A stretch of DNA of 64,000 nucleotides from Pedobacter sp. R20-19 (GTDB lineage Bacteria > Bacteroidota > Bacteroidia > Sphingobacteriales > Sphingobacteriaceae): the NCBI RefSeq assembly GCF_000708265.2, contig NZ_JCKI01000005.1, forward strand, positions 1 to 64,000. The letters run 5' to 3'. The position numbers and the translations under genes were made by a program. Below are positions 1-64,000 of this stretch, piece after piece. Under the pieces are notes generated by a model, which saw only the letters and a program-made list of their open reading frames with translations, did not search any database and was not told the origin of the DNA. The first letter of the stretch is position 1; every line of letters begins with the position of its first letter.

Positions 1-129
1 CCCGTAATAACGCTGGGCTGTTTTGTAAGTAAGTTCGCCTTTTTCAACCTGCTGCACAACTTGTAATTTAAAGGCAAGACTATAATCGCGCTGACTGCGC
101 CTGATGATGTTCTTGTTTTGTTTTTGCAT
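1..129 (-). CDS. IS3-type transposase OrfA, N-terminal part (runs off window)
   Basis: Reading leftwards from an ATG at 129, 43 codons stay open to the window edge. The peptide is basic (QKQNKNIIRRSQRDYS) and continues LAFKLQVVQQVEKGELTYKTAQRYYG, split here as the opening of a helix-turn-helix, which resembles the OrfA helix-turn-helix of IS3-family transposases. About 20-40 bases upstream is a likely IS terminus (145-170). Only the start is visible, so completeness and the OrfB partner cannot be judged. The family call rests on the HTH pattern and on the terminal TGTCCCG-type end; another HTH transposase family is possible. Confidence 0.6.
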   Translation of the reverse strand, partial: MQKQNKNIIRRSQRDYSLAFKLQVVQQVEKGELTYKTAQRYYG

Positions 130-144
130 AATAAGTCAACTAGT

Positions 145-170
145 GTGTCAACTTATTTCAGGACGGGACA
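145..170 (-). mobile_element. Probable terminal inverted repeat of the IS element
   Basis: Read on the minus strand, the sequence starting at 170 is TGTCCCGTCCTGAAATAAGT, followed by TGACAC, about 40 bases before the transposase ATG. A TG-initial end at this distance from OrfA is what IS3-family elements show. The other end lies outside the window, so the inverted repeat cannot be confirmed. The end lies 4 bases from the tRNA-derived repeat. Confidence 0.45.
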
Positions 171-173
171 AAC

Positions 174-231
174 TAAACAAAAAAGCCTTACATTTCTATG
201 AGGTTTTTTGTGATCCCGCTGGGATGTGAAC
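174..231. repeat. Left tRNA-derived direct repeat (candidate att site)
   Basis: This stretch matches 8879-8936, the terminator and 3' part of tRNA-Lys, without gaps and with few mismatches. The longest identical run is 21 bases (205-225 equals 8910-8930). The terminator stem is degraded here (CTATGAGG instead of CTGTAAGG) and the T-arm match ends after about 231, so no tRNA can form. This is what is left when an element integrates into a tRNA 3' end. The remaining bases up to 574 hold no gene that I can recognise. Confidence 0.75.
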
Positions 232-574
232 TTCGTTCAGTTTTCAGCGTTTAATAGCTATCTGGAAGGTTTTTGAAAAGTGACTCACCGAATCGCTTAC
301 CTTTTTGTCTGTATTTTTTAGTTACAATTGCTATAGGGTAAATTTATTGATTTTATTCTTAAAACCAATAAATTAAGTCAACTTAAAATAATATCCTTCG
401 GTTTACGAGACCCCAAAAATTACCAATGTTTAAATTTTTCTTTGTTATCGTCAAGCTTCAACAAGTCTAACTTAAAAAGATAGTGAAGGGGTAGTGTTAT
501 TTGAGAAAGTGTTTAGAAATAAGGTTGATGGTTATAGTATCATCAATAGGCTGCATATTCTTCCAACACTAAGA

Positions 575-2269
575 TTAAATATTTTGTACCTCATCCTTTA
601 AAAATTTTCTCCAGTAATGGGGAAATACATGCGTCCTGAAATGCCTAGAGGCGATAAGTCCAATCGCCCAATAACTTTCTTTGATAAAGGAAAACTCTTT
701 TTCAAAACAGTTATAGTCATACTCCTCTTCGACTAGCTCCTTATATTCTGGCATCGATTTGCAAAGCTCGATACCCGAAAGAGCGTATCCAGAATCATTA
801 TTGGCATTTTCCGTATAGATCTTGATTTCGGTTTCTTTATCTGGGAACCAAAGCAATAAGGTAATCTCTTTTAACAGCTTGTCTTTAACACCCAATAGCG
901 ATGAATATAGCCTAGGGGAGTTCACCACTATTGACCATTCAACAAGTACCGTAAAGAGATAGCTCGAATTGTAATCGTAACCTATCCGAACGTCGGTATT
1001 AGCCTCTAGTTCGGCAACAGTTCGCAGATCTCTGTGGACCGGAAAAATCCTTGAAAAGGAATATGCCTCGGCAATATGTTTATGGAGACCAAACAGGATA
1101 TCAATAGCCTGTTGTTTCAGACCAAGCTTGTACAAAAGCATCAATAGCATATGTATCTCTATTAAATGGTCATCATACCTTGGCGTATAAAAAATTTGGT
1201 TGTTATTGACCAACCTGATCGCTTCATAGGCCAGAATGGTTGCGCGTTCTCTATATATCATTGCCGCTTGCTGTGCATTTTCTGCTTCGCCAGTTGTCAA
1301 AAACTCGTACATCTGCAGATAGAACAATCCTGTTTCACACCAAATCCCTAACTGTTCATACACTACAGTCCCATACGATAGTGCGTCACCTACCGATCTG
1401 CCCAGTCCGTCTTTGATGTCAACGATAAACGAGAATTTGGCGTTGTACTTCTCTAAGGTATCCCTATGCAGATAAAAACCTTCCACGACCTCTTTACTAA
1501 ATTCTTTTTCCGGTTTGCCAGAAATGAACATCGACCAAAGACGAAGCACATACTTCTCTGAACATTTCACAGCGTGCAAAAGGTTATCGGCTTCATCACA
1601 GTATTTGATAACTACAGCAACCAGTAGCCTCATTTCCTTCAATACTCGAAGCTTTGTCTTCTTAAATTTAGTCGTCTTAAACTCCTCCTCCAACATATCA
1701 AGAACCTGGACAAAATCGCCGAATTGATAATCCCTATTTTCAAGATGGATGATGGTTTTTCGAACAGCCGATCTTAATTTATTGGAAAATCCACTTTCGT
1801 TCAGAAGGTTATGCTGGAACTGTTCCACCAAAAAATCGCCTTCCCATAGTGCAAAATCCAGATTGGTATACTGACTGGTATAGCCTTTCCAATTCTGCTG
1901 CATGCTCTGCTTGATTAGTCCATTATAAGCGACGACGATTTTTATTGGAAGTTTTTTATGTTGTGGAGCGAGGTTGTTAGGTATGAATACCTCTCTGATA
2001 TCATCAAGCGACTGCCTCACGCTATTTATTTCTCCATTCCAGTTCTGCCTGTCAAGATCGCCCTGCTTTACGGTGATTAGAAAAACCTTCTTCTTCCCAT
2101 CATCGGTAAAGTCTTTTCCAACCGCATAAATGTCAACGCCATACTGACGGCCTCTTTCTGGTTTCGAAAACATCTCCACTCCATTTGCCCTCAGGATATC
2201 CTGGATCACCTTATCCAATTCCCCATCTTCTTTCAGGGAATTGATGTACTCAGCTAAAATTAATTTCAT
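575..2269 (-). CDS. Unrecognised protein with PD-(D/E)xK nuclease-like N-terminus
   Basis: Not a family I can name. The first ~110 residues look like a restriction-endonuclease fold: a short helix, then GRQYGVDIYAV with a conserved-looking Asp, then a strand VFLITVKQG with the Lys of an (E/Q/T)xK motif and a basic stretch after it. The usual Glu is a Thr, so activity is uncertain. The remaining ~450 residues look alpha-helical, without membrane segments or signal peptide. I chose the ATG at 2269 because it overlaps the upstream gene by only 20 bases; an ATG at 2347 would add 26 residues (basic, MNFHRVRSLIQQGRKRY). It is translated with the preceding minus-strand gene as a pair, back to back with the Gabija operon. 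A role in anti-phage defence is inferred from context only. Confidence 0.6.
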   Translation of the reverse strand: MKLILAEYINSLKEDGELDKVIQDILRANGVEMFSKPERGRQYGVDIYAVGKDFTDDGKKKVFLITVKQGDLDRQNWNGEINSVRQSLDDIREVFIPNNLAPQHKKLPIKIVVAYNGLIKQSMQQNWKGYTSQYTNLDFALWEGDFLVEQFQHNLLNESGFSNKLRSAVRKTIIHLENRDYQFGDFVQVLDMLEEEFKTTKFKKTKLRVLKEMRLLVAVVIKYCDEADNLLHAVKCSEKYVLRLWSMFISGKPEKEFSKEVVEGFYLHRDTLEKYNAKFSFIVDIKDGLGRSVGDALSYGTVVYEQLGIWCETGLFYLQMYEFLTTGEAENAQQAAMIYRERATILAYEAIRLVNNNQIFYTPRYDDHLIEIHMLLMLLYKLGLKQQAIDILFGLHKHIAEAYSFSRIFPVHRDLRTVAELEANTDVRIGYDYNSSYLFTVLVEWSIVVNSPRLYSSLLGVKDKLLKEITLLLWFPDKETEIKIYTENANNDSGYALSGIELCKSMPEYKELVEEEYDYNCFEKEFSFIKESYWAIGLIASRHFRTHVFPHYWRKFLKDEVQNI

Positions 2270-4169
2270 GTTTTTGAATTCTTTGATAGTTACGTCGTAG
2301 CGTTTCCTGCCTTGTTGGATCAAGCTTCTCACCCGATGGAAATTCAAAGGAGTGCTGTATCAACGCCAGTTCAGCAACCTCGTGCACCTTCTCTTCTTTT
2401 CTTCTTATCGCCCATTTCTTCGCATAAAGATTAACAGATTTCATCATCGATAGAAATCCCTTGGTGTTAGATTCCTTCATCGATGCAGCAAAGAGCTGGT
2501 TTTTATAGAACCGCGTGAATTCTTCCAGCATTGAATCTGACTGAAGCTCCTTAAATACCCTTACCTTATTAAGATTTTTAAAGTAGTTTTCATAATCATC
2601 ATCAATTGGCTGCAAAAAATCCCTTTGATGAATAGGGCACTTGGTGTCTTTCAATCGGTCTTTTATCATATCCAAAGTAGACCTATAATTGTAGACCAGG
2701 TAATCAACAAATATTCCTTGGAGATTGGTCAGCAGTGCCTCGTCGTCGGGCAAGGCAGCATCTAGAACTGAAAATAGCAGGCTTTGAAGCTGTTCCATCG
2801 AATAGACAAATCCGGCGATCTTTATACAGATATACACCTTTTCCTCAGCCGAAAGCGTCTCAAAGTAGATCTTGGAAACCTTAAAAACCGCTGAGGAATT
2901 TCTCCCGGAGCAGATTCTCAACATAGCCTTGTGCACATTTCGATTTTCAGAATTGAACCATTTTGTGAGGTTGACATGGAAACGATCATGGTCCAAATCG
3001 ATGATATGGTCAAGATTGCTATCCAAGAGTTGGTGTTCGCCCATTGACTCGAAACGCTTGGTCAAAAGTTCATAGACCAGGTCTAGGTTGTGTTCGCAAA
3101 GTGAATATAAAAAGAGGTTTAGTTGCCCAAGAAAACTGGGTTCATCAACCGTAAAAAGTTGGATTGACGCAAGCCTAAACCACTCTTGATTATGTTCGAG
3201 GGCAATTAGGTCATAAACATAGTCAAATACGCCTTCAAAATCCCCACTTTTCATGGGTTCTTTTGCAAGGGCACAAAGTTCGTCTCCCACAAATTTGCAC
3301 ATCCCACAAAGCCTCAGGTATTGTCCCTTATTAAGCTTTCCAGCATCGAACTTAGCTTCTATCAAACCTTTAAAATTCGTTCGTCTCTCATCAGGGCAAC
3401 ATCTGCCGAACGCCCAGAGCAAAAGGTATAGTTTTTCATTTCCAAATTGATCCTTTAAACGGTCCAACAACAGGTCAAAATTTTCGGTCTTTTTATCGAC
3501 CAATCCGATAATGATCGCGGTCATAAAATCCTCTGTATATTTTTCACCAATCAGAACCTCCAGTTCCGTATCGAATTTATCTGCAAGAGCAGGCTGGATG
3601 GAAAGCTTTTCAATCAATGTCCGCGAAGCCTGGTGAACAGCTCCAGCAAGTCCAGTGGCAGAATGTAACTTTCGTAAATAATTCAGAACATCTTCAAAAT
3701 TGACTTCGAGAACCGAAAATGCTTTTTGTAAAGCATTGAAACTGTTCCATTCCATTTCAACATCCTCTATAAATCTAGCCCAATTCTTGATGCCCATCTT
3801 GTCGAGATAGGCTATAACCATCCCCGATTCGTTCCAATATAATAGTGGCTTATACTTCTCTGCCGCTTTCTTTACCGAAGCGCCCAACGAAGACAAACTG
3901 TTGGTAGCCAAACCGCCATCGACCAGGCGCTCGATAAGCATTAACTGTGAAAAAACCTTATCCACCATCTTATTCCCGTCCCTGTCCATCATGTAGCTGC
4001 CTGATACATCACATGATGTGAAAAAATCAAAAAGTTCGGGACTTTTGATCCACTTATCTAAGATTTCAAAAGTGGCATTTTCAATAATAATATCCCTTTT
4101 GTGGTAGCCACTAGATTTTCTCAACCGTTCAAATTCACTGAACCGTTCATTGTACTCAATACTTCCCAT
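2250..4169 (-). CDS. Unrecognised large alpha-helical protein, partner of the nuclease-like gene
   Basis: 639 residues, soluble, no signal peptide. The sequence reads as a long run of amphipathic helices (for example DFMTAIIIGLVDKKTENFD and EEKVYICIKIAGFVYSMEQ), compatible with an alpha-solenoid; no nucleotide-binding loop, nuclease motif or zinc cluster is apparent. Its 3' end overlaps the start of the downstream nuclease-like gene, so the two are probably translationally coupled and may form a complex. It is divergent from gajA, with 242 bases between the two starts. By position it could be a sensor or scaffold; that is inference. The start ATG at 4169 follows an AT-rich stretch. Confidence 0.6.
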   Translation of the reverse strand: MGSIEYNERFSEFERLRKSSGYHKRDIIIENATFEILDKWIKSPELFDFFTSCDVSGSYMMDRDGNKMVDKVFSQLMLIERLVDGGLATNSLSSLGASVKKAAEKYKPLLYWNESGMVIAYLDKMGIKNWARFIEDVEMEWNSFNALQKAFSVLEVNFEDVLNYLRKLHSATGLAGAVHQASRTLIEKLSIQPALADKFDTELEVLIGEKYTEDFMTAIIIGLVDKKTENFDLLLDRLKDQFGNEKLYLLLWAFGRCCPDERRTNFKGLIEAKFDAGKLNKGQYLRLCGMCKFVGDELCALAKEPMKSGDFEGVFDYVYDLIALEHNQEWFRLASIQLFTVDEPSFLGQLNLFLYSLCEHNLDLVYELLTKRFESMGEHQLLDSNLDHIIDLDHDRFHVNLTKWFNSENRNVHKAMLRICSGRNSSAVFKVSKIYFETLSAEEKVYICIKIAGFVYSMEQLQSLLFSVLDAALPDDEALLTNLQGIFVDYLVYNYRSTLDMIKDRLKDTKCPIHQRDFLQPIDDDYENYFKNLNKVRVFKELQSDSMLEEFTRFYKNQLFAASMKESNTKGFLSMMKSVNLYAKKWAIRRKEEKVHEVAELALIQHSFEFPSGEKLDPTRQETLRRNYQRIQKHEINFS

Positions 4170-4411
4170 ATTATTTTTGTTTACCCGAAAAGCAGATATA
4201 GATTTTTTTAGATAGAGCGTTTCAAAAACCTAAGATAGCAATATACCCTTAACAAAACTATCCCATCTAACCTGCACTGGGAAAATTGAACCTGTTCGCT
4301 TATTGCAAGTCCCACAATAGTTTTATAGTTTTGGATAAACCAGTATAAAACCTTTCCTTATGTAACAATAGCAGATATAGGGTTTTGCACAGGTCTCAAA
4401 AACGACGCTCT
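4170..4411. promoter_or_regulatory. Divergent promoter region of the defence island
   Basis: Non-coding region between the divergent unknown module and gajA. A 10-base direct repeat, GCAGATATAG, occurs at 4192-4201 and again at 4371-4380, close to each gene start, and both copies are followed within 30 bases by similar CAAAAAC-type sequences. This could be a shared operator or a coincidence in AT-rich DNA. No clear -33/-7 pair was assigned. Confidence 0.4.
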
Positions 4412-6505
4412 ATGTACATTTCTAAAATTATTATTGAGGGATTTAGAAACTTTCCCAAAAATACCATTGAATTTAACGACGGTGTAAACGTTATCATTGG
4501 TCACAACAATGCGGGTAAAACAAGCCTGTTGAAAGCAATCGGACTTATGATCGACCAGAATGTTCCTAAAAAGCTAGAAATAGATGACTTCTCGAAACAC
4601 ATTAGTCTTGCTGATTTACAAGCCAATGCCCCTGAAATCGTCATTAGTCTAGACATTGATCAGAGCAAGAGTGAGGATTTAACCAGTGACGACCTTGTCA
4701 CCGTAGCGGACTGGCTGATCAAGCTCGAAGAGCCTTACCAAGCGAAACTAACCTATAGGTTTTCTCTGCCCTTTGAAAAACATGGGGATTACCATACCGC
4801 CCTCACCGGATGCACGACTAAGCAAGATGCATGGCTGGTGATTAAACATGAGTTTTTAAGATTTTATCAAAACAAAATCTACGGTGGCGATCCCACTTTG
4901 AGAGTACTTGCAGACAGTTCCGCGCTTCAAAAGTTCGATTTCCAGTTTCTTACGGCCATCAGGGATGTAGAAAGAGACATGTTTACAGGTAAAAACACCA
5001 TGCTCAGAGATGTCCTGGACTTCTTCATGGACTATGAGATTAAGTCCGCTGATGACGCTGTCAAAAACAAGGCTACAAAGCTTGCAGAGATCAAGGCTCT
5101 CAAGACTAATTTTACGGCTAAGGCAGGAGGCTTGATCAAAGACCTGCAAACTCGAATGGAGGCAGGGAAGGAACATATTCTCTCTTATGCTACGCAAACT
5201 GGTGCTACATTCAACAACGCTTTACCTGATTTCGATGGGACGATCTCCGATGTGGAAATGTACTCCGCAATTAAGCTGATCATTGGCTATGCGGGACTTG
5301 ATATCACAATTCCTGCAAGCCACAATGGCCTTGGCTACAATAACCTGATCTTTATGTCTCTTCTCCTTGCCAAAATGCAGGTTAATTCAGATGGCAGCTA
5401 CCTAGGAAGTAACGCAAAAGTTTTTCCGGTATTAGCTATTGAAGAGCCAGAAGCCCACCTGCACCCTGCCATGCAGTATAAATTCCTTAAATTCTTGAAG
5501 GAAAACAAGAATAAGAGAAAGGTTCGTCAGATCTTTGTAACTACTCATTCTACACAGATTACATCCGCTGTATCCCTTGACGAAATCATCTGCTTGCATA
5601 ATGAGAAAGGTGTCATTTCAGCGGGTTACCCGGGAAAAGTTTTTCCCGATACTCCTAGTGGGCATGATTCTAAGGCCTATGTTCAGCGTTTTCTCGATGC
5701 CACACGGTCAGATATGCTATTTGCGCAAAAGATCATCTTTGTGGAGGGCCTTGCTGAGGAAATACTAATTCCGACTCTAGCGAAATACTGTGGTAAGAAT
5801 TTAGAGGACCACCATGTAGCGGTAGTACCAGTAGGCGGCCGCTTCTTCGATAATTTTTTAGCTCTTTTCGATACCACCAACCGCTATGCAATTCCTAAAA
5901 AAGTGGTGTGTCTCAAAGATCGTGACCCTGAGCAAAAAGAAAACACGGAAAGTTTTTATGAGGGCTGCTATCCGTATAATTTTGGGCAGGATACAGCAAA
6001 TTATACTTATAGAGACCATTTAGCAACAAAGATTGCCACATATATCCGCCACAACAACATCCGCTTTTTTGGACAGAACCATCCCAAGGGGAAGACTTTC
6101 GAATATGAGCTCAGCCTTAACAACGTTGATTCAAAAATACTGATCACCAAATCCATATCCAACAAAAACGAGCTTGAAGACTTACTGAACATGTATGCGC
6201 TGTCAAAACCTACTGCAGATTTGCTCGGACGTTTGGGGAAAAGTGGTCCAAAAAAGGAATTAAAAGATGCCATCAGCACGCTCGTAGATCCCAGTTGGTC
6301 TGAGGAAGATAAGAAAAAAGCTATCATTGCCACCCGCTATCTAAACTCGGTGGGTAAAGGTGAAAACGCATTAGAGCTTGCGAACCTATTAGAGGTCAAC
6401 TTAGGACTTCCAACTACTGCCCCAGTAGGTGTAACTACTCCCGTTCAGCAAGCTTTTAACGTGCCATATTATATCAAGAAAGCAATTCTTTGGATATGTC
6501 AGTAA
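4412..6505 (+). CDS. gajA: Gabija GajA: OLD-family ATPase with TOPRIM nuclease domain
   Basis: Sequence-specific DNA nuclease of the Gabija anti-phage system. Visible motifs, numbered from 4412: Walker A GHNNAGKTS at about 30-38, ABC-type Walker B EEPEAHLHP at about 344-352, and the following TTHSTQ switch. A C-terminal TOPRIM domain has FVEGLAEE (Glu about 445) and KDRDPE (Asp about 503 and 505). In this family the ATPase holds the nuclease off at normal nucleotide levels and TOPRIM nicks DNA. At 697 residues it is within the range of OLD-type proteins. The ATG at 4412 (MYISKIIIEGFRNF) is preferred over an in-frame TTG 27 bases upstream, because OLD proteins begin with this strand. It overlaps gajB by 10 bases. 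Confidence 0.9.
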   Translation: MYISKIIIEGFRNFPKNTIEFNDGVNVIIGHNNAGKTSLLKAIGLMIDQNVPKKLEIDDFSKHISLADLQANAPEIVISLDIDQSKSEDLTSDDLVTVADWLIKLEEPYQAKLTYRFSLPFEKHGDYHTALTGCTTKQDAWLVIKHEFLRFYQNKIYGGDPTLRVLADSSALQKFDFQFLTAIRDVERDMFTGKNTMLRDVLDFFMDYEIKSADDAVKNKATKLAEIKALKTNFTAKAGGLIKDLQTRMEAGKEHILSYATQTGATFNNALPDFDGTISDVEMYSAIKLIIGYAGLDITIPASHNGLGYNNLIFMSLLLAKMQVNSDGSYLGSNAKVFPVLAIEEPEAHLHPAMQYKFLKFLKENKNKRKVRQIFVTTHSTQITSAVSLDEIICLHNEKGVISAGYPGKVFPDTPSGHDSKAYVQRFLDATRSDMLFAQKIIFVEGLAEEILIPTLAKYCGKNLEDHHVAVVPVGGRFFDNFLALFDTTNRYAIPKKVVCLKDRDPEQKENTESFYEGCYPYNFGQDTANYTYRDHLATKIATYIRHNNIRFFGQNHPKGKTFEYELSLNNVDSKILITKSISNKNELEDLLNMYALSKPTADLLGRLGKSGPKKELKDAISTLVDPSWSEEDKKKAIIATRYLNSVGKGENALELANLLEVNLGLPTTAPVGVTTPVQQAFNVPYYIKKAILWICQ

Positions 6506-8244
6506 CAACAATTACCTCAAACGACAACATCGATATAGAACTGCCATTTAAGATCAAGGCAGGTCCGGGCGCTGGAAAAACACATTGGTTGGTGAACCAT
6601 ATCAAAAAGGTATTATCGACCTCCAAGCGAATGGGAAACTATCGTAAAATTGCCTGTATTACTTACACGAATACGGCGGTCGATACCATAACCAATAGGC
6701 TAGATAGTAGTATTGATAGGGTGGAGATTTCAACCATACACAGTTTCATCTATCAGAATATTATTAGGCCTTACATGCATTTCATTGCGCATGAATATGA
6801 TATCAATGTGAAATATATGGATGGGCATGATGACCACATCGTGTCCAGAGCTTATATTAAGGAATGGATTGATGATCACCCAAACCTTGCTAGGCTTCGA
6901 AATCCTTGGACTCGTAACCAACTCCTTAGGCTACCAGGCAACTTAAATGCATTGAAAAACTGGTTATATTCCATTGACTATAAGTTTGTGGGCGAGGACT
7001 TGAAGATTTCTATTGATAATACTAAGGCATTCGATCCCGACACCAATACAAGATTGAGCAAGCCGAACTGTCTCGATATCCTGCTGCCAGGGCTAATGGA
7101 TTACAAGAAGATTTTTTGGAAAAAGGGGTGGCTTCACCATGAGGATGTGTTGTTTTTTGGATACGAACTTATCCGAAAATATCCTTTTATCATTTCAGTA
7201 CTACAAGCGAAATTCCCTTATTTCTTTATAGATGAATTTCAGGATACTAGTCCAGTGCAAACAGCAATAGTAAGGCTTTTGGCTCAAAAGGAAACAGTAG
7301 TTGGAGTTATTGGAGATAAGGCGCAGGCTATCTACGGTTTCCAGGGTACAGCAGTAAATGATTTTGAACTATTTTCACTTGCCGGGCAACAGGAGTTTGT
7401 CATTGAGGACAATAGACGAAGCACTAATAAGATTGTCGATGTCCTGAACTATCTAAGGGACGACATCTCACAGAACCCTCTCAGAGGTGAGCTGGGCGAA
7501 AAACCGATCATATTCGTAGGAACGAAGGATCAAGCCTTTGCCCAGGCCCAGGCAATTTGCGGAGCGGAAATGTTGATTACCCTTTCACGGGATAATGTAA
7601 CTGTGAACGCAATGAAAAGACTATATAATATTACCATTCCGACGGTTAACCTCTTGGACAAATTATATGAAAAGGACAATGCAGACCGTGTCAAAATTAT
7701 TGTACGAACCATAAAGTCTGTGGAATTAGCGTTCGAGAAAAACTTCAAAGAAGCGATTAAGCAAATGGAAAAGAGTTACTCGCATATCAGCGACAAGGGA
7801 CTGCGGAGAAAAACAGCATTCCATCAACTCTCGATGCTGCTATCCAAAAGAAGCACGTTTGCGCAACAACCTCTTTTTAATTTTTATGAGCTGGTGAAGG
7901 CGAATATTTGTCCAGGAATGCCGACTTTGACAAGAGGTGGGGCTAGGGATTTTTATGATAACCACAGCTATCAGCAGTTAGCTGTATTCGTGGATACAGA
8001 CAATGAAGTATTGGAATGCAAAACGATTCACAAAGCAAAAGGCGATGAGTTTGAAAACGTTTTGGTGACGATGACTGGCGTACAGGATATAGGCTATCTT
8101 ACCTCCCCGAACCTTAACATAGAGGAACAACGCGTGAGATATGTTGCAATCAGCCGTGCTAGACAACGATTATTTATCAATGTATCTGCTCTTGAGGCAT
8201 CGGACGAACAGCGTTTAAGTGGGTTGTTTGATATAAAGCGATAG
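6496..8244 (+). CDS. gajB: Gabija GajB: UvrD-like superfamily 1 helicase
   Basis: Partner of GajA. Superfamily 1A helicase motifs appear in order: Walker A AGPGAGKT (about 22-29), motif Ia region CITYTNTAVDT, motif II DEFQD (about 246-250), motif III GDKAQAIYGF, motif V TIHKAKGDEFENV, and motif VI VAISRARQRL. At 582 residues it is shorter than UvrD/PcrA, as is usual for GajB. An OLD-family nuclease followed directly by a UvrD-like helicase defines Gabija. The ATG at 6496 overlaps the gajA stop, indicating translational coupling; a TTG two codons earlier is also possible. Confidence 0.9.
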   Translation: MSVTTITSNDNIDIELPFKIKAGPGAGKTHWLVNHIKKVLSTSKRMGNYRKIACITYTNTAVDTITNRLDSSIDRVEISTIHSFIYQNIIRPYMHFIAHEYDINVKYMDGHDDHIVSRAYIKEWIDDHPNLARLRNPWTRNQLLRLPGNLNALKNWLYSIDYKFVGEDLKISIDNTKAFDPDTNTRLSKPNCLDILLPGLMDYKKIFWKKGWLHHEDVLFFGYELIRKYPFIISVLQAKFPYFFIDEFQDTSPVQTAIVRLLAQKETVVGVIGDKAQAIYGFQGTAVNDFELFSLAGQQEFVIEDNRRSTNKIVDVLNYLRDDISQNPLRGELGEKPIIFVGTKDQAFAQAQAICGAEMLITLSRDNVTVNAMKRLYNITIPTVNLLDKLYEKDNADRVKIIVRTIKSVELAFEKNFKEAIKQMEKSYSHISDKGLRRKTAFHQLSMLLSKRSTFAQQPLFNFYELVKANICPGMPTLTRGGARDFYDNHSYQQLAVFVDTDNEVLECKTIHKAKGDEFENVLVTMTGVQDIGYLTSPNLNIEEQRVRYVAISRARQRLFINVSALEASDEQRLSGLFDIKR

Positions 8245-8281
8245 TAGTAAACTCCGGTTCACCAACAATAAAATATCATAA

Positions 8282-8392
8282 ATGCCCGCACTGTATATCA
8301 TCGGCAATGGTTTCGACCTGTTCAACGGACTAAAGACAAGCTACTCCCACTTCCATCGTTTTGTCACTGGCAATTATCATTCTTATTATTAA
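8282..8392 (+). pseudogene. Truncated AbiH-type abortive-infection gene (36 codons)
   Basis: A 36-residue open frame begins MPALYIIGNGFDLFNGLKTS and continues YSHFHRFVTGNYHSYY before a stop. The opening (L-x-IIGNGFDL-x-x-GLKTSY) is the signature N-terminus of the AbiH family, whose members are several hundred residues long. The match breaks off at about residue 28 and the rest of the family is absent in the next 500 bases. It is therefore read as the remains of a gene cut off by deletion. It lies 37 bases after gajB, the place where a third defence gene would sit. Confidence 0.65.
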
Positions 8393-8878
8393 CTTATCAA
8401 AAGAGTTATAATTGATTAGAAAAATAATTTATCACTGCGTCATATGTGTGATCTTTTTAATGCCAACTAATATCTTATAATTTCATAAAGCGTCAAATCT
8501 TCAATCACCTCATTTTTATTCCAGTTTTCATTGAATTATCGGCTTATTTCAGGTCGTTTATAAACCTATCTTTTTCCATTTCACGCAGCTCCCATTTACA
8601 AGTTATTTTTCTACTAAATCTAACGTAGATTTAGACCCGGTCCCTACTCGTATCCTATTGCTGCCCTAAGGCATGATAGTTGCATCTTAAAGGCATGTTG
8701 GCGTTTATTAAAAAAACAAACTAAACCTCGTTGAAAAAGGGTGGAAAAAATAAACTCAATTTACTTCCAATAGATAGTCCTTTTAAAGAGATGATAAAAA
8801 GGTTGAGAAGGCAGTGAAACCTGTCTAAAAGTAGTTCACTAAAATGCATCAAAATAAGCCACAAAATGGAACCTGAAT
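8393..8878. other. Non-coding right part of the island
   Basis: About 490 AT-rich bases between the AbiH stub and the right tRNA-derived repeat. No open frame or terminator that I can support, and no piece of an integrase that I can recognise. Probably eroded island DNA. Confidence 0.5.
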
Positions 8879-8936
8879 TAAACAAAAAAACCTTACATTT
8901 CTGTAAGGCTTTTTGTGATCCCGCTGGGATTCGAAC
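8879..8936. repeat. Right tRNA-derived direct repeat (candidate att site)
   Basis: The intact counterpart of 174-231. It covers the terminator and 3' end, including most of the T arm, of the tRNA-Lys gene. With the left copy it brackets an 8.7-kb segment of defence genes. Integration at a tRNA 3' end that regenerates the tRNA would give this arrangement. Confidence 0.75.
8884..8908 (-). terminator. Rho-independent terminator of tRNA-Lys
   Basis: On the minus strand, directly after the tRNA, CCTTACA-GAAA-TGTAAGG forms a perfect 7-bp stem with a tetraloop, followed by seven T residues. Confidence 0.85.
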
Positions 8937-8988
8937 CCAGGACCACTACATTAAAAGTGTAATGCTCTACCAGCTGAGCTACGGAATC
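8916..8988 (-). tRNA. tRNA-Lys (anticodon TTT)
   Basis: Cloverleaf drawn by hand: acceptor GATTCCG pairs with CGGGATC, with discriminator A at 8916. The D arm is GCTC/GAGC, the anticodon loop CTTTTAA is closed by TTACA/TGTAG, and the T arm is CTGGG-TTCGAAT-CCCAG. The anticodon TTT reads lysine codons. CCA is not encoded. The gene is 73 bases long and stands alone, followed by its own terminator. It served as the probable integration site of the neighbouring island. Confidence 0.95.
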
Positions 8989-9140
8989 ATTTCCTTTTGT
9001 TTAAGGAGGTGCAAATATAGAGATTAAAATCAATCACACAAATATTTTTTTAAAATAAATTTTAGATACGAATGCTCGTTAAGAAATTGTTAAGATAATT
9101 GCTTGATTGTTAATTTTATAGCAATTATATTATCCATAAA

Positions 9141-9839
9141 TTATTTTGTAGCCTTCGGAATAAAGTTTAAAAAAGACTGAAATTGAGCCTTATGTTTGTT
9201 TTTATCCAGTTTAAAATAAAATGCACCACGTCTGGAGTTTGATTTATCCTTTTCCGTTTGCTTAATCAATAAACCACTGGCTGTAATTTTCCGGATAAAG
9301 TTTCGGTTATCGATAGGGGCATCATAAACCTGCTCATACAATGCCTGAAGTTGCGGAATCGTGAATTTCTTAGGTAGAAGTTCAAAAAGGATAGGATGTA
9401 GGGCAGCCTGATAACGGATCTTATCCATTGCTGCCTGAACCATTACATCGTGATCAAAGATTAAGGCAGGCACTTCCTGAATTTTAAACCATTCAGCATG
9501 AAACTGATCATTGATTTGAGTGCTATACTTGTTAATGTCAATTAAAGCAAAATAAACCACGGAAACCGTCCTTTCAATAGGGTCGCGATCAGGGCGACCA
9601 TAGGCATGAAGTTGTTCCAGGTAAACATCGTGTAAGCCAGTTAGTTCAAGTAAAATCCGTTTTGCGGCACCATCAAGATCTTCGGCTTCGCCGATGAAAC
9701 CACCCATTAAACTCCATTGATCTTTAACCGGTTCAATAGCCCGTTTAATCACCAGCAACTTAAGTTGTTCACCATCATAACCGAAGATGATGCAATCTAC
9801 CGCCACCAGCACAGGTTTTTGATTAATATATTTTGCCAT
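9141..9839 (-). CDS. Nudix-domain transcriptional regulator (NrtR/AraR type)
   Basis: 232 residues. The N-terminal ~140 residues are a Nudix fold (VAVDCIIFGYDGEQLKLLVIKR), and the C-terminal ~80 form a winged helix (FTIPQLQALYEQVYDAPIDNRNFIRKI). The Nudix box reads G-x5-E-x7-R-I-L-L-E-L-x-G-L. The Glu after Arg and one of the paired Glu residues of the consensus are missing, so hydrolysis is unlikely. That fits regulators of this group, which bind sugars or nucleotide metabolites instead; in Bacteroides a member controls arabinose genes. It starts one base after the HAD gene ends, and divergent galM lies beyond, so it may control both. The effector is unknown. Confidence 0.75.
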   Translation of the reverse strand: MAKYINQKPVLVAVDCIIFGYDGEQLKLLVIKRAIEPVKDQWSLMGGFIGEAEDLDGAAKRILLELTGLHDVYLEQLHAYGRPDRDPIERTVSVVYFALIDINKYSTQINDQFHAEWFKIQEVPALIFDHDVMVQAAMDKIRYQAALHPILFELLPKKFTIPQLQALYEQVYDAPIDNRNFIRKITASGLLIKQTEKDKSNSRRGAFYFKLDKNKHKAQFQSFLNFIPKATK

Positions 9840-9840
9840 T

Positions 9841-10512
9841 TTAAAAAAGCGTATTTAATTTAGGGTCGTTGTAATCACTAATAAAAGTAAGGATATTGGA
9901 ATAATCTTCAAATTCCGGCATGGTATGCGTAGTCGTTAACACAACACATTTCATCCCTGCAAGAAGGGCAGATTCTACGCCTTTAGGAGCATCTTCAAAA
10001 ACCAGGCAATCTTTAGGATGAACCTGAAGCGCTGCCGCGGCTTTTAGAAATGTCTCAGGATGTGGCTTGCTAATTTCCACATCATCAGCACTCACAATTG
10101 CAGAGAGGTAATCACGAATCTTCAATCCATCCACCACGAAATCTATATTAAAGGGAATGGCCGCAGAACCAATGGCCATTTTGATGTTTTCGTTTCTCGC
10201 CCGCTTTAAAAAATTGGCCAGTCCGTCAATTAATGCTAGATGTGGTAAATATCCCTGCTGATAACGTTTTTCTTTATCAATAGATAATTTTTTGACTTCT
10301 TCATCACTGAATCTATCTTTACCGAAAACACGCGCTAAAACCTCATGGTTCTTGCCGTACATCTCTTTTTTTACCGTTTCATAATCCAGCTTAGCGTCCA
10401 GATCTTCGTTCATTACGGCATACCACGCCTGAGTATGATATTCCATATCATCGATCATAGTACCGTTTAAATCGAAGAGAAAAGCCTTAGGTTTGAAATT
10501 CAAATCATGCAT
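9841..10512 (-). CDS. HAD-family phosphatase, beta-phosphoglucomutase-like
   Basis: 223 residues, cytoplasmic. HAD motif I is FLFDLNGTMID, motif II GSAAIPF, and motif III/IV KPHPETFLKAAAALQ with VFEDAPKGVESALLAG, with a helical cap between. Motif I carries Asn where the second Asp (general acid/base) normally stands, so the chemistry may be altered, as in some sugar-phosphate phosphatases of this clade. It forms an operon with the Nudix regulator one base downstream and is divergent from aldose epimerase. A sugar-phosphate substrate is likely; which one cannot be told. Confidence 0.75.
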   Translation of the reverse strand: MHDLNFKPKAFLFDLNGTMIDDMEYHTQAWYAVMNEDLDAKLDYETVKKEMYGKNHEVLARVFGKDRFSDEEVKKLSIDKEKRYQQGYLPHLALIDGLANFLKRARNENIKMAIGSAAIPFNIDFVVDGLKIRDYLSAIVSADDVEISKPHPETFLKAAAALQVHPKDCLVFEDAPKGVESALLAGMKCVVLTTTHTMPEFEDYSNILTFISDYNDPKLNTLF

Positions 10513-10540
10513 ATTGCCGCTAAATTATGTGATTTTTTAG

Positions 10541-10564
10541 TTGATGTATCACGAGACACATCAA
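10541..10564. promoter_or_regulatory. Palindrome in the HAD/galM intergenic region, candidate operator
   Basis: TTGATGTATCACGAGACACATCAA is not quoted as one run here: the arms TTGATGT and ACATCAA (7 bp, perfect) flank a 10-base centre. It lies 28 bases upstream of the HAD start and about 80 upstream of galM. That is a plausible binding site for the Nudix regulator encoded next door. Assignment is by position and symmetry only. Confidence 0.4.
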
Positions 10565-10644
10565 TAATCTTACAATTATAATTATAATCGTCATGGCAAC
10601 GATAATATATTTTCTTAATTTAGCCCTAACCAAAATAGATCTTT

Positions 10645-11796
10645 ATGAAAAAAACATTGCTTAGCGCAGTACCATTAGCAACATTTTGTTTAGTCCTTGC
10701 GCTTTCATCATGTAATCCGAAAGCGGATAAAGGAACAGAAGCCACGGCGCAAACAGATTCTTTAAAATATAACACCACCATTGATGGCAAAAATGTTACC
10801 CTTTACACCTTGAAAAATGCAAAGGGTGCTACAGTAACCATTACCAATTATGGCGGACGCATTGTATCGCTTTTAGTGCCAAATAAAGAGGATAAATTAA
10901 CGGATGTCGTTTTAGGTTACGACAGCATTGGTGCCTACCGTAAAAAAGGCGAGCCGTTTTTTGGTGCCTTAATCGGAAGATATGGAAACAGAATTGGTAA
11001 AGGCAAATTTAAATTAGAGGGAAAAGATTACCAGTTGCAATTAAACGACGGACCAAATACTTTACATGGTGGAACCGATGGTTTCTACTCGAAAGTATGG
11101 GATGCAAAACAGCTTGATGGTCAAAAATTAGAATTAACCTATGTTTCTAAAGATGGCGAAGCAGGATATCCTGGTAAACTGGATGTTAAGGTGGTTTACA
11201 CTTTGACTGATGATAATGCTTTGCAGATTGATTACACTGCTACCACCGATAAGGCTACAGTAGTCAATCTAACCAATCATGCTTATTTTAACTTAAACGG
11301 AGAGGGAAATAAGAGTATTTTAGATCATGAATTAACCATCGCCGCAGATTCCATCACTCCAGTTGATTCTACATTAATCCCAACAGGAAAATTGTTAGCT
11401 GTTGCTGGAACTGCTTTTGATTTTACGAAAGCCAAAACCATTGGAAAATCTATCGAAGAAACCAATGAGCAGCTGAAATTTGGGAAAGGATACGATCATA
11501 ATTTTGCCCTAAACAAGCATGATGCTAAAACACCGGTTGCTACTGTAAAAAGTACTTTAACTGGAATTAAAATGGAAGTATTTACATCTGAGCCTGGTTT
11601 GCAGTTTTACAGTGGTAATTTCTTAACAGGTGCCGATCAGGATGGGAAGGGTAAAAAGGCATATCCATTCCGTTCAGCCATTTGTTTAGAAACACAGCAC
11701 TTTCCTGATGCCCCAAATCATCCAAATTTCGCCTCAACAGAACTTAAACCCGGACAAACCTATAAAACAAGTACTACGTATAAGTTTTCTAAATAA
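10645..11796 (+). CDS. galM: Aldose 1-epimerase (galactose mutarotase), lipoprotein
   Basis: Interconverts alpha and beta anomers of aldoses. 383 residues with a lipoprotein signal ending ALSSC (lipidated Cys at about 23), so it acts in the periplasm or at the outer membrane. Family motifs: ITNYGGRIVSLLVP, FGALIGRYGNRIGKGKF, LHGGTDGFYSKVW, VNLTNHAYFNLNGEG (catalytic His region), and FPDAPNHPNFAST. It is preceded by a promoter region shared with the HAD/Nudix operon and closed by a strong terminator. Confidence in the family is high; the in vivo sugar is not known. Confidence 0.9.
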   Translation: MKKTLLSAVPLATFCLVLALSSCNPKADKGTEATAQTDSLKYNTTIDGKNVTLYTLKNAKGATVTITNYGGRIVSLLVPNKEDKLTDVVLGYDSIGAYRKKGEPFFGALIGRYGNRIGKGKFKLEGKDYQLQLNDGPNTLHGGTDGFYSKVWDAKQLDGQKLELTYVSKDGEAGYPGKLDVKVVYTLTDDNALQIDYTATTDKATVVNLTNHAYFNLNGEGNKSILDHELTIAADSITPVDSTLIPTGKLLAVAGTAFDFTKAKTIGKSIEETNEQLKFGKGYDHNFALNKHDAKTPVATVKSTLTGIKMEVFTSEPGLQFYSGNFLTGADQDGKGKKAYPFRSAICLETQHFPDAPNHPNFASTELKPGQTYKTSTTYKFSK

Positions 11797-11800
11797 GATA

Positions 11801-11837
11801 AAAAAAGGGCTCCTGAACATATAGGAGCCCTTTTTTT
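11801..11837 (+). terminator. Terminator after galM (possibly bidirectional)
   Basis: GGGCTCCT (11807-11814) and AGGAGCCC (11823-11830) form an 8-bp stem with an 8-base loop. Seven T follow, and a run of A precedes, so it could also stop transcription coming from the right. Confidence 0.85.
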
Positions 11838-11887
11838 AAAGTCAAGCATCTCAAAATAATAATTTGCACTCTTTCTAATTTTAAAAT

Positions 11888-11987
11888 AAAGGCGCAAAGT
11901 TTTTCGCAAATTATAAAAATAACAAACCCTTAAATGCCCTTAAATTTCTTATATAGTAAAAAATAATACGAAACTGCTATAATTAAA
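11888..11987. repeat. Imperfect ~100-bp tandem repeat, copy 1
   Basis: Begins AAAGGCGCAAAGTTT and contains AATGCCCTTAAATTTCTTAT, then AGTAAAAAATAA, ending ATAATTAAA. The same landmarks recur in order 133 bases later. No open frame; it resembles dispersed non-coding repeats of Bacteroidota. Confidence 0.6.
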
Positions 11988-12020
11988 TTCTTCCTATCTA
12001 ATTAGAATATTCTCAACCTC

Positions 12021-12119
12021 AAAGGCGCAAAGTTTCTCTTAAGCTAAAAAATAGCAATCCCACCAATGCCCTTAAATTCCTTATGTGGTAAAAAATAACA
12101 CCAGATTGTTGTAACTAAA
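12021..12119. repeat. Imperfect ~100-bp tandem repeat, copy 2
   Basis: Begins AAAGGCGCAAAGTTT and contains AATGCCCTTAAATTCCTTAT, then GGTAAAAAATAA, ending GTAACTAAA, matching copy 1 along its length. Its right end touches the last codons of the minus-strand lldD-like gene. Confidence 0.6.
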
Positions 12120-13284
12120 CCTCCAATAACCTATCCGGAAATTGCGAAATCTCCTCAATGGTTAATTGTTGCATAATCTGGTATAAATGCGTTTTAAACA
12201 TGTTGATGGTATGTTCGCCGCCTTCATCACCTAATGCACCAACACCATACATAAAAGGTCGTCCCATAAAGTTAAACTCAGATCCAACCGCATGCGCCCT
12301 CGCCAAGTCAACACCAGAGCGAATACCACCATCCATCATAATCTTTAACTTTGATTTATACAAGGGATTGCCTGCCAATTTAATGAGTGAATTGATTGAT
12401 GATTCACCCGCATCAATTTGTCTTCCTCCATGGTTGGAAACAATCACACCATCTGCACCAATCTGAATAGCAGCCTGCATATCTTCATCGGTCGTAATCC
12501 CTTTCAATACCAATGGACCTTTCCATAAATCACGTATAGCCGCAACTTTTTCAATGTCAACTTTTCCCGTAAATGTTCGGTTCATAAACTGGCCCAATTG
12601 CGACATATCCAATCCCTTTTCCATGTAAGGCTTCAATGTAGCGAAGGAAGGAATGCCATGTTGAAGCGTCTTGATCCCCCATAGTGGACGAGCAAATGCT
12701 TGCAATATATTATTAATTGACATTTTTGGAGGGATGGACAAGCCACTTTTAATTTCCTTATACCTTAAACCAAATGCAGGAACATCGACTAAAACCACCA
12801 AAACCGGGCATTCTACTGATTGAAGTCGTTTTAAAATATCATCTCTTAAACTATTTTCAGTTGGATGATACAATTGAAACCAAGCTTTGCCTTCAGATAC
12901 CTCAGCAATGCGTTCGATACTGCTGGTAGATACTGTACTTAAGGTATAAGGTATATCATGTTTGGCTGCAGCTTTTGCCAAAATTTCTGGTGCATTAGGC
13001 CACATTAAGCCCTGTAAACCTATTGGTGATATTCCAAATGGCGCACTGTAACGCCGGCCAAATAATTCTACCGACATATCGATCTCTCCACCAACCCTTA
13101 AATAATTAGGTTTAAGGTAAATATTATCGAAGTCACTTTCGTTTCGTGCTAAATTAAGTCCCTCATTACAACCACCCTCCAGGTAGTCAAAAGCAAATTT
13201 AGGAACCCTTGTTTTTGCCTTTTTTCTCAGGTCGGCTACAGAAGGATATTGAGAATGATATGGGAATGTAATTTTTTTACTCAT
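12115..13284 (-). CDS. lldD: FMN-dependent alpha-hydroxy-acid dehydrogenase, probably L-lactate dehydrogenase
   Basis: 389 residues, the usual length. Family landmarks: FAFDYLEGG near the N-terminus, FGISPIGLQGLMWP, the FMN/substrate stretch WFQLYHPTE, LVLKGITTDEDM with the flavin-binding Lys, the catalytic VSNHGGRQID (His acts as base), and the phosphate-binding DGGIRSGVDLARA and GRPFMYG. L-lactate is the best-known substrate of this group; glycolate or mandelate are alternatives. The neighbouring operon is predicted to release L-lactate from deoxysugars, which this enzyme could oxidise to pyruvate. It is separated from that operon by 233 bases, so it probably has its own promoter. Confidence 0.85.
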   Translation of the reverse strand: MSKKITFPYHSQYPSVADLRKKAKTRVPKFAFDYLEGGCNEGLNLARNESDFDNIYLKPNYLRVGGEIDMSVELFGRRYSAPFGISPIGLQGLMWPNAPEILAKAAAKHDIPYTLSTVSTSSIERIAEVSEGKAWFQLYHPTENSLRDDILKRLQSVECPVLVVLVDVPAFGLRYKEIKSGLSIPPKMSINNILQAFARPLWGIKTLQHGIPSFATLKPYMEKGLDMSQLGQFMNRTFTGKVDIEKVAAIRDLWKGPLVLKGITTDEDMQAAIQIGADGVIVSNHGGRQIDAGESSINSLIKLAGNPLYKSKLKIMMDGGIRSGVDLARAHAVGSEFNFMGRPFMYGVGALGDEGGEHTINMFKTHLYQIMQQLTIEEISQFPDRLLEV

Positions 13285-13517
13285 TTTTAATTTAGTGTAT
13301 TGGTCAGATGCCTGTTTTTAAAACCGAAAACTAATATTTTATATTATATTTTCCATCCTGCTCTATCTGTTATTCTATGATTTAACATTTATTTGAGCCG
13401 ATGTTAATTTATCCAATTGGTGTAATGAGTTTAGATGATGTTTACATAAGTCATTCATAGAAAACACACTAAATATTATCACAAATGACGGGCAATCGAA
13501 AATATATTTTGCATTGA

Positions 13518-14339
13518 TTAGAGCTTGTAAAAAGCTTTTGCGTTATCTCCAAAAATTAATTTCCTTTCATTTTCACTGAACCTCATCGTATATTTTTGAA
13601 CTAAATTAAACCAATCCTGATACGGGCGACTCACCAAAACCACGGGCCAGTCGCTGCCAAACATCACCCGCTCCACGCCAAAATTTTCAAATACTGCGTC
13701 GAAACAGTTGAAAAGTTCTTTTTCCTTCCAGTTTTTCCAATCTGCTTCTGTTAATAAACCTGATACTTTACATGATACATTTGAATTTTCAGCCAGTGTT
13801 TTAATGTCTTCACGCCAGGTCTTTAAATCCTGACTTTTGACATCAGGTTTACCACAATGATCAAGTACAAATGGCTGATCAGGAATTTGATCAACCATTT
13901 TTATGATGCTTTTCAGCTGGTTATGATAACACAACAAATCGTATGTGTAACTATTTTTTTTCAGTTGTTTAATCCCATTGATGAAAGCAGGATCGAGCAT
14001 AAATTCTGCTGTTTCCGCCTGAAGAACATGCCGCCAGCCCTTAATTTTTTTAAAGTTTTTATAATATTCGAGTCGGTTATCTAAATCCGGATTTTTAAGA
14101 TCTATCCATCCTACAATACCTTTGATGAGGTCATGCTGATCAGCCAGATTTAGTAGGAATTCATTTTCATGTTCCGATTGATTGGCCTGAACGGCAATGC
14201 AACCAGAGATTTTTAGATCATTTAAAGTACGGATCAGATTTTTAGGTGTAAAATCATTTTGAATGACGGCCATATCTGCTGTTATCCACTCATCTCTAAC
14301 CGGATCAAAATTCCAAAAATGAACATGGGTATCAATCAT
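13518..14339 (-). CDS. Amidohydrolase-family sugar lactonase (L-fucono-/L-rhamnono-lactonase)
   Basis: 273 residues, TIM-barrel amidohydrolase-2 fold: IDTHVHFWNF at the N-terminus (metal or catalytic HxH), the FVLDHCGKP strand, and MFGSDWPVV with the conserved Asp near the C-terminus. Such lactonases open the lactone made by oxidation of L-fucose or L-rhamnose. The next genes upstream are a 6-deoxyhexose mutarotase, an FAH hydrolase and an SDR, which places this enzyme at step two of a non-phosphorylated pathway. The gap to the mutarotase is only 10 bases. L-fuconolactone is my first guess; rhamnonolactone is equally allowed by sequence. Confidence 0.8.
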   Translation of the reverse strand: MIDTHVHFWNFDPVRDEWITADMAVIQNDFTPKNLIRTLNDLKISGCIAVQANQSEHENEFLLNLADQHDLIKGIVGWIDLKNPDLDNRLEYYKNFKKIKGWRHVLQAETAEFMLDPAFINGIKQLKKNSYTYDLLCYHNQLKSIIKMVDQIPDQPFVLDHCGKPDVKSQDLKTWREDIKTLAENSNVSCKVSGLLTEADWKNWKEKELFNCFDAVFENFGVERVMFGSDWPVVLVSRPYQDWFNLVQKYTMRFSENERKLIFGDNAKAFYKL

Positions 14340-14349
14340 AATCCTCTAT

Positions 14350-14679
14350 TTACAATTTAAAAATCTGATCCATTAAAATCCATTTTTCACCAGGTTTAGC
14401 CTGTGGCAAGGCTTGCTGATAATTCCACATTAAGGTTTCCCATTCCTGTACTTTAGGGTCTGCTAAGTCTGATTGATTCTTTTTGTCAAAAGAAAAACTT
14501 TCATCGACCTCCATAATCATAAACAGTCGATTGCCGAGCAGATAGATCTCAAGGTCATCCACACCAGCATGGCGAATGCTATCCTTAATTTCTGGCCATA
14601 CAGCAAGATGATACTGCTTATATTCGTTAATCAGCTTTTCATCATTTATTAAATCGAGTGTTAAACAGTATCTTTTCAT
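14350..14679 (-). CDS. L-rhamnose/L-fucose mutarotase (RhaM family)
   Basis: 109 residues, typical for RhaM (about 104). It has a small ferredoxin-like fold: MKRYCLTLDLINDEKLINEY, then YHLAVWPEI carrying the catalytic His and the family Trp-Pro-Glu, LFMIMEVDE, and a C-terminus with VQEWETLMWNYQQ and PGEKWILMDQIF. It equilibrates anomers of 6-deoxyhexoses before dehydrogenation. It lies 7 bases from the FAH gene in the deoxysugar operon. A relative of this domain is fused to the beta-helix enzyme at 58222-60732. Confidence 0.85.
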   Translation of the reverse strand: MKRYCLTLDLINDEKLINEYKQYHLAVWPEIKDSIRHAGVDDLEIYLLGNRLFMIMEVDESFSFDKKNQSDLADPKVQEWETLMWNYQQALPQAKPGEKWILMDQIFKL

Positions 14680-14686
14680 CTTATTG

Positions 14687-15535
14687 TTAGCTATAAGCTT
14701 TAACTTCTTGTTTACTGGTGCCTAAGCCATCAATTCCCAGTTCTACAACATCACCAGGCTTTAAATACCAGGGCTCTGGCTTTTGTCCCAATCCAACACC
14801 CGCAGGCGTACCTGTTGAGATTACATCTCCAGGTAGGAGTGTCATAAATTGACTGATGTAGGAAACCATAAAAGGAACATTAAATATAAAGTTAGATGTA
14901 TTGCCATCCTGCAATGTTTTTCCATTTACGGTTAACCATAAGCGAAGTTGGTGCACATCTTCAATTTCATCTGGCGTAGCAATGAAGGGTCCTATTGGTG
15001 CAAAGGTATCACAGCTTTTTCCCTTTACCCATTGTCCGTTACGCTCAATTTGAAATTCACGTTCACTGTAATCATTATGCAATGCATAACCCGCTACGTG
15101 GTTTAAGGCATCCTCTTCCGAAACATAACTGGCTTTTTTGCCAATAACGATCGCCAATTCAACCTCCCAATCTGTTTTCTTACTATTTTTAGGGATGATC
15201 AGGTCATCATTAGGACCAACCATTGCCGAAGTAGCTTTAAAAAATAAAATTGGTTCTGCAGGGATGGGCGCATTGGTTTCTGCAGCGTGATCTCTATAAT
15301 TTAAACCCACGCAAACTATTTTAGACGGGCGGGCCAATGCTGGTCCAAGGCGTACACCTTTATCTATTTCAGTTAAGCTTGCTGTTTTAAGATCTTGCTT
15401 TAATTTTTCGAGGCCATTGCCGCCAAAGAACGCTTCATTGTAATCCTGTACCAAACCAGAAACATCATAGTATTTGTCATCTATAATAACTCCGGGTTTT
15501 TCTGCGCCTGCAGCTCCAAAACGTATTAATTTCAT
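14687..15535 (-). CDS. FAH-family 2,4-diketo-3-deoxy-L-fuconate/rhamnonate hydrolase
   Basis: 282 residues. Typical FAH-fold core: KIVCVGLNYRDHAAE, FFKATSAMVGPND, TDWEVELAIVIGKKA (metal-binding Glu residues), GYALHNDYSEREFQ, GKSCDTFAPIGPFI, and STGTPAGVGLGQKP. Members beside an SDR and a 6-deoxyhexose mutarotase cleave 2,4-diketo-3-deoxy-L-fuconate or -rhamnonate to pyruvate and L-lactate, as established for the diketo-hydrolase pathways. Cytoplasmic, no signal peptide. General acylpyruvase activity is the alternative. Confidence 0.8.
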   Translation of the reverse strand: MKLIRFGAAGAEKPGVIIDDKYYDVSGLVQDYNEAFFGGNGLEKLKQDLKTASLTEIDKGVRLGPALARPSKIVCVGLNYRDHAAETNAPIPAEPILFFKATSAMVGPNDDLIIPKNSKKTDWEVELAIVIGKKASYVSEEDALNHVAGYALHNDYSEREFQIERNGQWVKGKSCDTFAPIGPFIATPDEIEDVHQLRLWLTVNGKTLQDGNTSNFIFNVPFMVSYISQFMTLLPGDVISTGTPAGVGLGQKPEPWYLKPGDVVELGIDGLGTSKQEVKAYS

Positions 15536-15642
15536 GTTGTTTTATTTAGTATTAAATGTCAAATAAAAGATGTAGATTATTAATTATCAAAAACTTTTCG
15601 CATTCCGCATTCCTCATTCCGCTTTAGGCTTTTCGCTTCCGC

Positions 15643-16407
15643 CTAATTATTCAAAGTAGTAAAACCGCCATCAATAGGGTAGTCACAGCCCGTAATAAAC
15701 GAAGCTTCATCGCTACATAAATAAAGCGCAAGGGCACCAACTTCTTCCGGTTTGGCCATTCTGCCAATGGGTTGTGTTTTTGATAATTTCTCAAACATCT
15801 CCTCAATGCGATCCGGATAGTTATTTTTTAGAAATCCATCCACAAATGGCGTATGTACACGGGCAGGCGAAATGGAATTGCACCTGATGTTTTCATCAAT
15901 ATAATCTTTTGCTACACTCATTGTCATGGCTTTTACAGCGCCTTTTGCCGTGCTATAAGCAAAACGATCAGGCAAACCCACTAAAGAAGCAATAGAGGCC
16001 ATATTGATAATGACCCCGCCACCAGCAGCACGCAACTGAGGAATTGCCGCATACAAACAATTGTAAACACCCTTCACATTTACCCGCATTACCCGGTCAA
16101 AATCAGATTCTTCTGTGGTATCTGCCTTACCAATATGTGCAATACCTGCATTGTTTACCAGAATATTGATCTTTCCGATCTGATCGAAAATATTTTGAAC
16201 ATTTTGATGATCAGCCACATCACAGGCATAACTGAAAGCTTTACCGCCCTGGTTGCTGATTTCTGCCAATGTAGCTTCCGCTTGCTCGGTGCCCAGCTCT
16301 AAAATATGAACCTCAGCACCTTGTTTGGCTAAAATAGTAGCAATGGCTTTTCCAATGCCACTTCCACCACCTGTAACTACAGCTTTTTTATTCGTTAATG
16401 AAAACAT
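15643..16407 (-). CDS. SDR dehydrogenase of the deoxysugar pathway
   Basis: 254 residues, classical short-chain dehydrogenase: TGGGSGIGKAIA (NAD-binding), LVNNAGIAHIG, catalytic Ser in NMASIASL, YSTAK (Tyr and Lys), and a C-terminal CSDEASFITGCDYPIDGGFT. First gene of the minus-strand operon. In this pathway an SDR acts either on the sugar at C1 or on 2-keto-3-deoxy-fuconate/rhamnonate at C4. The direct link with the FAH hydrolase favours the C4 step, but sequence alone does not decide. Confidence 0.8.
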   Translation of the reverse strand: MFSLTNKKAVVTGGGSGIGKAIATILAKQGAEVHILELGTEQAEATLAEISNQGGKAFSYACDVADHQNVQNIFDQIGKINILVNNAGIAHIGKADTTEESDFDRVMRVNVKGVYNCLYAAIPQLRAAGGGVIINMASIASLVGLPDRFAYSTAKGAVKAMTMSVAKDYIDENIRCNSISPARVHTPFVDGFLKNNYPDRIEEMFEKLSKTQPIGRMAKPEEVGALALYLCSDEASFITGCDYPIDGGFTTLNN

Positions 16408-16772
16408 CTTTATTGTTTATATAAAAATTGATAATCGAAATATATGGATTAAAATTAATTGTACGGTTAATATTAAGTTCAATTTCAATAAGATTAAGGG
16501 TATTTGAATACTCCATTTATTTATGATTGATTAGAATAGGAATACAAATAAAATAAATAATGTTGATTAAATAATTTATCAGCAGATCTAAATTTCTTTA
16601 AAAGTTTTTACCATGCCTATAAGGTGGATAAAGGCCTTTTACCTTGCGGAAATTTTACATAACGAAAAGGTTATAATACTTATATTTGAATAATATTTTT
16701 ATATTTAAATAATATTTAACCAAATATCTATTAAATTTCTATAGCAAGGAGATTTAATACAGCTTCCATAAA
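16408..16772. promoter_or_regulatory. Divergent control region between deoxysugar operon and PUL
   Basis: 365 AT-rich bases without a gene. At 16670-16705 a stretch (GTTATAATACTTATATTTGA followed by ATAAT and T-rich DNA) resembles, with several mismatches, the shared element upstream of susC (30255) and the lyase gene (35972). It would lie about 70-100 bases before the first PUL gene. A TAnnTTT-like -7 (TATATTTAA) follows. The similarity is suggestive only. Confidence 0.4.
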
Positions 16773-19505
16773 ATGAGAAAATTCCTATTCCCGTTTTTTT
16801 GTATACTATATTTTTTGATCAATGCTGCCAATTCGGTTTATGCTCAAAAAAAACAGTCTATTATTATTATTTCCTCTGATTACGCCAGGATCAGGTTTGG
16901 AGCCGAACGACTTTCTTCTGCCTTAAAAAATGTGGGTTATCAGGTCAGTCTGGTCAATCAAAAAAAGTTCGCAGCTGTTAAAGATGCCATTGTGATCGGA
17001 CTTGGAAATGATCAGGTTTTTTCAAAGTTACCGCTATCCTTCAAAAACAAAGCAATTAATGCTGGTAAAGAAGGTTTTTCAATTGCTTATGGTGAAGATA
17101 ATGTTTTATACATTTTAGGCGCCGATGCATCAGGTGCTTTATATGGTTGCCTCGAACTCGCAGATCAAATCAAATCAAAGCATAAAATCCCAGCACAAAT
17201 AATGATCGCCGATCAGCCAGAAATGGTGTTGCGCGGCACTTGTATTGGCTTACAGAAACCTGATTACTTGCCCGGGCATGATGTTTATGAGTATCCATAC
17301 ACACCAGAAACTTTCTCATGGCTATATGATAAAGCCCTATGGATTAAATACCTGGATATGATGGTCGATAATCGTTACAATTCCCTTTATTTATGGAATG
17401 GTCATCCTTTTTCATCTTTGATCCGGTTAAAAGATTATCCTTATGCTGTGGAAGTGGATGAGGCAACGTTGAAAAAAAATGAGGAGATCTTTCAATTCTT
17501 AACACATGAAGCGGATAAACGTGGAATCTGGGTAATTCAGATGTTCTACAACATTATTATCCCCAAGCCCTTTGCAGATCAGCATGGCTTAAAAACCCAA
17601 GACCGCAACCGCCCAATTGTGCCGTTGATTGCTGATTATACCCGTAAATCTATCGCAGCATTTGTGGCCAAATATCCGAATGTGGGTTTAATGGTGGCAT
17701 TGGGTGAGGCCATGGAAGGCGTTGGTCAGGATGATATCGATTGGTTTACCAAAACAATTATTCCCGGCGTGAAAGATGGTTTAAAAAGTGCAGGAATTAA
17801 AGCTGAACCACCCATCGTTTTGCGTGCCCATGATACCGATGCACCGGCTGTAATGAAAGCAGCTTTGCCATTTTACAAAAATCTCTATACCGAAAATAAA
17901 TTTAATGGTGAGGCTTTAACCACATACGAACCCCGTGGCGCCTGGGCCGAGTTGAACAGGAAGCTAGCTGATATTGGAACGGTAAATATTTCTAACGTAC
18001 ATATTTTAGCCAACCTGGAGCCTTTCCGGTATGGGTCGGCAGATTTTATTCAAAAATCGGTTCAGGCCATGAATAAAATCTATCATGCCAAAGGCTTGCA
18101 TTTGTATCCTCAACACAGTTATTGGGATTGGCCTTATGCGGCAGATAAAGTAAAGGGTAGGATCTTGGAGGTAGATCGTGATTGGATCTGGTATAAAGAA
18201 TGGGGGCGATACGCCTGGAAATCAGAAAGAAACCGTATCCAGGAAATTAACTATTGGGCTGAGCAACTGGCTAATCGATATGGTACTAATTTAGCGGGAG
18301 GGAAATCAATCTTAAATGCATATGAAGCATCGGGAGAAATTTCGCCAAAACTGTTGCGCAGGTATGGCATTACCGATGGGAACAGGCAGACGCTTACATT
18401 AGGTATGTTAATGACACAGCTTATCAATCCTTTTCGCTACGGTTTGTTTACTTTAATGTATGAGTCTGAAGCGCCTGAAGGCGAGATGATTATCGAGTAC
18501 GCTGAAAAAGAATGGAAGAGACAAGGGCATATTGGCGAAACGCCCGTTCAGGTTGCTAAAGAAGTAGTTCAACATGGGGAAACAGCCGTAGCATCAATCA
18601 ATGAAGTAAAGGCAACTAAAGATATAGCAGAATTCAATCGCCTTAAAAATGATATGTACTGTTATGATGAAATGGCAAATTTTTATGCAGAAAAGGTAAA
18701 GTCTGCCCTTTGGGTTTTAAGGTATAAATATTCTAACGATGTTACTGATTTGGAAAAGGCACTTCCGCTTTTGCAAAAAAGTGTAGAGCACTATGCTAAG
18801 CTGGTTAAGTTAACTGAAAGAAGCTATTTATATGCCAACAGCATGCAAACAAAGCAGCGTAAAATCCCGATGCGTGGCGTTGACAAGACTTTTATCCACT
18901 GGAAGGAAATGTTGCCGGTTTTTACAAAAGAACTCCATCACTTCAAAAAAAGTATCGATTCTTTAAAATCCTTAAATGGAGCAGTTATCGCTAAAATTAT
19001 CCCTTACCAATCAGCCGATGTTAACGTTTTAAATGAATCTGCAACTTATAGCATCAACCAGAATGTGGAAGTATTTGCGGATACAAGCGTTCGGATCAAA
19101 GAAGTTGCTGAGCAGTTAATCGGATTGAAGGGAATTAAATTAGCTAAAGAAAAACAAATTAAAGTGGGTACTGAAATTAAATTTACCACCAAAGTGCCTG
19201 TAAAACTATTAATTGGGTTTTTCAATCAGAAAAACCCTAAATACCTGGCTCCGCCACAATTGGAAACTGATGCCAGTGCAAATAACTACGGCCAATCGGA
19301 AATTAAAATTTCCAATGCTTTGGTACTGGATGGCTTTCCACCGGCCAATGTTCATGCTTATGCCTTTCCTGCTGGCTCACATACTTTAAATTTGGGAAAA
19401 GGAGAATGCCTGGTACTAGGTTTCATTGATGATCGACAGGAATTAAGAATATTTAACGCTGGTTTGGATGGTAAAGGAAAAGATATAGATTGGTTATTTG
19501 AATGA
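16773..19505 (+). CDS. Secreted TIM-barrel glycoside hydrolase, GH138-like (alpha-galacturonidase candidate)
   Basis: 910 residues with a Sec signal ending SVYAQ. Residues ~25-150 form a small alpha/beta domain of the type that precedes the barrel in GH20/GH67/GH115 enzymes (ILGADASGALYGCLELADQI). A barrel follows, starting LRGTCIGLQKP and WIKYLDMMVDNRYNSLYLWNG, with LIADYTRKSIAAFVAKYP, MVALGEAMEGVG (acidic) and EPPIVLRAHDTDAP. The tail is beta-rich. I cannot assign the CAZy family with certainty. Size, architecture and the RG-II-like context make GH138 (alpha-galacturonidase of RG-II chain A) the best candidate, with GH67/115-type alpha-glucuronidase the alternative. It overlaps the next gene by 4 bases. 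Confidence 0.6.
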   Translation: MRKFLFPFFCILYFLINAANSVYAQKKQSIIIISSDYARIRFGAERLSSALKNVGYQVSLVNQKKFAAVKDAIVIGLGNDQVFSKLPLSFKNKAINAGKEGFSIAYGEDNVLYILGADASGALYGCLELADQIKSKHKIPAQIMIADQPEMVLRGTCIGLQKPDYLPGHDVYEYPYTPETFSWLYDKALWIKYLDMMVDNRYNSLYLWNGHPFSSLIRLKDYPYAVEVDEATLKKNEEIFQFLTHEADKRGIWVIQMFYNIIIPKPFADQHGLKTQDRNRPIVPLIADYTRKSIAAFVAKYPNVGLMVALGEAMEGVGQDDIDWFTKTIIPGVKDGLKSAGIKAEPPIVLRAHDTDAPAVMKAALPFYKNLYTENKFNGEALTTYEPRGAWAELNRKLADIGTVNISNVHILANLEPFRYGSADFIQKSVQAMNKIYHAKGLHLYPQHSYWDWPYAADKVKGRILEVDRDWIWYKEWGRYAWKSERNRIQEINYWAEQLANRYGTNLAGGKSILNAYEASGEISPKLLRRYGITDGNRQTLTLGMLMTQLINPFRYGLFTLMYESEAPEGEMIIEYAEKEWKRQGHIGETPVQVAKEVVQHGETAVASINEVKATKDIAEFNRLKNDMYCYDEMANFYAEKVKSALWVLRYKYSNDVTDLEKALPLLQKSVEHYAKLVKLTERSYLYANSMQTKQRKIPMRGVDKTFIHWKEMLPVFTKELHHFKKSIDSLKSLNGAVIAKIIPYQSADVNVLNESATYSINQNVEVFADTSVRIKEVAEQLIGLKGIKLAKEKQIKVGTEIKFTTKVPVKLLIGFFNQKNPKYLAPPQLETDASANNYGQSEIKISNALVLDGFPPANVHAYAFPAGSHTLNLGKGECLVLGFIDDRQELRIFNAGLDGKGKDIDWLFE

Positions 19506-21049
19506 TAAAAAAGAGAAATTTAATTGCAGCAATAGGCTTATCGCTGATAGCCATAACTGGTTTTGCTCAACAAAAGGCCAATACCAATCCGTTGAAGAAA
19601 TATGTAGAATATTTTAATTCAATCGATTCAGAAGCGGTTAAAAATTATATTCCAAATGCACAGGCTTTCGAGTTTCTGGCAGAGCAGGCACCCTTATTTG
19701 AATGTCCGGATTCTGTTTTAGAGCAGAATTATTACTACCGTTTATGGACTTTCCGGAAACACATGGTTAAGAGTCCGGAGGGATTTATTTTTACCGAATT
19801 TATAGAGCCTGTAAAACACGCAGGCAAATACAACTCCATCAGCTGTGCTTTGGGGCACCATATTTACGAAGGTCGCTGGTTTAAAGACAATGGCTATTTA
19901 AAGGATTACATTAAATTCTGGCTTTACAAAGCTGATGTGGGTCAGAGCAAACAACGTTTTCATCAGTTTAGCAGTTGGATCGATGATGCCGTTTACCAAA
20001 ATTTTCTGGTAAATCCCGACCAACAGTTTTTAACTGAAATTTTACCTGCCCTGGATGAAGATTACACTAAATGGGAAACTCAGCGACAAAGAAAGGATGG
20101 TTTGTTCTGGCAAAACGATGTAAAAGATGGGATGGAAGAATCTGTTAGTGGTTCAAGAAAAGATCAGCATCAGCGTCCAACCATTAACAGTTATATGTAT
20201 GGGAATGCAGTAGCCTTAAATAAAATTGCGCTTTTGCTTGGTAACCAGCAACTGGCGGCAAAATATCAGTTAAAAGCAAATACTTTGAAAAAGCTTGTTC
20301 AGGATAGCTTGTGGAACACTAAAGACATATTTTTTGAAACGAGGAAAGCAAAAGGTGGTATGGCTGATGTTAGAGAAGCCATTGGTTTTATTCCCTGGGA
20401 TTTTAATCTGCCGGATGATAAGCCTCAGTATGCCAAAGCCTGGGTTCAGCTCCTGGACACGGCTGGCTTCAAAGCGCCCTGGGGTTTAACCACTGCTGAA
20501 CGTAGAGAACCAACATTTAGAACAAGAGGCTCGGGGCACAGCTGTGAATGGGATGGTGCAATTTGGCCTTTTGCCACTTCACAAACTCTAAAAGGCCTGG
20601 CTAATCTGCTCAGCAACTATAAAAATCATGGGAAAATGAATGCAAATGTATTTTATAATGAACTCCATCAATATGCAGCATCTCATGTAAAAAATGGTAA
20701 ACCATATATTGGCGAATATCAGGATGAAAAAACAGGTGAGTGGTTGAAAGGGGATAACCCAAGAAGTAGTTTCTATAACCACTCCACTTTTTGCGATTTA
20801 ATTATTAATGATTTGATTGGAATCAAACCTCGCCAGGATAAAGTGTTGGAGGTTTTTCCATTAATTCCCAAGAACAAATGGGACTGGTTTAAACTGGATA
20901 ATTTATCTTATCACGAAAAAAACATTACGGTATTATGGGATAAAACAGGTAAAAAATATAATAGAGGAAAGGGTTTGATGGTTTTTGCAGATGGAAAAGA
21001 GATCTACAAAGGAAAGGATCTGAAGGCGTTGAAAGTAAAAATTGATTAA
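19502..21049 (+). CDS. Secreted (alpha/alpha)6-barrel glycoside hydrolase, MGH1/GH63-like
   Basis: 515 residues, signal peptide ending ITGFAQ. The sequence follows the MGH1-like/GH63-like toroid: YYYRLWTFRKHM, GHHIYEGRW, QRPTINSYMYGNAVALNKIA, FFETRKAKGGMADVREAIGFIPW, then RGSGHSCEWDGAIWPFATSQTL and DNPRSSFYNHSTFCDLIIN. Aromatic residues and carboxylates line such barrels. Candidate activity in this locus is a beta-L-arabinofuranosidase of GH142 type or another RG-II side-chain exo-enzyme; I cannot choose. Its start overlaps the stop of the preceding gene (ATGA), so both are co-translated. A 254-base gap with palindromes follows. Confidence 0.65.
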   Translation: MIKKRNLIAAIGLSLIAITGFAQQKANTNPLKKYVEYFNSIDSEAVKNYIPNAQAFEFLAEQAPLFECPDSVLEQNYYYRLWTFRKHMVKSPEGFIFTEFIEPVKHAGKYNSISCALGHHIYEGRWFKDNGYLKDYIKFWLYKADVGQSKQRFHQFSSWIDDAVYQNFLVNPDQQFLTEILPALDEDYTKWETQRQRKDGLFWQNDVKDGMEESVSGSRKDQHQRPTINSYMYGNAVALNKIALLLGNQQLAAKYQLKANTLKKLVQDSLWNTKDIFFETRKAKGGMADVREAIGFIPWDFNLPDDKPQYAKAWVQLLDTAGFKAPWGLTTAERREPTFRTRGSGHSCEWDGAIWPFATSQTLKGLANLLSNYKNHGKMNANVFYNELHQYAASHVKNGKPYIGEYQDEKTGEWLKGDNPRSSFYNHSTFCDLIINDLIGIKPRQDKVLEVFPLIPKNKWDWFKLDNLSYHEKNITVLWDKTGKKYNRGKGLMVFADGKEIYKGKDLKALKVKID

Positions 21050-21073
21050 ACTGTACTATTCATTATTGGATGC

Positions 21074-21162
21074 CTTATTACGAGGAAGCAAAAAGCAGCA
21101 ATATTAGTTTGATGAATTAGATTGCTTCAGCTCGCTCAGGTCCGGCTTCGCAATGATGAGGA
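21074..21162. repeat. Degenerate palindromic repeat, family A
   Basis: The right arm AGATTGCTTCAGCTCGCTCAGG ... GGCTTCGCAATGATGAG matches the right half of the repeats found later in the locus (42.8, 55.6 kb). The left arm is decayed (TTACGAGGAAGCA). This is the first copy seen in the window. Confidence 0.6.
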
Positions 21163-21193
21163 CCTTTGGAGATTTATCTAAGCAATTCCCAAT

Positions 21194-21281
21194 GGTTGAT
21201 GGCTAGTCAACCGTTTTAACGCACCTATGGTTAGTGACTCACCAACAAATTGAATTAAAACTTACTGTTCGGTGTGTCACC
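21194..21281. repeat. Two palindromes before the GH28 gene
   Basis: GGTTGA/TCAACC (21194-21212) forms a small hairpin. AGTGACTCACC (21233-21243) and GGTGTGTCACC (21271-21281) pair across 27 bases with one or two mismatches. The second ends 22 bases upstream of the GH28 start and may act as an operator, mRNA structure or remnant repeat. The sequence AGTGACTCACC also occurs once near 280. Confidence 0.4.
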
Positions 21282-21303
21282 GATCAGGGTATAAAAAGAA
21301 CAA

Positions 21304-22881
21304 ATGAAAAATATTTTGAAATCGATTATTTTCCTATTTGCAACAGTAATTTGCTTATCTGCAAAATCACAATCTTTTTATAACGTAACCAAATACGGTG
21401 CGAAAAATGACAGCAGTAAGCTGGCTACCATCGCTATTAAGAAAGCGATTGATGCGGCTTCAAAGGCAGGTGGTGGAACTGTTTATTTCCCTGCAGGAAA
21501 ATATTTAACTGGCGCCATCCAATTAAAAAGTAACATCACCATTTTTATTGATGCCGGAGCAGAACTGCATTTTAGCGATAATTTTGATGACTTTCTGCCT
21601 ATGGTAAAAAGTCGCTATGAAGGTGTTGATGTTACTTCTTTTTCGCCTTTATTCTATGCTTATAAAGCTGAAAATATTTCAATCATTGGGCGTGGTTTGA
21701 TAGACGGGCATGGAAAAAAATGGTGGGATTTTGTAGAAGGATACAAAGAAGGACAAGCCCGATCAAAATGGCAAAACACATTTGAGGCATTGAACAAGGA
21801 TATTGTATTGCCGGATGATCCCAAACAAATGAAACGTGGCTTTCTCCGTCCACCATTTATTCAAACCATGTTTTGCAAAAACGTACTAATTGATGGGATC
21901 ACCATCCGAAATTCTCCATTCTGGACCGTTAATCCGGAATTTTGTGAAAATGTAAAAATCCATGCAGTTACCATCAATAACCCTCATTCGCCCAATACTG
22001 ATGGCATTAACCCGGAATCTTGTAAGAATGTCCATATTTCAGATTGCCACATTAGTGTTGGTGATGATTGCATTACCATTAAATCAGGTAAGGATGAACC
22101 CGGAAGGAAAATGGCCGCACCCGCTGAAAATTATGTGATTACCAATTGCACCATGTTATCTGGTCATGGAGGGGTAGTAATTGGCAGCGAAATGAGTGGC
22201 GATGTACGCAAAATCACGATTTCTAATTGTGTATTTGACGGCACGGATAGAGGCATCAGGATTAAAACTGCCAGAGGAAGGGGTGGAGTGGTAGAAGAAA
22301 TTCGTGTAAGCAACATCATCATGAAAAATATTAAACAACAGGCCATTGTATTGGATATGCAATATGCAAAAACCAGTGTAGAGCCCGTTACTCAAAGAAC
22401 GCCCAGGTTTAGGAATATTCATTTTAGCAACATTACCGGGCAAGTGAACCAGGCTGGTTATTTAAATGGCCTGGAAGAAATGCCAGTTGAAAACATCACC
22501 TTCAATGACATCAATATGGATGCTCAAACAGGCTTTGATATCAGTTTTGCTAATAAAATAGAATTCCATAACGTTCAGGTAAATACCCAGATGGGACCAT
22601 CATTAAAAGCTTCAAACGTAAATCATTTGATAATCGATGGACTGAAAACGTATACACCTCATAACAATGCCGCGGTGATCGATTTAAAAAATGTAAGCGA
22701 TTTATTTCTTTATAATTCCTTTCCTGTGATCGGTACGGTTAATTATTTAAAATTAAGTGGCAGCGGAACCAAGAATATTTCAATCGGAAACAATAATTTC
22801 AAAAATGCCAGAAACGGAATTAAAAAAGAAAAAGATGTTTTGGAAAATGTTGATGTGATTTCTGGAGATAAAGGATTATAG
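21304..22881 (+). CDS. Secreted GH28 polygalacturonase-type enzyme
   Basis: 525 residues, signal peptide ending LSAKSQ. A right-handed parallel beta-helix with all GH28 motifs: NTDG (Asp about 233), GDDC (two Asp, 254-255), GHGG (His about 288), and RIKTARGRGG. These carry out inverting hydrolysis of alpha-1,4-galacturonide bonds. N-terminal GAKNDSSKLATIAIKKAIDAA is the usual family entry. In a pectin locus it would cleave galacturonan or release galacturonic acid from side chains. The next gene starts 3 bases after its stop. Confidence 0.9.
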   Translation: MKNILKSIIFLFATVICLSAKSQSFYNVTKYGAKNDSSKLATIAIKKAIDAASKAGGGTVYFPAGKYLTGAIQLKSNITIFIDAGAELHFSDNFDDFLPMVKSRYEGVDVTSFSPLFYAYKAENISIIGRGLIDGHGKKWWDFVEGYKEGQARSKWQNTFEALNKDIVLPDDPKQMKRGFLRPPFIQTMFCKNVLIDGITIRNSPFWTVNPEFCENVKIHAVTINNPHSPNTDGINPESCKNVHISDCHISVGDDCITIKSGKDEPGRKMAAPAENYVITNCTMLSGHGGVVIGSEMSGDVRKITISNCVFDGTDRGIRIKTARGRGGVVEEIRVSNIIMKNIKQQAIVLDMQYAKTSVEPVTQRTPRFRNIHFSNITGQVNQAGYLNGLEEMPVENITFNDINMDAQTGFDISFANKIEFHNVQVNTQMGPSLKASNVNHLIIDGLKTYTPHNNAAVIDLKNVSDLFLYNSFPVIGTVNYLKLSGSGTKNISIGNNNFKNARNGIKKEKDVLENVDVISGDKGL

Positions 22882-22884
22882 GTA

Positions 22885-25698
22885 ATGAGATCTAAAACGA
22901 AATATTGCATAGTCACTCTTCTGATATTTTTTAATTCCCTTTCGCTTTTGGCTCAGCAAAACCATCAGCAACTTTGGTACAATAAGCCTGCAGAAAAATG
23001 GACAGATGCTTTACCGATTGGGAATGGACGATTGGGTGCTATGATTTATGCCGGCGTTTTAAACGATCATATTCAATTTAATGAAGAAACCCTATGGACG
23101 GGGAAACCTAGAAATTATAACCGTGAGGGGGCGTATCAGTATCTCCCGGAAATTAGAAAGCTGCTTTTTGAGGGCAAGCAAAAAGAAGCCGAAGCCTTGG
23201 CTCAGGCTCAATTTATGGGAGTAGAAAGCGAAACTGGCAATCGAAATGCCTGGTTAAAAGCCATTAAAGCAGGCAATGGAATTTTGGGTAATCCTGCCCT
23301 GACCACTTATGACGATCATCTTTGGAAAAGCCTGCAAGTGCCATCTTATGAAGGTTGGGAAACAGTTGGTTTGGCCAATGTTGATGGTGCAGTTTGGTTT
23401 AGAACTACTTTTGAAGCACCAGCGCATTGGTCTGGAAAAGATTTAGTACTTGATCTTAACAAAATCTTTAATCAGGATTTTACCTATGTTAACGGTGTAT
23501 TGGTCGGAAATACAGAAGGTGCCGAAGCCCGGAAATATACCGTGCCTGCAAAATTGGTTAAGCCAGGTAAAAACACGATTGCTATTCAGGTTCTTAATTA
23601 CTACGATCGTGGAGGCATTGGAGGATATAAGGATACCTCAAAACATATCGGCATTTATCCTGCAGGAACAAATGTAGAAAAAGGTATTTCTCTGGTTAAA
23701 GCATGGAAATATAAAGTCCAGGATCAAAACCCGCCAGCTATAGCGCAATATCAGGCGAGCTATCAGCCCTTTGGCGATTTCAATTTAAACTTCCATTATG
23801 GTAATGCCCCTGTTTCCAATTACAAGCGTTCTTTAGATTTAAATACCGCCATTGCAACAACCAGCTATAGGGTGAATGGAACAAATTATACCCGCGAATA
23901 TTTTGCCAGTCAACCCAATCAAGCCATTGTGGTTCATTTAACTGCCGATAAAAAAGGATCAATCAGTTTCAATGCAGCATTATCAAGTTTGCATCAAAAA
24001 TCGAGCATAAAAGTCTTGGGAAATAATACGATTTCGCTCTCTGTACAAGTAAAAGATGGCATCTTAAAGGGCGAAAGTCGATTAACCGCAATCATAAAAA
24101 GTGGCTCTATTCAGGTTATTAATCAGAAGATCAGCATTAACCGAGCTGATGAAGTAACCTTGTATTTAACTGCCGGAACCAACTTTATCAATGCTAATGA
24201 TGTTTCGGGGAATCCGGCATCAGCAAATACAAAGGCCTTAAATTCATTGAAAGGTAAAACCTACAGTTTAATCAAGAAAACGCACATTAAAGAGTATCAG
24301 GGTTACTATAATACCTTTAAAGTAGATTTTGGATCGTCGGCTAATGAGAATTTACCTACCAACCAGCGTTTAGAAAAGTTTTCTACTTCCAATGATCCTG
24401 CTTTTGCTGCATTATACATGCAGTACGGGCGATATTTATTAATTTCCAGCTCACGTCCGGGCACACAACCTGCTAATCTACAAGGTATATGGAATGATTT
24501 GTTAACGCCACCCTGGGGAAGTAAGTATACCACCAATATCAACCTGGAGATGAATTACTGGCCAGCTGAGATTCTTAATCTTTCTGCATTAAATGATCCT
24601 TTGTTTCAAAAAATCAAGGGTTTGGCAAAAGCCGGAACATTAACTGCGAAAGAATATTACCATGCAAACGGCTGGGTATTACATCACAATACCGATTTAT
24701 GGAATGGAACGGCACCAATTAATGCCTCAAATCACGGAATTTGGGTAACTGGAGGTGCATGGTTGAGTCTGCATTTATGGGAACATTATCAGTTTAATCA
24801 GGATCGTGATTTTTTACGAAAGGAAGCTTATCCCTTAATGAAACAGGCTGCCTTATTTTTTGAGGATTTCCTGATTAAAGATCCTAAAACAGGGTGGTTG
24901 ATTAGCACACCATCCAATTCGCCAGAAAATGGTGGTCTGGTAGCCGGACCAACAATGGATCATCAAATCATCCGTTCGCTGTTTAAAAATTGTGTGGAAG
25001 CCGCTCAGGTTTTAAACGTAGATCAGGATTTTAGAAAATCGCTTGAGGAAAAAATAAGACAGATTGCGCCAAACCAGATTGGAAAATACGGGCAATTACA
25101 GGAATGGCTGGAAGATAAAGATGATACAAGCAGTAAGCATCGGCATGTTTCACACTTATGGGGTGTTTATCCGAGCAATGATATTACCTGGACAGGCAAT
25201 GAAAAAATGATGAACGCTGCCAGGCAATCGCTGATGTACCGTGGGGATGAAGCTACAGGATGGAGTTTAGCCTGGAAAATTAATTTTTGGGCCAGGTTTA
25301 AAGATGGAAATCATGCCATGAAGCTGGTTAAAATGTTAATGAAACCCGCTGTGAATGGTGCAGGTTCGTACGTCAACTTATTTGATGCACACCCACCATT
25401 TCAAATTGATGGAAATTTTGGTGGAGCTGCCGGAATTGCCGAAATGATTGTGCAAAGTCACCAAGGTTACCTGGATGTTTTGCCTGCCTTGCCAAAAGAA
25501 ATACCATATGGGAAGATTAGCGGTTTACGCGCCCGTGGTGGTTTTGAAATGGATTTAAGCTGGGATAGGGGGCTGCTGACTTCGTTGGTAATCAAATCAA
25601 ATGTTGGAGGCAAGTGCAAAGTGAAATATCTGAATAAGGAAATTGAAATGGATACGAAAGCTGGAGAAAGCTATAAACTGAATGGAGAATTGAAATGA
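22885..25698 (+). CDS. GH95 alpha-L-fucosidase/alpha-L-galactosidase with inserted beta-sandwich domain
   Basis: 937 residues, signal peptide ending LSLLAQ. GH95 landmarks: LWYNKPAEKWTDALPIGNG, HIQFNEETLWTGKP, SRPGTQPANLQGIWND, HHNTDLWNG (about 600-608), EWLEDKDD (about 740), HVSHLWGVYP, and DGNFGGAAGIAEM. Residues ~120-268 are not normal GH95: SYEGWETVGLANVDGAVWFRTTFE to NYYDRGGIGGYKD is a galactose-binding-like jelly roll of the kind found in GH2 enzymes and sialate O-acetylesterases, inserted inside the N-terminal region. In RG-II loci a GH95 enzyme removes L-galactose; L-fucose is the alternative. Its end overlaps the following GH2 start by 4 bases. Confidence 0.85.
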   Translation: MRSKTKYCIVTLLIFFNSLSLLAQQNHQQLWYNKPAEKWTDALPIGNGRLGAMIYAGVLNDHIQFNEETLWTGKPRNYNREGAYQYLPEIRKLLFEGKQKEAEALAQAQFMGVESETGNRNAWLKAIKAGNGILGNPALTTYDDHLWKSLQVPSYEGWETVGLANVDGAVWFRTTFEAPAHWSGKDLVLDLNKIFNQDFTYVNGVLVGNTEGAEARKYTVPAKLVKPGKNTIAIQVLNYYDRGGIGGYKDTSKHIGIYPAGTNVEKGISLVKAWKYKVQDQNPPAIAQYQASYQPFGDFNLNFHYGNAPVSNYKRSLDLNTAIATTSYRVNGTNYTREYFASQPNQAIVVHLTADKKGSISFNAALSSLHQKSSIKVLGNNTISLSVQVKDGILKGESRLTAIIKSGSIQVINQKISINRADEVTLYLTAGTNFINANDVSGNPASANTKALNSLKGKTYSLIKKTHIKEYQGYYNTFKVDFGSSANENLPTNQRLEKFSTSNDPAFAALYMQYGRYLLISSSRPGTQPANLQGIWNDLLTPPWGSKYTTNINLEMNYWPAEILNLSALNDPLFQKIKGLAKAGTLTAKEYYHANGWVLHHNTDLWNGTAPINASNHGIWVTGGAWLSLHLWEHYQFNQDRDFLRKEAYPLMKQAALFFEDFLIKDPKTGWLISTPSNSPENGGLVAGPTMDHQIIRSLFKNCVEAAQVLNVDQDFRKSLEEKIRQIAPNQIGKYGQLQEWLEDKDDTSSKHRHVSHLWGVYPSNDITWTGNEKMMNAARQSLMYRGDEATGWSLAWKINFWARFKDGNHAMKLVKMLMKPAVNGAGSYVNLFDAHPPFQIDGNFGGAAGIAEMIVQSHQGYLDVLPALPKEIPYGKISGLRARGGFEMDLSWDRGLLTSLVIKSNVGGKCKVKYLNKEIEMDTKAGESYKLNGELK

Positions 25699-28600
25699 AG
25701 ATATTAATTCAACTTACGAAATTTCAATGGGCAGCGGGCAGAAGAATTTCGTCAGTTTCTATGGCAAATAACGCTACGACTGACAAAGTTTGGTATCATA
25801 CAGGCATTAGAAACTCCGTAAGTCAAAACGATCAACTTGCGAAATTTCAAAGAGGAGAGAGGGGTAAAATTTCGCCAGTTTTCACCTTATTTATGATATT
25901 AATTTCTCTTTTTTCATCAAACGTATTAGCACAAATCAGAAAAGACATTTCCCTTAACACCAATTGGAAAACCATTGCTGATGAAAAAAACAAAAGTGCT
26001 TATAATGGTTTTGAATCGGGTATATACCCACTATCAAACTGGAAAAAAGTAAACGTTCCACATAACTGGGACCAATATGAAGGCTATCAGCGTAAGCTTC
26101 ATGGCAACAAACATGGCTATGCCTGGTACCGTAAAAGCTTTAAAAGCAGTGAACTTAAAACAGGCAAACGGTTTTTCTTATACTTTGAAGGTGTTGGTTC
26201 ATATGCTACCGTGTGGCTAAATGGCAAACAAGTGGGCTATCATGCCGGTGGCAGAACAACCTTTACACTTGACATTACTTCAGCGATCAGGTTAAATAAT
26301 CAGGAAAACATTTTAGCCGTTAGGGCAGACCATCCGGCCAATATTCAGGATTTACCCTGGGTAGATGGGGGTTGCTCAACCGAACGTGGATTTTCTGAAG
26401 GTTCGCAGCCTATGGGGATTTTCAGACCTGTTCATCTCCTCTTAACCAATGAAATCAGAATTGAGCCCTTCGGCGTTCACATCTGGAATGACAATAAGAT
26501 TTCAGAAAAATCAGCTGTTTTAAATTTTACTACAACGGTTAAAAATTATTCAGCGAAAAGCAAGACCGTTACTGTTTTGAATCAATTGATCGATGTGAGT
26601 GGGAAAGTAATTAAGGAATTAAAGAAAAATATTAACATTCAATCCGGTAAGGAAATTGAATTGGCTCAAAAGACTAACGAAATCATTAATCCGAAACTTT
26701 GGTCGTTAGAAAATCCATATTTATACACTTTAAAAACTTCCATAGTAGAAAATGGAAAACTGGTGGATGAATTAGAAACACCATATGGCATCCGCTGGAT
26801 TAGTTGGCCGATTGCCGAACAGGCCAATCAGAAAGTGTTTCTACTAAACGGAAAGCCTGTTTTTATTAACGGTATTGCCGAATACGAACACCTGATTGGT
26901 AACAGCCATGCCTTTACAAATGAACAGATTTCCTCAAGGGTAAGGCAGATCAAAGCAGCCGGTTTTAATGCTTTTCGGGATGCACACCAGCCACATAATT
27001 TATTGTATTCCGATTATTGGGATAAGGAAGGGATTTTATGCTGGACGCAGCTGGCGGCACATATCTGGTATGATACGCCGGCATTCAGATCAAACTTCAA
27101 AAAGCTTTTAACCGATTGGGTAAAGGAACGGAGGAATAGTCCGGCAGTGGTTTTATGGGGATTGGAAAATGAAAGTACCTTGCCAGAAGATTTTGCGAAA
27201 GAGTGTACCGAACTGATTCGTAAACTTGATCCAACGGCCTCCTCGCAAAGGAAGGTGACAACCTGTAATGGTGGTAAAGGCACCGATTGGGATGTGCCAC
27301 AAAACTGGACAGGAACTTATGGGGGTAATCCCCTAACTTATGGCGAGGATTTAAAAAGGCAGGTTTTAGTTGGCGAATATGGTGCCTGGAGAACGCTCGA
27401 TTTGCATGAAGTGTATGCAAACGGAAATGGATATACGGAAAACAAAATGACCGATTTGATGGAAACGAAAGTGCGTTTGGCAGAAACGGTGAAGGATAAA
27501 ACGGCTGGACATTTCTTTTGGTTGTATAGCTCGCACGATAATCCGGGTCGGGTGCAGGGCGGCGAAGGCTTGCGGGATCTGGATCGAATTGGTCCGGTGA
27601 ATTACAAAGGCATGTTCACTCCATGGGAAGAACCGACTGATGTTTTTTACATGTTCAGGGCCAATTATGCGCCTAAGCAGACGCAGCCAATGGTTTATAT
27701 CGTATCGCATACCTGGCCAAACCGATGGAGTAAGCCCGGCGTGAAGGATAGCATCATTGTGTATTCAAACTGCGATGAAGTAGAACTTTTTAACGATATT
27801 GATGGTGAATCACTAGGGAAACAGAAACGCGGTGTTATCGGAACGCATTTCCAGTGGAACAAGCCAAACATTAAATACAATTTACTCTATGCAGTAGGCT
27901 ATGTGAATGGAAAGGCTGTTGCAAAAGATCAAATTGTATTGAATAGTCTTCCGAAATCTCCAAATTTTGATCGTTTGGTGAGCAATACAAACATCTTGAA
28001 TCCTCAAGAAAATTATAATTATTTATACCGCTTAAATTGTGGCGGACCATCCTATCAAGATCATTTAGGTAACAAATGGTCGGCCGATCAACAGTTATCT
28101 GCCAACAGCCAAAATTATGGATCAACCTCATGGACTGCTTCCTTTCCAGGCGTTCCTTCGTTTTTTGCCAGTCAGCGAAGAACTTTTTCACCCATAAAAG
28201 GAGCAGCAGACTGGAAACTTTTTCAATCATTTAGATACGGTCGGGATCAGTTGAAATTTAGTTTTCCGGTTCCTGCTAATGGTGAATACCTGGTAGAACT
28301 TTATTTTATCGAACCATGGCTGGGTGTTGGTGGTGGAATGCAAGCAGCAAAAATGAGGCTATTCGATGTTGCCGTTAACGATCAGACTGTTTTGAAAGAT
28401 GTTGATATCTGGAAACAGGTAGGAACAAATCATGTTTTAAAAAAAACGGTTAAAGTAAAGGTAAAGGCAGGTCAGCTCGTCATTTCCTTTCCTCAGATTA
28501 AGGTTGGTCAGGCTGTTATTTCTGCCATTGCTATTGCCACGGCAGATCAAAAATTAAAGGTTGGTAAACAGCTTAATACTATCTTAACACTAAGCGACGA

Positions 28601-29360
28601 ACATCTTTTTGTTGCCAAAAGCTGGTTGGATATTGGTGATCAACAATTTTCAACGGCTCAAACCTTGTTCACCCAACTCCCGCCAAATTGGTATGGTGCA
28701 GAGTGGATTCAGAAAAGAAATGGCAATGGAACAGTGCCACTAAAATTTAAAGTCAATGAAACAGCTGATGTATTTGTAGCGATGAACCAAAATTCAAAAA
28801 TGCCCGATGGTTATGAAGCTACCAAAACATCAATAGAAAATAGTGACCAGGAGCAATTCACTGTTTACCGCAAAAGATTTCAAAAAGGGCAGGAAGTACT
28901 GCTGGGTGCCGATGTGGCTACGGTGGCAGTTATTCCGCCAAGTGATTTAGCGCCCGCCTATGATTTGAAAACGGTAACCAGTTACCCTGCAAGAGCTGCC
29001 AGCTTAAAGGGCGCTGGTATGATAAAGGCAGAGTTGATGGGAAAACAAAGGATAACTTTCACTGCTGCAGAGGGTGGAGTTTTAACATGGAATATTGCAG
29101 TGGGAGTGGCAGACACCTATTCCCTCACCATTAAATACCATAATCCACTGGAGAAAAATTTACAGGCCAGGATGGAATTTTTATCTGCCGATGGCACCTT
29201 AATGAAAACGGAAGAACTGGAGTTTTTGCCAACTAAAGCAGGTAAATGGAATTATTTAAATACGAATACCGGCAGTATGATTAATGCAGGAAGTTATCAG
29301 CTTCGCCTGGTGGCTACTGATGCCAAAAGCCTGACAGTGGACGCTTTAGATGTGCAATAA
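25695..29360 (+). CDS. GH2 glycosidase with malectin domain and repeat-derived N-terminal leader
   Basis: Up to 1221 residues. GH2 core: sugar-binding domain (VGSYATVWLNGKQVGYHAGG), immunoglobulin-like domain, then a TIM barrel with acid/base Glu in WGLENES (about 493) and nucleophile Glu in VGEYGAW (about 561). A malectin-like domain (YRLNCGGPSYQDHLGNKW, about 775-940) and a C-terminal beta-sandwich follow. Beta-galactosidase or beta-glucuronidase activity is typical. The start is odd: ATG at 25695 overlaps the GH95 stop, but the hydrophobic signal (MILISLFSSNVLAQ) begins only at 25893 and lacks a basic end. The ~66 codons between are made of palindromic repeat DNA (25711-25881). Either start is possible. 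Confidence 0.85.
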   Translation: MKILIQLTKFQWAAGRRISSVSMANNATTDKVWYHTGIRNSVSQNDQLAKFQRGERGKISPVFTLFMILISLFSSNVLAQIRKDISLNTNWKTIADEKNKSAYNGFESGIYPLSNWKKVNVPHNWDQYEGYQRKLHGNKHGYAWYRKSFKSSELKTGKRFFLYFEGVGSYATVWLNGKQVGYHAGGRTTFTLDITSAIRLNNQENILAVRADHPANIQDLPWVDGGCSTERGFSEGSQPMGIFRPVHLLLTNEIRIEPFGVHIWNDNKISEKSAVLNFTTTVKNYSAKSKTVTVLNQLIDVSGKVIKELKKNINIQSGKEIELAQKTNEIINPKLWSLENPYLYTLKTSIVENGKLVDELETPYGIRWISWPIAEQANQKVFLLNGKPVFINGIAEYEHLIGNSHAFTNEQISSRVRQIKAAGFNAFRDAHQPHNLLYSDYWDKEGILCWTQLAAHIWYDTPAFRSNFKKLLTDWVKERRNSPAVVLWGLENESTLPEDFAKECTELIRKLDPTASSQRKVTTCNGGKGTDWDVPQNWTGTYGGNPLTYGEDLKRQVLVGEYGAWRTLDLHEVYANGNGYTENKMTDLMETKVRLAETVKDKTAGHFFWLYSSHDNPGRVQGGEGLRDLDRIGPVNYKGMFTPWEEPTDVFYMFRANYAPKQTQPMVYIVSHTWPNRWSKPGVKDSIIVYSNCDEVELFNDIDGESLGKQKRGVIGTHFQWNKPNIKYNLLYAVGYVNGKAVAKDQIVLNSLPKSPNFDRLVSNTNILNPQENYNYLYRLNCGGPSYQDHLGNKWSADQQLSANSQNYGSTSWTASFPGVPSFFASQRRTFSPIKGAADWKLFQSFRYGRDQLKFSFPVPANGEYLVELYFIEPWLGVGGGMQAAKMRLFDVAVNDQTVLKDVDIWKQVGTNHVLKKTVKVKVKAGQLVISFPQIKVGQAVISAIAIATADQKLKVGKQLNTILTLSDEHLFVAKSWLDIGDQQFSTAQTLFTQLPPNWYGAEWIQKRNGNGTVPLKFKVNETADVFVAMNQNSKMPDGYEATKTSIENSDQEQFTVYRKRFQKGQEVLLGADVATVAVIPPSDLAPAYDLKTVTSYPARAASLKGAGMIKAELMGKQRITFTAAEGGVLTWNIAVGVADTYSLTIKYHNPLEKNLQARMEFLSADGTLMKTEELEFLPTKAGKWNYLNTNTGSMINAGSYQLRLVATDAKSLTVDALDVQ
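25711..25881. repeat. Cluster of three palindromes inside the 5' end of the GH2 frame
   Basis: Three hairpins in a row: AACTTACGAAATTTC (25711) with GAATTTCGTCAGTTT (25744); GACTGACAAAGTTT (25778) with AAACTCCGTAAGTC (25811); AACTTGCGAAATTTC (25834) with AAAATTTCGCCAGTTT (25866). Arms share the core ACT-N-RCGAAATTT, so these are copies of one repeat family (B), different from family A later in the locus. The reading frame stays open through all three. Confidence 0.7.
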
Positions 29361-29526
29361 ACGACTAATTTATGCCATTAAATGATTAAACTATAAATTC
29401 GTATTTATTTTTATATGAATTATTTGTTTATTAATGAATTTATTGTGACCTTAAACAATTGAAAACTTAAGGATGAATTTCTATTCAAATTAGTATTCAG
29501 AATCTAACCAAAAAAATAAAAATCAG

Positions 29527-30198
29527 ATGATGAGATTATCAATTTTAGCTTTATTGTTATGCATTACAAATGTGGCGAACACCTTTGCACAGCAAATGAG
29601 TGCAGAAGAAAAAGCAAAATATGAAAAGGCCATTACCGAGCGGGCAGCTAAAATTGTTACGGGTTTGGAAATAAGCGATCAACATAAATCAGATCAGGTA
29701 AGAGATCTCATCAAAGATCAATACAGCAATTTGAATGATATTCACACCAGTCGTGACCAGAAAGTAAAACAGATAAAGGATCAGCTTCAAGATAACAAGG
29801 TAGAAAGAGATTCTGCACTCGCCAAAGAAAACAGGCGTACAGATGCCGCCTTGAATAAACTCCATCAAAAATACATAGCCAAATTAACCCGCCATTTAAC
29901 TAATGAGCAGGTAGATCAGGTGAAAAACGGCATGACGTATAATGTACTTCCCATCACTTATAAAGCTTATCAGGAAGAAATTCTCACTTTAACAGCCGAT
30001 CAAAAAAAGCAAATTATGGTTTGGTTAACTGAAGCTCGTGAACATGCCATGGATGCAGAATCATCCGATAAAAAACATGCCTGGTTTGGAAAGTATAAGG
30101 GAAGGATTAATAACTACCTGTCTGCTGCAGGCTACGACCTTAAAAAAGAAGGTATAGAATGGGAAAAAAGACGAAAAGCAAAGGCTCAGGGCAACTAA
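29527..30198 (+). CDS. Secreted DUF3826-family protein (first copy)
   Basis: 223 residues, signal peptide ending NTFAQQ, then a helical, charged protein (AKYEKAITERAAKIVTGLEISDQ; VDQVKNGMTYNVLPITYKAYQEEI). The conserved region around MTYNVLPITYKAYQEEILTLTADQKKQI aligns with FTMKGYKAIVPDLTVDEEAKI of the second copy at 53230. Periplasmic by signal. Function unknown; such proteins occur in Bacteroidota pectin loci. It lies 167 bases after the GH2 gene with an AT-rich leader resembling the susC promoter (29401-29440). Confidence 0.7.
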   Translation: MMRLSILALLLCITNVANTFAQQMSAEEKAKYEKAITERAAKIVTGLEISDQHKSDQVRDLIKDQYSNLNDIHTSRDQKVKQIKDQLQDNKVERDSALAKENRRTDAALNKLHQKYIAKLTRHLTNEQVDQVKNGMTYNVLPITYKAYQEEILTLTADQKKQIMVWLTEAREHAMDAESSDKKHAWFGKYKGRINNYLSAAGYDLKKEGIEWEKRRKAKAQGN

Positions 30199-30254
30199 TC
30201 TCGTGATGATTATAATTTAATATCTTAAATCGAAATTTTTAATTTTTTTTATTT

Positions 30255-30296
30255 AAGAATGTTACATTTATATATGAATAATTTTTTATACCTTGT
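30255..30296 (+). promoter_or_regulatory. Shared upstream element and -7 box of the susC operon
   Basis: AAGAATGTTACATTTATATA followed by TGAATA (26 bases, 30255-30280) is repeated exactly at 35972-35997 before the lyase gene. Eight bases later comes TACCTTG, a fit to the Bacteroidota -7 consensus TAnnTTTG; the other copy has TATCTTG after 7 bases. The element therefore probably holds an activator site and promoter. It lies about 330 bases before susC, giving a long leader (up to 30625) that contains no gene. Confidence 0.65.
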
Positions 30297-30625
30297 ATCT
30301 CAATTTACAAACTGGTTTCTTTCGGTAACATATACATTAAGGTGAGATAATGTATTAGAGGGTTTACATGATTGCATTGCTATTTAAATCTTATTGAGGA
30401 ACAAAATTGTAAAATACATGCTAGCCAAAAAATAACCAACAAAAATCAAGATGAGCCGAGAAAACCTATGCTATAATTAGATTTTTTAATCTGATTAATA
30501 ACCATCCCTTTTTCAAAAGAAGCCTAAACAATACCCTTTCATAAGCAACAGAATTTATTTGGAATAAGCCTCCGTAATGATTGCTGAAGTGAATGATCAC
30601 GTGAATAAAAACTAACCAAAATATA

Positions 30626-33600
30626 ATGAACTTAAAATTTTTACTTAAATTTTCGATGGTTTTGCTGCTGTTGATGTCGGCAAATGCTGTCCTCTTTGCC
30701 CAGGAGCGAAGAATAACCGGTAAGGTTATAGATCAGGCAGATGGGCAGGGAATTCCGGGCGTTAATGTAAGTCTCAAAGGTTTCCCGAGCAATGTAAGCA
30801 CCAACAGCGATGGCGTATATACCATCCAGGTTAAGAACAATACAGATGTACTGGTATTCTCTTTTATCGGATACGCCCGGCAACAAATCATTGTAGGTAC
30901 ACAAGCCAGCATTAATGTAAAACTGATATCTGATAATAAAAATTTGGAAGATGTAGTAGTGGTGGGTTATGGAAGTCAGAAGCGGAGCTCTTTAACAGGA
31001 TCTGTTGTGGATATTAAGGCTTCAGAAATTGAAGATTTACCGGGTACCAATGTGGCTGCCGCTTTAAGTGGTCGTTTGTTAGGCGTTGGTGTGAGTGGTG
31101 GTATTGCCCGTCCGGGTGTGCCTGCAAAAATCACCATCAGAAATCCCAATAATATCTTTTCAAAGGATGGCGGAAGCACAGATCCCTTATATGTTATTGA
31201 TGGTGTAATCCAGATTGATGGTCAGGGTAAACCCGACGCCACCAACTTTGGCAACCTGGATGCTTCAGAAATAGAAAGCATGTCTTTTCTTAAAGATGCA
31301 TCAGCAGCTATTTACGGAACACGTGGTGGTAACGGCGTAGTTTTAGTCACCACAAAACGTGGAAAAGTAGGGAAACCACGCATCAGTTACAGCGGATCTT
31401 ATGCCGTAAATGATGAGGCCTACCGAACCAAAATGATGAGCGCCTACGAGTTTGGCCAATACTTCAACATTATGAATGGTCCGAATGGAGGTAACAAACA
31501 ACCTGGGGTAGATAATTTTTTTACACCCGATGAATTGGCACACTTCAAAAATATCAATTACGACCGACTGGAAGATGCCTGGAAATCGGCTTACGATTTA
31601 CGCCATACCTTAAGTGTAAGCGGAGGCGCTGATAGGGCAACTTATTTTGCCAATGTTTCTTATAATAAACAAACAGGTAACCTCGCTACATTAGATTATA
31701 ACCGCTGGAATTTCAGGGCCGGAACAGATGTGGCCGTTACCTCAAATTTTAAGGTAGGTATCCAGGTTTCAGGTAATAACGGCGATTTGGTTAAAACATT
31801 CAACAAGGTATCAGGCGAAGGGGTAGAGGACGATTACAAAAACCTCTTGCTAGCACCAAGATATGTGCCTGATTATATTGATGGTTTACCAGTCAAACTT
31901 CCGGGAACAACCAATGATTTATCCAGGTATCATTTTGGAGAAATAGATCGCTTAAATAATTTAGCCACTACCAAAACAAATTTATTTACCGTAAATGGCT
32001 ATGCTGAATATGAACTTCCTTTTGTAAAAGGTTTGAAAGCCAGAATGGCTTATGCACGGAATACCGGAAATTCGGTTGGCGATCAGGTTGGTACGTTTTA
32101 TACCTTGTATGAATTTAACCGTTTAGGTGAAAACAAACATATTTATGAAGGTGCAACTGTGCTCAGTTCTTTAAAGGTAACCAACGGAGACCGCTTATAT
32201 TACGCCAATAGCAATCAAAAAAGTGAACAAACCAATTTCGTATTAAACTATGCCAGAGATTTTGGCAAGCATTCCGTAAGTGGATTATTTACGGTAGAAA
32301 AATCAGAATCAGAAAACAGCCAGCAGGTAGTTTATAAAGCTGGGCCTATTGCTGCAACCAACGGACAATTTAATTCGGCCACGGGTGCCATTGATGGGTC
32401 TACATCTGCCAATGAAGCCGGAACCTTATCTTATGTTGGAAGAGCCAACTATGCTTATGCCAACAAATACCTGGCAGAATTCTTATTCAGAACAGATGCC
32501 TCTACCAAATTTGCTCCCGAAAACTACTGGGGTAAATTCTATTCAGGATCTGTTGGATGGGTAATCTCTGAAGAAAGTTTTTTCAAAGTGCCAGCCGTTA
32601 ACTATTTAAAATTAAGATATGCATTTGGAGTTTTAGGTAACGACCAGACTAAGCCCTGGCTGTGGCGTCAGCGCTATACTTTCCAGGATGGCAAAGGAGC
32701 TGTTTTTGGAGGAAATACTGCTGCTACAACCGGTTTCAAAATGGAAGCAGCGCCAAACCGAGATGCAACCTGGAGTACTGAATACAAAAACAACGTGGGT
32801 ATTGACGCTAAATTCCTTAAAAATCGTTTAAGCGTAAATGTAGAAGGCTATTATAACATGGCCAGAAATATTTTAATTGAGCCGACAGCGAGCCTTCCGG
32901 TAACCATTGGTGGTACAGTAGCATCGGTAAACTTTGGTTCAGCAGATTATTTTGGTTATGAATTGGGAATTTCATGGGATGATAAAATCGGTTCTGATTT
33001 CAATTATGGTGTAAGTGCCCGTTTTGGATGGAGTGATGATAAGGTTAAAGTGAGCAATTTTAACGCAAATGACAATTTAAAACCCTGGTTAGCCAAACCA
33101 AACGCATCATCAGATAATGGTAAGTGGGGATATGATTATTTAGGAATGTTTAAAACACAGGATGAAGTGACCAACTACATTAATCAATATAAAATCACCC
33201 AGGTATTTGGCACGCCAGTAGCGCAATTAAGACCAGGAACACTTTACTACAGGGATGTGAGAGGGCAGTTGCAGTCTGACGGTACCTTTGCAGGACCAGA
33301 TGGAATTATTGATGAAAATGACCAGGTTCAGCTTTCCAGAAAAGCCAATAATCACTACGGTTTCGGTATTACCTTAAAGGCTGGTTATAAAGGATTTAGT
33401 GTTGATGCTGTACTTGCAGGTTCATTTGGGGGATGGTCAGAAATCGACGAAAGAAAAGCATTGAATGTTTCAATCGCCAGAAATTTCACCAGCCTGCCTA
33501 ATATCTGGGGTAATATTTACGATCCGGTTATTAATCCTGAAGGTACCATGCCCAATCCAAATTTTCCGGATATCAACCTAACACCAACCTCTAATTTCTA

Positions 33601-33823
33601 TAAGGTAAGTGCTTTTAGGCTTCGCATTCCGAGTTTCAACGTCAATTATACCTTACCTAAAACATTTGTAGAGAAATTAAAAATAAACAATGCTAGGGTT
33701 TTTGTTTCAGCCTTAAACCCGGCAAACCTTTACAATCCCTATACTTATAAAGGTCCGGATGGCGCCTGGGATGCTTATCCAAATTTAAGAACACTTTCCT
33801 TCGGACTTAACTTAACCTTGTAA
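30626..33823 (+). CDS. susC: SusC-like TonB-dependent outer-membrane transporter
   Basis: 1065 residues, signal peptide ending VLFAQ. A carboxypeptidase-regulatory-like beta-sandwich comes first (RRITGKVIDQADGQGIPGVNVSLKG, residues ~28-110). The TonB box/plug start VVVGYGSQKRSSLTGSV follows, then the plug motif DPLYVIDGV and LKDASAAIYGTRGGNGVVLVTTKRG, a 22-strand barrel and C-terminal SFGLNLTL. No STN domain, so it is not linked to a FecI/FecR-type signal. It imports oligosaccharides bound by the SusD-like lipoprotein encoded 39 bases downstream. Confidence 0.95.
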   Translation: MNLKFLLKFSMVLLLLMSANAVLFAQERRITGKVIDQADGQGIPGVNVSLKGFPSNVSTNSDGVYTIQVKNNTDVLVFSFIGYARQQIIVGTQASINVKLISDNKNLEDVVVVGYGSQKRSSLTGSVVDIKASEIEDLPGTNVAAALSGRLLGVGVSGGIARPGVPAKITIRNPNNIFSKDGGSTDPLYVIDGVIQIDGQGKPDATNFGNLDASEIESMSFLKDASAAIYGTRGGNGVVLVTTKRGKVGKPRISYSGSYAVNDEAYRTKMMSAYEFGQYFNIMNGPNGGNKQPGVDNFFTPDELAHFKNINYDRLEDAWKSAYDLRHTLSVSGGADRATYFANVSYNKQTGNLATLDYNRWNFRAGTDVAVTSNFKVGIQVSGNNGDLVKTFNKVSGEGVEDDYKNLLLAPRYVPDYIDGLPVKLPGTTNDLSRYHFGEIDRLNNLATTKTNLFTVNGYAEYELPFVKGLKARMAYARNTGNSVGDQVGTFYTLYEFNRLGENKHIYEGATVLSSLKVTNGDRLYYANSNQKSEQTNFVLNYARDFGKHSVSGLFTVEKSESENSQQVVYKAGPIAATNGQFNSATGAIDGSTSANEAGTLSYVGRANYAYANKYLAEFLFRTDASTKFAPENYWGKFYSGSVGWVISEESFFKVPAVNYLKLRYAFGVLGNDQTKPWLWRQRYTFQDGKGAVFGGNTAATTGFKMEAAPNRDATWSTEYKNNVGIDAKFLKNRLSVNVEGYYNMARNILIEPTASLPVTIGGTVASVNFGSADYFGYELGISWDDKIGSDFNYGVSARFGWSDDKVKVSNFNANDNLKPWLAKPNASSDNGKWGYDYLGMFKTQDEVTNYINQYKITQVFGTPVAQLRPGTLYYRDVRGQLQSDGTFAGPDGIIDENDQVQLSRKANNHYGFGITLKAGYKGFSVDAVLAGSFGGWSEIDERKALNVSIARNFTSLPNIWGNIYDPVINPEGTMPNPNFPDINLTPTSNFYKVSAFRLRIPSFNVNYTLPKTFVEKLKINNARVFVSALNPANLYNPYTYKGPDGAWDAYPNLRTLSFGLNLTL

Positions 33824-33862
33824 AAGGCGATGATTTATAAATTCAATAATCTAATAATAGAG

Positions 33863-35875
33863 ATGAAAAGAAATAAGATATTAAGTTTAATCGCAGTTGC
33901 GGTTTTGCTTTCCGCCAGTTGCAAAGATTCTTTTCTTGAAGAAAAGCGTGACTTGGCCGGATATAATGAAGAAGTTTTTAAAGATGCAGCATTGGCCCAG
34001 GGTTACGTAGATTATGTTTACGGCTTGTTTTTGCCTGCAAACAATGCACAATCGCTATCCTGGAATTTAGCTACCGGTAATGATAATTTCGCCAGGACGA
34101 CAGATGAATTTGCTGGTGAAACAGATTTTAACAAAGTATGGGCAACGATCAGTTATACCAACAGCCATGCCTTAAATTATTTTGGGGCGAGATTAACCAC
34201 CAGTATTGTTAATAATCCGTATACGAGATTAAAACAGATTAACATTTTTATTGCCGAGATCGATAAATATGGTCTGCCAGAAGATGTAAGAAAACGACTG
34301 AAAGGTCAGATGTATTTCTGGAGAGCTTGGCAATACTTCGATTTGGTAAGATTATACGGTGGCGTGCCATTGGCGTTGGTACCACAAGATCCCATTTCAG
34401 AAGATGGAACATCGTTGCAAATCCCTAGAAGTTCAAGCTCTGAATGTATTAAACAAATCATCGCAGATCTTGATATGGCCCAATCGTTATTACCAGGTAA
34501 ATGGGGAAATTCAGATTGGGGTCGCATTACCAGTGGCGCTTGTGCCGCGATGAAAGGCAAAGTGCTGTTAACCTGGGCGAGTCCATTATTTAACCGGACG
34601 GATGATATTACCCGTTGGGAATCAGCTTATCAGGCAAACCTGGCTGCAAAAACACTACTGGAAGCAAATGGTGGTGGTTTATTTAAAACCGGCGGCACTG
34701 CAAATGGTGTGGCTTGGGGTAACATGTGGTTCTCTGAAGTGAATAATCCGGAAGCCGTTATTGTTTATGGTTTTAATAACCTCGCCATCGGCGGAACAAC
34801 TACAAAAAATAATGGCTGGGAGCAGGCCGCAAGGTCAAAAGAACTTAATGGCGCAGGCTCGCTTTCCCCAACAAAAGAAATTGTTGATGCTTTCCCAATG
34901 AAAGATGGTAAAATGCCGGGTGCCTCAACCACTTATGCTTATGATGCGAAGAAATTCTATAAAAACAGAGATCCGCGTTTTTACAAAACTTTTGTTTATA
35001 ATGGTGCCATCTGGCCATATGCAGGTAATACAACCTTTAAACAATGGACTTATAAATGGTACAAAACCGCTGCTGAAACAGTACCCAGTTTAACAACGGA
35101 AGCGAAAGGTGCCAATTCCAGTGCCATTTACATCAGCAAAGCCACAGATCCGGGAGCATCAAACACCAATGGAAATTTTCAGCAAAACGGTATGGATTTT
35201 ATGGAAATGCGTTTCGCCGAAGTCGTATTAAATTTGGCCGAATCTGCCATTGGCGCCAATAAATTAGGTGAAGGTTTAGATGGAATAAAGGCAATTAGAG
35301 AACGTGCCGGGGTAGAGAATTTAGATGGAGCTTATGGATTGGCTGGTGCAACCAGCAGAGATCAGCTTTTTGGCGCTGTATTAAAAGAACGGAATATCGA
35401 ATTTGCTTACGAGGGAAAAAGGTTTTTCGATCTAAGGCGCTGGATGTTATTTGATGAAAACTCTCCTACAGCTGCCAGATTAGGCATTAAACCATTAAAC
35501 GGAACCCGCAGAACAGGGTATTTCATCACGGTAAAATCAGCTGCTGGTGCTAAATACGTTGGTACAAATGATCCATTAATTAAGCCTACTACCGGAAATG
35601 CACCAATCATAGACCGTGATCCGGCTACTTATCCAACACCAAATGGAAGTGCAAATTACAATGCATATTTAGATTATTTATATGATAACATATTTGTAAT
35701 TACCGTGAAGGATGATTTGGATAAGACCAATCCCGCCGACTGGAAATTTAAATGGTACCCCGAATATTATTTCTTTGGCTTGAACGAAAATATTTTAAGT
35801 TCGTCACCATACTTGGAGCAAACTACAGGATGGAATAGTTTAAAGGGAGCAGGTACATTTGATCCGTTGAAATAA
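33863..35875 (+). CDS. susD: SusD-like glycan-binding lipoprotein (RagB/SusD family)
   Basis: 670 residues from ATG 33863 (MKRNKILSLIAVAVLLSASC), giving a proper lipoprotein signal with lipidated Cys about 20; an ATG at 33830 only adds 11 residues. SusD fold features: TPR-like helices (LKGQMYFWRAWQYFDLVRLYGGVPL), EMRFAEVVLNLAESA, LKERNIEFAYEGKRFFDLRRW, and C-terminal YLEQTTGWN. Surface-exposed, it caps the SusC barrel and captures glycan fragments. It is somewhat longer than typical SusD (about 550). A weak hairpin with T-tract follows the gene. Confidence 0.95.
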   Translation: MKRNKILSLIAVAVLLSASCKDSFLEEKRDLAGYNEEVFKDAALAQGYVDYVYGLFLPANNAQSLSWNLATGNDNFARTTDEFAGETDFNKVWATISYTNSHALNYFGARLTTSIVNNPYTRLKQINIFIAEIDKYGLPEDVRKRLKGQMYFWRAWQYFDLVRLYGGVPLALVPQDPISEDGTSLQIPRSSSSECIKQIIADLDMAQSLLPGKWGNSDWGRITSGACAAMKGKVLLTWASPLFNRTDDITRWESAYQANLAAKTLLEANGGGLFKTGGTANGVAWGNMWFSEVNNPEAVIVYGFNNLAIGGTTTKNNGWEQAARSKELNGAGSLSPTKEIVDAFPMKDGKMPGASTTYAYDAKKFYKNRDPRFYKTFVYNGAIWPYAGNTTFKQWTYKWYKTAAETVPSLTTEAKGANSSAIYISKATDPGASNTNGNFQQNGMDFMEMRFAEVVLNLAESAIGANKLGEGLDGIKAIRERAGVENLDGAYGLAGATSRDQLFGAVLKERNIEFAYEGKRFFDLRRWMLFDENSPTAARLGIKPLNGTRRTGYFITVKSAAGAKYVGTNDPLIKPTTGNAPIIDRDPATYPTPNGSANYNAYLDYLYDNIFVITVKDDLDKTNPADWKFKWYPEYYFFGLNENILSSSPYLEQTTGWNSLKGAGTFDPLK

Positions 35876-35933
35876 GATTGATTTACAACATTGAGATAAG
35901 TTAGCGCCATCTCGATTTATATATTTGGTTTGG

Positions 35934-35968
35934 AAGAGGGGAGCAGCGAGTGCGATCCTCTTTTTTTA
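35934..35968 (+). terminator. Possible terminator after susD
   Basis: AAGAGG (35934-35939) pairs with CCTCTT (35957-35962) around a 17-base loop and runs into seven T. The stem is short and the loop long, so it is weak. Confidence 0.45.
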
Positions 35969-35971
35969 TTC

Positions 35972-36011
35972 AAGAATGTTACATTTATATATGAATATTA
36001 TATCTATCTTG
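35972..36011 (+). promoter_or_regulatory. Second copy of the shared promoter element, before the lyase gene
   Basis: The 26 bases from 35972 are identical to those at 30255, followed after 7 bases by TATCTTG. Downstream sequence (GTAACTCAGCTTA versus GTATCTCAATTTA) is still similar for about 13 bases, then unrelated. It lies about 240 bases before the lyase ATG; the leader to 36253 has no gene. Confidence 0.65.
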
Positions 36012-36253
36012 TAACTCAGCTTAGCAGCCGATGTTTTAGGCATTTTCAGACCCGAAAAACGGATTGATATTCGTAAGAAGTTAAGCTAAAATCTTTAGAT
36101 TAAGTGCTAATTTAAAGGATAATGTATTTTCTAACCAAAATTAATAAACCAGGATTGACCAAAGATTGAGTCGAAAAATAAACCTTAATATTGTGCTATT
36201 TTAGCGAAGCATTATCGACTTAGCTTTTTGTTTTTCCAACGAGCAAAACACAA

Positions 36254-37909
36254 ATGAAAAAGAACTTTTTAAATCTGCTGTTTTCAGCAGCATTAATACT
36301 CTCAGCTGGTTCAGCTTTTGCCCAATATCCTACAATTCCCGAAGATGTGAAGAAATCATCAGATTCAATGATGAAGGAAGCTTATCATCAATCAGATATT
36401 GCCTGGGAAAAAGCAAAACCCATCGTGCTGAAAGAAGAGAAAGAAGGCAAGCCTTATATTCCATGGGCTGGCCGGCCAACAGATTTGCCACAATCAGAAC
36501 TATTGGCTTTTCCAGGTGCGGAAGGTGGTGGAGCTTATAGTTTCGGTGGTCGCGGCGGAAGAGTCATTGTCGTAAAAAATTTAAATGACAGTGGTCCGGG
36601 TTCTTTGCGTGATGCCTGTGAACAGGGTGGGGCAAGAATAGTGGTTTTTAATGTTTCCGGGATCATCAGAATCAAAACACCGCTAATTATTCGGGCACCA
36701 TATATTACCATTGAAGGTCAAACGGCACCAGGTGATGGTGTTTGTGTGGCTGGCGAATCGGTTTGGTTAAACACACATGATGTGATTGTTCGTTTCATGC
36801 GTTTCAGAAGAGGCGAAACCTTTGTAGGACGTCGCGATGATGCGATTGGCGGTAATCCGGTAGGAAATATCATGATCGATCACGTTTCGGCAAGCTGGGG
36901 ACTAGATGAAAATATGTCGATGTATCGCCACATGTATAACGATAGCACCGGTAAAATTGAAGATAAACTGGCAACGGTAAATATCACTATTCAAAACTCT
37001 ATTTTTTCTGAAGCGTTAGATACCTGGAACCATGCTTTTGGTAGCACATTGGGCGGTGAAAACTGTACTTTTATGCGGAACCTGTGGGCAGATAATGGTG
37101 CCCGGAACCCATCTATTGGCTGGAATGGTATTTTCAACTTCGCCAACAACGTAGTATTCAACTGGAACAACAGGTCTACGGATGGTGGAGATTATACTGC
37201 ATTATTTAATATCGTAAATAACTATTATAAACCAGGTCCGGTTACGAATTTAAAAGAGCCAATCAGCTACAGGATATTAAAGCCAGAATCTGGCCGGAGT
37301 AAATTGCCTTATGTGGTTTTCGGTCGTGCTTATGTGGAAGGAAATATTATCGAAGGAAATGAGAAAGTAACTAAAAATAACTGGGATGGTGGCGTGCAGC
37401 TGGAGAATAAGAAAGGTGAATTAATGACTTTCGAACAGGCCTCTCCATATTTTGCAGCCATGCGGGTGAAAAAGCCATTTCCAATGCCAAAGATCACTAT
37501 TCTGCCTACTTTAGCAGCTAAAGAGTACGTATTAACTCATGTGGGGGCAAACCTTCCAAAGAGAGATCCGGTTGATACCCGAGTAATTAAACAAGTAAAA
37601 ACTGGGAAAATCGATTTCATTGAAGGCGTAAAATTACCTGAAAAGGATTTTGAACACCGTCGTTTACCAAAAGATTCATACAAACAGGGAATCATTACCG
37701 ATATTAGTCAGGTTGGAGGTTATCCGGAGTATAAAGGCACACCTTACAAAGACTCCGATGATGATGGTATGCCTGATGCTTATGAATTGAAAAACGGTTT
37801 AAACCCTAAAGATGCAAGTGATGCCGCTAAAATTTCAAAAAGCGGTTATTCGAATATCGAAGTTTATTTAAATAGCGTGGTTCCTGTTTCAACGGTAAAA
37901 CCGAATTAA
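36254..37909 (+). CDS. Secreted PL1-type pectate lyase
   Basis: 551 residues, signal peptide ending GSAFAQ. Parallel beta-helix with the Bacteroidota PL1 opening AFPGAEGGGAYSFGGRGGRVIVV, then NLNDSGPGSLRDACEQGGARIVVFNVSG, ITIEGQTAPGDGVCV, MIDHVSASWGLDENM, and WADNGARNPSIGWNGIFNFANNV with a conserved Arg. A C-terminal calcium-type loop DSDDDGMPDAYELKNGLNP resembles thrombospondin-3 repeats. It would cleave galacturonan by beta-elimination; in RG-II loci a PL1_2 lyase cuts the homogalacturonan flank. It has its own promoter copy, so it can be expressed with susC but as a separate unit. Confidence 0.85.
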   Translation: MKKNFLNLLFSAALILSAGSAFAQYPTIPEDVKKSSDSMMKEAYHQSDIAWEKAKPIVLKEEKEGKPYIPWAGRPTDLPQSELLAFPGAEGGGAYSFGGRGGRVIVVKNLNDSGPGSLRDACEQGGARIVVFNVSGIIRIKTPLIIRAPYITIEGQTAPGDGVCVAGESVWLNTHDVIVRFMRFRRGETFVGRRDDAIGGNPVGNIMIDHVSASWGLDENMSMYRHMYNDSTGKIEDKLATVNITIQNSIFSEALDTWNHAFGSTLGGENCTFMRNLWADNGARNPSIGWNGIFNFANNVVFNWNNRSTDGGDYTALFNIVNNYYKPGPVTNLKEPISYRILKPESGRSKLPYVVFGRAYVEGNIIEGNEKVTKNNWDGGVQLENKKGELMTFEQASPYFAAMRVKKPFPMPKITILPTLAAKEYVLTHVGANLPKRDPVDTRVIKQVKTGKIDFIEGVKLPEKDFEHRRLPKDSYKQGIITDISQVGGYPEYKGTPYKDSDDDGMPDAYELKNGLNPKDASDAAKISKSGYSNIEVYLNSVVPVSTVKPN

Positions 37910-37981
37910 GGGTGGAGAGCTGAAAGGCTAAAGCTAAAAGATTAAAGCGGAAAGGCTAAGGCGGAAAGTTTGTTACGCTTA

Positions 37982-38235
37982 TTGTCATGCTGAGGTACGA
38001 AGCATCTCCAGGCGATAGAAGCAAGACTTTAATACCCTACTGCGCAAATATGGAACTGAACAGATGAAGATAATAAACAGTGTGAATGGGATCAAGGGTT
38101 TGTCATTCAGAGCGCAGTGAAGAATCTGTAGGCGATGAAAGTAAAGTATTAACATCACCCACTGGCTCCAATGTAAGCGCTTGGGCAAAGACAGTAAATA
38201 ATAGGTTGCAGATGCTTCATGCTTCAGCATGACAA
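37982..38235. repeat. Palindromic repeat, family C (TGTCATNCTGAGG type)
   Basis: Left arm TTGTCATGCTGAGGTACGAAGCATCTCCAGG, right end CAGATGCTTCATGCTTCAGCATGACAA, with an internal GTCATTCAGAGCGCAGTGAAGAATCTG unit. The outer arms pair as an inverted repeat. The right arm contains an ATG that opens an upstream extension of the next frame. This and the preceding 70 bases of A/G-rich DNA make up the whole gap after the lyase gene. Confidence 0.65.
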
Positions 38236-38246
38236 CAATAAAAAAA

Positions 38247-41200
38247 ATGCCAAAAACTAACCACATATTAAAAGTAATACCATTAAAAGCCTTACCGCTA
38301 TTAGTCGTGGCACTTTTGGTGATGAACTTTTCATTTGCGCAAAAACCAAAACCCATCGAGCCACCAAAACCAATTTTCAAAGGTAAGGATGGTAAAATGG
38401 CTTACACGCCTGATGAGCAGGGAAATAGGATACCTGATTTTTCTTATGCGGGTTATATGGCAGGCGAAAAGGCCATTCCATCAGCGATGGTAAAAGTTGT
38501 GGTGCCTATGAAAGCTGGTGATGCTACTTTAAGAATTCAATCGGCCTTAAATGCTGTAGCTAAATTACCTATTGGAAAAGACGGTTTGCGTGGTGCAGTT
38601 CTACTAGAAAAAGGCACATACGAAGTCGCCGGAACGTTAAAAATCTCAGCTTCAGGCGTGGTGCTTCGGGGCAGTGGAATGGGCGATGATGGAACTAAAA
38701 TTTTTGCAAAAGGTTTGGATCGGATTGGTGTGATCAGAATTTTAGGTAAAAAAGATAAGATAGAAGAATCGCCGATAGCCATTACAGATGGTTATGTTCC
38801 GGTAAATGCACAAAAAATTACACTAGCAAATGCCACTGGCTTTAAAGTGGGCGATAAAATAATTATTCATCGTCCATCAACCAAAGAATGGATTGAAACC
38901 CTTAAAATGGTTGAATTTGGTGGAGGTGAAAGTGCTTTGGGCTGGAAACCCGGCACCAGAGATCTGCATTTTGATCGGGAAATTACGGCAATCAATGGTT
39001 CAATCCTCAGTTTAGATGTGCCAATAACAACAGCTTTGGATTCGAAATTTGGTGGTGCGACCGTAACGAAATATAAATGGGATGGTCGGATTTCAAATGC
39101 TGGTGTAGAGAATTTAAAGCTCGAATCAGATTATCACAAAGAAAATATTAAGGATGAATACCACCGCTGGAATGCTATTTCTTTAGAAAATGCGGAAGAT
39201 GCCTGGGTTAGGCAGGTTGTATTTGAGCATTTCGCAGGTTCTGCAGTTAATGTGCTCGAAACTGCAAAGAGAATCACGGTAGAAGATTGTAAATCGCTTG
39301 CGCCCATCTCAGAAATTGGTGGCGAACGTCGCTATACTTTTTTAACCACCGGGCAACAAACCCTTTTCCAAAGGTTGTATTCAGAATATGGTTACCATGA
39401 TTTTGCGGTAGGTTTCTGTGCCCCCGGACCTAATGTTTTTGTTCAATGCCAGTCTTATTTGCCTTTCAGTTTTAGTGGTACTATTGATAGCTGGGCATCC
39501 GGTGTTTTATTTGATATCGTAAACATAGACGGACAGGCATTAAGTTATTTAAACCGTGGTCAGGATGGACAAGGTGCAGGCTGGAGTGCAGCAAACAGTG
39601 TTTTTTGGCAATGCAGTGCTGCAAGGGTAGATAATTATCAGCCACCAACTGCTCAAAACTGGGCTTTTGGAACCTGGGCACAATTTTCAGGCAATGGCTA
39701 TTGGGATATGTCTAATGAGCAAATCCAGCCAAGAAGTTTATATTATGCTCAGCTAAAAGATAGATTAGGAAACGCTATTGATGACCGGGCTTTCGTACTC
39801 CCTGTTGAAACTGAAGCTTCAAGTTCTCCGCCAGTTGATATTGCGCAAAAGCTTACTAAACTTGCTGATAAACCTGCCTTAACCGTATCAGCGTATATTG
39901 ATGCGGCTCCAGATCGAAATAAAATTTTACTTGATGCCAAACAGGCAAAAAGCATTGATCAAATTGGTTTAGATAAAATTGCTCAACCAGCTAAAGCCGA
40001 TGCAATGACGATTAAAAACGGTTGGCTGGTTCGTGGAAATGAAATCATTTTAGGCAACCGTCAGGATGTGCCCTGGTGGAATGGAAGTGCCCGTCCACAT
40101 GGATTAAAAAACACTAAATTTCATATTACCCGATTTGTGCCTGGCCGTTCCGGTAACGGCTTAACCGATGATTTAGATGCCATTACCGATGCTATGAAAA
40201 ATGGTTCAGTTAAAATACTAGATCACAATTACGGCCTTTGGTACGATAGAAGAAGAGATGATCACGAACGCATCCGCCGGATGGATGGTGAAGTTTGGGC
40301 ACCTTTTTATGAATTGCCCTTCGCCCGGAGTGGGCAGGAAAAAGCATGGGATGGTTTGAGTAAATACGACATCACTAAATACAACCTCTGGTATTGGGAC
40401 AGGCTGAAAACCTTCGCTAACCTTGCTGATCAGAAAGGTTTGGTCTTGATTCATGAGGACTATTTTCAACATAATATTATCGAGGCTGGTGCGCATTATG
40501 CAGATTTTCCATGGCGCACGACCAATAACATCAACAATACTGGCTTTCCAGAACCTGTTCCTTATGCCGGCGATAAACGTATTTTTATGGCCGAGCAGTT
40601 TTACGATCTCAGCAATGAGAACCGCAAGGCTATCCACAAAGCCTATATTCGTAAATGTCTTGAAAATTTTGATGGAAATACAGGTGTAATTCAGTTAATC
40701 GGTGCAGAATTTACGGGTCCGCTACACTTTGTGCAATTCTGGCTTGATACCATTAAAGAATGGGAGCAGGAAACGGGCAAGCACCCAATCATTGGTTTAA
40801 GTGTTACGAAAGATGTTCAGGATGCTATTTTAGCGGATAAACAAAGAGCGGATGTAGTAGATTTAATCGACATTAGATATTGGCATTACCAGGCTGATGG
40901 AACGCCTTATGCGCCACAAGGTGGACAAAATTTAGCTCCCCGCCAGCATGCACGTCTGCTTAAACCTAAGAAAACCTCATTCGAAGAAGTTTACCATGCC
41001 GTTTCGGAGTATCGAAATAGATTCCCTGGCAAAGCTGTGATGTATTCTGGCGACAACTTCGATAGTTTCGGCTGGGCGATTTTAATGGCTGGCGGTTCAA
41101 TGTCTAATGCCAATCATGTAGATCAATCAACGCTGACAGCAATTTCACAAATGAAACCTTTTCTTCTGGTAGATAAAAACACCAAACAATATGGCTTAGA

Positions 41201-41408
41201 AAATCCAGGTAAAGCGTACGTTTTATACAACGCTGCTTCAATAGCCAGCACTATAGATTTAACGAAGTTCAGCGGGAAATTTAGTGTGAAAATAATAGAG
41301 GGTAAAGATGGAAAAGTTTTGAAAGAAGCAAAAATAAGTGGAAATGCCATTTCTAAAATTGATAAAGTTGGAAATGGAGATGAAATAATCCTCATCAATA
41401 AAATTTAA
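38247..41408 (+). CDS. Large secreted beta-helix protein with C-terminal DUF6298-like domain
   Basis: 1053 residues from ATG 38247 (MPKTNHILKV), signal peptide ending NFSFAQ; an ATG at 38229 belongs to the repeat before it. N-terminal half: FSYAGYMAGEKAIP, then a right-handed beta-helix of pectate-lyase type (GAVLLEKGTYEVAGTLKISASGVVLRGSG). C-terminal half from ~600: LVRGNEIILGNRQDVPWWNG, LTDDLDAITDAMK, DRRRDDHERIRRMDG, LVLIHEDYFQHNIIEAGAHY, and VIQLIGAEFTGP with acidic residues. It resembles a DUF6298-type TIM-barrel glycosidase. Two catalytic-looking modules in one chain; activity unknown. The gene ends 3 bases before the GH140 gene. Confidence 0.65.
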   Translation: MPKTNHILKVIPLKALPLLVVALLVMNFSFAQKPKPIEPPKPIFKGKDGKMAYTPDEQGNRIPDFSYAGYMAGEKAIPSAMVKVVVPMKAGDATLRIQSALNAVAKLPIGKDGLRGAVLLEKGTYEVAGTLKISASGVVLRGSGMGDDGTKIFAKGLDRIGVIRILGKKDKIEESPIAITDGYVPVNAQKITLANATGFKVGDKIIIHRPSTKEWIETLKMVEFGGGESALGWKPGTRDLHFDREITAINGSILSLDVPITTALDSKFGGATVTKYKWDGRISNAGVENLKLESDYHKENIKDEYHRWNAISLENAEDAWVRQVVFEHFAGSAVNVLETAKRITVEDCKSLAPISEIGGERRYTFLTTGQQTLFQRLYSEYGYHDFAVGFCAPGPNVFVQCQSYLPFSFSGTIDSWASGVLFDIVNIDGQALSYLNRGQDGQGAGWSAANSVFWQCSAARVDNYQPPTAQNWAFGTWAQFSGNGYWDMSNEQIQPRSLYYAQLKDRLGNAIDDRAFVLPVETEASSSPPVDIAQKLTKLADKPALTVSAYIDAAPDRNKILLDAKQAKSIDQIGLDKIAQPAKADAMTIKNGWLVRGNEIILGNRQDVPWWNGSARPHGLKNTKFHITRFVPGRSGNGLTDDLDAITDAMKNGSVKILDHNYGLWYDRRRDDHERIRRMDGEVWAPFYELPFARSGQEKAWDGLSKYDITKYNLWYWDRLKTFANLADQKGLVLIHEDYFQHNIIEAGAHYADFPWRTTNNINNTGFPEPVPYAGDKRIFMAEQFYDLSNENRKAIHKAYIRKCLENFDGNTGVIQLIGAEFTGPLHFVQFWLDTIKEWEQETGKHPIIGLSVTKDVQDAILADKQRADVVDLIDIRYWHYQADGTPYAPQGGQNLAPRQHARLLKPKKTSFEEVYHAVSEYRNRFPGKAVMYSGDNFDSFGWAILMAGGSMSNANHVDQSTLTAISQMKPFLLVDKNTKQYGLENPGKAYVLYNAASIASTIDLTKFSGKFSVKIIEGKDGKVLKEAKISGNAISKIDKVGNGDEIILINKI

Positions 41409-41411
41409 GAT

Positions 41412-42812
41412 ATGACCATTAAGGCTAAAATATTTTTTCTTTCGATGGCTTGTTTAATGACATTTGCTTGCAAGGAGAAGCCACATTTTGGAGATAAGAG
41501 TTTGCTCATTTCTGAAAATGGAAGGTATTTGACAACAGGCAATGGCGAACCTTTTTTTTGGTTGGGCGATACGGGTTGGTTGTTGTTTAGCAAGCTTAAC
41601 CGCGAAGAGGCCAATACCTATCTGGAAGATCGCAAGCAGAAAGGTTTTAATGTGATCCAGGTAATGGTTTTGCATGAAGTGCCATCTGTGAATATTTATG
41701 GCGACTCATTGATCATTAACAAAGATGTGTCAAAACCTGCCATTACCAAAGGGAATGATTTTAAAGACAGCAAAGCTTATGATTTTTGGGATCATGTAGA
41801 TTACATCATTGATCTTGCCGAAAAAAAAGGAATTTATATGGCACTCGTTCCAGTTTGGGGAACGAACGTAAAAGAGAAAAAAGTCAACGTACCGCAGGCA
41901 AAAATTTATGCTGAATTCCTAGCCAAAAGATACCGCGATAAAAGTAACATCATCTGGTTAAACGGAGGAGATATTAAAGGAAGTGATGGCCTGGAAGTAT
42001 GGAATACAATTGGTCAGACTTTACGGGCGAATGATCCTAACCACCTAATTACTTTCCATCCAAGAGGCAGAACAGGGTCGTCTACCTGGTTTCACAAGGC
42101 CAGCTGGAATGATTTTGATATGATTCAATCAGGGCATCGACGTTATGATCAGGACACTTCTGCAAAAGAAACGTTGCATTACGGTGAAGACAACTGGAAA
42201 TACATTGAAACAGATTATAAGCTGAAGCCGACCAAACCAACTATTGATGGTGAGCCTTCGTATGAAGGAATTCCGCAAGGCTTACATGATACCATCGAAC
42301 CCCGCTGGACTGATGCCGATGTGAGGAGATATGGATATTGGTCGGTTTTTGCTGGTGCTTTTGGTTACACCTATGGAAATAATGCCGTGATGCAGATGTA
42401 CAAATTGACAGATAAAAAACCAGCTTATGGTCCGAAAGCGCCATGGACTACGGAGATAAATGCTGCAGGCGCAACCCAAATGAAACATTTAAAAGATTTG
42501 ATGTTGTCACGCTCTTATTTTGACCGTGTGCCAGATCAAACCTTAATCGCTGGTAAAAACGGAGATCAATATGAGCGTGTGATTGGAACCAGGGGTGAAG
42601 AATTCGCCATGTTGTACACTTATACGGGAAAGAATTTCAATGTTCAAATGGGTAAGATAGATGGCGATGAAGTTAAGGCTTCATGGTTCGACCCGAGAAC
42701 AGGAAAAACGAGCGCTATTGCCACATTTGAAAATAAGGGAATTAAGGAATTTAATCCACCAGGAGAACCTAAAAGCGGTAATGATTGGGTGTTGGTGTTG
42801 GAGAAAATATAG
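41412..42812 (+). CDS. GH140-type apiosidase (DUF4038 family), lipoprotein
   Basis: 466 residues with a lipoprotein signal (LMTFACKEK). The family entry is clear: LLISENGRYLTTGNGEPFFWLGDTGWLLFSKLNREEANTYLEDRKQKGFNVIQVMVL, a TIM-barrel start. Next come YIIDLAEKKGIYMALVPVWG, IIWLNGGDIKGSD, EPSYEGIP with a Glu at the expected nucleophile position, and GAFGYTYGNNAVMQMY; a C-terminal beta-sandwich ends NDWVLVLEKI. Founding members remove apiose-linked side chains from RG-II, so this gene is the best single pointer to the substrate of the locus. Confidence 0.8.
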   Translation: MTIKAKIFFLSMACLMTFACKEKPHFGDKSLLISENGRYLTTGNGEPFFWLGDTGWLLFSKLNREEANTYLEDRKQKGFNVIQVMVLHEVPSVNIYGDSLIINKDVSKPAITKGNDFKDSKAYDFWDHVDYIIDLAEKKGIYMALVPVWGTNVKEKKVNVPQAKIYAEFLAKRYRDKSNIIWLNGGDIKGSDGLEVWNTIGQTLRANDPNHLITFHPRGRTGSSTWFHKASWNDFDMIQSGHRRYDQDTSAKETLHYGEDNWKYIETDYKLKPTKPTIDGEPSYEGIPQGLHDTIEPRWTDADVRRYGYWSVFAGAFGYTYGNNAVMQMYKLTDKKPAYGPKAPWTTEINAAGATQMKHLKDLMLSRSYFDRVPDQTLIAGKNGDQYERVIGTRGEEFAMLYTYTGKNFNVQMGKIDGDEVKASWFDPRTGKTSAIATFENKGIKEFNPPGEPKSGNDWVLVLEKI

Positions 42813-42816
42813 TCAA

Positions 42817-42949
42817 GTCGTCGTTGCGAAGAGGCAAACTGAAGTAATCTCATTCATCGAGTGAGATTGCTTCAGCTCACACCAGCCCGGCTTCGCAATG
42901 ACGACCGCCATAAACGTCATTGCGGGGAGCTACGATGAAGCAATCTCTG
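42817..42949. repeat. Palindromic repeat, family A, with a second half-copy
   Basis: CGTCGTTGCGAAGAGGCAA ... GTAATCTCATTC pairs with GAGATTGCTTCAGCTC ... GGCTTCGCAATGACG, an almost complete inverted repeat. A left half-copy (CGTCATTGCGGGGAGC ... GAAGCAATCTC) follows at once. Confidence 0.7.
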
Positions 42950-42972
42950 AATTGGAATAAGAAAAATAAAAA

Positions 42973-43914
42973 ATGTTTAAAGCAAAGTTCATATCATCAT
43001 TCCGCTTAACCATTATTGGTTTGGCTTTGTGTGGATTAACATCTTGCTCAAAACAAGCTTATCTTTTTACCTCATTCCACGAGCCTGCCACAGCAGGTTT
43101 AAGACTTTTATATAGCTACGACGCTTACCATTGGACGGACTTGAACAAAACCTTCCTAAAGCCGAAAATCGGTACGCAGAAAGTAATGCGTGACCCATCC
43201 ATTGTTCAGGGACCCGATGGCACCTTCCATTTAGTTTGGACCTGCAGCTGGAAAGGTGATAAAGGATTCGGTTACGCCAGTTCTAAAGATTTAATCAGCT
43301 GGTCGGAACAAAAATTTCTTCCCGTGATGGAAAGTGAGCCGGAAACCGTTAATGTATGGGCACCAGAAATTTTCTATGATGATGAGCAAAAAGAATACAT
43401 CATCATTTGGGCCTCAACCATTCCTTTTCGGTTTGCCAAAGGTATAGAGGATGAAGATAATAACCACCGGATGTACGCCATTACAACAAAAGATTTTGTG
43501 AATTTTTCAAAACCTAAATTGTTTTTAGACCCGGGTTTCAGTGTGATTGATGCCGTGATTGTGAAAAGAGCTGTGAAAGATTATGTATTGGTTTTAAAAG
43601 ACAACACACGTCCAAATAGAAATTTAAAAGTGGCTTTTGCTGAAAATGCTTTAGGTCCTTATGAGCATGTGTCAGAAACTTTTAGTCCGAAGTTAACGGA
43701 AGGCCCAACGGTAGTAAAAGTAAAAAACGACTGGCTGATTTATTTCGATGCATATGGACAAAAGATTTATTCTGCTTATAAAACAGCAGATTTTAAGTCT
43801 TTTAAGGATGTAACTACAGAGATTTCCATCCCCGAAGGACATAAACACGGAACGATTATAAAAGTTAAAAGGAAAGTAATTGAGGGATTGAAGGATATAG
43901 AAAAGAGACATTAA
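42973..43914 (+). CDS. GH43-like five-bladed beta-propeller glycosidase, lipoprotein
   Basis: 313 residues, lipoprotein signal (GLTSCSK). Propeller blades with repeating SxD-x-xxW patterns: YSYDAYHWTDLNK, MRDPSIVQGPDGTFHLVWTC, YASSKDLISWSEQ, VWAPEIFYDDEQKEYIIIWAS, TEGPTVVKVKNDWLIYFDAYG. Candidate catalytic carboxylates are Asp in RDPS, Asp in VIDAV and Glu in TEGP. GH43 alpha-L-arabinofuranosidase-like is the nearest fit; GH117-type is possible. Flanked by repeats on both sides. Confidence 0.7.
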   Translation: MFKAKFISSFRLTIIGLALCGLTSCSKQAYLFTSFHEPATAGLRLLYSYDAYHWTDLNKTFLKPKIGTQKVMRDPSIVQGPDGTFHLVWTCSWKGDKGFGYASSKDLISWSEQKFLPVMESEPETVNVWAPEIFYDDEQKEYIIIWASTIPFRFAKGIEDEDNNHRMYAITTKDFVNFSKPKLFLDPGFSVIDAVIVKRAVKDYVLVLKDNTRPNRNLKVAFAENALGPYEHVSETFSPKLTEGPTVVKVKNDWLIYFDAYGQKIYSAYKTADFKSFKDVTTEISIPEGHKHGTIIKVKRKVIEGLKDIEKRH

Positions 43915-43920
43915 CATTTG

Positions 43921-44054
43921 CTGTCATCCTGAGGTACGAAGGATCTCCAGGCGATTGAAAACTGCCGCCTGATAAACCAACTTAATCAGAAGTCGTGGGG
44001 TAAATTCAGGCAGCGTTAATAGGTTACAGATCCTTCCTTCGTCAGAATGACAGC
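43921..44054. repeat. Palindromic repeat, family C
   Basis: CTGTCATCCTGAGGTACGAAGGATCT at the left pairs with AGATCCTTCCTTCGTCAGAATGACAG at the right over ~26 bases. It is the same type as 37982-38235 and fills the gap between two beta-propeller genes. Confidence 0.75.
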
Positions 44055-44069
44055 GGTTAAAATTATAAC

Positions 44070-45902
44070 ATGAAAATATTTAAAGCACTTGGTTTAACCT
44101 TATCATTTGTACTCGCGTTATTAACTTCGCAAGCACAGGATACCGTGCGTTATATAGGTAAAACCCTCGTAAATGCTGACTATCATCACGGGCAATTAAC
44201 TCCTGTGGTTGGTGTGCATAGCATTCAAACGTTCAGGGCGAATAGAGAACACCCGGAATTGGCAGAAAACTTTGGCTGGACCTACAACCACGCCCCAATG
44301 TTGGCCTATTGGAATAATAAGTTTTATGTAGAATATTTAAGCGACAAGGTGGGAGAAAGCATCCCGCCAGGGCAAACACTGCTTCAATCTTCGTCAGATG
44401 GCTATAAATGGAGCAAACCAGATGTGATCTTTCCCATTTACAGAATTCCCGATGGCACCACCAAAGAAGGAAGAACAGATGTATCAAAAGATCTAGATGC
44501 AGTAATGCACCAGCGAATGGGTTTTTTTGTATCCACCAAAAATGTATTCCTGGTTTTAGGCTTTTATGCCATCAGTTTTGGTGCAAAAGACGACCCGAAT
44601 GATGGGCATGGGATAGGTAGAGCCGTAAGAGAAATTCAGGAAGATGGAAAATACGGACCAATTTATTTCATTCACTACAACCCAGGCTATTCAGAAAAAA
44701 ACACGAAATATCCTTACTTCGAAAAAAGTAAAAATAAAGCGTTCGTTGCGGCATGTAAAGAGTTGCTGGTAAATAAATTAATGACACAACAATGGAATGA
44801 AGAAGCGGATCGAAAAGACCCTTTAATTACTTTACAGAAACAATATAAAGCCTTCAGTTATTATCACTTATCAGATGGAAGAGTAGTTGGCTTATGGAAA
44901 AATGCGTTAACGGCAATCAGCTCTAATAATGGTAAAAGCTGGCCGGAAAACGCTTCCCGGGCACCGGGTTTTGTAAACAGCAATGCCAAAATCTGGGGGC
45001 AAAGAACCGCTGATGGAAGTTATGCGACTGTTTACAATCCCTCAGAATACAGATGGCCACTCGCCATTTCGACCAGCAAAAATGGTTTAGATTATACCAA
45101 TCTGCTTTTGGTAACCGGAGAAATATCACCCATGCGTTATGGTGGTAATTATAAATCTTACGGTCCACAATATGTTCGTGGAATTATTGAAGGCAATGGA
45201 AAACCTGCCGATGGTAAGCTGTGGGTTACATACAGCATGAATAAAGAAGATATTTGGGTTTCTTCGGTTCCCTTGCCCATTACCGATCGAGTAGATGAAC
45301 AGGTGAATGAGGATTTTTCAAAATTACCAGGAAACAAAGCACTGGAAAAATGGAATATTTATAGTCCTTTATGGGCACCAGTGAAAGTAGAAAATGGTGC
45401 CCTTGTGCTAAAAGATAAAGACCCCTTTGATTATGCAAAGGTAGAAAGGGCGTTTCCAGCATCAGCAAAAATCATTACCTCGTTTGCTGTAACGCCGAAA
45501 CAGAATGACTTTGGCTTATTGGAAATTGAGTTACAAGATGCAAAAGGCTTAGCGACTGTTCGGTTGACTTTCGATACTGTTGGTGTATTGAGTGCAAAGG
45601 CAGGAGCGCGTTACAAGAACTTCATGAAGTACGAAGCAGGTAAAAATTACGATATCAAATTGAAATTGGATGCGCATACCCGGTTTTACACGGTAACAGT
45701 TAATGGAAAAGATGTATTAACAAGTCTGGCTTTTCAGCCAGTTGCCGAAGTATCGAGGATTATTTTTCGCACTGGTTCTGTTCGTCGCTTTCCTGATGTC
45801 GATACACCAGCAGATCAAACTTACGACTTAAAAAATGCAGGCGAATCAGAAAAAAACGAAGCTGTTTATTTGATTAAGTATTTAAAAACGGAGGGATTTT
45901 AG
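44070..45902 (+). CDS. Secreted sialidase-like beta-propeller protein, GH143 candidate
   Basis: 610 residues, signal peptide ending LLTSQAQ. A propeller in the first ~420 residues (HAPMLAYWNNKFYVEYLSD; LQSSSDGYKWSKPDVIFP; WKNALTAISSNNGKSWPE; YRWPLAISTSKNGLDYTNLL) is followed by a jelly-roll domain (EDFSKLPGNKALEKWNIYSPLWAPVKVENGALVLKD). No GH33 Asp-box set is complete. By size and context it could be the GH143 enzyme that releases 2-keto-3-deoxy-D-lyxo-heptulosaric acid from RG-II; this is an inference I could not test. Confidence 0.55.
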   Translation: MKIFKALGLTLSFVLALLTSQAQDTVRYIGKTLVNADYHHGQLTPVVGVHSIQTFRANREHPELAENFGWTYNHAPMLAYWNNKFYVEYLSDKVGESIPPGQTLLQSSSDGYKWSKPDVIFPIYRIPDGTTKEGRTDVSKDLDAVMHQRMGFFVSTKNVFLVLGFYAISFGAKDDPNDGHGIGRAVREIQEDGKYGPIYFIHYNPGYSEKNTKYPYFEKSKNKAFVAACKELLVNKLMTQQWNEEADRKDPLITLQKQYKAFSYYHLSDGRVVGLWKNALTAISSNNGKSWPENASRAPGFVNSNAKIWGQRTADGSYATVYNPSEYRWPLAISTSKNGLDYTNLLLVTGEISPMRYGGNYKSYGPQYVRGIIEGNGKPADGKLWVTYSMNKEDIWVSSVPLPITDRVDEQVNEDFSKLPGNKALEKWNIYSPLWAPVKVENGALVLKDKDPFDYAKVERAFPASAKIITSFAVTPKQNDFGLLEIELQDAKGLATVRLTFDTVGVLSAKAGARYKNFMKYEAGKNYDIKLKLDAHTRFYTVTVNGKDVLTSLAFQPVAEVSRIIFRTGSVRRFPDVDTPADQTYDLKNAGESEKNEAVYLIKYLKTEGF

Positions 45903-45991
45903 GATGAGGGTTAAGTTTGGAGTTAAGGGCTTGGAGTTTGGAGTTTCCCCCTCATTGCGTTTGAGCAAATCTTCGCTGCGTTTCATTAACT

Positions 45992-46018
45992 CGTCATTGC
46001 GAGGTACGAAGCAATCTC
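45992..46018. repeat. Half copy of palindromic repeat family A inside a reading frame
   Basis: CGTCATTGCGAGGTACGAAG then CAATCTC, the left arm only. It lies just before the ATG at 46021 and, in the frame opened at 45904, encodes SSLRGTKQSL. Confidence 0.75.
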
Positions 46019-46020
46019 TT

Positions 46021-47424
46021 ATGCTACTACTCTTTTTGATATTTTCCATCTCTGCCAAAGCCAAAATCCTTTTACCTCAAATCCTATCTAACGATATGGT
46101 TTTGCAACGCAATAAACCCATTAACATCTGGGGCTTTGCTTCGCCAAATGAAAAAGTAGAAGTCGCCTTCTCCGGACAGCATAAGCAAACTATAACCGAT
46201 AAAAATGGGAATTGGAAGGTGATTTTATCGCCTTTAAAAACTTCATCCACTCCTCAAACCATGATCATTTCTGGTTCCAACCAGATTGAACTAACCAATA
46301 TCCTCGTCGGTGAAGTTTGGGTTTGCTCCGGTCAATCAAATATGGAATACCAAATGCGTAAGCTGGCGAAGATTCCTAAACCAAAAAATGAAAAATTAGG
46401 CTTTCCTTCAGATGAAGTGGCAAAAGCAAAAAATACACAAATCAGAATTTTTCTGGTCAATCGTAAACAGTTAAATAAACCAGATTCATTACATAAAAGT
46501 TGGGCTGTAGCGCAGGATTCAGCTTTAAGGGCTTTTTCTGCAGTTGGATATTTCTTTGCTAAAGAAGTTCAGGCGAAATTGGGCATCCCGGTAGGAATAA
46601 TATCTTCTGCAGTTTCAGGAAGTGCCATCGAACCATGGATTTCATCAGCGGCTTTCGCTCAGGAATCCTATTTTAAAAATCAAAAAGTAGGCAATGATCC
46701 TGGTAAATTTTATACGCCAATGATAGAACCACTTTCGCCATTTAAAATCCGTGGTTTTTTATGGTATCAGGGGGAAACCAATTGTTTTTTAAATGAAAAG
46801 ATCAGCTATGCTTATAAAATGAAAACCCTGATCAATTTATGGCGCAAAGCCTGGGGCGAGAAAGATCTTCCTTTTTATTATGTTCAGATTGCCCCATTCA
46901 ATTACTCAAAAACCAAAGGTAAAATCGCTTTAGATGCTGATACTGAACCTGGATTTTGGGAAGCACAAATGCAGGTTTTGAGGCTTCCGTACACGGGAAT
47001 GATATCTACAAATGACTTAACTGATTCGAATGAAGATCTACATCCAACATATAAATGGGAGGTAGGCAGAAGGTTAGCGCTTCTGGCTTTGGCTAAAACT
47101 TACGATAAAAAAATCGACTATTCCGGGCCGGTTTATAAATCTGTTGCCTTTAAGGGTAGAAAAGCTGTGCTGAGCTTTAAACATCTGACTTCTGCAAATC
47201 AAATCACCGGATTTATCATTGCTGGTAAAGATGGCAAATTTGTAAAGGCCGATGCTTTAGTTGAAACTGGTAAAGTGGTGGTCTCTTCAAATGAAGTTGC
47301 TCAACCTGTTGCCGTGCGTTATAACTGGACAGAAAATCCAACTGGAAATTTTTATAGTAATGAATTACCTGCATTGCCTTTTAGAACGGATAATCCATTA
47401 GTGAACCAATTTAAGACCAATTAA
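46021..47424 (+). CDS. Sialate O-acetylesterase-like SGNH esterase (SASA family)
   Basis: 467 residues from 46021. SASA family marks: LLPQILSNDMVLQRNKPINIWG, a beta-sandwich, then GEVWVCSGQSNMEYQM with the nucleophile Ser, GIISSAVSGSAIEPWIS, RGFLWYQGETNCF, and a late EDLHPTYKWEVGRRLALLAL with the catalytic Asp-x-x-His. It would remove acetyl groups from pectin sugars. Start choice is open: at 46021 the signal (MLLLFLIFSISAKA) has no basic residue, whereas ATG 45904, one base after the previous stop and behind a GGAGGG, adds 39 codons that include the repeat-encoded SSLRGTKQSL. The gene ends overlapping the GH2 start by one base. Confidence 0.8.
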   Translation: MLLLFLIFSISAKAKILLPQILSNDMVLQRNKPINIWGFASPNEKVEVAFSGQHKQTITDKNGNWKVILSPLKTSSTPQTMIISGSNQIELTNILVGEVWVCSGQSNMEYQMRKLAKIPKPKNEKLGFPSDEVAKAKNTQIRIFLVNRKQLNKPDSLHKSWAVAQDSALRAFSAVGYFFAKEVQAKLGIPVGIISSAVSGSAIEPWISSAAFAQESYFKNQKVGNDPGKFYTPMIEPLSPFKIRGFLWYQGETNCFLNEKISYAYKMKTLINLWRKAWGEKDLPFYYVQIAPFNYSKTKGKIALDADTEPGFWEAQMQVLRLPYTGMISTNDLTDSNEDLHPTYKWEVGRRLALLALAKTYDKKIDYSGPVYKSVAFKGRKAVLSFKHLTSANQITGFIIAGKDGKFVKADALVETGKVVVSSNEVAQPVAVRYNWTENPTGNFYSNELPALPFRTDNPLVNQFKTN

Positions 47425-50225
47425 TGAAGTACAGCATTTTACCTTTCTTTTGTTTAGTAATGATGTTTTTCTCCCTCCGGGCACAGCAAAAGGAGAAACT
47501 ATATCTATCCGGAACTGGAAACGATGACACTGTAAAGTGGGATTTTTTCTGTACAGAAGGAATGAATTCAGGGAAATGGACAACTATACCAGTGCCTGCT
47601 AACTGGGAATTGCAAGGGTTTGGAAAATACAATTACGGTTTTAATAAAGAAATAAATAAGGGGAAAGAACAAGGACTTTATAAGTACAATTTCCAGATAC
47701 CAACAGCCTGGAAAGACAAGAAAATAAACATCGTTTTTGAAGGTTCGATGACTGATACGGAGGTTAAGATTAACGGGAAATCTGCAGGAGAAACACACCA
47801 GGGTTCATTTTATGTCTTTAAATATGATATTACAAACCTGATCAAACTAGAAAGTGATAATTTACTTGAAGTAAAAGTTTCTAAACACTCAGCCAATCAA
47901 TCAGTTAATGAGGCAGAACGTAAGGCCGATTTCTGGATTTTCGGCGGTATTTTTCGGCCGGTTTACCTGGAGGTATTGCCGAAAACTCATATAGATCGGG
48001 TTCAGATTGATGCTAAAGCAAATGGTGTTTTTACCGCAAACGTTTTTACATCTGGCTGGGCTGATAAAATTAATATTCAGCTAACTGATGCAAAAGGAAA
48101 AAAACTTGGAAATGAATTTTCGACTAAAATCGCGTCGAATTTAACGCAGGTTAATCGGGAATTTAAAACCCCGGCCTTGTGGTCATCTGAATTTCCAAAT
48201 CTCTATACGGCAACTTTTACGCTGATTAAAAATGGAAAAGCCATTCATCAACTCACCAAGAAAATTGGATTTAGAACAGTTGAAGTGAAAGAACGTGACG
48301 GCGTTTACGTAAATGGGGTTAAAATGAAATTCAAAGGGGTTAATCGCCATTCTTTTTATCCTTCATCCGGTAGAACAACCAGTAAAAAAATTAGCATTAC
48401 TGATGTTACGTTGATGAAAGAAATGAACATGAATGCTGTTCGGATGTCGCATTATCCGCCAGATGGACATTTCCTGGATGTTTGCGATTCCCTAGGTTTA
48501 TTTGTGATGGATGAGTTGGCGGGCTGGCATGGAACTTACGATACGCCAACCGGAACAAAATTGTATCAGGAAATGATGGTCAATGATGAAAATCATCCAT
48601 CGATTGTATTTTGGGCCAATGGAAATGAAGGCGGTCACAACCGCGAACTCGACCATCTTTTCACTGATAACGATCTTCAGAAGCGCCCTTTAATCCATCC
48701 ATGGGAAGTTTTTAACGGATTTGAAACCACCCATTACCGTGAATTTAATTATGGAATTGGAAATTATGACCATGGGCATAACATTCTGATGCCAACCGAA
48801 TTTCTTCATGGCATGTGGGATGGAGGTCATGGTGCGGGCATAGAAGATTATTGGAATGCCATGTGGAACAACCCGCTTTCAGCAGGTGGTTTCCTGTGGG
48901 ACTTTGCCGATCAGGCTGTAGTTAGAACGGATAGAAATGGGGAACTGGATACAGATGGAAATCATGGTCCCGATGGAATTGTAGGTCCTTACCATGAAAA
49001 AGAAGGCAGTTTCTACACTATTAAAGAAGTTTGGAGTCCAGTTTTTGTAGAGAAGCAAGAGATGACCACTGGCTTTAATGGCTCATTTTTGGTGGAAAAC
49101 AGATATGCTTTCACTAACCTCAATCAATGTACTTTCGAATGGAAACTAAAAAAATTACATGCAAGTGCGGCATTCATAGCAGGGAAGGCAGATGCACCAA
49201 ACATTAAACCTTTAGAAAAAGGAAAATTACTAGTTAACCTACCTACAGATTGGCGGACTTTCGACGCTTTTTATCTAACTGCTAAAGATTTTTATGACAA
49301 GGAATTGTTTACCTGGAGTTTCCCGATTGCTTTGCCTGCAGCTGATGCGGATAAAATTGTGGTTAAAACTGGTTCTTCAAAAGTAAGCTTAAAAGAGTCT
49401 GCTGCCACTTATCAGGTTTCGGCAAATGGTATCGATTTAACTTTTGATAAAACAACCGGATTACTTCAACAGGCTAAAAATGTTAAAGGAATAATTCCAT
49501 TTTCAAATGGCCCGGTTTTGCAAGAGGGTGTGAATAATTTCAAAAATTTCACCACTAAGGTAGATGGCGATAACCTGGTTATTTCATCCAAATTTGATAA
49601 AAAAGAAAGCTATAATACTTTAGAGTGGACGATCTATCCATCGGGTTGGTTGAAAATGCAGGTTAAATATTTTCCATCTGCGTACTTCACTACTTTCGTG
49701 GGATTAAATTTCTCTTATCCCGAAACGGAAATCAAATCAGTAAGATATAAAGGGAATGGCCCTTATCGCGTTTGGAAAAATCGGATGAAAGGGACAGAAT
49801 TTGGGATCTGGGAAAAGGATTATAACGACTCGGCAACCGGAGAACCGGCCTGGCAATACCCTGAATTTAAAGGCTATTACTCGAATATGTACTGGTGCGA
49901 ATTTATCGGGAAAACCCAAGACTTTAAAGTGGTTACCGATAGAGAAGATGTTTTCCTGCGGTTATTTACACCCAAAAAGTCGAAAGATACGGAATATGAT
50001 AACATGAGCCCGACTTTCCCAACTGGCGATATTTCTTTTATGAATGGCATCTCGGCGATTGGTACGAAAACGCAAAAGCCAGAAACCACAGGGCCAATGG
50101 GAATGAAGCATGTATTTTATGATTTTGATAAAGAACCTAGTAGGGCGCTAGACATGACATTGTATTTTGATTTTTCTATCGATACTTCGTCATTGCGAGG
50201 AGGCACGACGAAGCAATCTAATTAG
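47424..50225 (+). CDS. GH2 beta-glycosidase (beta-galactosidase/glucuronidase-like)
   Basis: 933 residues, signal peptide ending FFSLRAQ. Classical GH2 layout: sugar-binding domain (WTTIPVPANWELQGFGKYNYG; FEGSMTDTEVKINGKSAGE), a jelly roll with FWIFGGIFRPVYLE, barrel entry FKGVNRHSFYPSSGR, acid/base Glu in WANGNEGG (about 402) and candidate nucleophile Glu in MPTEFLHG (about 459). A galactosidase-type C-terminal domain follows. In RG-II loci GH2 members act as beta-glucuronidase or beta-galactosidase; sequence alone does not decide. The last 12 codons (SSLRGGTTKQSN) are repeat DNA, so the repeat supplies the stop codon. Confidence 0.85.
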   Translation: MKYSILPFFCLVMMFFSLRAQQKEKLYLSGTGNDDTVKWDFFCTEGMNSGKWTTIPVPANWELQGFGKYNYGFNKEINKGKEQGLYKYNFQIPTAWKDKKINIVFEGSMTDTEVKINGKSAGETHQGSFYVFKYDITNLIKLESDNLLEVKVSKHSANQSVNEAERKADFWIFGGIFRPVYLEVLPKTHIDRVQIDAKANGVFTANVFTSGWADKINIQLTDAKGKKLGNEFSTKIASNLTQVNREFKTPALWSSEFPNLYTATFTLIKNGKAIHQLTKKIGFRTVEVKERDGVYVNGVKMKFKGVNRHSFYPSSGRTTSKKISITDVTLMKEMNMNAVRMSHYPPDGHFLDVCDSLGLFVMDELAGWHGTYDTPTGTKLYQEMMVNDENHPSIVFWANGNEGGHNRELDHLFTDNDLQKRPLIHPWEVFNGFETTHYREFNYGIGNYDHGHNILMPTEFLHGMWDGGHGAGIEDYWNAMWNNPLSAGGFLWDFADQAVVRTDRNGELDTDGNHGPDGIVGPYHEKEGSFYTIKEVWSPVFVEKQEMTTGFNGSFLVENRYAFTNLNQCTFEWKLKKLHASAAFIAGKADAPNIKPLEKGKLLVNLPTDWRTFDAFYLTAKDFYDKELFTWSFPIALPAADADKIVVKTGSSKVSLKESAATYQVSANGIDLTFDKTTGLLQQAKNVKGIIPFSNGPVLQEGVNNFKNFTTKVDGDNLVISSKFDKKESYNTLEWTIYPSGWLKMQVKYFPSAYFTTFVGLNFSYPETEIKSVRYKGNGPYRVWKNRMKGTEFGIWEKDYNDSATGEPAWQYPEFKGYYSNMYWCEFIGKTQDFKVVTDREDVFLRLFTPKKSKDTEYDNMSPTFPTGDISFMNGISAIGTKTQKPETTGPMGMKHVFYDFDKEPSRALDMTLYFDFSIDTSSLRGGTTKQSN

Positions 50226-50303
50226 AGGAATTATGATAGTAAATGATATATGTAACGTAAAAGATTGCTTCAGCTCATTCAAACCTGGCTTTGCAAAAGA
50301 TGA
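50188..50303. repeat. Palindromic repeat, family A, overlapping the GH2 3' end
   Basis: Left arm CGTCATTGCGAGGAGGCACG ... GAAGCAATCTAAT; right arm AGATTGCTTCAGCTCATTC ... GGCTTTGCAAAAGATGA, decayed. The left arm is coding for the GH2 C-terminus and contains its stop. Confidence 0.7.
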
Positions 50304-50383
50304 ACACTTTTGGAGAGATCAAATATCAATTAAAATAAATACTATATGATCTCTATGACTATATGGTCAATATATAAGATGAA

Positions 50384-53125
50384 ATGAATATTAAATTTTA
50401 CATAACAATTTTCAGCATTTGGTTGCTTCCGTTTTCGAGAGTGGTTGCACAAGTCGGTGTGCAAAATCTAAAATGCGAAATGTTAATCAATCCCCTAGGT
50501 ATTGATGTCACGCAACCGCGCTTAAGTTGGGAGATGGTATCAAAAAATCGAAATGTAGGACAAAAAGCCTATCAAATTTTAGTGGCATCTTCCGCAGAAA
50601 AACTCGCCCAAAACAATGGCGATCTGTGGGACTCTGAGAAAGTAAATTCTTCAGCATCCGTGCATGTTAAATATAGCGGCAGTAAACTTAACAGTAGAAT
50701 TCGCTGTTTCTGGAAAGTTAAAATCTGGACAACCGCCGGAGAAAGCAAATGGTCTGCAACTCAATCGTGGACAATGGGTTTACTTTACTATAAAGACTGG
50801 CCAAAAGGTTGGATTGGCTTCGATAGGGCTTTTTCCTGGGATAATATTAAAACCGATTCCCGTTTATCCGCCAGGTATTTCAGAAAGGAATTTCAAAGCA
50901 CAAAAACGGTTAAATATGCAACGGCATCTATCATTGGCCTGGGTTTATATGAACTGTATATCAACGGGAAAAAAGTAGGAGAAGATGTTATGGCGCCCTC
51001 TCCAACAGATTACACTAAAAACGTAAAGTATAACACATACGATGTTACGAGCTATCTTCAAAATGGTAAAAATGCTGTTGGTGCTATTTTAGGCAATGGC
51101 CGTTTCTTCGCTATGCGTCAGAATGAAAAGCCATATAAAATCAAAACATTCGGTTTCCCGAAACTGCTGATGAACCTCAACATTGTTTATAGCGACGGAA
51201 GCACAGCAAATATAGATACAGATGGCAGCTGGAAAGGAACTGCAGATGGACCAATCAGAGCAAATAATGAATATGATGGTGAAGAATACGATGCTACGAA
51301 AGAAGCTGCCGGATGGAACAAAGTTGGTTTCGATGATAGCAAATGGTTAAAAGCCGAGTTTGTACAAGAACCAAATGGTACGATTGAGGCACAAATGAAC
51401 GAAAATATCAAGGTAATGAACACCTTGAAGCCAATATCAATAAAAAAACTTCCTGGCGAGCGGTATATTTTAGACATGGGGCAAAACATGGTAGGCTGGT
51501 TGCAAATCAAAGTGAAGTCCCAAAAAGGAAAACAGATTAAATTGCGTTTTGCTGAATCCTTACAGCCGAATGGCGAATTGTTCACCACCAATCTTCGCAA
51601 TGCGAAGTGTACCGATTTATATACGGCGAAAGGTGGGGAAATAGAAACCTGGGAGCCGACATTTGTTTATCGTGGTTTCAGGTATGTAGAACTTTCGGGA
51701 TATGCTTACCAACCCTCAACTAACGATTTTATCGGAAAAATGATCTATGACAATATCAAAACCGTTGGAACATTTGAAACTTCGGATGCATTAACCAATC
51801 AAATTTTTAAAAATGCCTGGTGGGGAATCGCCGGAAATTACAAAGGAATTCCGATTGACTGTCCACAACGAAACGAACGAATGCCTTGGTTGGGAGATAG
51901 AGGTGCAGTTGCTTATGGTGAAAGTTTCGTTTTTGATAACGGAAGATTCTACGCAAAATGGCTCCAGGATATTAGAAATTCGCAAAAAGAAGATGGTGCC
52001 ATTCCAGATGTTGCACCTGCTTTTTGGAGATACTACAGCGACAACATGACTTGGCCTGGTGCCATGCTTTTAGTTACGGAAATGCTCTATAAGCAAACCG
52101 GCGATGTTTCTGCAGTTCGGGATAATTATCCGGCAATGAAAAAGTGGTTGGCTTACATGCAGGATCGCTACATGAAAGACTATGTTTTAACCAAAGATAG
52201 TTATGGTGACTGGTGTATGCCGCCGATTACCATTGAGTTTGGAAGAGGCAAAAGCGCAGATAAAAAATACCCATCAGAACTGATTTCTACGGCCTATTAT
52301 TATCATTTCACACAGCTGATGATACAATTTGCAAAAGCAATCGGTAAGGATGAAGATGTTGCAATTTATCAGCTTTTGGGCGATAAAATTAAGGATGCCT
52401 TTAATCAAAAATATTATAACGATAAGGGATATTATGTAACTAACGCCCTAACAGATAATGTTATTCCACTTTACTTCGGGATGGTGCCAAAAGATAAGGT
52501 TGAGCAGGTTTTCAAAAATATCACTTACACAGTTGAAGTGACCAACAAAGGCCACCTTAGTAATGGTTTAGTCGGGATTCAATGGTTGATGCGTTGTTTG
52601 AACGATTATGGCAGGCCGGATTTAGCTTACACCGTTGCCACACAAAAAACCTATCCTGGCTGGGGTTACATGGTTGAAAATGGGGCAACAACGATTTGGG
52701 AACTATGGAATGGCAATACTGCCGATCCGAAAATGAATTCTCAAAATCACGTGATGATGCTCGGCGATTTACTGATCTGGTATTATGAAAACCTGGCAGG
52801 AATTAAATCAGCAAGCGGCGCTTTTAAAACCATCACCATGAAGCCAGAAATGATTAACGGACTCAACTCTGTAAATGCCAGCTATCATTCCATCTATGGT
52901 TTGATTAAAAGCAACTACACTAAAACGGCAACTCAGTTGAAATGGAATGTTACCATTCCACCAAACACGACGGCAATGATTTATATTCCTGCAAGGAATA
53001 AAAATGAAGTTTCGGAGCAATTGGCATCCGCAAAGGATTTAAAATATATAAAAATGGAAAATGGTAGAGCGATTTACGAGGTAGGCTCCGGCGATTATGC
53101 TTTTGTAGTGGTGCAACGGAAATAA
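50384..53125 (+). CDS. GH78 alpha-L-rhamnosidase
   Basis: 913 residues, signal peptide ending RVVAQ. N-terminal fibronectin-like domain (LINPLGIDVTQPRLSWEM), two beta-sandwiches (YATASIIGLGLYELYINGKKVGEDVMAP; LGNGRFFAMRQNE), then the (alpha/alpha)6 barrel with GIPIDCPQRNERMPWLGDRG (catalytic Asp and Glu region about 492-498), WGIAGNYKG, GDWCMPP, and ENGATTIWELWNG with the distal Glu. It removes terminal L-rhamnose; RG-II and RG-I both contain such linkages. The released rhamnose could enter the minus-strand deoxysugar pathway. Confidence 0.92.
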   Translation: MNIKFYITIFSIWLLPFSRVVAQVGVQNLKCEMLINPLGIDVTQPRLSWEMVSKNRNVGQKAYQILVASSAEKLAQNNGDLWDSEKVNSSASVHVKYSGSKLNSRIRCFWKVKIWTTAGESKWSATQSWTMGLLYYKDWPKGWIGFDRAFSWDNIKTDSRLSARYFRKEFQSTKTVKYATASIIGLGLYELYINGKKVGEDVMAPSPTDYTKNVKYNTYDVTSYLQNGKNAVGAILGNGRFFAMRQNEKPYKIKTFGFPKLLMNLNIVYSDGSTANIDTDGSWKGTADGPIRANNEYDGEEYDATKEAAGWNKVGFDDSKWLKAEFVQEPNGTIEAQMNENIKVMNTLKPISIKKLPGERYILDMGQNMVGWLQIKVKSQKGKQIKLRFAESLQPNGELFTTNLRNAKCTDLYTAKGGEIETWEPTFVYRGFRYVELSGYAYQPSTNDFIGKMIYDNIKTVGTFETSDALTNQIFKNAWWGIAGNYKGIPIDCPQRNERMPWLGDRGAVAYGESFVFDNGRFYAKWLQDIRNSQKEDGAIPDVAPAFWRYYSDNMTWPGAMLLVTEMLYKQTGDVSAVRDNYPAMKKWLAYMQDRYMKDYVLTKDSYGDWCMPPITIEFGRGKSADKKYPSELISTAYYYHFTQLMIQFAKAIGKDEDVAIYQLLGDKIKDAFNQKYYNDKGYYVTNALTDNVIPLYFGMVPKDKVEQVFKNITYTVEVTNKGHLSNGLVGIQWLMRCLNDYGRPDLAYTVATQKTYPGWGYMVENGATTIWELWNGNTADPKMNSQNHVMMLGDLLIWYYENLAGIKSASGAFKTITMKPEMINGLNSVNASYHSIYGLIKSNYTKTATQLKWNVTIPPNTTAMIYIPARNKNEVSEQLASAKDLKYIKMENGRAIYEVGSGDYAFVVVQRK

Positions 53126-53136
53126 TATTAATAAAT

Positions 53137-53212
53137 CGTCATTGCGAGGCACGAAGCAATCTTTCCTATTAGAGATTGCTTCGACTGATGAAAAATCAGT
53201 CTCGCAATGACA
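53137..53212. repeat. Palindromic repeat, family A, complete
   Basis: CGTCATTGCGAGGCACGAAG ... CAATCT pairs with AGATTGCTTCG ... TCTCGCAATGAC, with a short centre. It lies between GH78 and the DUF3826 gene; an upstream ATG in the right arm opens an 18-codon extension of the next frame. Confidence 0.8.
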
Positions 53213-53229
53213 AGAAAAAAAATACAATT

Positions 53230-53895
53230 ATGAGAAAGTTTTTAAAGCCATTCATATTATTGATTTTACTGCTAACCACGGTAAATGCATTCAGTCAGAC
53301 CAAAGACTTGATTATACCTGAAGAAATGCTTTCCAAAGCAAAAGAATGGATTTCAGCATTAAATTTAACCGATGCCACTAAAAAACAGGCTGCCGAAAAT
53401 GCAATAGCAGTTCATTTAACCACCATAAGAAACTGGCATAACGAACACCCCTCATCTACTGTTCCAGATGGAATAAATCCTGTTACCGGAACTAAATTAA
53501 GTGATCTGGATAAACAAATTATTGCTGATTCGGCCATTCCATCAACCGTACATCAGGCATTAATGGAAAGCCTCAATAAAAACTTATCTCCAGAACAAGT
53601 GGAAACTATCTTGGATAAATACACCATTGGGAAAGTGGAGTTCACTATGAAGGGTTACAAAGCGATCGTTCCGGATTTAACTGTAGATGAAGAAGCGAAG
53701 ATTTTATCCTTTCTCAAACAAGCCCGAGAACAGGCCGTGGACTATAAAAATATGAAACAGATCTCGGCAATTTTCGAAATCTATAAAACGAAATCAGAAC
53801 AAATGTTAAATAACAATGGCAGAAGTTGGAGGGCGCTTTACAGTGCTTATACTAAGAAAATAAAGGAAGAGAAAGCGAGTAAGGCAAAGCAGTAA
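53230..53895 (+). CDS. Secreted DUF3826-family protein (second copy)
   Basis: 221 residues from ATG 53230 (MRKFLKPFILLILLLTTVNAFSQ); the upstream ATG at 53176 lies in repeat DNA. Helical protein: LSKAKEWISALNLTDATKKQAAENAIAVHLTTIRNWH, and the family-conserved YTIGKVEFTMKGYKAIVPDLTVDEEAKILSFLKQAREQAVDY. It is more typical of DUF3826 than the first copy. Both are predicted periplasmic and could act on, bind or scaffold at the envelope; no catalytic motif is evident. Confidence 0.75.
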   Translation: MRKFLKPFILLILLLTTVNAFSQTKDLIIPEEMLSKAKEWISALNLTDATKKQAAENAIAVHLTTIRNWHNEHPSSTVPDGINPVTGTKLSDLDKQIIADSAIPSTVHQALMESLNKNLSPEQVETILDKYTIGKVEFTMKGYKAIVPDLTVDEEAKILSFLKQAREQAVDYKNMKQISAIFEIYKTKSEQMLNNNGRSWRALYSAYTKKIKEEKASKAKQ

Positions 53896-53988
53896 AAAGT
53901 TTTCAGTTTGGAGTTCGCAGTTTTGAATGTATAAAACAAATCTGTGAAATCAATTAATCAGTGTAATCATCCGCGAAGCGAAAGAATT

Positions 53989-55125
53989 ATGAAACTAAGA
54001 AAAATATACACCACAATAGGACTTGTTTTCGCATTATCAATTACCGCCAACGCACAAGTAGAAAAGTGGCAAGCAGGTATTATAAAACAAGAGTTTTTAT
54101 ACGATCGAGCACCATTTCCATCGTGTCATTCTGCTACTATTGCCGAAACACCAACTGGTTTGGTTGCTTCGTTTTTTGGCGGAACTAAAGAAAGAAATCC
54201 TGATGTGGAAATTTATATCAGCCGCTTTATTGATGGGAAATGGTTAGCGCCAGTTTCGGTGGCGAATGGCATTCTGCCTGATGGGAAACGATTACCGACC
54301 TGGAACCCTGTGCTTTATCAGGTGCCTGGGGGTGATTTGATTTTGTTCTATAAAATTGGACCAAAGCCATCTGAATGGTGGGGGTTGATGAAAACTTCTA
54401 AAGATGGCGGTATTACATGGTCTGATGCTACCAAATTGCCCGATGGCTATATCGGTCCGGTTAAAAATAAGCCTGTACTATTAAGCAATGGAAATCTTTT
54501 TGCACCCTCCAGCCGCGAAGGGGATGGCTGGAAGATTCATTTTGAGGTCACCTCAGATCATGGAAAAACCTGGCGAACCATTGGCCCACTAGCAGAAAAC
54601 GGACTTAAAGCAATCCAGCCGAGTATTTTGCAACATGGCAATGGTAAACTACAAATTTTAGCCCGAACAGCAAACAGGGCTATTGCAGAGTCATCGTCGG
54701 AAGATAATGGCGAAACCTGGACGCCGATGACTAAAACGACTTTGCCAAACAACAATTCAGGAACAGATGCTATGACGATGAAAGATGGTCGACATGTTTT
54801 GGTTTATAATCATGTTTTGCCTCCTGGCGATTTAGCTAAAGGTGCCAGAACACCATTAAATGTGTCCATTTCAAAAGATGGTAAAGAATGGTCGGCTGCT
54901 TTAATTTTAGAAGATTCACCAATTAGTCAGTATTCTTATCCGGCAGTGATTCAAACCGCAGATGGCATGCTGCATTTTATTTATACCTGGCGGAGACAGA
55001 AGATTAAACATGTAGTGGTAGATCCATCCAAGATGAAATTAAGGAAGATAAAAAATGGGATCTGGCCTAAATTGAAAGGTTATACTGCCCCAGTAATCAC
55101 GGAAACTAAAAGCGAGGAGTCATGA
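53989..55125 (+). CDS. Secreted sialidase-superfamily six-bladed propeller protein
   Basis: 378 residues from 53989 (MKLRKIYTTIGLVFALSITANAQ). Propeller with Asp-box-like repeats: TSKDGGITWSDATKL, TSDHGKTWRTIG, SSEDNGETWTPM, SISKDGKEWSAAL. The active-site-like region CHSATIAETPTGLVASFFGGTKERNPDVEIYISR resembles Bacteroidota 'exo-alpha-sialidase' annotations. Sialic acid is not a plant sugar; in this locus a 3-deoxy-keto sugar of RG-II such as Kdo or Dha is a better guess. The unusual start region has an upstream in-frame ATG at 53944 that I consider spurious. Confidence 0.65.
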   Translation: MKLRKIYTTIGLVFALSITANAQVEKWQAGIIKQEFLYDRAPFPSCHSATIAETPTGLVASFFGGTKERNPDVEIYISRFIDGKWLAPVSVANGILPDGKRLPTWNPVLYQVPGGDLILFYKIGPKPSEWWGLMKTSKDGGITWSDATKLPDGYIGPVKNKPVLLSNGNLFAPSSREGDGWKIHFEVTSDHGKTWRTIGPLAENGLKAIQPSILQHGNGKLQILARTANRAIAESSSEDNGETWTPMTKTTLPNNNSGTDAMTMKDGRHVLVYNHVLPPGDLAKGARTPLNVSISKDGKEWSAALILEDSPISQYSYPAVIQTADGMLHFIYTWRRQKIKHVVVDPSKMKLRKIKNGIWPKLKGYTAPVITETKSEES

Positions 55126-55132
55126 GATTAGC

Positions 55133-55205
55133 ACGTCATTTACAGAATTTGTCCTTGCTGGGAAGCACAACAGCCTGCCCAGACTTTTCGGGGAAGCAAT
55201 CTCTT
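55133..55205. repeat. Half copy of palindromic repeat, family A, with insertion
   Basis: CGTCATTTACAGAATTTGTCC ... GGGAAGCACAACAGCCTGCC ... GGGGAAGCAATCTC. The AACAGCCTGCCC-type insertion is shared with units 2 and 3 at 55.65-55.9 kb. It lies directly before the GIY-YIG gene. Confidence 0.65.
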
Positions 55206-55229
55206 TTTTTTTAAAATAAATAAGAAATA

Positions 55230-55523
55230 ATGGAAAGAGGTGGATTTGTTTACATCATGACTAATAAAAATCATATGGTTTTATATACAGGTGTTACCTC
55301 TGATTTGAGGAATAGGGTATATGAGCATATAAATAATCAATATCCTAAAAGCTTTACCTCGAAATACAAATGTTATAAATTGGTTTACTACAATTTCTTC
55401 TGGGATATTGAAGAAGCAATTAACGAAGAAAAAAGAATCAAGGGCGGTAACAGACTTGCCAAGCTTAAATTAATAAATGAATTTAATCCGAATTGGAATG
55501 ACTTATTTGAAACATTGGAGTAG
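55230..55523 (+). CDS. Small GIY-YIG endonuclease embedded in repeats
   Basis: 97 residues, one domain: GFVYIMTNKNHMVLYTGVTSDLRNRVYEH has the VYI...YTG version of the GIY-YIG motif and the catalytic Arg, and DIEEAINEEKRIKGG has the Glu and conserved Lys-Gly segment. It belongs to the stand-alone UPF0213/YhbQ-like GIY-YIG group, whose roles are poorly known. It breaks a run of secreted carbohydrate enzymes, has no signal peptide, and is flanked on both sides by family A palindromes (55133-55205 and 55532-55906), so it may be part of how these repeats spread. Confidence 0.85.
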   Translation: MERGGFVYIMTNKNHMVLYTGVTSDLRNRVYEHINNQYPKSFTSKYKCYKLVYYNFFWDIEEAINEEKRIKGGNRLAKLKLINEFNPNWNDLFETLE

Positions 55524-55531
55524 TATGTTTT

Positions 55532-55906
55532 CGTCATTGCGAGGCACGAAGCAATCTCATTCAACAAAGTCGGATTGCTTCAGCTCGCACAGGCCAGGCT
55601 TCGCAATGACGACAACTTGTTTGGATTTATCAATGCACTCTCTCAGCTTATCTTCATTGCGAGGAGGCACAACAGCTTGCCCCGACTTTTCAGGGAAGCA
55701 ATCTAATCTTTCGAGGGAGATTGCTTCGGTTGATGAAAAATCAAGCCTCGCGATGACGACAACTTGTTTGGGGTTATCGAGGCAATCTATCACCTCATCG
55801 TCATTGCGAGAAGGCACAACAGCCTGCCCCGAGATATCGGGAAAGCAATCTCATTCAGTGCAGTCAGATTTCTTCTTCCCGCTTACACCAAACTTTGCAA
55901 TAATGA
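55532..55906. repeat. Tandem array of three family A palindromic repeats
   Basis: Units at 55532-55613, 55652-55760 and 55798-55906, each CGTCATTGCGAG(G) ... GAAGCAATCT / AGATTGCTTC ... GCAATGA. Units 1 and 2 are followed by the same linker CGACAACTTGTTTGG; units 2 and 3 carry the CACAACAGCNTGCCCCGA insertion. The array stays open in one frame across about 140 codons that join the next gene, which I consider untranslated. Confidence 0.8.
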
Positions 55907-57315
55907 GCAGGTGCTTTAAATATTTAGTTATATTTTTAATTGCCTCTTTATTATATGTAAGCAACCTCTCAGCCCAAACGCAAAACACCGATAACCTTTA
56001 CAAAAAACCACTGATTGATGTTTTACAAGATATTCAAACTCGCTTCAAAGTCCAGATAAAATATTCAGCGCCACAAGTAAAAGACAAGTGGGTAAACTAT
56101 GCCGACTGGCGTTTTCGTGCAGATGTGGATCAGACCCTGGTAAATGTACTTACACCTTTGGATATGAAAGTAAACAAAGAAAAGCCCGGTGTTTATAAGC
56201 TCAAAGAATATGAATATTATCGTTGGGAAGTGCGGGATGGATGGGCCTACCTGGATAATTTAGCATCAAAATACCATGATAAAACGAGTTGGGAAAAAAG
56301 AAAGGATTCCATAAAACCTCAACTTTATCAGGCATTACAATTATCTCCGCTCCCGGAAAAACCCAATTCAAAAGCTATTATTACTTCAAAAAGAGTCTTC
56401 GATGGTTATGCTGTGGAGAATATTGCTTTAGAGATTTTACCGGGTGTTTGGATCAATGGGTCACTCTATAAACCATTGAATATCAAAGGAAAAATACCGC
56501 TTGTGTTAAGTCCTGATGGGCATTGGGAGAAACAACGCTATCGTGCAGATTGCCAGATTCGTTGTGCAACAATTGCAAGGATGGGTGCCATGGCTTTCAG
56601 TTATGATCTGTTTGCCTGGGGTGAATCGATGCTTCAATTCAAATATGAAGACCATCGCCGAAGTTTAGCGCAAACTGTACAAACTTTAGGTGGAATCAGA
56701 ATCCTGGATTATTTCAGCTCCTTAAAAGAAATTGATACCAACAGAGTAGGGATCAGCGGCGGTTCAGGCGCTGGAAGTCATTCCATTTTAATGACCGCAA
56801 TAGATGCCAGAATTAAATTGAGTGCGCCGGTGGTGGCGATGTCATCCTATTTTTATGGTGGTTGCCCCTGCGAAAGCGGGATGCCCATTCACCAGTGTGG
56901 CGGAGGAACAGATAATGTAGAATTGGCTGCAATGGCCGCCCCGCGACCGCAATTATTAGTGTCAGATGGAGGCGATTGGACTGCGCATACACCCGAACAC
57001 GATTTTCCTTACCTGCAAAAAATATACAGTTATTATGTTGCAGAAGATAAGGTAGAAAATGTTCACTTGCCCACTGAGAAGCATGATTTCGGTATCAATA
57101 AACGCATTGCACTTTATGATTTCCTGATCAAAAACTTTAAGCTGAATGGTGCTGCTGTGAAAGATAAAACAGGTAAATATGATGAAAGCAAGGTGACTAT
57201 CGAAAAAGAAAATGCGCTTTATGTTTTTGGAGACAAAGGCGAAAAGTTGCCGAAAAATGCAATAATAGGATTTGAAAATTTAGAAAAACTGTTTCCCTTT
57301 TACGGAACGAAATAG
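55903..57315 (+). CDS. Secreted alpha/beta-hydrolase esterase with N-terminal STN-like domain
   Basis: 470 residues from ATG 55903 (MSRCFKYLVIFLIASLLYVSNLSAQ), which alone gives a signal peptide; an open frame back to 55477 is repeat DNA. Residues ~30-105 (KKPLIDVLQDIQTRFKVQIKYS ... VNVLTPLDMKVNKEKPGVYKLKEY) look like the small secretin/TonB STN fold. Then an alpha/beta-hydrolase: PLVLSPDGHWEKQRY, MGAMAFSYDLFAWGES, nucleophile Ser in GISGGSGAGSHS, AAPRPQLLVSDGGDW, and KHDFG with the His. Acetyl or methyl esters of pectin are likely substrates; the CE19 methylesterase of RG-II loci is one candidate. It lies 6 bases from the next gene. Confidence 0.7.
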   Translation: MSRCFKYLVIFLIASLLYVSNLSAQTQNTDNLYKKPLIDVLQDIQTRFKVQIKYSAPQVKDKWVNYADWRFRADVDQTLVNVLTPLDMKVNKEKPGVYKLKEYEYYRWEVRDGWAYLDNLASKYHDKTSWEKRKDSIKPQLYQALQLSPLPEKPNSKAIITSKRVFDGYAVENIALEILPGVWINGSLYKPLNIKGKIPLVLSPDGHWEKQRYRADCQIRCATIARMGAMAFSYDLFAWGESMLQFKYEDHRRSLAQTVQTLGGIRILDYFSSLKEIDTNRVGISGGSGAGSHSILMTAIDARIKLSAPVVAMSSYFYGGCPCESGMPIHQCGGGTDNVELAAMAAPRPQLLVSDGGDWTAHTPEHDFPYLQKIYSYYVAEDKVENVHLPTEKHDFGINKRIALYDFLIKNFKLNGAAVKDKTGKYDESKVTIEKENALYVFGDKGEKLPKNAIIGFENLEKLFPFYGTK

Positions 57316-57321
57316 ATAGAG

Positions 57322-58218
57322 ATGGAGAATCAAAATAGAAGAGCTTTTATCGGTAGTATTTCTTTGCTTACCGGATCTTTAATGATTTCAAATCAATGGC
57401 TTATGGCTAATGAAAAGAAATTAAGATATAAAGTTGCTGTAATCGATTTGATGATTTTAAAACGCCAGAAATTGAGCGCATTACCACTAACTAAAGAGAT
57501 TGGTGCTGATGGTTTAGAGATTGATATGGGTGGTTTGGGCAACAGAGAAACTTTTGATAATAAATTGGCCGACCCTAAAGTAAGGCAAGAATATTTGGAT
57601 AAAGCCAAAGATTTGAATTTGGAGATTTGTTCTTTGGCAATGACGGGTTTTTATGCACAGTCTTTTGCTACACGTCCAACTTATCAAAAGATGATTCAAG
57701 ATTGCCTGGACACCGCAAAATCCATGGGGATTAAAGTGGTGTTTTTGCCTCTAGGCGTACAAAGTGATCTGGTTAAAAATCCTGAATTGCGTCAACCCAT
57801 CATCGATAGATTAAAAGTTGCCGGGAAAATGGCTTCAAAAGCAGGCATTGTTATCGGAATAGAATCGGCCCTGGATGCAACTGGTGAATTGAAATTGCTG
57901 AAAGAGGTTGGTTCCATAAATGTAAAAAGCTATTTCAATTTTTCTAATGCGATCAAAAATGGCAGAAACTTGCATGATGAGCTAAGAATTTTGGGCAGAA
58001 AAAATATCATTCAAATTCATGCAACCAATGAAGATGGTGTTTGGTTGCAAAATGATCCTAAAATAAACCTTTATAAAGTGAAAGAAACGCTCGATGACTT
58101 GGGCTGGAGCGGTTGGTTAGTGGTAGAAAGAAGTAGAGATGCTGCGCAACCCACAAACGTGAAATATAATTTTAGTGCCAATACAAGCTATTTAAAGTCT
58201 GTTTTTCAAGCTGAATAA
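57322..58218 (+). CDS. Exported sugar-phosphate-isomerase/epimerase-like TIM-barrel protein
   Basis: 298 residues, N-terminus NRRAFIGSISLLTGSLMISN (twin-Arg-like signal). The rest is a xylose-isomerase-like TIM barrel: VAVIDLMILKRQ, LTKEIGADGLEIDMGGLG, LNLEICSLAMTGFYAQSF, CLDTAKSMGIKVVFLPLG, KAGIVIGIESALDATGE (Glu), IIQIHATNEDGV, and GWSGWLVVERSRD (Glu). These are the metal-binding positions of the fold. Exported members are common in Bacteroidota carbohydrate loci and lack known reactions. The spacing to both neighbours is 3-6 bases, so it is co-translated with the esterase and the GH141-like fusion. Confidence 0.7.
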   Translation: MENQNRRAFIGSISLLTGSLMISNQWLMANEKKLRYKVAVIDLMILKRQKLSALPLTKEIGADGLEIDMGGLGNRETFDNKLADPKVRQEYLDKAKDLNLEICSLAMTGFYAQSFATRPTYQKMIQDCLDTAKSMGIKVVFLPLGVQSDLVKNPELRQPIIDRLKVAGKMASKAGIVIGIESALDATGELKLLKEVGSINVKSYFNFSNAIKNGRNLHDELRILGRKNIIQIHATNEDGVWLQNDPKINLYKVKETLDDLGWSGWLVVERSRDAAQPTNVKYNFSANTSYLKSVFQAE

Positions 58219-58221
58219 TTT

Positions 58222-60732
58222 ATGAAACAGATTAGTATAACCTTTTTATTGATATTCAGTTTATTGCACTTCAACGCAGCAGCTGTAGATATTTATGTTT
58301 CCATAAATGGCTTCGATACTAACTTGGGTACCAAAGAAAAACCGCTGGCAACACTGCATGCTGCAATTAGAAAAGCAAGAGAATTGCGCCGTTTGAAAGA
58401 TCCATCAATTAAAGATGGAATCAAAATTATCATGGGGAAAGGTATATATCAGTTGGATGAATCCATCGTGCTGCGACCAGAAGATTCAGGTACGCCAGAT
58501 AGTCCTACAGAAATCATCGCTTTGCAAGGAGAAAAAGCCATTTTAAGTGGTGGTGTAAAAATTAATGGATGGAGTAAACTGAATAAAATTGTTCCTGGAT
58601 TACCAAAAGCATCTTTAGGGAAAGTCTGGGTGGCAGATTTGCCTAATTTCGGTGGGCTTGATTTACAATTCAGACAGTTGTGGGTGAATGAACATAAAGC
58701 CATCAGGGCAAAAAACTATAACGGTGAAGAGATGGGCAGGATTTTATCCTGGGATAAAAAGAATCAGACTTGTAAAATTCCCATTTCAAAAAATATTAAT
58801 TTAGAGAATATTAAAGGTATGGAAATGCTGATTCACCAATGGTGGGCAATTGCAAATCTTCGTGTAAAATCGATCAAAGTAGCTGGAGATACTGCAGAAC
58901 TTTCTTTTATGCAGCCTGAAAGCAGAATTCAGTCAGAACATCCCTGGCCCGCACCATGGATTTCTGAAAAAACCGGAAATTCTGCTTTTTACCTTTCAAA
59001 CGCCATTCAGTTTTTAGATGAGCCTGGCGAATGGTTTGAAGATCTTCAACATCACAAGCTTTATTACTGGCCGCGTGCATCAGAAAATATGCTTAAAGCA
59101 GATGTAGTGGCACCAATGCTTGAAAATCTGGTTAAAATTGAGGGAACAATTGATCACCCGATTTCCTATGTGAGCTTCAAAAATATCTCTTTCGAACATT
59201 CAACCTGGTTAAGACCATCACAACAAGGCCACGTGCCGCACCAGGCAGGGATGTACATGCTCGATGCTTATAAACTAAAAATTCCAGGAACGCCAGATAA
59301 AGCTGCTTTGGAAAATCAAGCCTGGGTTGGCCGGCCAGCAGCAGCGGTTAAAGTGAATTACGTGAACAATACTTCGTTTGAGTCATGTCGGTTTGAACAT
59401 CTTGCATCTACAGGCTTAGACTTCAAAAACGGGACATCAGATAATAAAATAGCAGGTAATTTATTTAAAGATATTGGTGGCGCTGCCATTTTAATCGGAA
59501 CCTTTTCTGATGAGGCAACTGAGGTGCATTTGCCATATAATCCTTTCGACAAAAGAGAAATTTCTATGGATGACAGAATAGAAAATAACCTGATTATCGA
59601 TGTAACCAATGAAGATTGGGGAGCGGTTGGAATTGGTGCGGGTTACGTTCGTGGAATCAAAATTATTCATAATGAAATCTGTGATGTTTCCTACTCTGGC
59701 GTTAGTATGGGTTGGGGATGGACGAAGTCGCAAAATGCGATGAAGAACAACATCATCAGCGCAAACAGCATCCATCATTATGGCAAACATCTATATGATG
59801 TTGCAGGAATATATACTTTATCTGCACAGCCAGAGTCTGTTATTAATGAGAATGTTATAGATAGCATTTATAAGGCGCCTTATGCCCATCTTCCTGACCA
59901 TTGGTTTTACTTATATACTGATGAGGGTTCATCACACTTTACCATAAAAGACAATTGGACACCAACTGAAAAGTATTTGCAAAATGCCAACGGACCAGAT
60001 AATCTTTGGGAAAACAACGGACCTAAAGTTGCAGATCACATCAAGCAAAATGCTGGATTAGAGGAACCGTTTCAATATTTATTAAAAGAAAAATCTGTCT
60101 ATTCAAATAGGGGAATCAACACCGCAGAAGATAAATCTGTCGTGTTTGAGTTAATATTTAAACTAAATGACTTACCAGGAAATAATACTCTAAATGAATT
60201 TGCTAAAGAAAACAACCTTTTGCCTTCATCATTTTACAAGTGGAATAATCGCCTGGTGATTTATACTTCAAGCCTAAAAGTGGAAAGTTTACAGCAGACT
60301 TTAAAGCGCCTAAACGCATCTGAAATTAAACTTTATGATAATCTTTTTTATGATTTCAACAGAGAAAAGAACTGTGGTGATCAACCTGTAAAAGAATGGG
60401 ATCATATTATTTTATCGGCCAATTTGGTAAAGGATGAAAAAATGCAAAAAGAATACCTGGCCTATCATCAAACACAGTTTGAAAAATGGCCGGAGATTTC
60501 AAAAGGATTCTGTAATGCTGAATTTCAGCGGTTAGCGATTTTTAAAAATGAAAGACAACTCATGCTTATCATCAGTATTCCGAAAGGAAAAAAATTGGAT
60601 GATTTAAATCCTAAAACCACGGAAAACAATCCAAGAGTAGAAGAATGGAATGCAATAATGAAAAAATACCAGGAAGGAATTGAGGGTGCAAAACCTGGTG
60701 AGGTTTGGGTTTTCTTTAAACCAATAGATTAA
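58222..60732 (+). CDS. Beta-helix glycosidase (GH141-like) fused to a RhaM-like mutarotase
   Basis: 836 residues, signal peptide ending FNAAA. Residues ~22-630 are a right-handed beta-helix enzyme: IYVSINGFDTNLGTKEKPLATLHAAIRKAREL, ITPTEII-type (SPTEIIALQGEKAILSGGVKI), FRQLWVNEHKAIRAKNYNG, MLIHQWWAIANLRV, and ASTGLDFKNGTSDNKIAGN. Layout and context fit GH141 (alpha-L-fucosidase of RG-II). Residues ~723-836 match the mutarotase at 14350: ILSANLVKDEKMQKEYLAYH with KWPEI against the same in RhaM, and NPRVEEWNAIMKKYQEG with PGEVWVFFKPI. Residues ~638-715 look like a decayed first copy, so the pair could mimic the RhaM dimer within one chain. Confidence 0.75.
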   Translation: MKQISITFLLIFSLLHFNAAAVDIYVSINGFDTNLGTKEKPLATLHAAIRKARELRRLKDPSIKDGIKIIMGKGIYQLDESIVLRPEDSGTPDSPTEIIALQGEKAILSGGVKINGWSKLNKIVPGLPKASLGKVWVADLPNFGGLDLQFRQLWVNEHKAIRAKNYNGEEMGRILSWDKKNQTCKIPISKNINLENIKGMEMLIHQWWAIANLRVKSIKVAGDTAELSFMQPESRIQSEHPWPAPWISEKTGNSAFYLSNAIQFLDEPGEWFEDLQHHKLYYWPRASENMLKADVVAPMLENLVKIEGTIDHPISYVSFKNISFEHSTWLRPSQQGHVPHQAGMYMLDAYKLKIPGTPDKAALENQAWVGRPAAAVKVNYVNNTSFESCRFEHLASTGLDFKNGTSDNKIAGNLFKDIGGAAILIGTFSDEATEVHLPYNPFDKREISMDDRIENNLIIDVTNEDWGAVGIGAGYVRGIKIIHNEICDVSYSGVSMGWGWTKSQNAMKNNIISANSIHHYGKHLYDVAGIYTLSAQPESVINENVIDSIYKAPYAHLPDHWFYLYTDEGSSHFTIKDNWTPTEKYLQNANGPDNLWENNGPKVADHIKQNAGLEEPFQYLLKEKSVYSNRGINTAEDKSVVFELIFKLNDLPGNNTLNEFAKENNLLPSSFYKWNNRLVIYTSSLKVESLQQTLKRLNASEIKLYDNLFYDFNREKNCGDQPVKEWDHIILSANLVKDEKMQKEYLAYHQTQFEKWPEISKGFCNAEFQRLAIFKNERQLMLIISIPKGKKLDDLNPKTTENNPRVEEWNAIMKKYQEGIEGAKPGEVWVFFKPID

Positions 60733-60743
60733 ATTAAAATACT

Positions 60744-60812
60744 CGTCATTGCGAGACACGAAGCAATCTTATTAGGAGAAGATTGCCACGTCGTTCCTCC
60801 TCGCAATGACGA
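60744..60812. repeat. Palindromic repeat, family A, complete
   Basis: CGTCATTGCGAGACACGAAG ... CAATCTT pairs with AAGATTGCC ... CTCCTCGCAATGACG. Both arms are well kept. It fills the gap before the oxidoreductase gene. Confidence 0.8.
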
Positions 60813-60838
60813 CTTATGAATAAACAAAAAATAAGATC

Positions 60839-61924
60839 ATGTTAAGATTAGGGATTTTAGGATTAGGAGAGGGCAGAAGTACCATTTCTGCTTCATTGGC
60901 GAGCAAGAAATTTAAGCTCATTCAAATATGCGATGTCAACAGGAAACTTTGCGAAGAACGTGCTTTAGAATTCGATTTCCACAACTGGACAACCAGTTAC
61001 GAAGATATGTTAACCAGTGATAAAATTGATATGATTGCGATTTACACGCCAGACCACTTGCATGTTGAACATATTAAACTGGCGCTGCAGCATGGTAAGC
61101 ATGTGGTTTGTACCAAGCCTTTTATTGATGATTTATCGCAGGCTAATGAACTTTTAGAATTGAGTAAAAAATCACGGAAGAAGATTTTTGTAGGTCAGAG
61201 TTCACGCTTTTTTGAGCCTGCTATGCGCCAGAAAAAAGATTTCGATAAAGGTTTAATCGGCGAATTAATTACAATAGAAAGTTATTATCATGCAGATCAC
61301 CGCTGGTTTTTAGAGAAAGGCTGGTCACTCAAACAATCATTTAAATGGTTGTACGGCGGTTTAAGTCATCCGGTTGATTTTATCCGTTGGTATATGCCAG
61401 ACATTGAAGAGGTAATGGGCTACGGCATGTTGAGTAGCAATGGATTAAAAGCCGGATTGAAAAATCAGGATACGATGCACTTCATTTTTAAGGCAAAAGA
61501 TGGCAGGATTGCACGAGTGAGTGGTGCTTATACCGGGCCAACCCAGCCAGCAAGTCGTGATAGTGGAATGAGTTGCATTTTACGTGGCACGGAAGGTGCT
61601 AGTCAGGCCGATTATCATGAACTACGTTATTCAGTAACCACAAAAACTGGCGAAGAAAAGATTATTACCTGGGGCGACTCTACCTTAAAACACTATTTCC
61701 GCTTCGAAGGGCAAAGTCACCATGCAGGTGAATACCAAAACTACCTGGATTACTTTGCAGATAGCATCAACAATAAATTTACTGCCTATCCTGATTTGAA
61801 AGAGGGAATCGGAACGGTGGCACTTTTACAAGCGATGGATCAATCAATTGAAACGGGTTTGCCAGTAAAAATTGATGAGATCTTGAAAGCAAATCATATT
61901 ACAAGGGAATCGATAGGCTTGTAA
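60839..61924 (+). CDS. Gfo/Idh/MocA-family sugar oxidoreductase
   Basis: 361 residues, no signal peptide, hence cytoplasmic. Rossmann start LRLGILGLGEGRS, IQICDVNRKLCEERA, MIAIYTPDHLHVEHIKLALQHGKHVVCTKPF (the family CxKP, here TKPF, Lys catalytic), and ESYYHADHRWFLEKGW with LYGGLSHPVDFIRWY (His). The C-terminal domain is an alpha/beta substrate module. It could oxidise a monosaccharide from the locus; the missing sugar 1-dehydrogenase of the deoxysugar pathway is one possibility, but the family is too broad to say. It is flanked by repeats and precedes the transporter. Confidence 0.8.
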   Translation: MLRLGILGLGEGRSTISASLASKKFKLIQICDVNRKLCEERALEFDFHNWTTSYEDMLTSDKIDMIAIYTPDHLHVEHIKLALQHGKHVVCTKPFIDDLSQANELLELSKKSRKKIFVGQSSRFFEPAMRQKKDFDKGLIGELITIESYYHADHRWFLEKGWSLKQSFKWLYGGLSHPVDFIRWYMPDIEEVMGYGMLSSNGLKAGLKNQDTMHFIFKAKDGRIARVSGAYTGPTQPASRDSGMSCILRGTEGASQADYHELRYSVTTKTGEEKIITWGDSTLKHYFRFEGQSHHAGEYQNYLDYFADSINNKFTAYPDLKEGIGTVALLQAMDQSIETGLPVKIDEILKANHITRESIGL

Positions 61925-61933
61925 AAGATAGGT

Positions 61934-62243
61934 CGTCATTGCGAGGAGGGACGACGAAGCAATCTATTTTGTAGACTCTTAAGGAGGATTGTTTCAGCAG
62001 ATGAAGGATTTGTTTCGCAAAGACGGATTTTATAAGGATCATCAACCTAATCGTCATGCTGACCTGTAGCGCAGCGGAAAGCTACGTAGTAAATTTAGTT
62101 CAGCACCTATTTAAGAAAGATCCTGAATCAAGTTCAGGAAGACGATTCTTCGAGTAGAATCGTCATTGCGAGGCACGAAGCAATCCTACAACTATGGGTT
62201 AAAATAGCGAACGCATTAAGATTACTTCGTCTCTCACAATGCA
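61934..62243. repeat. Compound cluster of family A and C-like palindromes
   Basis: 61934-62026 is a family A unit with decayed right arm. 62051-62150 is a different unit, CGTCATGCTGACCTG ... with the hairpin TCCTGAATC/AAGTTCAGGA. 62161-62243 is again family A (CGTCATTGCGAGGCACGAAG ... CAATC with AAGATTACTTCGTCTCTCACAATGC). It occupies nearly the whole 361-base gap before the symporter gene. Confidence 0.7.
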
Positions 62244-62285
62244 GAGCGTATAATAAATAGCAACCAAACCTAACCAAATAAACCA

Positions 62286-63875
62286 ATGGGAAACATTGTA
62301 GAACGTTTAACCAGCTTAGATTACCTCATCGTCATCGCCTACCTTATTATTTTGGTCATCATCGGGTACCGGGCAAGCTTTTCAAAAGATAAGAACAAAG
62401 ATGAAACGCTATTCCTGGCCAATAAATCTTTAGGCTGGGCAAGTATTGGCTTTAATATGTGGGGCACAAATGTCGGTCCATCAATGTTGCTGGCCTTTGC
62501 CAGTATAGGTTACACCACAGGCATCGTTGCGGTAAACTTCGATTGGTATGCCTTTATCTTTTTGTTTTTACTGGCCATTGTTTTCGCTCCGAAATACCTG
62601 TCAGCAAAAGTAAGCACCATGCCAGAATTTATGGGGAACCGTTATGGCGATTCTACCCAAAATATATTGGCCTGGTATGCCTTAGTAAAGATTTTAATCT
62701 CCTGGTTATCATTAGGCTTATTTGCCGGAGGATTTTTAGTCCGACAAATTCTGGGCATCCCCATGTGGCAATCGGTTACGGTTTTAGTGGCTTTTGCAGG
62801 ATTATTTACCTTTTTCGGGGGATTAAAAGCCATTGCAAAAGTGAATGTTTTTCAAATGATTTTATTGATTGCCGTGTCATTATCTCTTACGCTTTTAGGC
62901 TTGCATAAAGTGGGTGGAATTTCTGCTTTGTATGCTAAAACCCCTGGTCATTTCTGGAACCTCATTCAACCTGCCAGCGACCCAAAATACCCATGGTATG
63001 CCATTCTGTTGGGTTATCCGGTAGCAGCTATTGCCTTCTTTTGTACCGACCAGTCGATGGTGCAATCCGTTTTAGGCGCAAAGAATTTGAAGCAAGGGCA
63101 ATTGGGCGTGAGCTTTATTGGATGGTTAAAATTGCTGTCTTTACCACTGTTTATTATCACAGGAATTTTGTGCTATGTTTTATTTCCAAATCTTAAAGAT
63201 CCTAATGAAGCTTACATGACGATGGTGACCAACCTTTTTCCTGCAGGGATGAATGGTTTGGTAATTGTGGTTTTAATTGCAGTTTTAGTGGGGACGATTG
63301 GTTCTTCCTTAAACTCTTTGAGTACCGTTTTTACAATGGATGTGTATGTCAAGAAAATTAATCCGCAGGCTACTAATAAGCAAATCATAAACATCGGTCG
63401 CTTAACAGTAGTTGCAGGCTGTATTTTTGCGGTAATTGTGGTTCTGGCCATTGACAATATTAAAGGCTTAAATCTGTTTGATGTTTTCCAATCAGTTTTA
63501 GGCTTCATCGCGCCGCCGCTTTCAGTGGTGTTCCTGTTAACGGTGTTCTGGAAAAAAACCACAAGAAAAGCGGTGAATTTTACTCTATCCATGGGCTCTG
63601 TTTTGAGTTTGGGTACAGGAATTACATACCTCTGGATTTTACCACCCGATAAATACACTTTTTGGCCACACTATCTGATGCTCTCGTTCTATATTTTCGC
63701 AGGGTTACTTATTATAGCTATCCTTATTTCACTTTTAGACCGAAGCCCGAGTATTTACAAAATTAATGATGAACATCAGGCGAACATCGAAAAGCCTAGT
63801 CAGATAGTCTGGATTTCGTGGACAGCACTTGCGGTAGTGATGGTTGTACTTTATATCTTCTTTAATGGACATTAA
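62286..63875 (+). CDS. Sodium/solute symporter (SSS/SLC5 family)
   Basis: 529 residues with about 13-14 hydrophobic segments. Family marks: LIVIAYLIILVIIGYRAS, FLANKSLGWASIGFNMWGTNVGPSMLLAFASIG (TM1 unwound sodium site region), YLSAKVSTMPEFMGNRYG, and VVLIAVLVGTIGSSLNSLSTVFTMDVY (TM8, sodium-site Ser/Thr). Inner-membrane uptake of a monosaccharide liberated by the periplasmic enzymes is likely; L-rhamnose, L-fucose or uronate fit the locus. The closest named group (SGLT-like sugar versus others) cannot be settled by eye. Confidence 0.88.
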   Translation: MGNIVERLTSLDYLIVIAYLIILVIIGYRASFSKDKNKDETLFLANKSLGWASIGFNMWGTNVGPSMLLAFASIGYTTGIVAVNFDWYAFIFLFLLAIVFAPKYLSAKVSTMPEFMGNRYGDSTQNILAWYALVKILISWLSLGLFAGGFLVRQILGIPMWQSVTVLVAFAGLFTFFGGLKAIAKVNVFQMILLIAVSLSLTLLGLHKVGGISALYAKTPGHFWNLIQPASDPKYPWYAILLGYPVAAIAFFCTDQSMVQSVLGAKNLKQGQLGVSFIGWLKLLSLPLFIITGILCYVLFPNLKDPNEAYMTMVTNLFPAGMNGLVIVVLIAVLVGTIGSSLNSLSTVFTMDVYVKKINPQATNKQIINIGRLTVVAGCIFAVIVVLAIDNIKGLNLFDVFQSVLGFIAPPLSVVFLLTVFWKKTTRKAVNFTLSMGSVLSLGTGITYLWILPPDKYTFWPHYLMLSFYIFAGLLIIAILISLLDRSPSIYKINDEHQANIEKPSQIVWISWTALAVVMVVLYIFFNGH

Positions 63876-63880
63876 ATTTA

Positions 63881-63907
63881 CGTCATTGCGAGGTACGAAG
63901 CAATCTC
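63881..63907. repeat. Half copy of palindromic repeat, family A
   Basis: CGTCATTGCGAGGTACGAAG then CAATCTC, five bases after the symporter stop. The left arm only, the same half-unit as at 45992. Confidence 0.75.
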
Positions 63908-63937
63908 ATTTTTTCAAAATTCATTACTTATACAATC

Positions 63938-64000
63938 ATGAAAAACCTTAAAAAAATACTATTACTCTTTTTTCTTAGCTTCCTGGTCATTCCAACTTTT
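63938..64000 (+). CDS. Start of a secreted protein gene (cut by window end)
   Basis: An ATG at 63938 opens 21 codons to the end, MKNLKKILLLFFLSFLVIPTF, a textbook Sec signal peptide. Same strand as the locus, so probably another exported enzyme; its identity is outside the window. Confidence 0.6.
   Translation, partial: MKNLKKILLLFFLSFLVIPTF

Follow-up and report, generated by a model that had tools for sequence, protein, structure and literature searches.

A secreted GH141 glycosidase carrying a RhaM-type domain, encoded beside an SGLT-type symporter in a Pedobacter pectin locus

Results

A GH141 domain and a RhaM-type domain in one exported chain

The window, by which is meant the whole 64,000-nucleotide stretch of Pedobacter sp. 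R20-19 that was analysed, contains a single open frame in which a GH141 domain is followed by a C-terminal region, residues 641-836, hereafter called the tail. Conserved residues are quoted from alignments A1, A2 and A3. A2 comprises 51 of the 80 named loci (the best 80 of 346 relatives in genome contigs) and A3 comprises 33 of the 68 fused loci, with near-copies, the contig-cut loci L078, L106 and L132, and also L147 left out of both. The principal features are as follows.

58222-60732, + strand: fused open reading frame, 836 amino acids, ATG start, single open frame (from the sequence)
58222..58284, + strand: predicted signal peptide, Sec type, without a lipobox, residues 1 to ~21 (by eye; helix at residues 2-15 in the full-length model)
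58276..60081, + strand: GH141 domain, residues 19-620, parallel beta-helix with the GH141 insertion domain (PF21231, Beta_helix, 5mqp match)
59797..59799, + strand: Asp526, equivalent of BT_1002 D523 (invariant in 34/34 rows of A3; 5mqp alignment)
59920..59922, + strand: Asp567, equivalent of BT_1002 D564 (invariant in 34/34 rows of A3)
60082..60141, + strand: linker, fast-evolving (top dN among four regions in 7/8 comparisons)
60142..60378, + strand: ferredoxin-like domain 1, residues 641-719, without the RhaM Tyr/His (predicted model of 641-836)
60391..60729, + strand: RhaM-type domain 2, residues 724-836 (PF05336 over cut-off; 7byu fold match)
60839..61924, + strand: Gfo/Idh/MocA dehydrogenase, no signal peptide by eye (PF01408/PF02894)
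62286..63875, + strand: SGLT-type sodium/solute symporter (PF00474)
14350..14679, - strand: cytosolic RhaM-type mutarotase of an L-fucose or L-rhamnose oxidation cluster, for comparison (PF05336, 5.6e-31)

The first-pass annotation had described a secreted GH141-like enzyme and a RhaM domain in a single chain, and this observation is confirmed. Pfam identifies GH141_M (PF21231) at residues 133-285 (5.6e-70, 234.6 bits against a cut-off of 27), Beta_helix (1.9e-9), and rhaM (PF05336) at residues 737-830 (5.1e-11, 43.1 bits against a cut-off of 23.4), behind a signal sequence recognized by eye. The tail by itself reaches 47.2 bits against the same Pfam family. A full-length model (pLDDT 85, pTM 0.79) contains the same elements as a model of the tail. 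Because this architecture is seen again in dozens of genomes, an assembly error is ruled out and the fusion is more than chance.

Over residues 19-620 the chain matches BT_1002, whose structure has been solved (5mqp), at an E-value of 5.5e-208. BT_1002 is reported to free a disaccharide ending in fucose from rhamnogalacturonan-II (RG-II), at chain A, and to require both D523 and D564 (PMC10154630, PMC12786026). The equivalents Asp526 and Asp567 are 41 residues apart, the same spacing as in BT_1002. The fused protein and this RG-II fucosidase of Bacteroides thetaiotaomicron have in common the GH141 region, the Asp pair and an RG-II type locus, whereas the 5mqp chain stops after the beta-helix, at 624 residues, and the fused protein continues into the tail. 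Upstream in the window are genes for GH28, GH95, two GH2 enzymes, an apiosidase-like protein, a GH78-type rhamnosidase, two DUF3826 proteins and a BNR_2 protein. As judged from its gene content, the window is a pectin locus of the RG-II type, an assignment that follows from this upstream gene set, from the orthology with BT_1002 and from what we take to be the make-up of the B. thetaiotaomicron RG-II loci.

The tail is predicted to form two ferredoxin-like domains

Modelling of residues 641-836 with 52 aligned sequences gave a mean pLDDT of 90 and a pTM of 0.85. The model contains two ferredoxin-like domains, as the first-pass annotation had anticipated; an unrelated carbohydrate-binding fold, which it had named as the contrary outcome, is excluded by this model and by the structure matches. 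Also excluded, given two ferredoxin-like domains in the predicted tail, is a NanM-type Kelch anomerase, the Kelch protein NanM being a beta-propeller. In structure comparisons, the whole tail scores Z 8 to 10 against two-domain alpha+beta proteins. Domain 2 matches L-fucose mutarotase 7byu (Z 11.5, rmsd 2.7, 102 aligned residues), E. coli RhaM 1x8d (Z 9.8) and 6hhn (Z 9.5), over 90-102 residues for all three. In these VIA comparisons 7byu ranked first. Foldseek returned no match to the tail model with E < 0.001, the best being 7byu at 2.1e-3, and a phmmer search of the tail against PDB sequences returned none at E up to 10. Neither the fusion nor the tail matched TIGR02625, the L-rhamnose mutarotase equivalog, at E up to 1.

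The alignment of the C-terminal part with the stand-alone mutarotase at 14350, claimed on first inspection, was borne out (33% identity over 104 columns, hhalign probability 99.5). The best solved match of this cytosolic protein is the 7byu/7byw L-fucose mutarotase, and its neighbours are similar to L-fucono-1,5-lactonase and 2,4-didehydro-3-deoxy-L-rhamnonate hydrolase, with scores under the NCBIfam cut-offs in both cases. The residues of interest in the tail are listed below.

60373..60375, + strand: Cys718 (invariant in A1, A2 and A3; alignments)
60454..60456, + strand: Tyr745, aligned with RhaM Tyr18 (invariant in A1, A2 and A3 and in 20/20 active-site rows)
60466..60468, + strand: His749, aligned with RhaM catalytic His22 (invariant in A1, A2 and A3 and in 20/20 active-site rows)
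60469..60486, + strand: loop between His749 and Trp756, 3 residues longer than in other RhaM-type rows (alignments)
60511..60513, + strand: Cys764 (invariant in A1, A2 and A3; alignments)
60649..60651, + strand: Asn810, at RhaM Trp77 (Asn in 11/11 exported rows, 0/9 others)

The numbers and roles of the E. coli RhaM residues (Tyr18 and the catalytic His22) are those we take to hold in the RhaM literature; positions 41 (Tyr) and 77 (Trp) are presumed to be substrate contacts in that enzyme. Tyr745 and His749 are unchanged in 52 of 52 aligned rows, so the catalytic His is indeed kept in the second half of the tail, as had been proposed. Position 41 is occupied by Leu771 rather than Tyr, with Leu also present in the cytosolic 14350 mutarotase. 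At position 77, Asn occurs in all 11 exported rows, in which tails and single-domain forms were compared, Glu in five rows of the cytosolic 14350 type, and Trp in four rows of the classical RhaM type, among them 7byu and the second RhaM-type protein of this genome. With Leu771 and Asn810 at these positions, the tail is unlikely to handle L-rhamnose in the E. coli manner, and its catalysis cannot be taken as certain. Nevertheless, 14350-type members also differ at positions 41 and 77, so these replacements are no argument against membership in the RhaM family. The two invariant cysteines, Cys718 and Cys764, could possibly form a disulfide.

The mutarotases 7byu/7byw and 1x8d are stand-alone, cytoplasmic proteins. 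They share with the tail the PF05336 ferredoxin-like fold, the Tyr/His pair and a WP motif, whereas the tail is exported, joined to a second ferredoxin-like domain, longer in the loop after the His, and Leu/Asn at positions 41/77.

The first-pass annotation had taken the ~80 residues before the RhaM domain, which correspond to domain 1, for a diverged second copy; the ferredoxin-like fold in the model agrees with this, whereas the sequence kinship is weak and the Tyr/His pair is absent. A domain 1 profile gave no hhalign match to domain 2. Against 20 cytosolic RhaM-type sequences, the match is again weak (58 columns, hhalign probability 10.7, P 0.0029), with the score reached by 1 of 150 column shuffles and by none of 43 pieces of other window proteins. 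Taken alone, domain 1 scores Z 6-7 against ACT-type ferredoxin folds, which may reflect no more than a common arrangement. Going by its modelled fold, domain 1 may be a RhaM copy. The RhaM domain together with a non-catalytic ferredoxin-like domain in one chain would probably make a pseudo-dimer; that the halves pack as in a RhaM dimer, as the first-pass annotation had in mind, is a possibility, the whole-tail matches being to other two-domain alpha+beta proteins.

Rates were compared between the fused protein and its counterparts in other Pedobacter as dN in place of dN/dS, since in many cases dS approached saturation or could not be computed. Domain 2 was slower than the GH141 part in eight of eight comparisons, domain 1 was faster than the GH141 part in five of eight, and the linker was the highest of the four regions in seven of eight. 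These values bear on whether the tail is an enzyme at all. A non-catalytic module that binds or hands off sugar, either holding it near the symporter or keeping the product off the GH141 site, would be in keeping with the replacements at positions 41 and 77, with a domain 1 devoid of the catalytic pair, and with the finding (see below) that the steadiest link of the tail is to the dehydrogenase and transporter. Such a module is nonetheless unlikely in our estimate, because Tyr745 and His749 are invariant in 52/52 rows and a domain 2 that is slower than the glycosidase in 8/8 comparisons is what would be expected of an enzyme site.

Fused, separate and single-domain forms in the Bacteroidota

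The fusion proved to be widespread across the Bacteroidota, where the first-pass annotation had suggested looking for it, and occurs in dozens of genomes. Named carriers of the tail include Pedobacter, Mucilaginibacter, Flavobacterium, Larkinella, Pontibacter, Hymenobacter and Paludibacter. Among the 80 best named loci, 68 have the tail in a frame that also holds GH141 sequence (three cut at contig ends and one broken), and 12 have separate tails, eight of these with GH141 on the locus. A second set of 40 loci, drawn from the family, comprises 25 fusions, 13 loci with the tail as a separate gene and two single-domain forms. The two parts are thus split in only 13 of 38 family loci, rather than in all relatives. 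The separate gene overlaps or abuts GH141 in nine of the 13 and lies ~5 to 8 kb from it in the other four (L043-L046). The named and family sets share genomes, and counts such as these over related genomes are not counts of independent events. On the best tree of 81 rows, from which L154-L169, L193, L147 and L132 were left out and near-copies thinned, the fused/separate label switches at least four times, or twice when only well-supported branches count. Such repeated switching indicates that the fusion itself is not essential.

Separate tails also carry N-terminal export signals. For 25 separate tail ORFs on 23 contigs, a script recognized a lipobox in 12, a hydrophobic start without a lipobox in nine and neither in four; by eye, 18 are lipobox-like and seven Sec-type, two of the four left unclassed by the script having a misplaced start. 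As export signals are found on both the fused and the separate forms, the tail is extracytoplasmic in either. The lipoprotein-like character of most separate forms makes anchoring possible, and the tail might accordingly be viewed as a stabilizing or anchoring appendage without sugar chemistry, of which the fast linker and a domain 1 faster than GH141 in five of eight comparisons would be symptoms. An appendage of this kind would hardly be expected to keep an invariant Tyr/His pair and a slow domain 2, or to be present together with the dehydrogenase, and we consider it very unlikely.

Co-occurrence of the tail with GH141 was surveyed in family and phylum genomes. In 151 family genomes, with thresholds of E up to 1e-120 for GH141 and, over both domains, of E up to 2.5e-41 for the full tail, GH141 was found in 39 and the full tail in 38, with both in 38 and the tail alone in none; G055 is the only one of these genomes with GH141 but without the tail. 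In 395 phylum genomes, GH141 was found in 18 and the full tail in at least 15, all 15 within the 18, the best eight first-look candidates per genome having been scored so that a tail can be missed. A sixteenth tail match in this survey is a single-domain form. Three genomes are common to the family and phylum draws. The reverse does not hold: in the Bacteroidaceae-like family f11, a name that is our guess, GH141 occurs in 22 of 151 genomes and the tail in none of the 151, with all candidates scored. That this family keeps GH141 without the tail implies that GH141 does not depend on the tail for its action. A general habit of RhaM fusion is ruled out, since 109 phylum genomes gave 31 RhaM matches, and the only five in frames longer than 250 aa are in GH141 frames.

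Four named loci have a tail without GH141 on the locus, namely L118 and L152 (Pinibacter), L124 (Paludibacter) and L131. GH141 was found elsewhere in the genomes of L118, L152 and L124, the copy in the last holding one internal stop. The genome of L131, Chitinophagaceae bacterium 26-R-25, has no GH141 at E up to 1e-60, with the tail, Gfo/Idh and symporter all present. These four loci, and the distance of ~5 to 8 kb between GH141 and tail in L043-L046, raise the question of whether the mutarotase acts on some other RG-II sugar (L-galactose, apiose or a methylated sugar), with GH141 a mere neighbour by locus history. We regard this as fairly unlikely: in the drawn genomes the full tail is found only with GH141 (38/38 and 15/15, three genomes shared), and in the fused rows that were read the tails are joined to GH141, as are all five of the long RhaM frames in the 109 phylum genomes.

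The tail travels with a dehydrogenase and a symporter

The gene order is tail, then Gfo/Idh dehydrogenase, then SSS symporter. A Gfo/Idh gene follows the tail at a distance of <=400 bp in 73 of the 80 named and 35 of the 38 family loci, and a symporter is downstream in 74 of 80 and 35 of 38, respectively. Among the seven named loci lacking a Gfo/Idh gene at this distance, the contig ends within 0.7 kb in L078, L106 and L120, and the gene is 1.7 kb away in L153; no Gfo/Idh gene was found after the tail in L121, L124 and L137, nor in the family loci L067, L069 and L070. The Gfo/Idh-symporter cassette is kept at L118, L131 and L152, where the tail has no GH141 nearby. Tail-less GH141 relatives have no Gfo/Idh gene beside them (0 of 24 loci in 22 genomes), whereas tail-bearing loci do (10 of 10 with the same script). 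A symporter was found in none of the four tail-less GH141 loci with long flanks; the flanks of the 20 tail-less loci L205-L224 are 1.5 kb, too short for this test. This near-constant link with Gfo/Idh and an SGLT-type symporter points to a role; like the RG-II setting of the BT_1002 type and the separate lipoprotein form, it had escaped the first-pass annotation. The best solved matches of the symporter are SGLT1, SGLT2 and vSGLT. Among known proteins the dehydrogenase comes closest to DgpA and other members of Gfo/Idh, a likeness too distant to name a substrate. That the fusion travels with a sugar importer suggests a linked route of release, flip and import.

A second setting is provided by single-domain exported RhaM lipoproteins (L052, L053, L181 and L193). 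All four adjoin an SSS symporter, together with an aldo/keto reductase and an enolase-type gene, the latter two named by Pfam at L181 and by likeness of protein starts at the other single-domain loci; GH141 was not found on any of the four loci. Like the tail, these lipoproteins are exported, neighbour an SSS symporter and have Asn at RhaM position 77. Unlike it, they lack domain 1 and the loop insert and have Lys/Arg at the position of Cys764. Taken with the tail loci, they place an exported RhaM beside an SSS importer in two gene settings.

Discussion

We favour, as rather probable, a reading in which an exported BT_1002-type GH141 alpha-L-fucosidase and an extracytoplasmic RhaM-fold mutarotase feed a symporter and dehydrogenase in an RG-II locus. 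The analysis itself shows which domains are present, that export signals and conserved residues accompany them, what fold is predicted, and how the genes co-occur and are ordered. GH141 would act either periplasmically or on the cell surface and would free, with a reducing L-fucose end as one anomer, L-fucose or a 2-O-methyl-xylosyl-fucose disaccharide. The RhaM domain would then speed exchange to the other anomer, the SGLT-type symporter would import the preferred anomer, and the Gfo/Idh dehydrogenase would process the imported sugar in the cytoplasm. Within this scheme we infer that the tail is catalytic, which sugar is involved, which anomer the importer prefers and how the steps follow one another. 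The RhaM domain probably flips the released sugar between two ring forms. Free L-fucose mutarotates by itself, so the gain from the RhaM domain must be in rate. For this main reading, the L131 tail without GH141 and the Asn mark shared by the exported forms roughly balance.

The component families are known, and an exported mutarotase has a functional precedent in periplasmic NanM. This mutarotase is proposed to turn the anomer produced by sialidase into the one carried by NanT (PMC8141875). As proposed for the fusion, a glycosidase-released anomer is thereby changed outside the inner membrane for an importer; NanM differs in being a Kelch-type protein of another fold that acts on N-acetylneuraminate and is separate from the glycosidase (PMC8141875). 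The first-pass annotation had supposed the coupling of sugar release to anomer exchange outside the membrane to be a new arrangement. This holds, within the literature searched, for the joining of glycosidase and mutarotase, and does not hold for extracytoplasmic mutarotation, already known from NanM (PMC8141875). Searches of that literature, outside of which subscription journals mostly fall, turned up neither the fusion nor its two-domain form, nor a tie to an SGLT-type importer.

We tentatively propose, as a possibility, that the glycosidase carries a mutarotase for its own product, which may be 2-O-methyl-xylosyl-fucose, to supply a dedicated SGLT-type importer and that, more widely, an exported branch of RhaM marked by Asn77 supplies anomers to SSS importers in the Bacteroidota. 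The anomeric outcome of GH141 (PMC10154630) would be worth measuring in a tail-bearing setting. If the proposal is true, a glycosidase would take the enzyme that converts its product with it across the membrane, in a link to a single importer, and the RhaM family would gain an exported role. SGLT-type bacterial importers would then be predicted to be anomer-selective, and the supply of the right anomer would be predicted to limit the uptake of RG-II sugars.

Tails and single-domain RhaM away from GH141

The cassette of tail, Gfo/Idh/MocA dehydrogenase and SSS symporter can exist without GH141, as in Chitinophagaceae bacterium 26-R-25, which has all three genes and whose genome returned no GH141 match at E-values up to 1e-60. 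In Paludibacter sp. UBA6032 (L124), a separate exported tail lies approximately 6 kb from a cytosolic-looking RhaM; a symporter follows this tail at 3.5 kb downstream, and Gfo/Idh gave no match.

L124:16637-17035, cytosolic-looking RhaM

Single-domain RhaM lipoproteins, adjoined by an SSS symporter, an aldo/keto reductase and an enolase-type gene, are a putative second setting for an exported mutarotase.

L052:7879-8322, single-domain exported RhaM lipoprotein
L053:7626-8057, the same
L181:4525-4965, the same
L193:2431-2844, the same

GH141 outside the usual fusion

In Niabella defluvii (L147:8004-10552), the GH141 frame is in pieces 5' of the tail, either a sequencing error or a pseudogene. 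Other GH141 fusions are present in the Bacteroidaceae-like family f11, since its GH141 domains at L221-L224 sit in frames of 1113-1780 aa.

Surroundings of the fusion

Immediately preceding the fusion is an AP_endonuc_2 gene, relatives of whose product are encoded upstream at 62 of the 80 best named loci.

57322-58218, AP_endonuc_2 protein (sugar isomerase-like), N-terminal signal judged by eye

A short, inverted-looking intergenic stretch (CGTCATTGCGAG...CTCGCAATGACG) lies 3' of the fusion at 60733-60838; the start of an overlong ORF at 55477 (stretch 55477-55900) resembles a translated repeat of this kind. In the same region as the fusion is a putative cytosolic oxidation route for L-fucose or L-rhamnose.

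12115-16407, gene cluster: L-fucono-1,5-lactonase-like, mutarotase, 2,4-didehydro-3-deoxy-L-rhamnonate hydrolase-like, SDR
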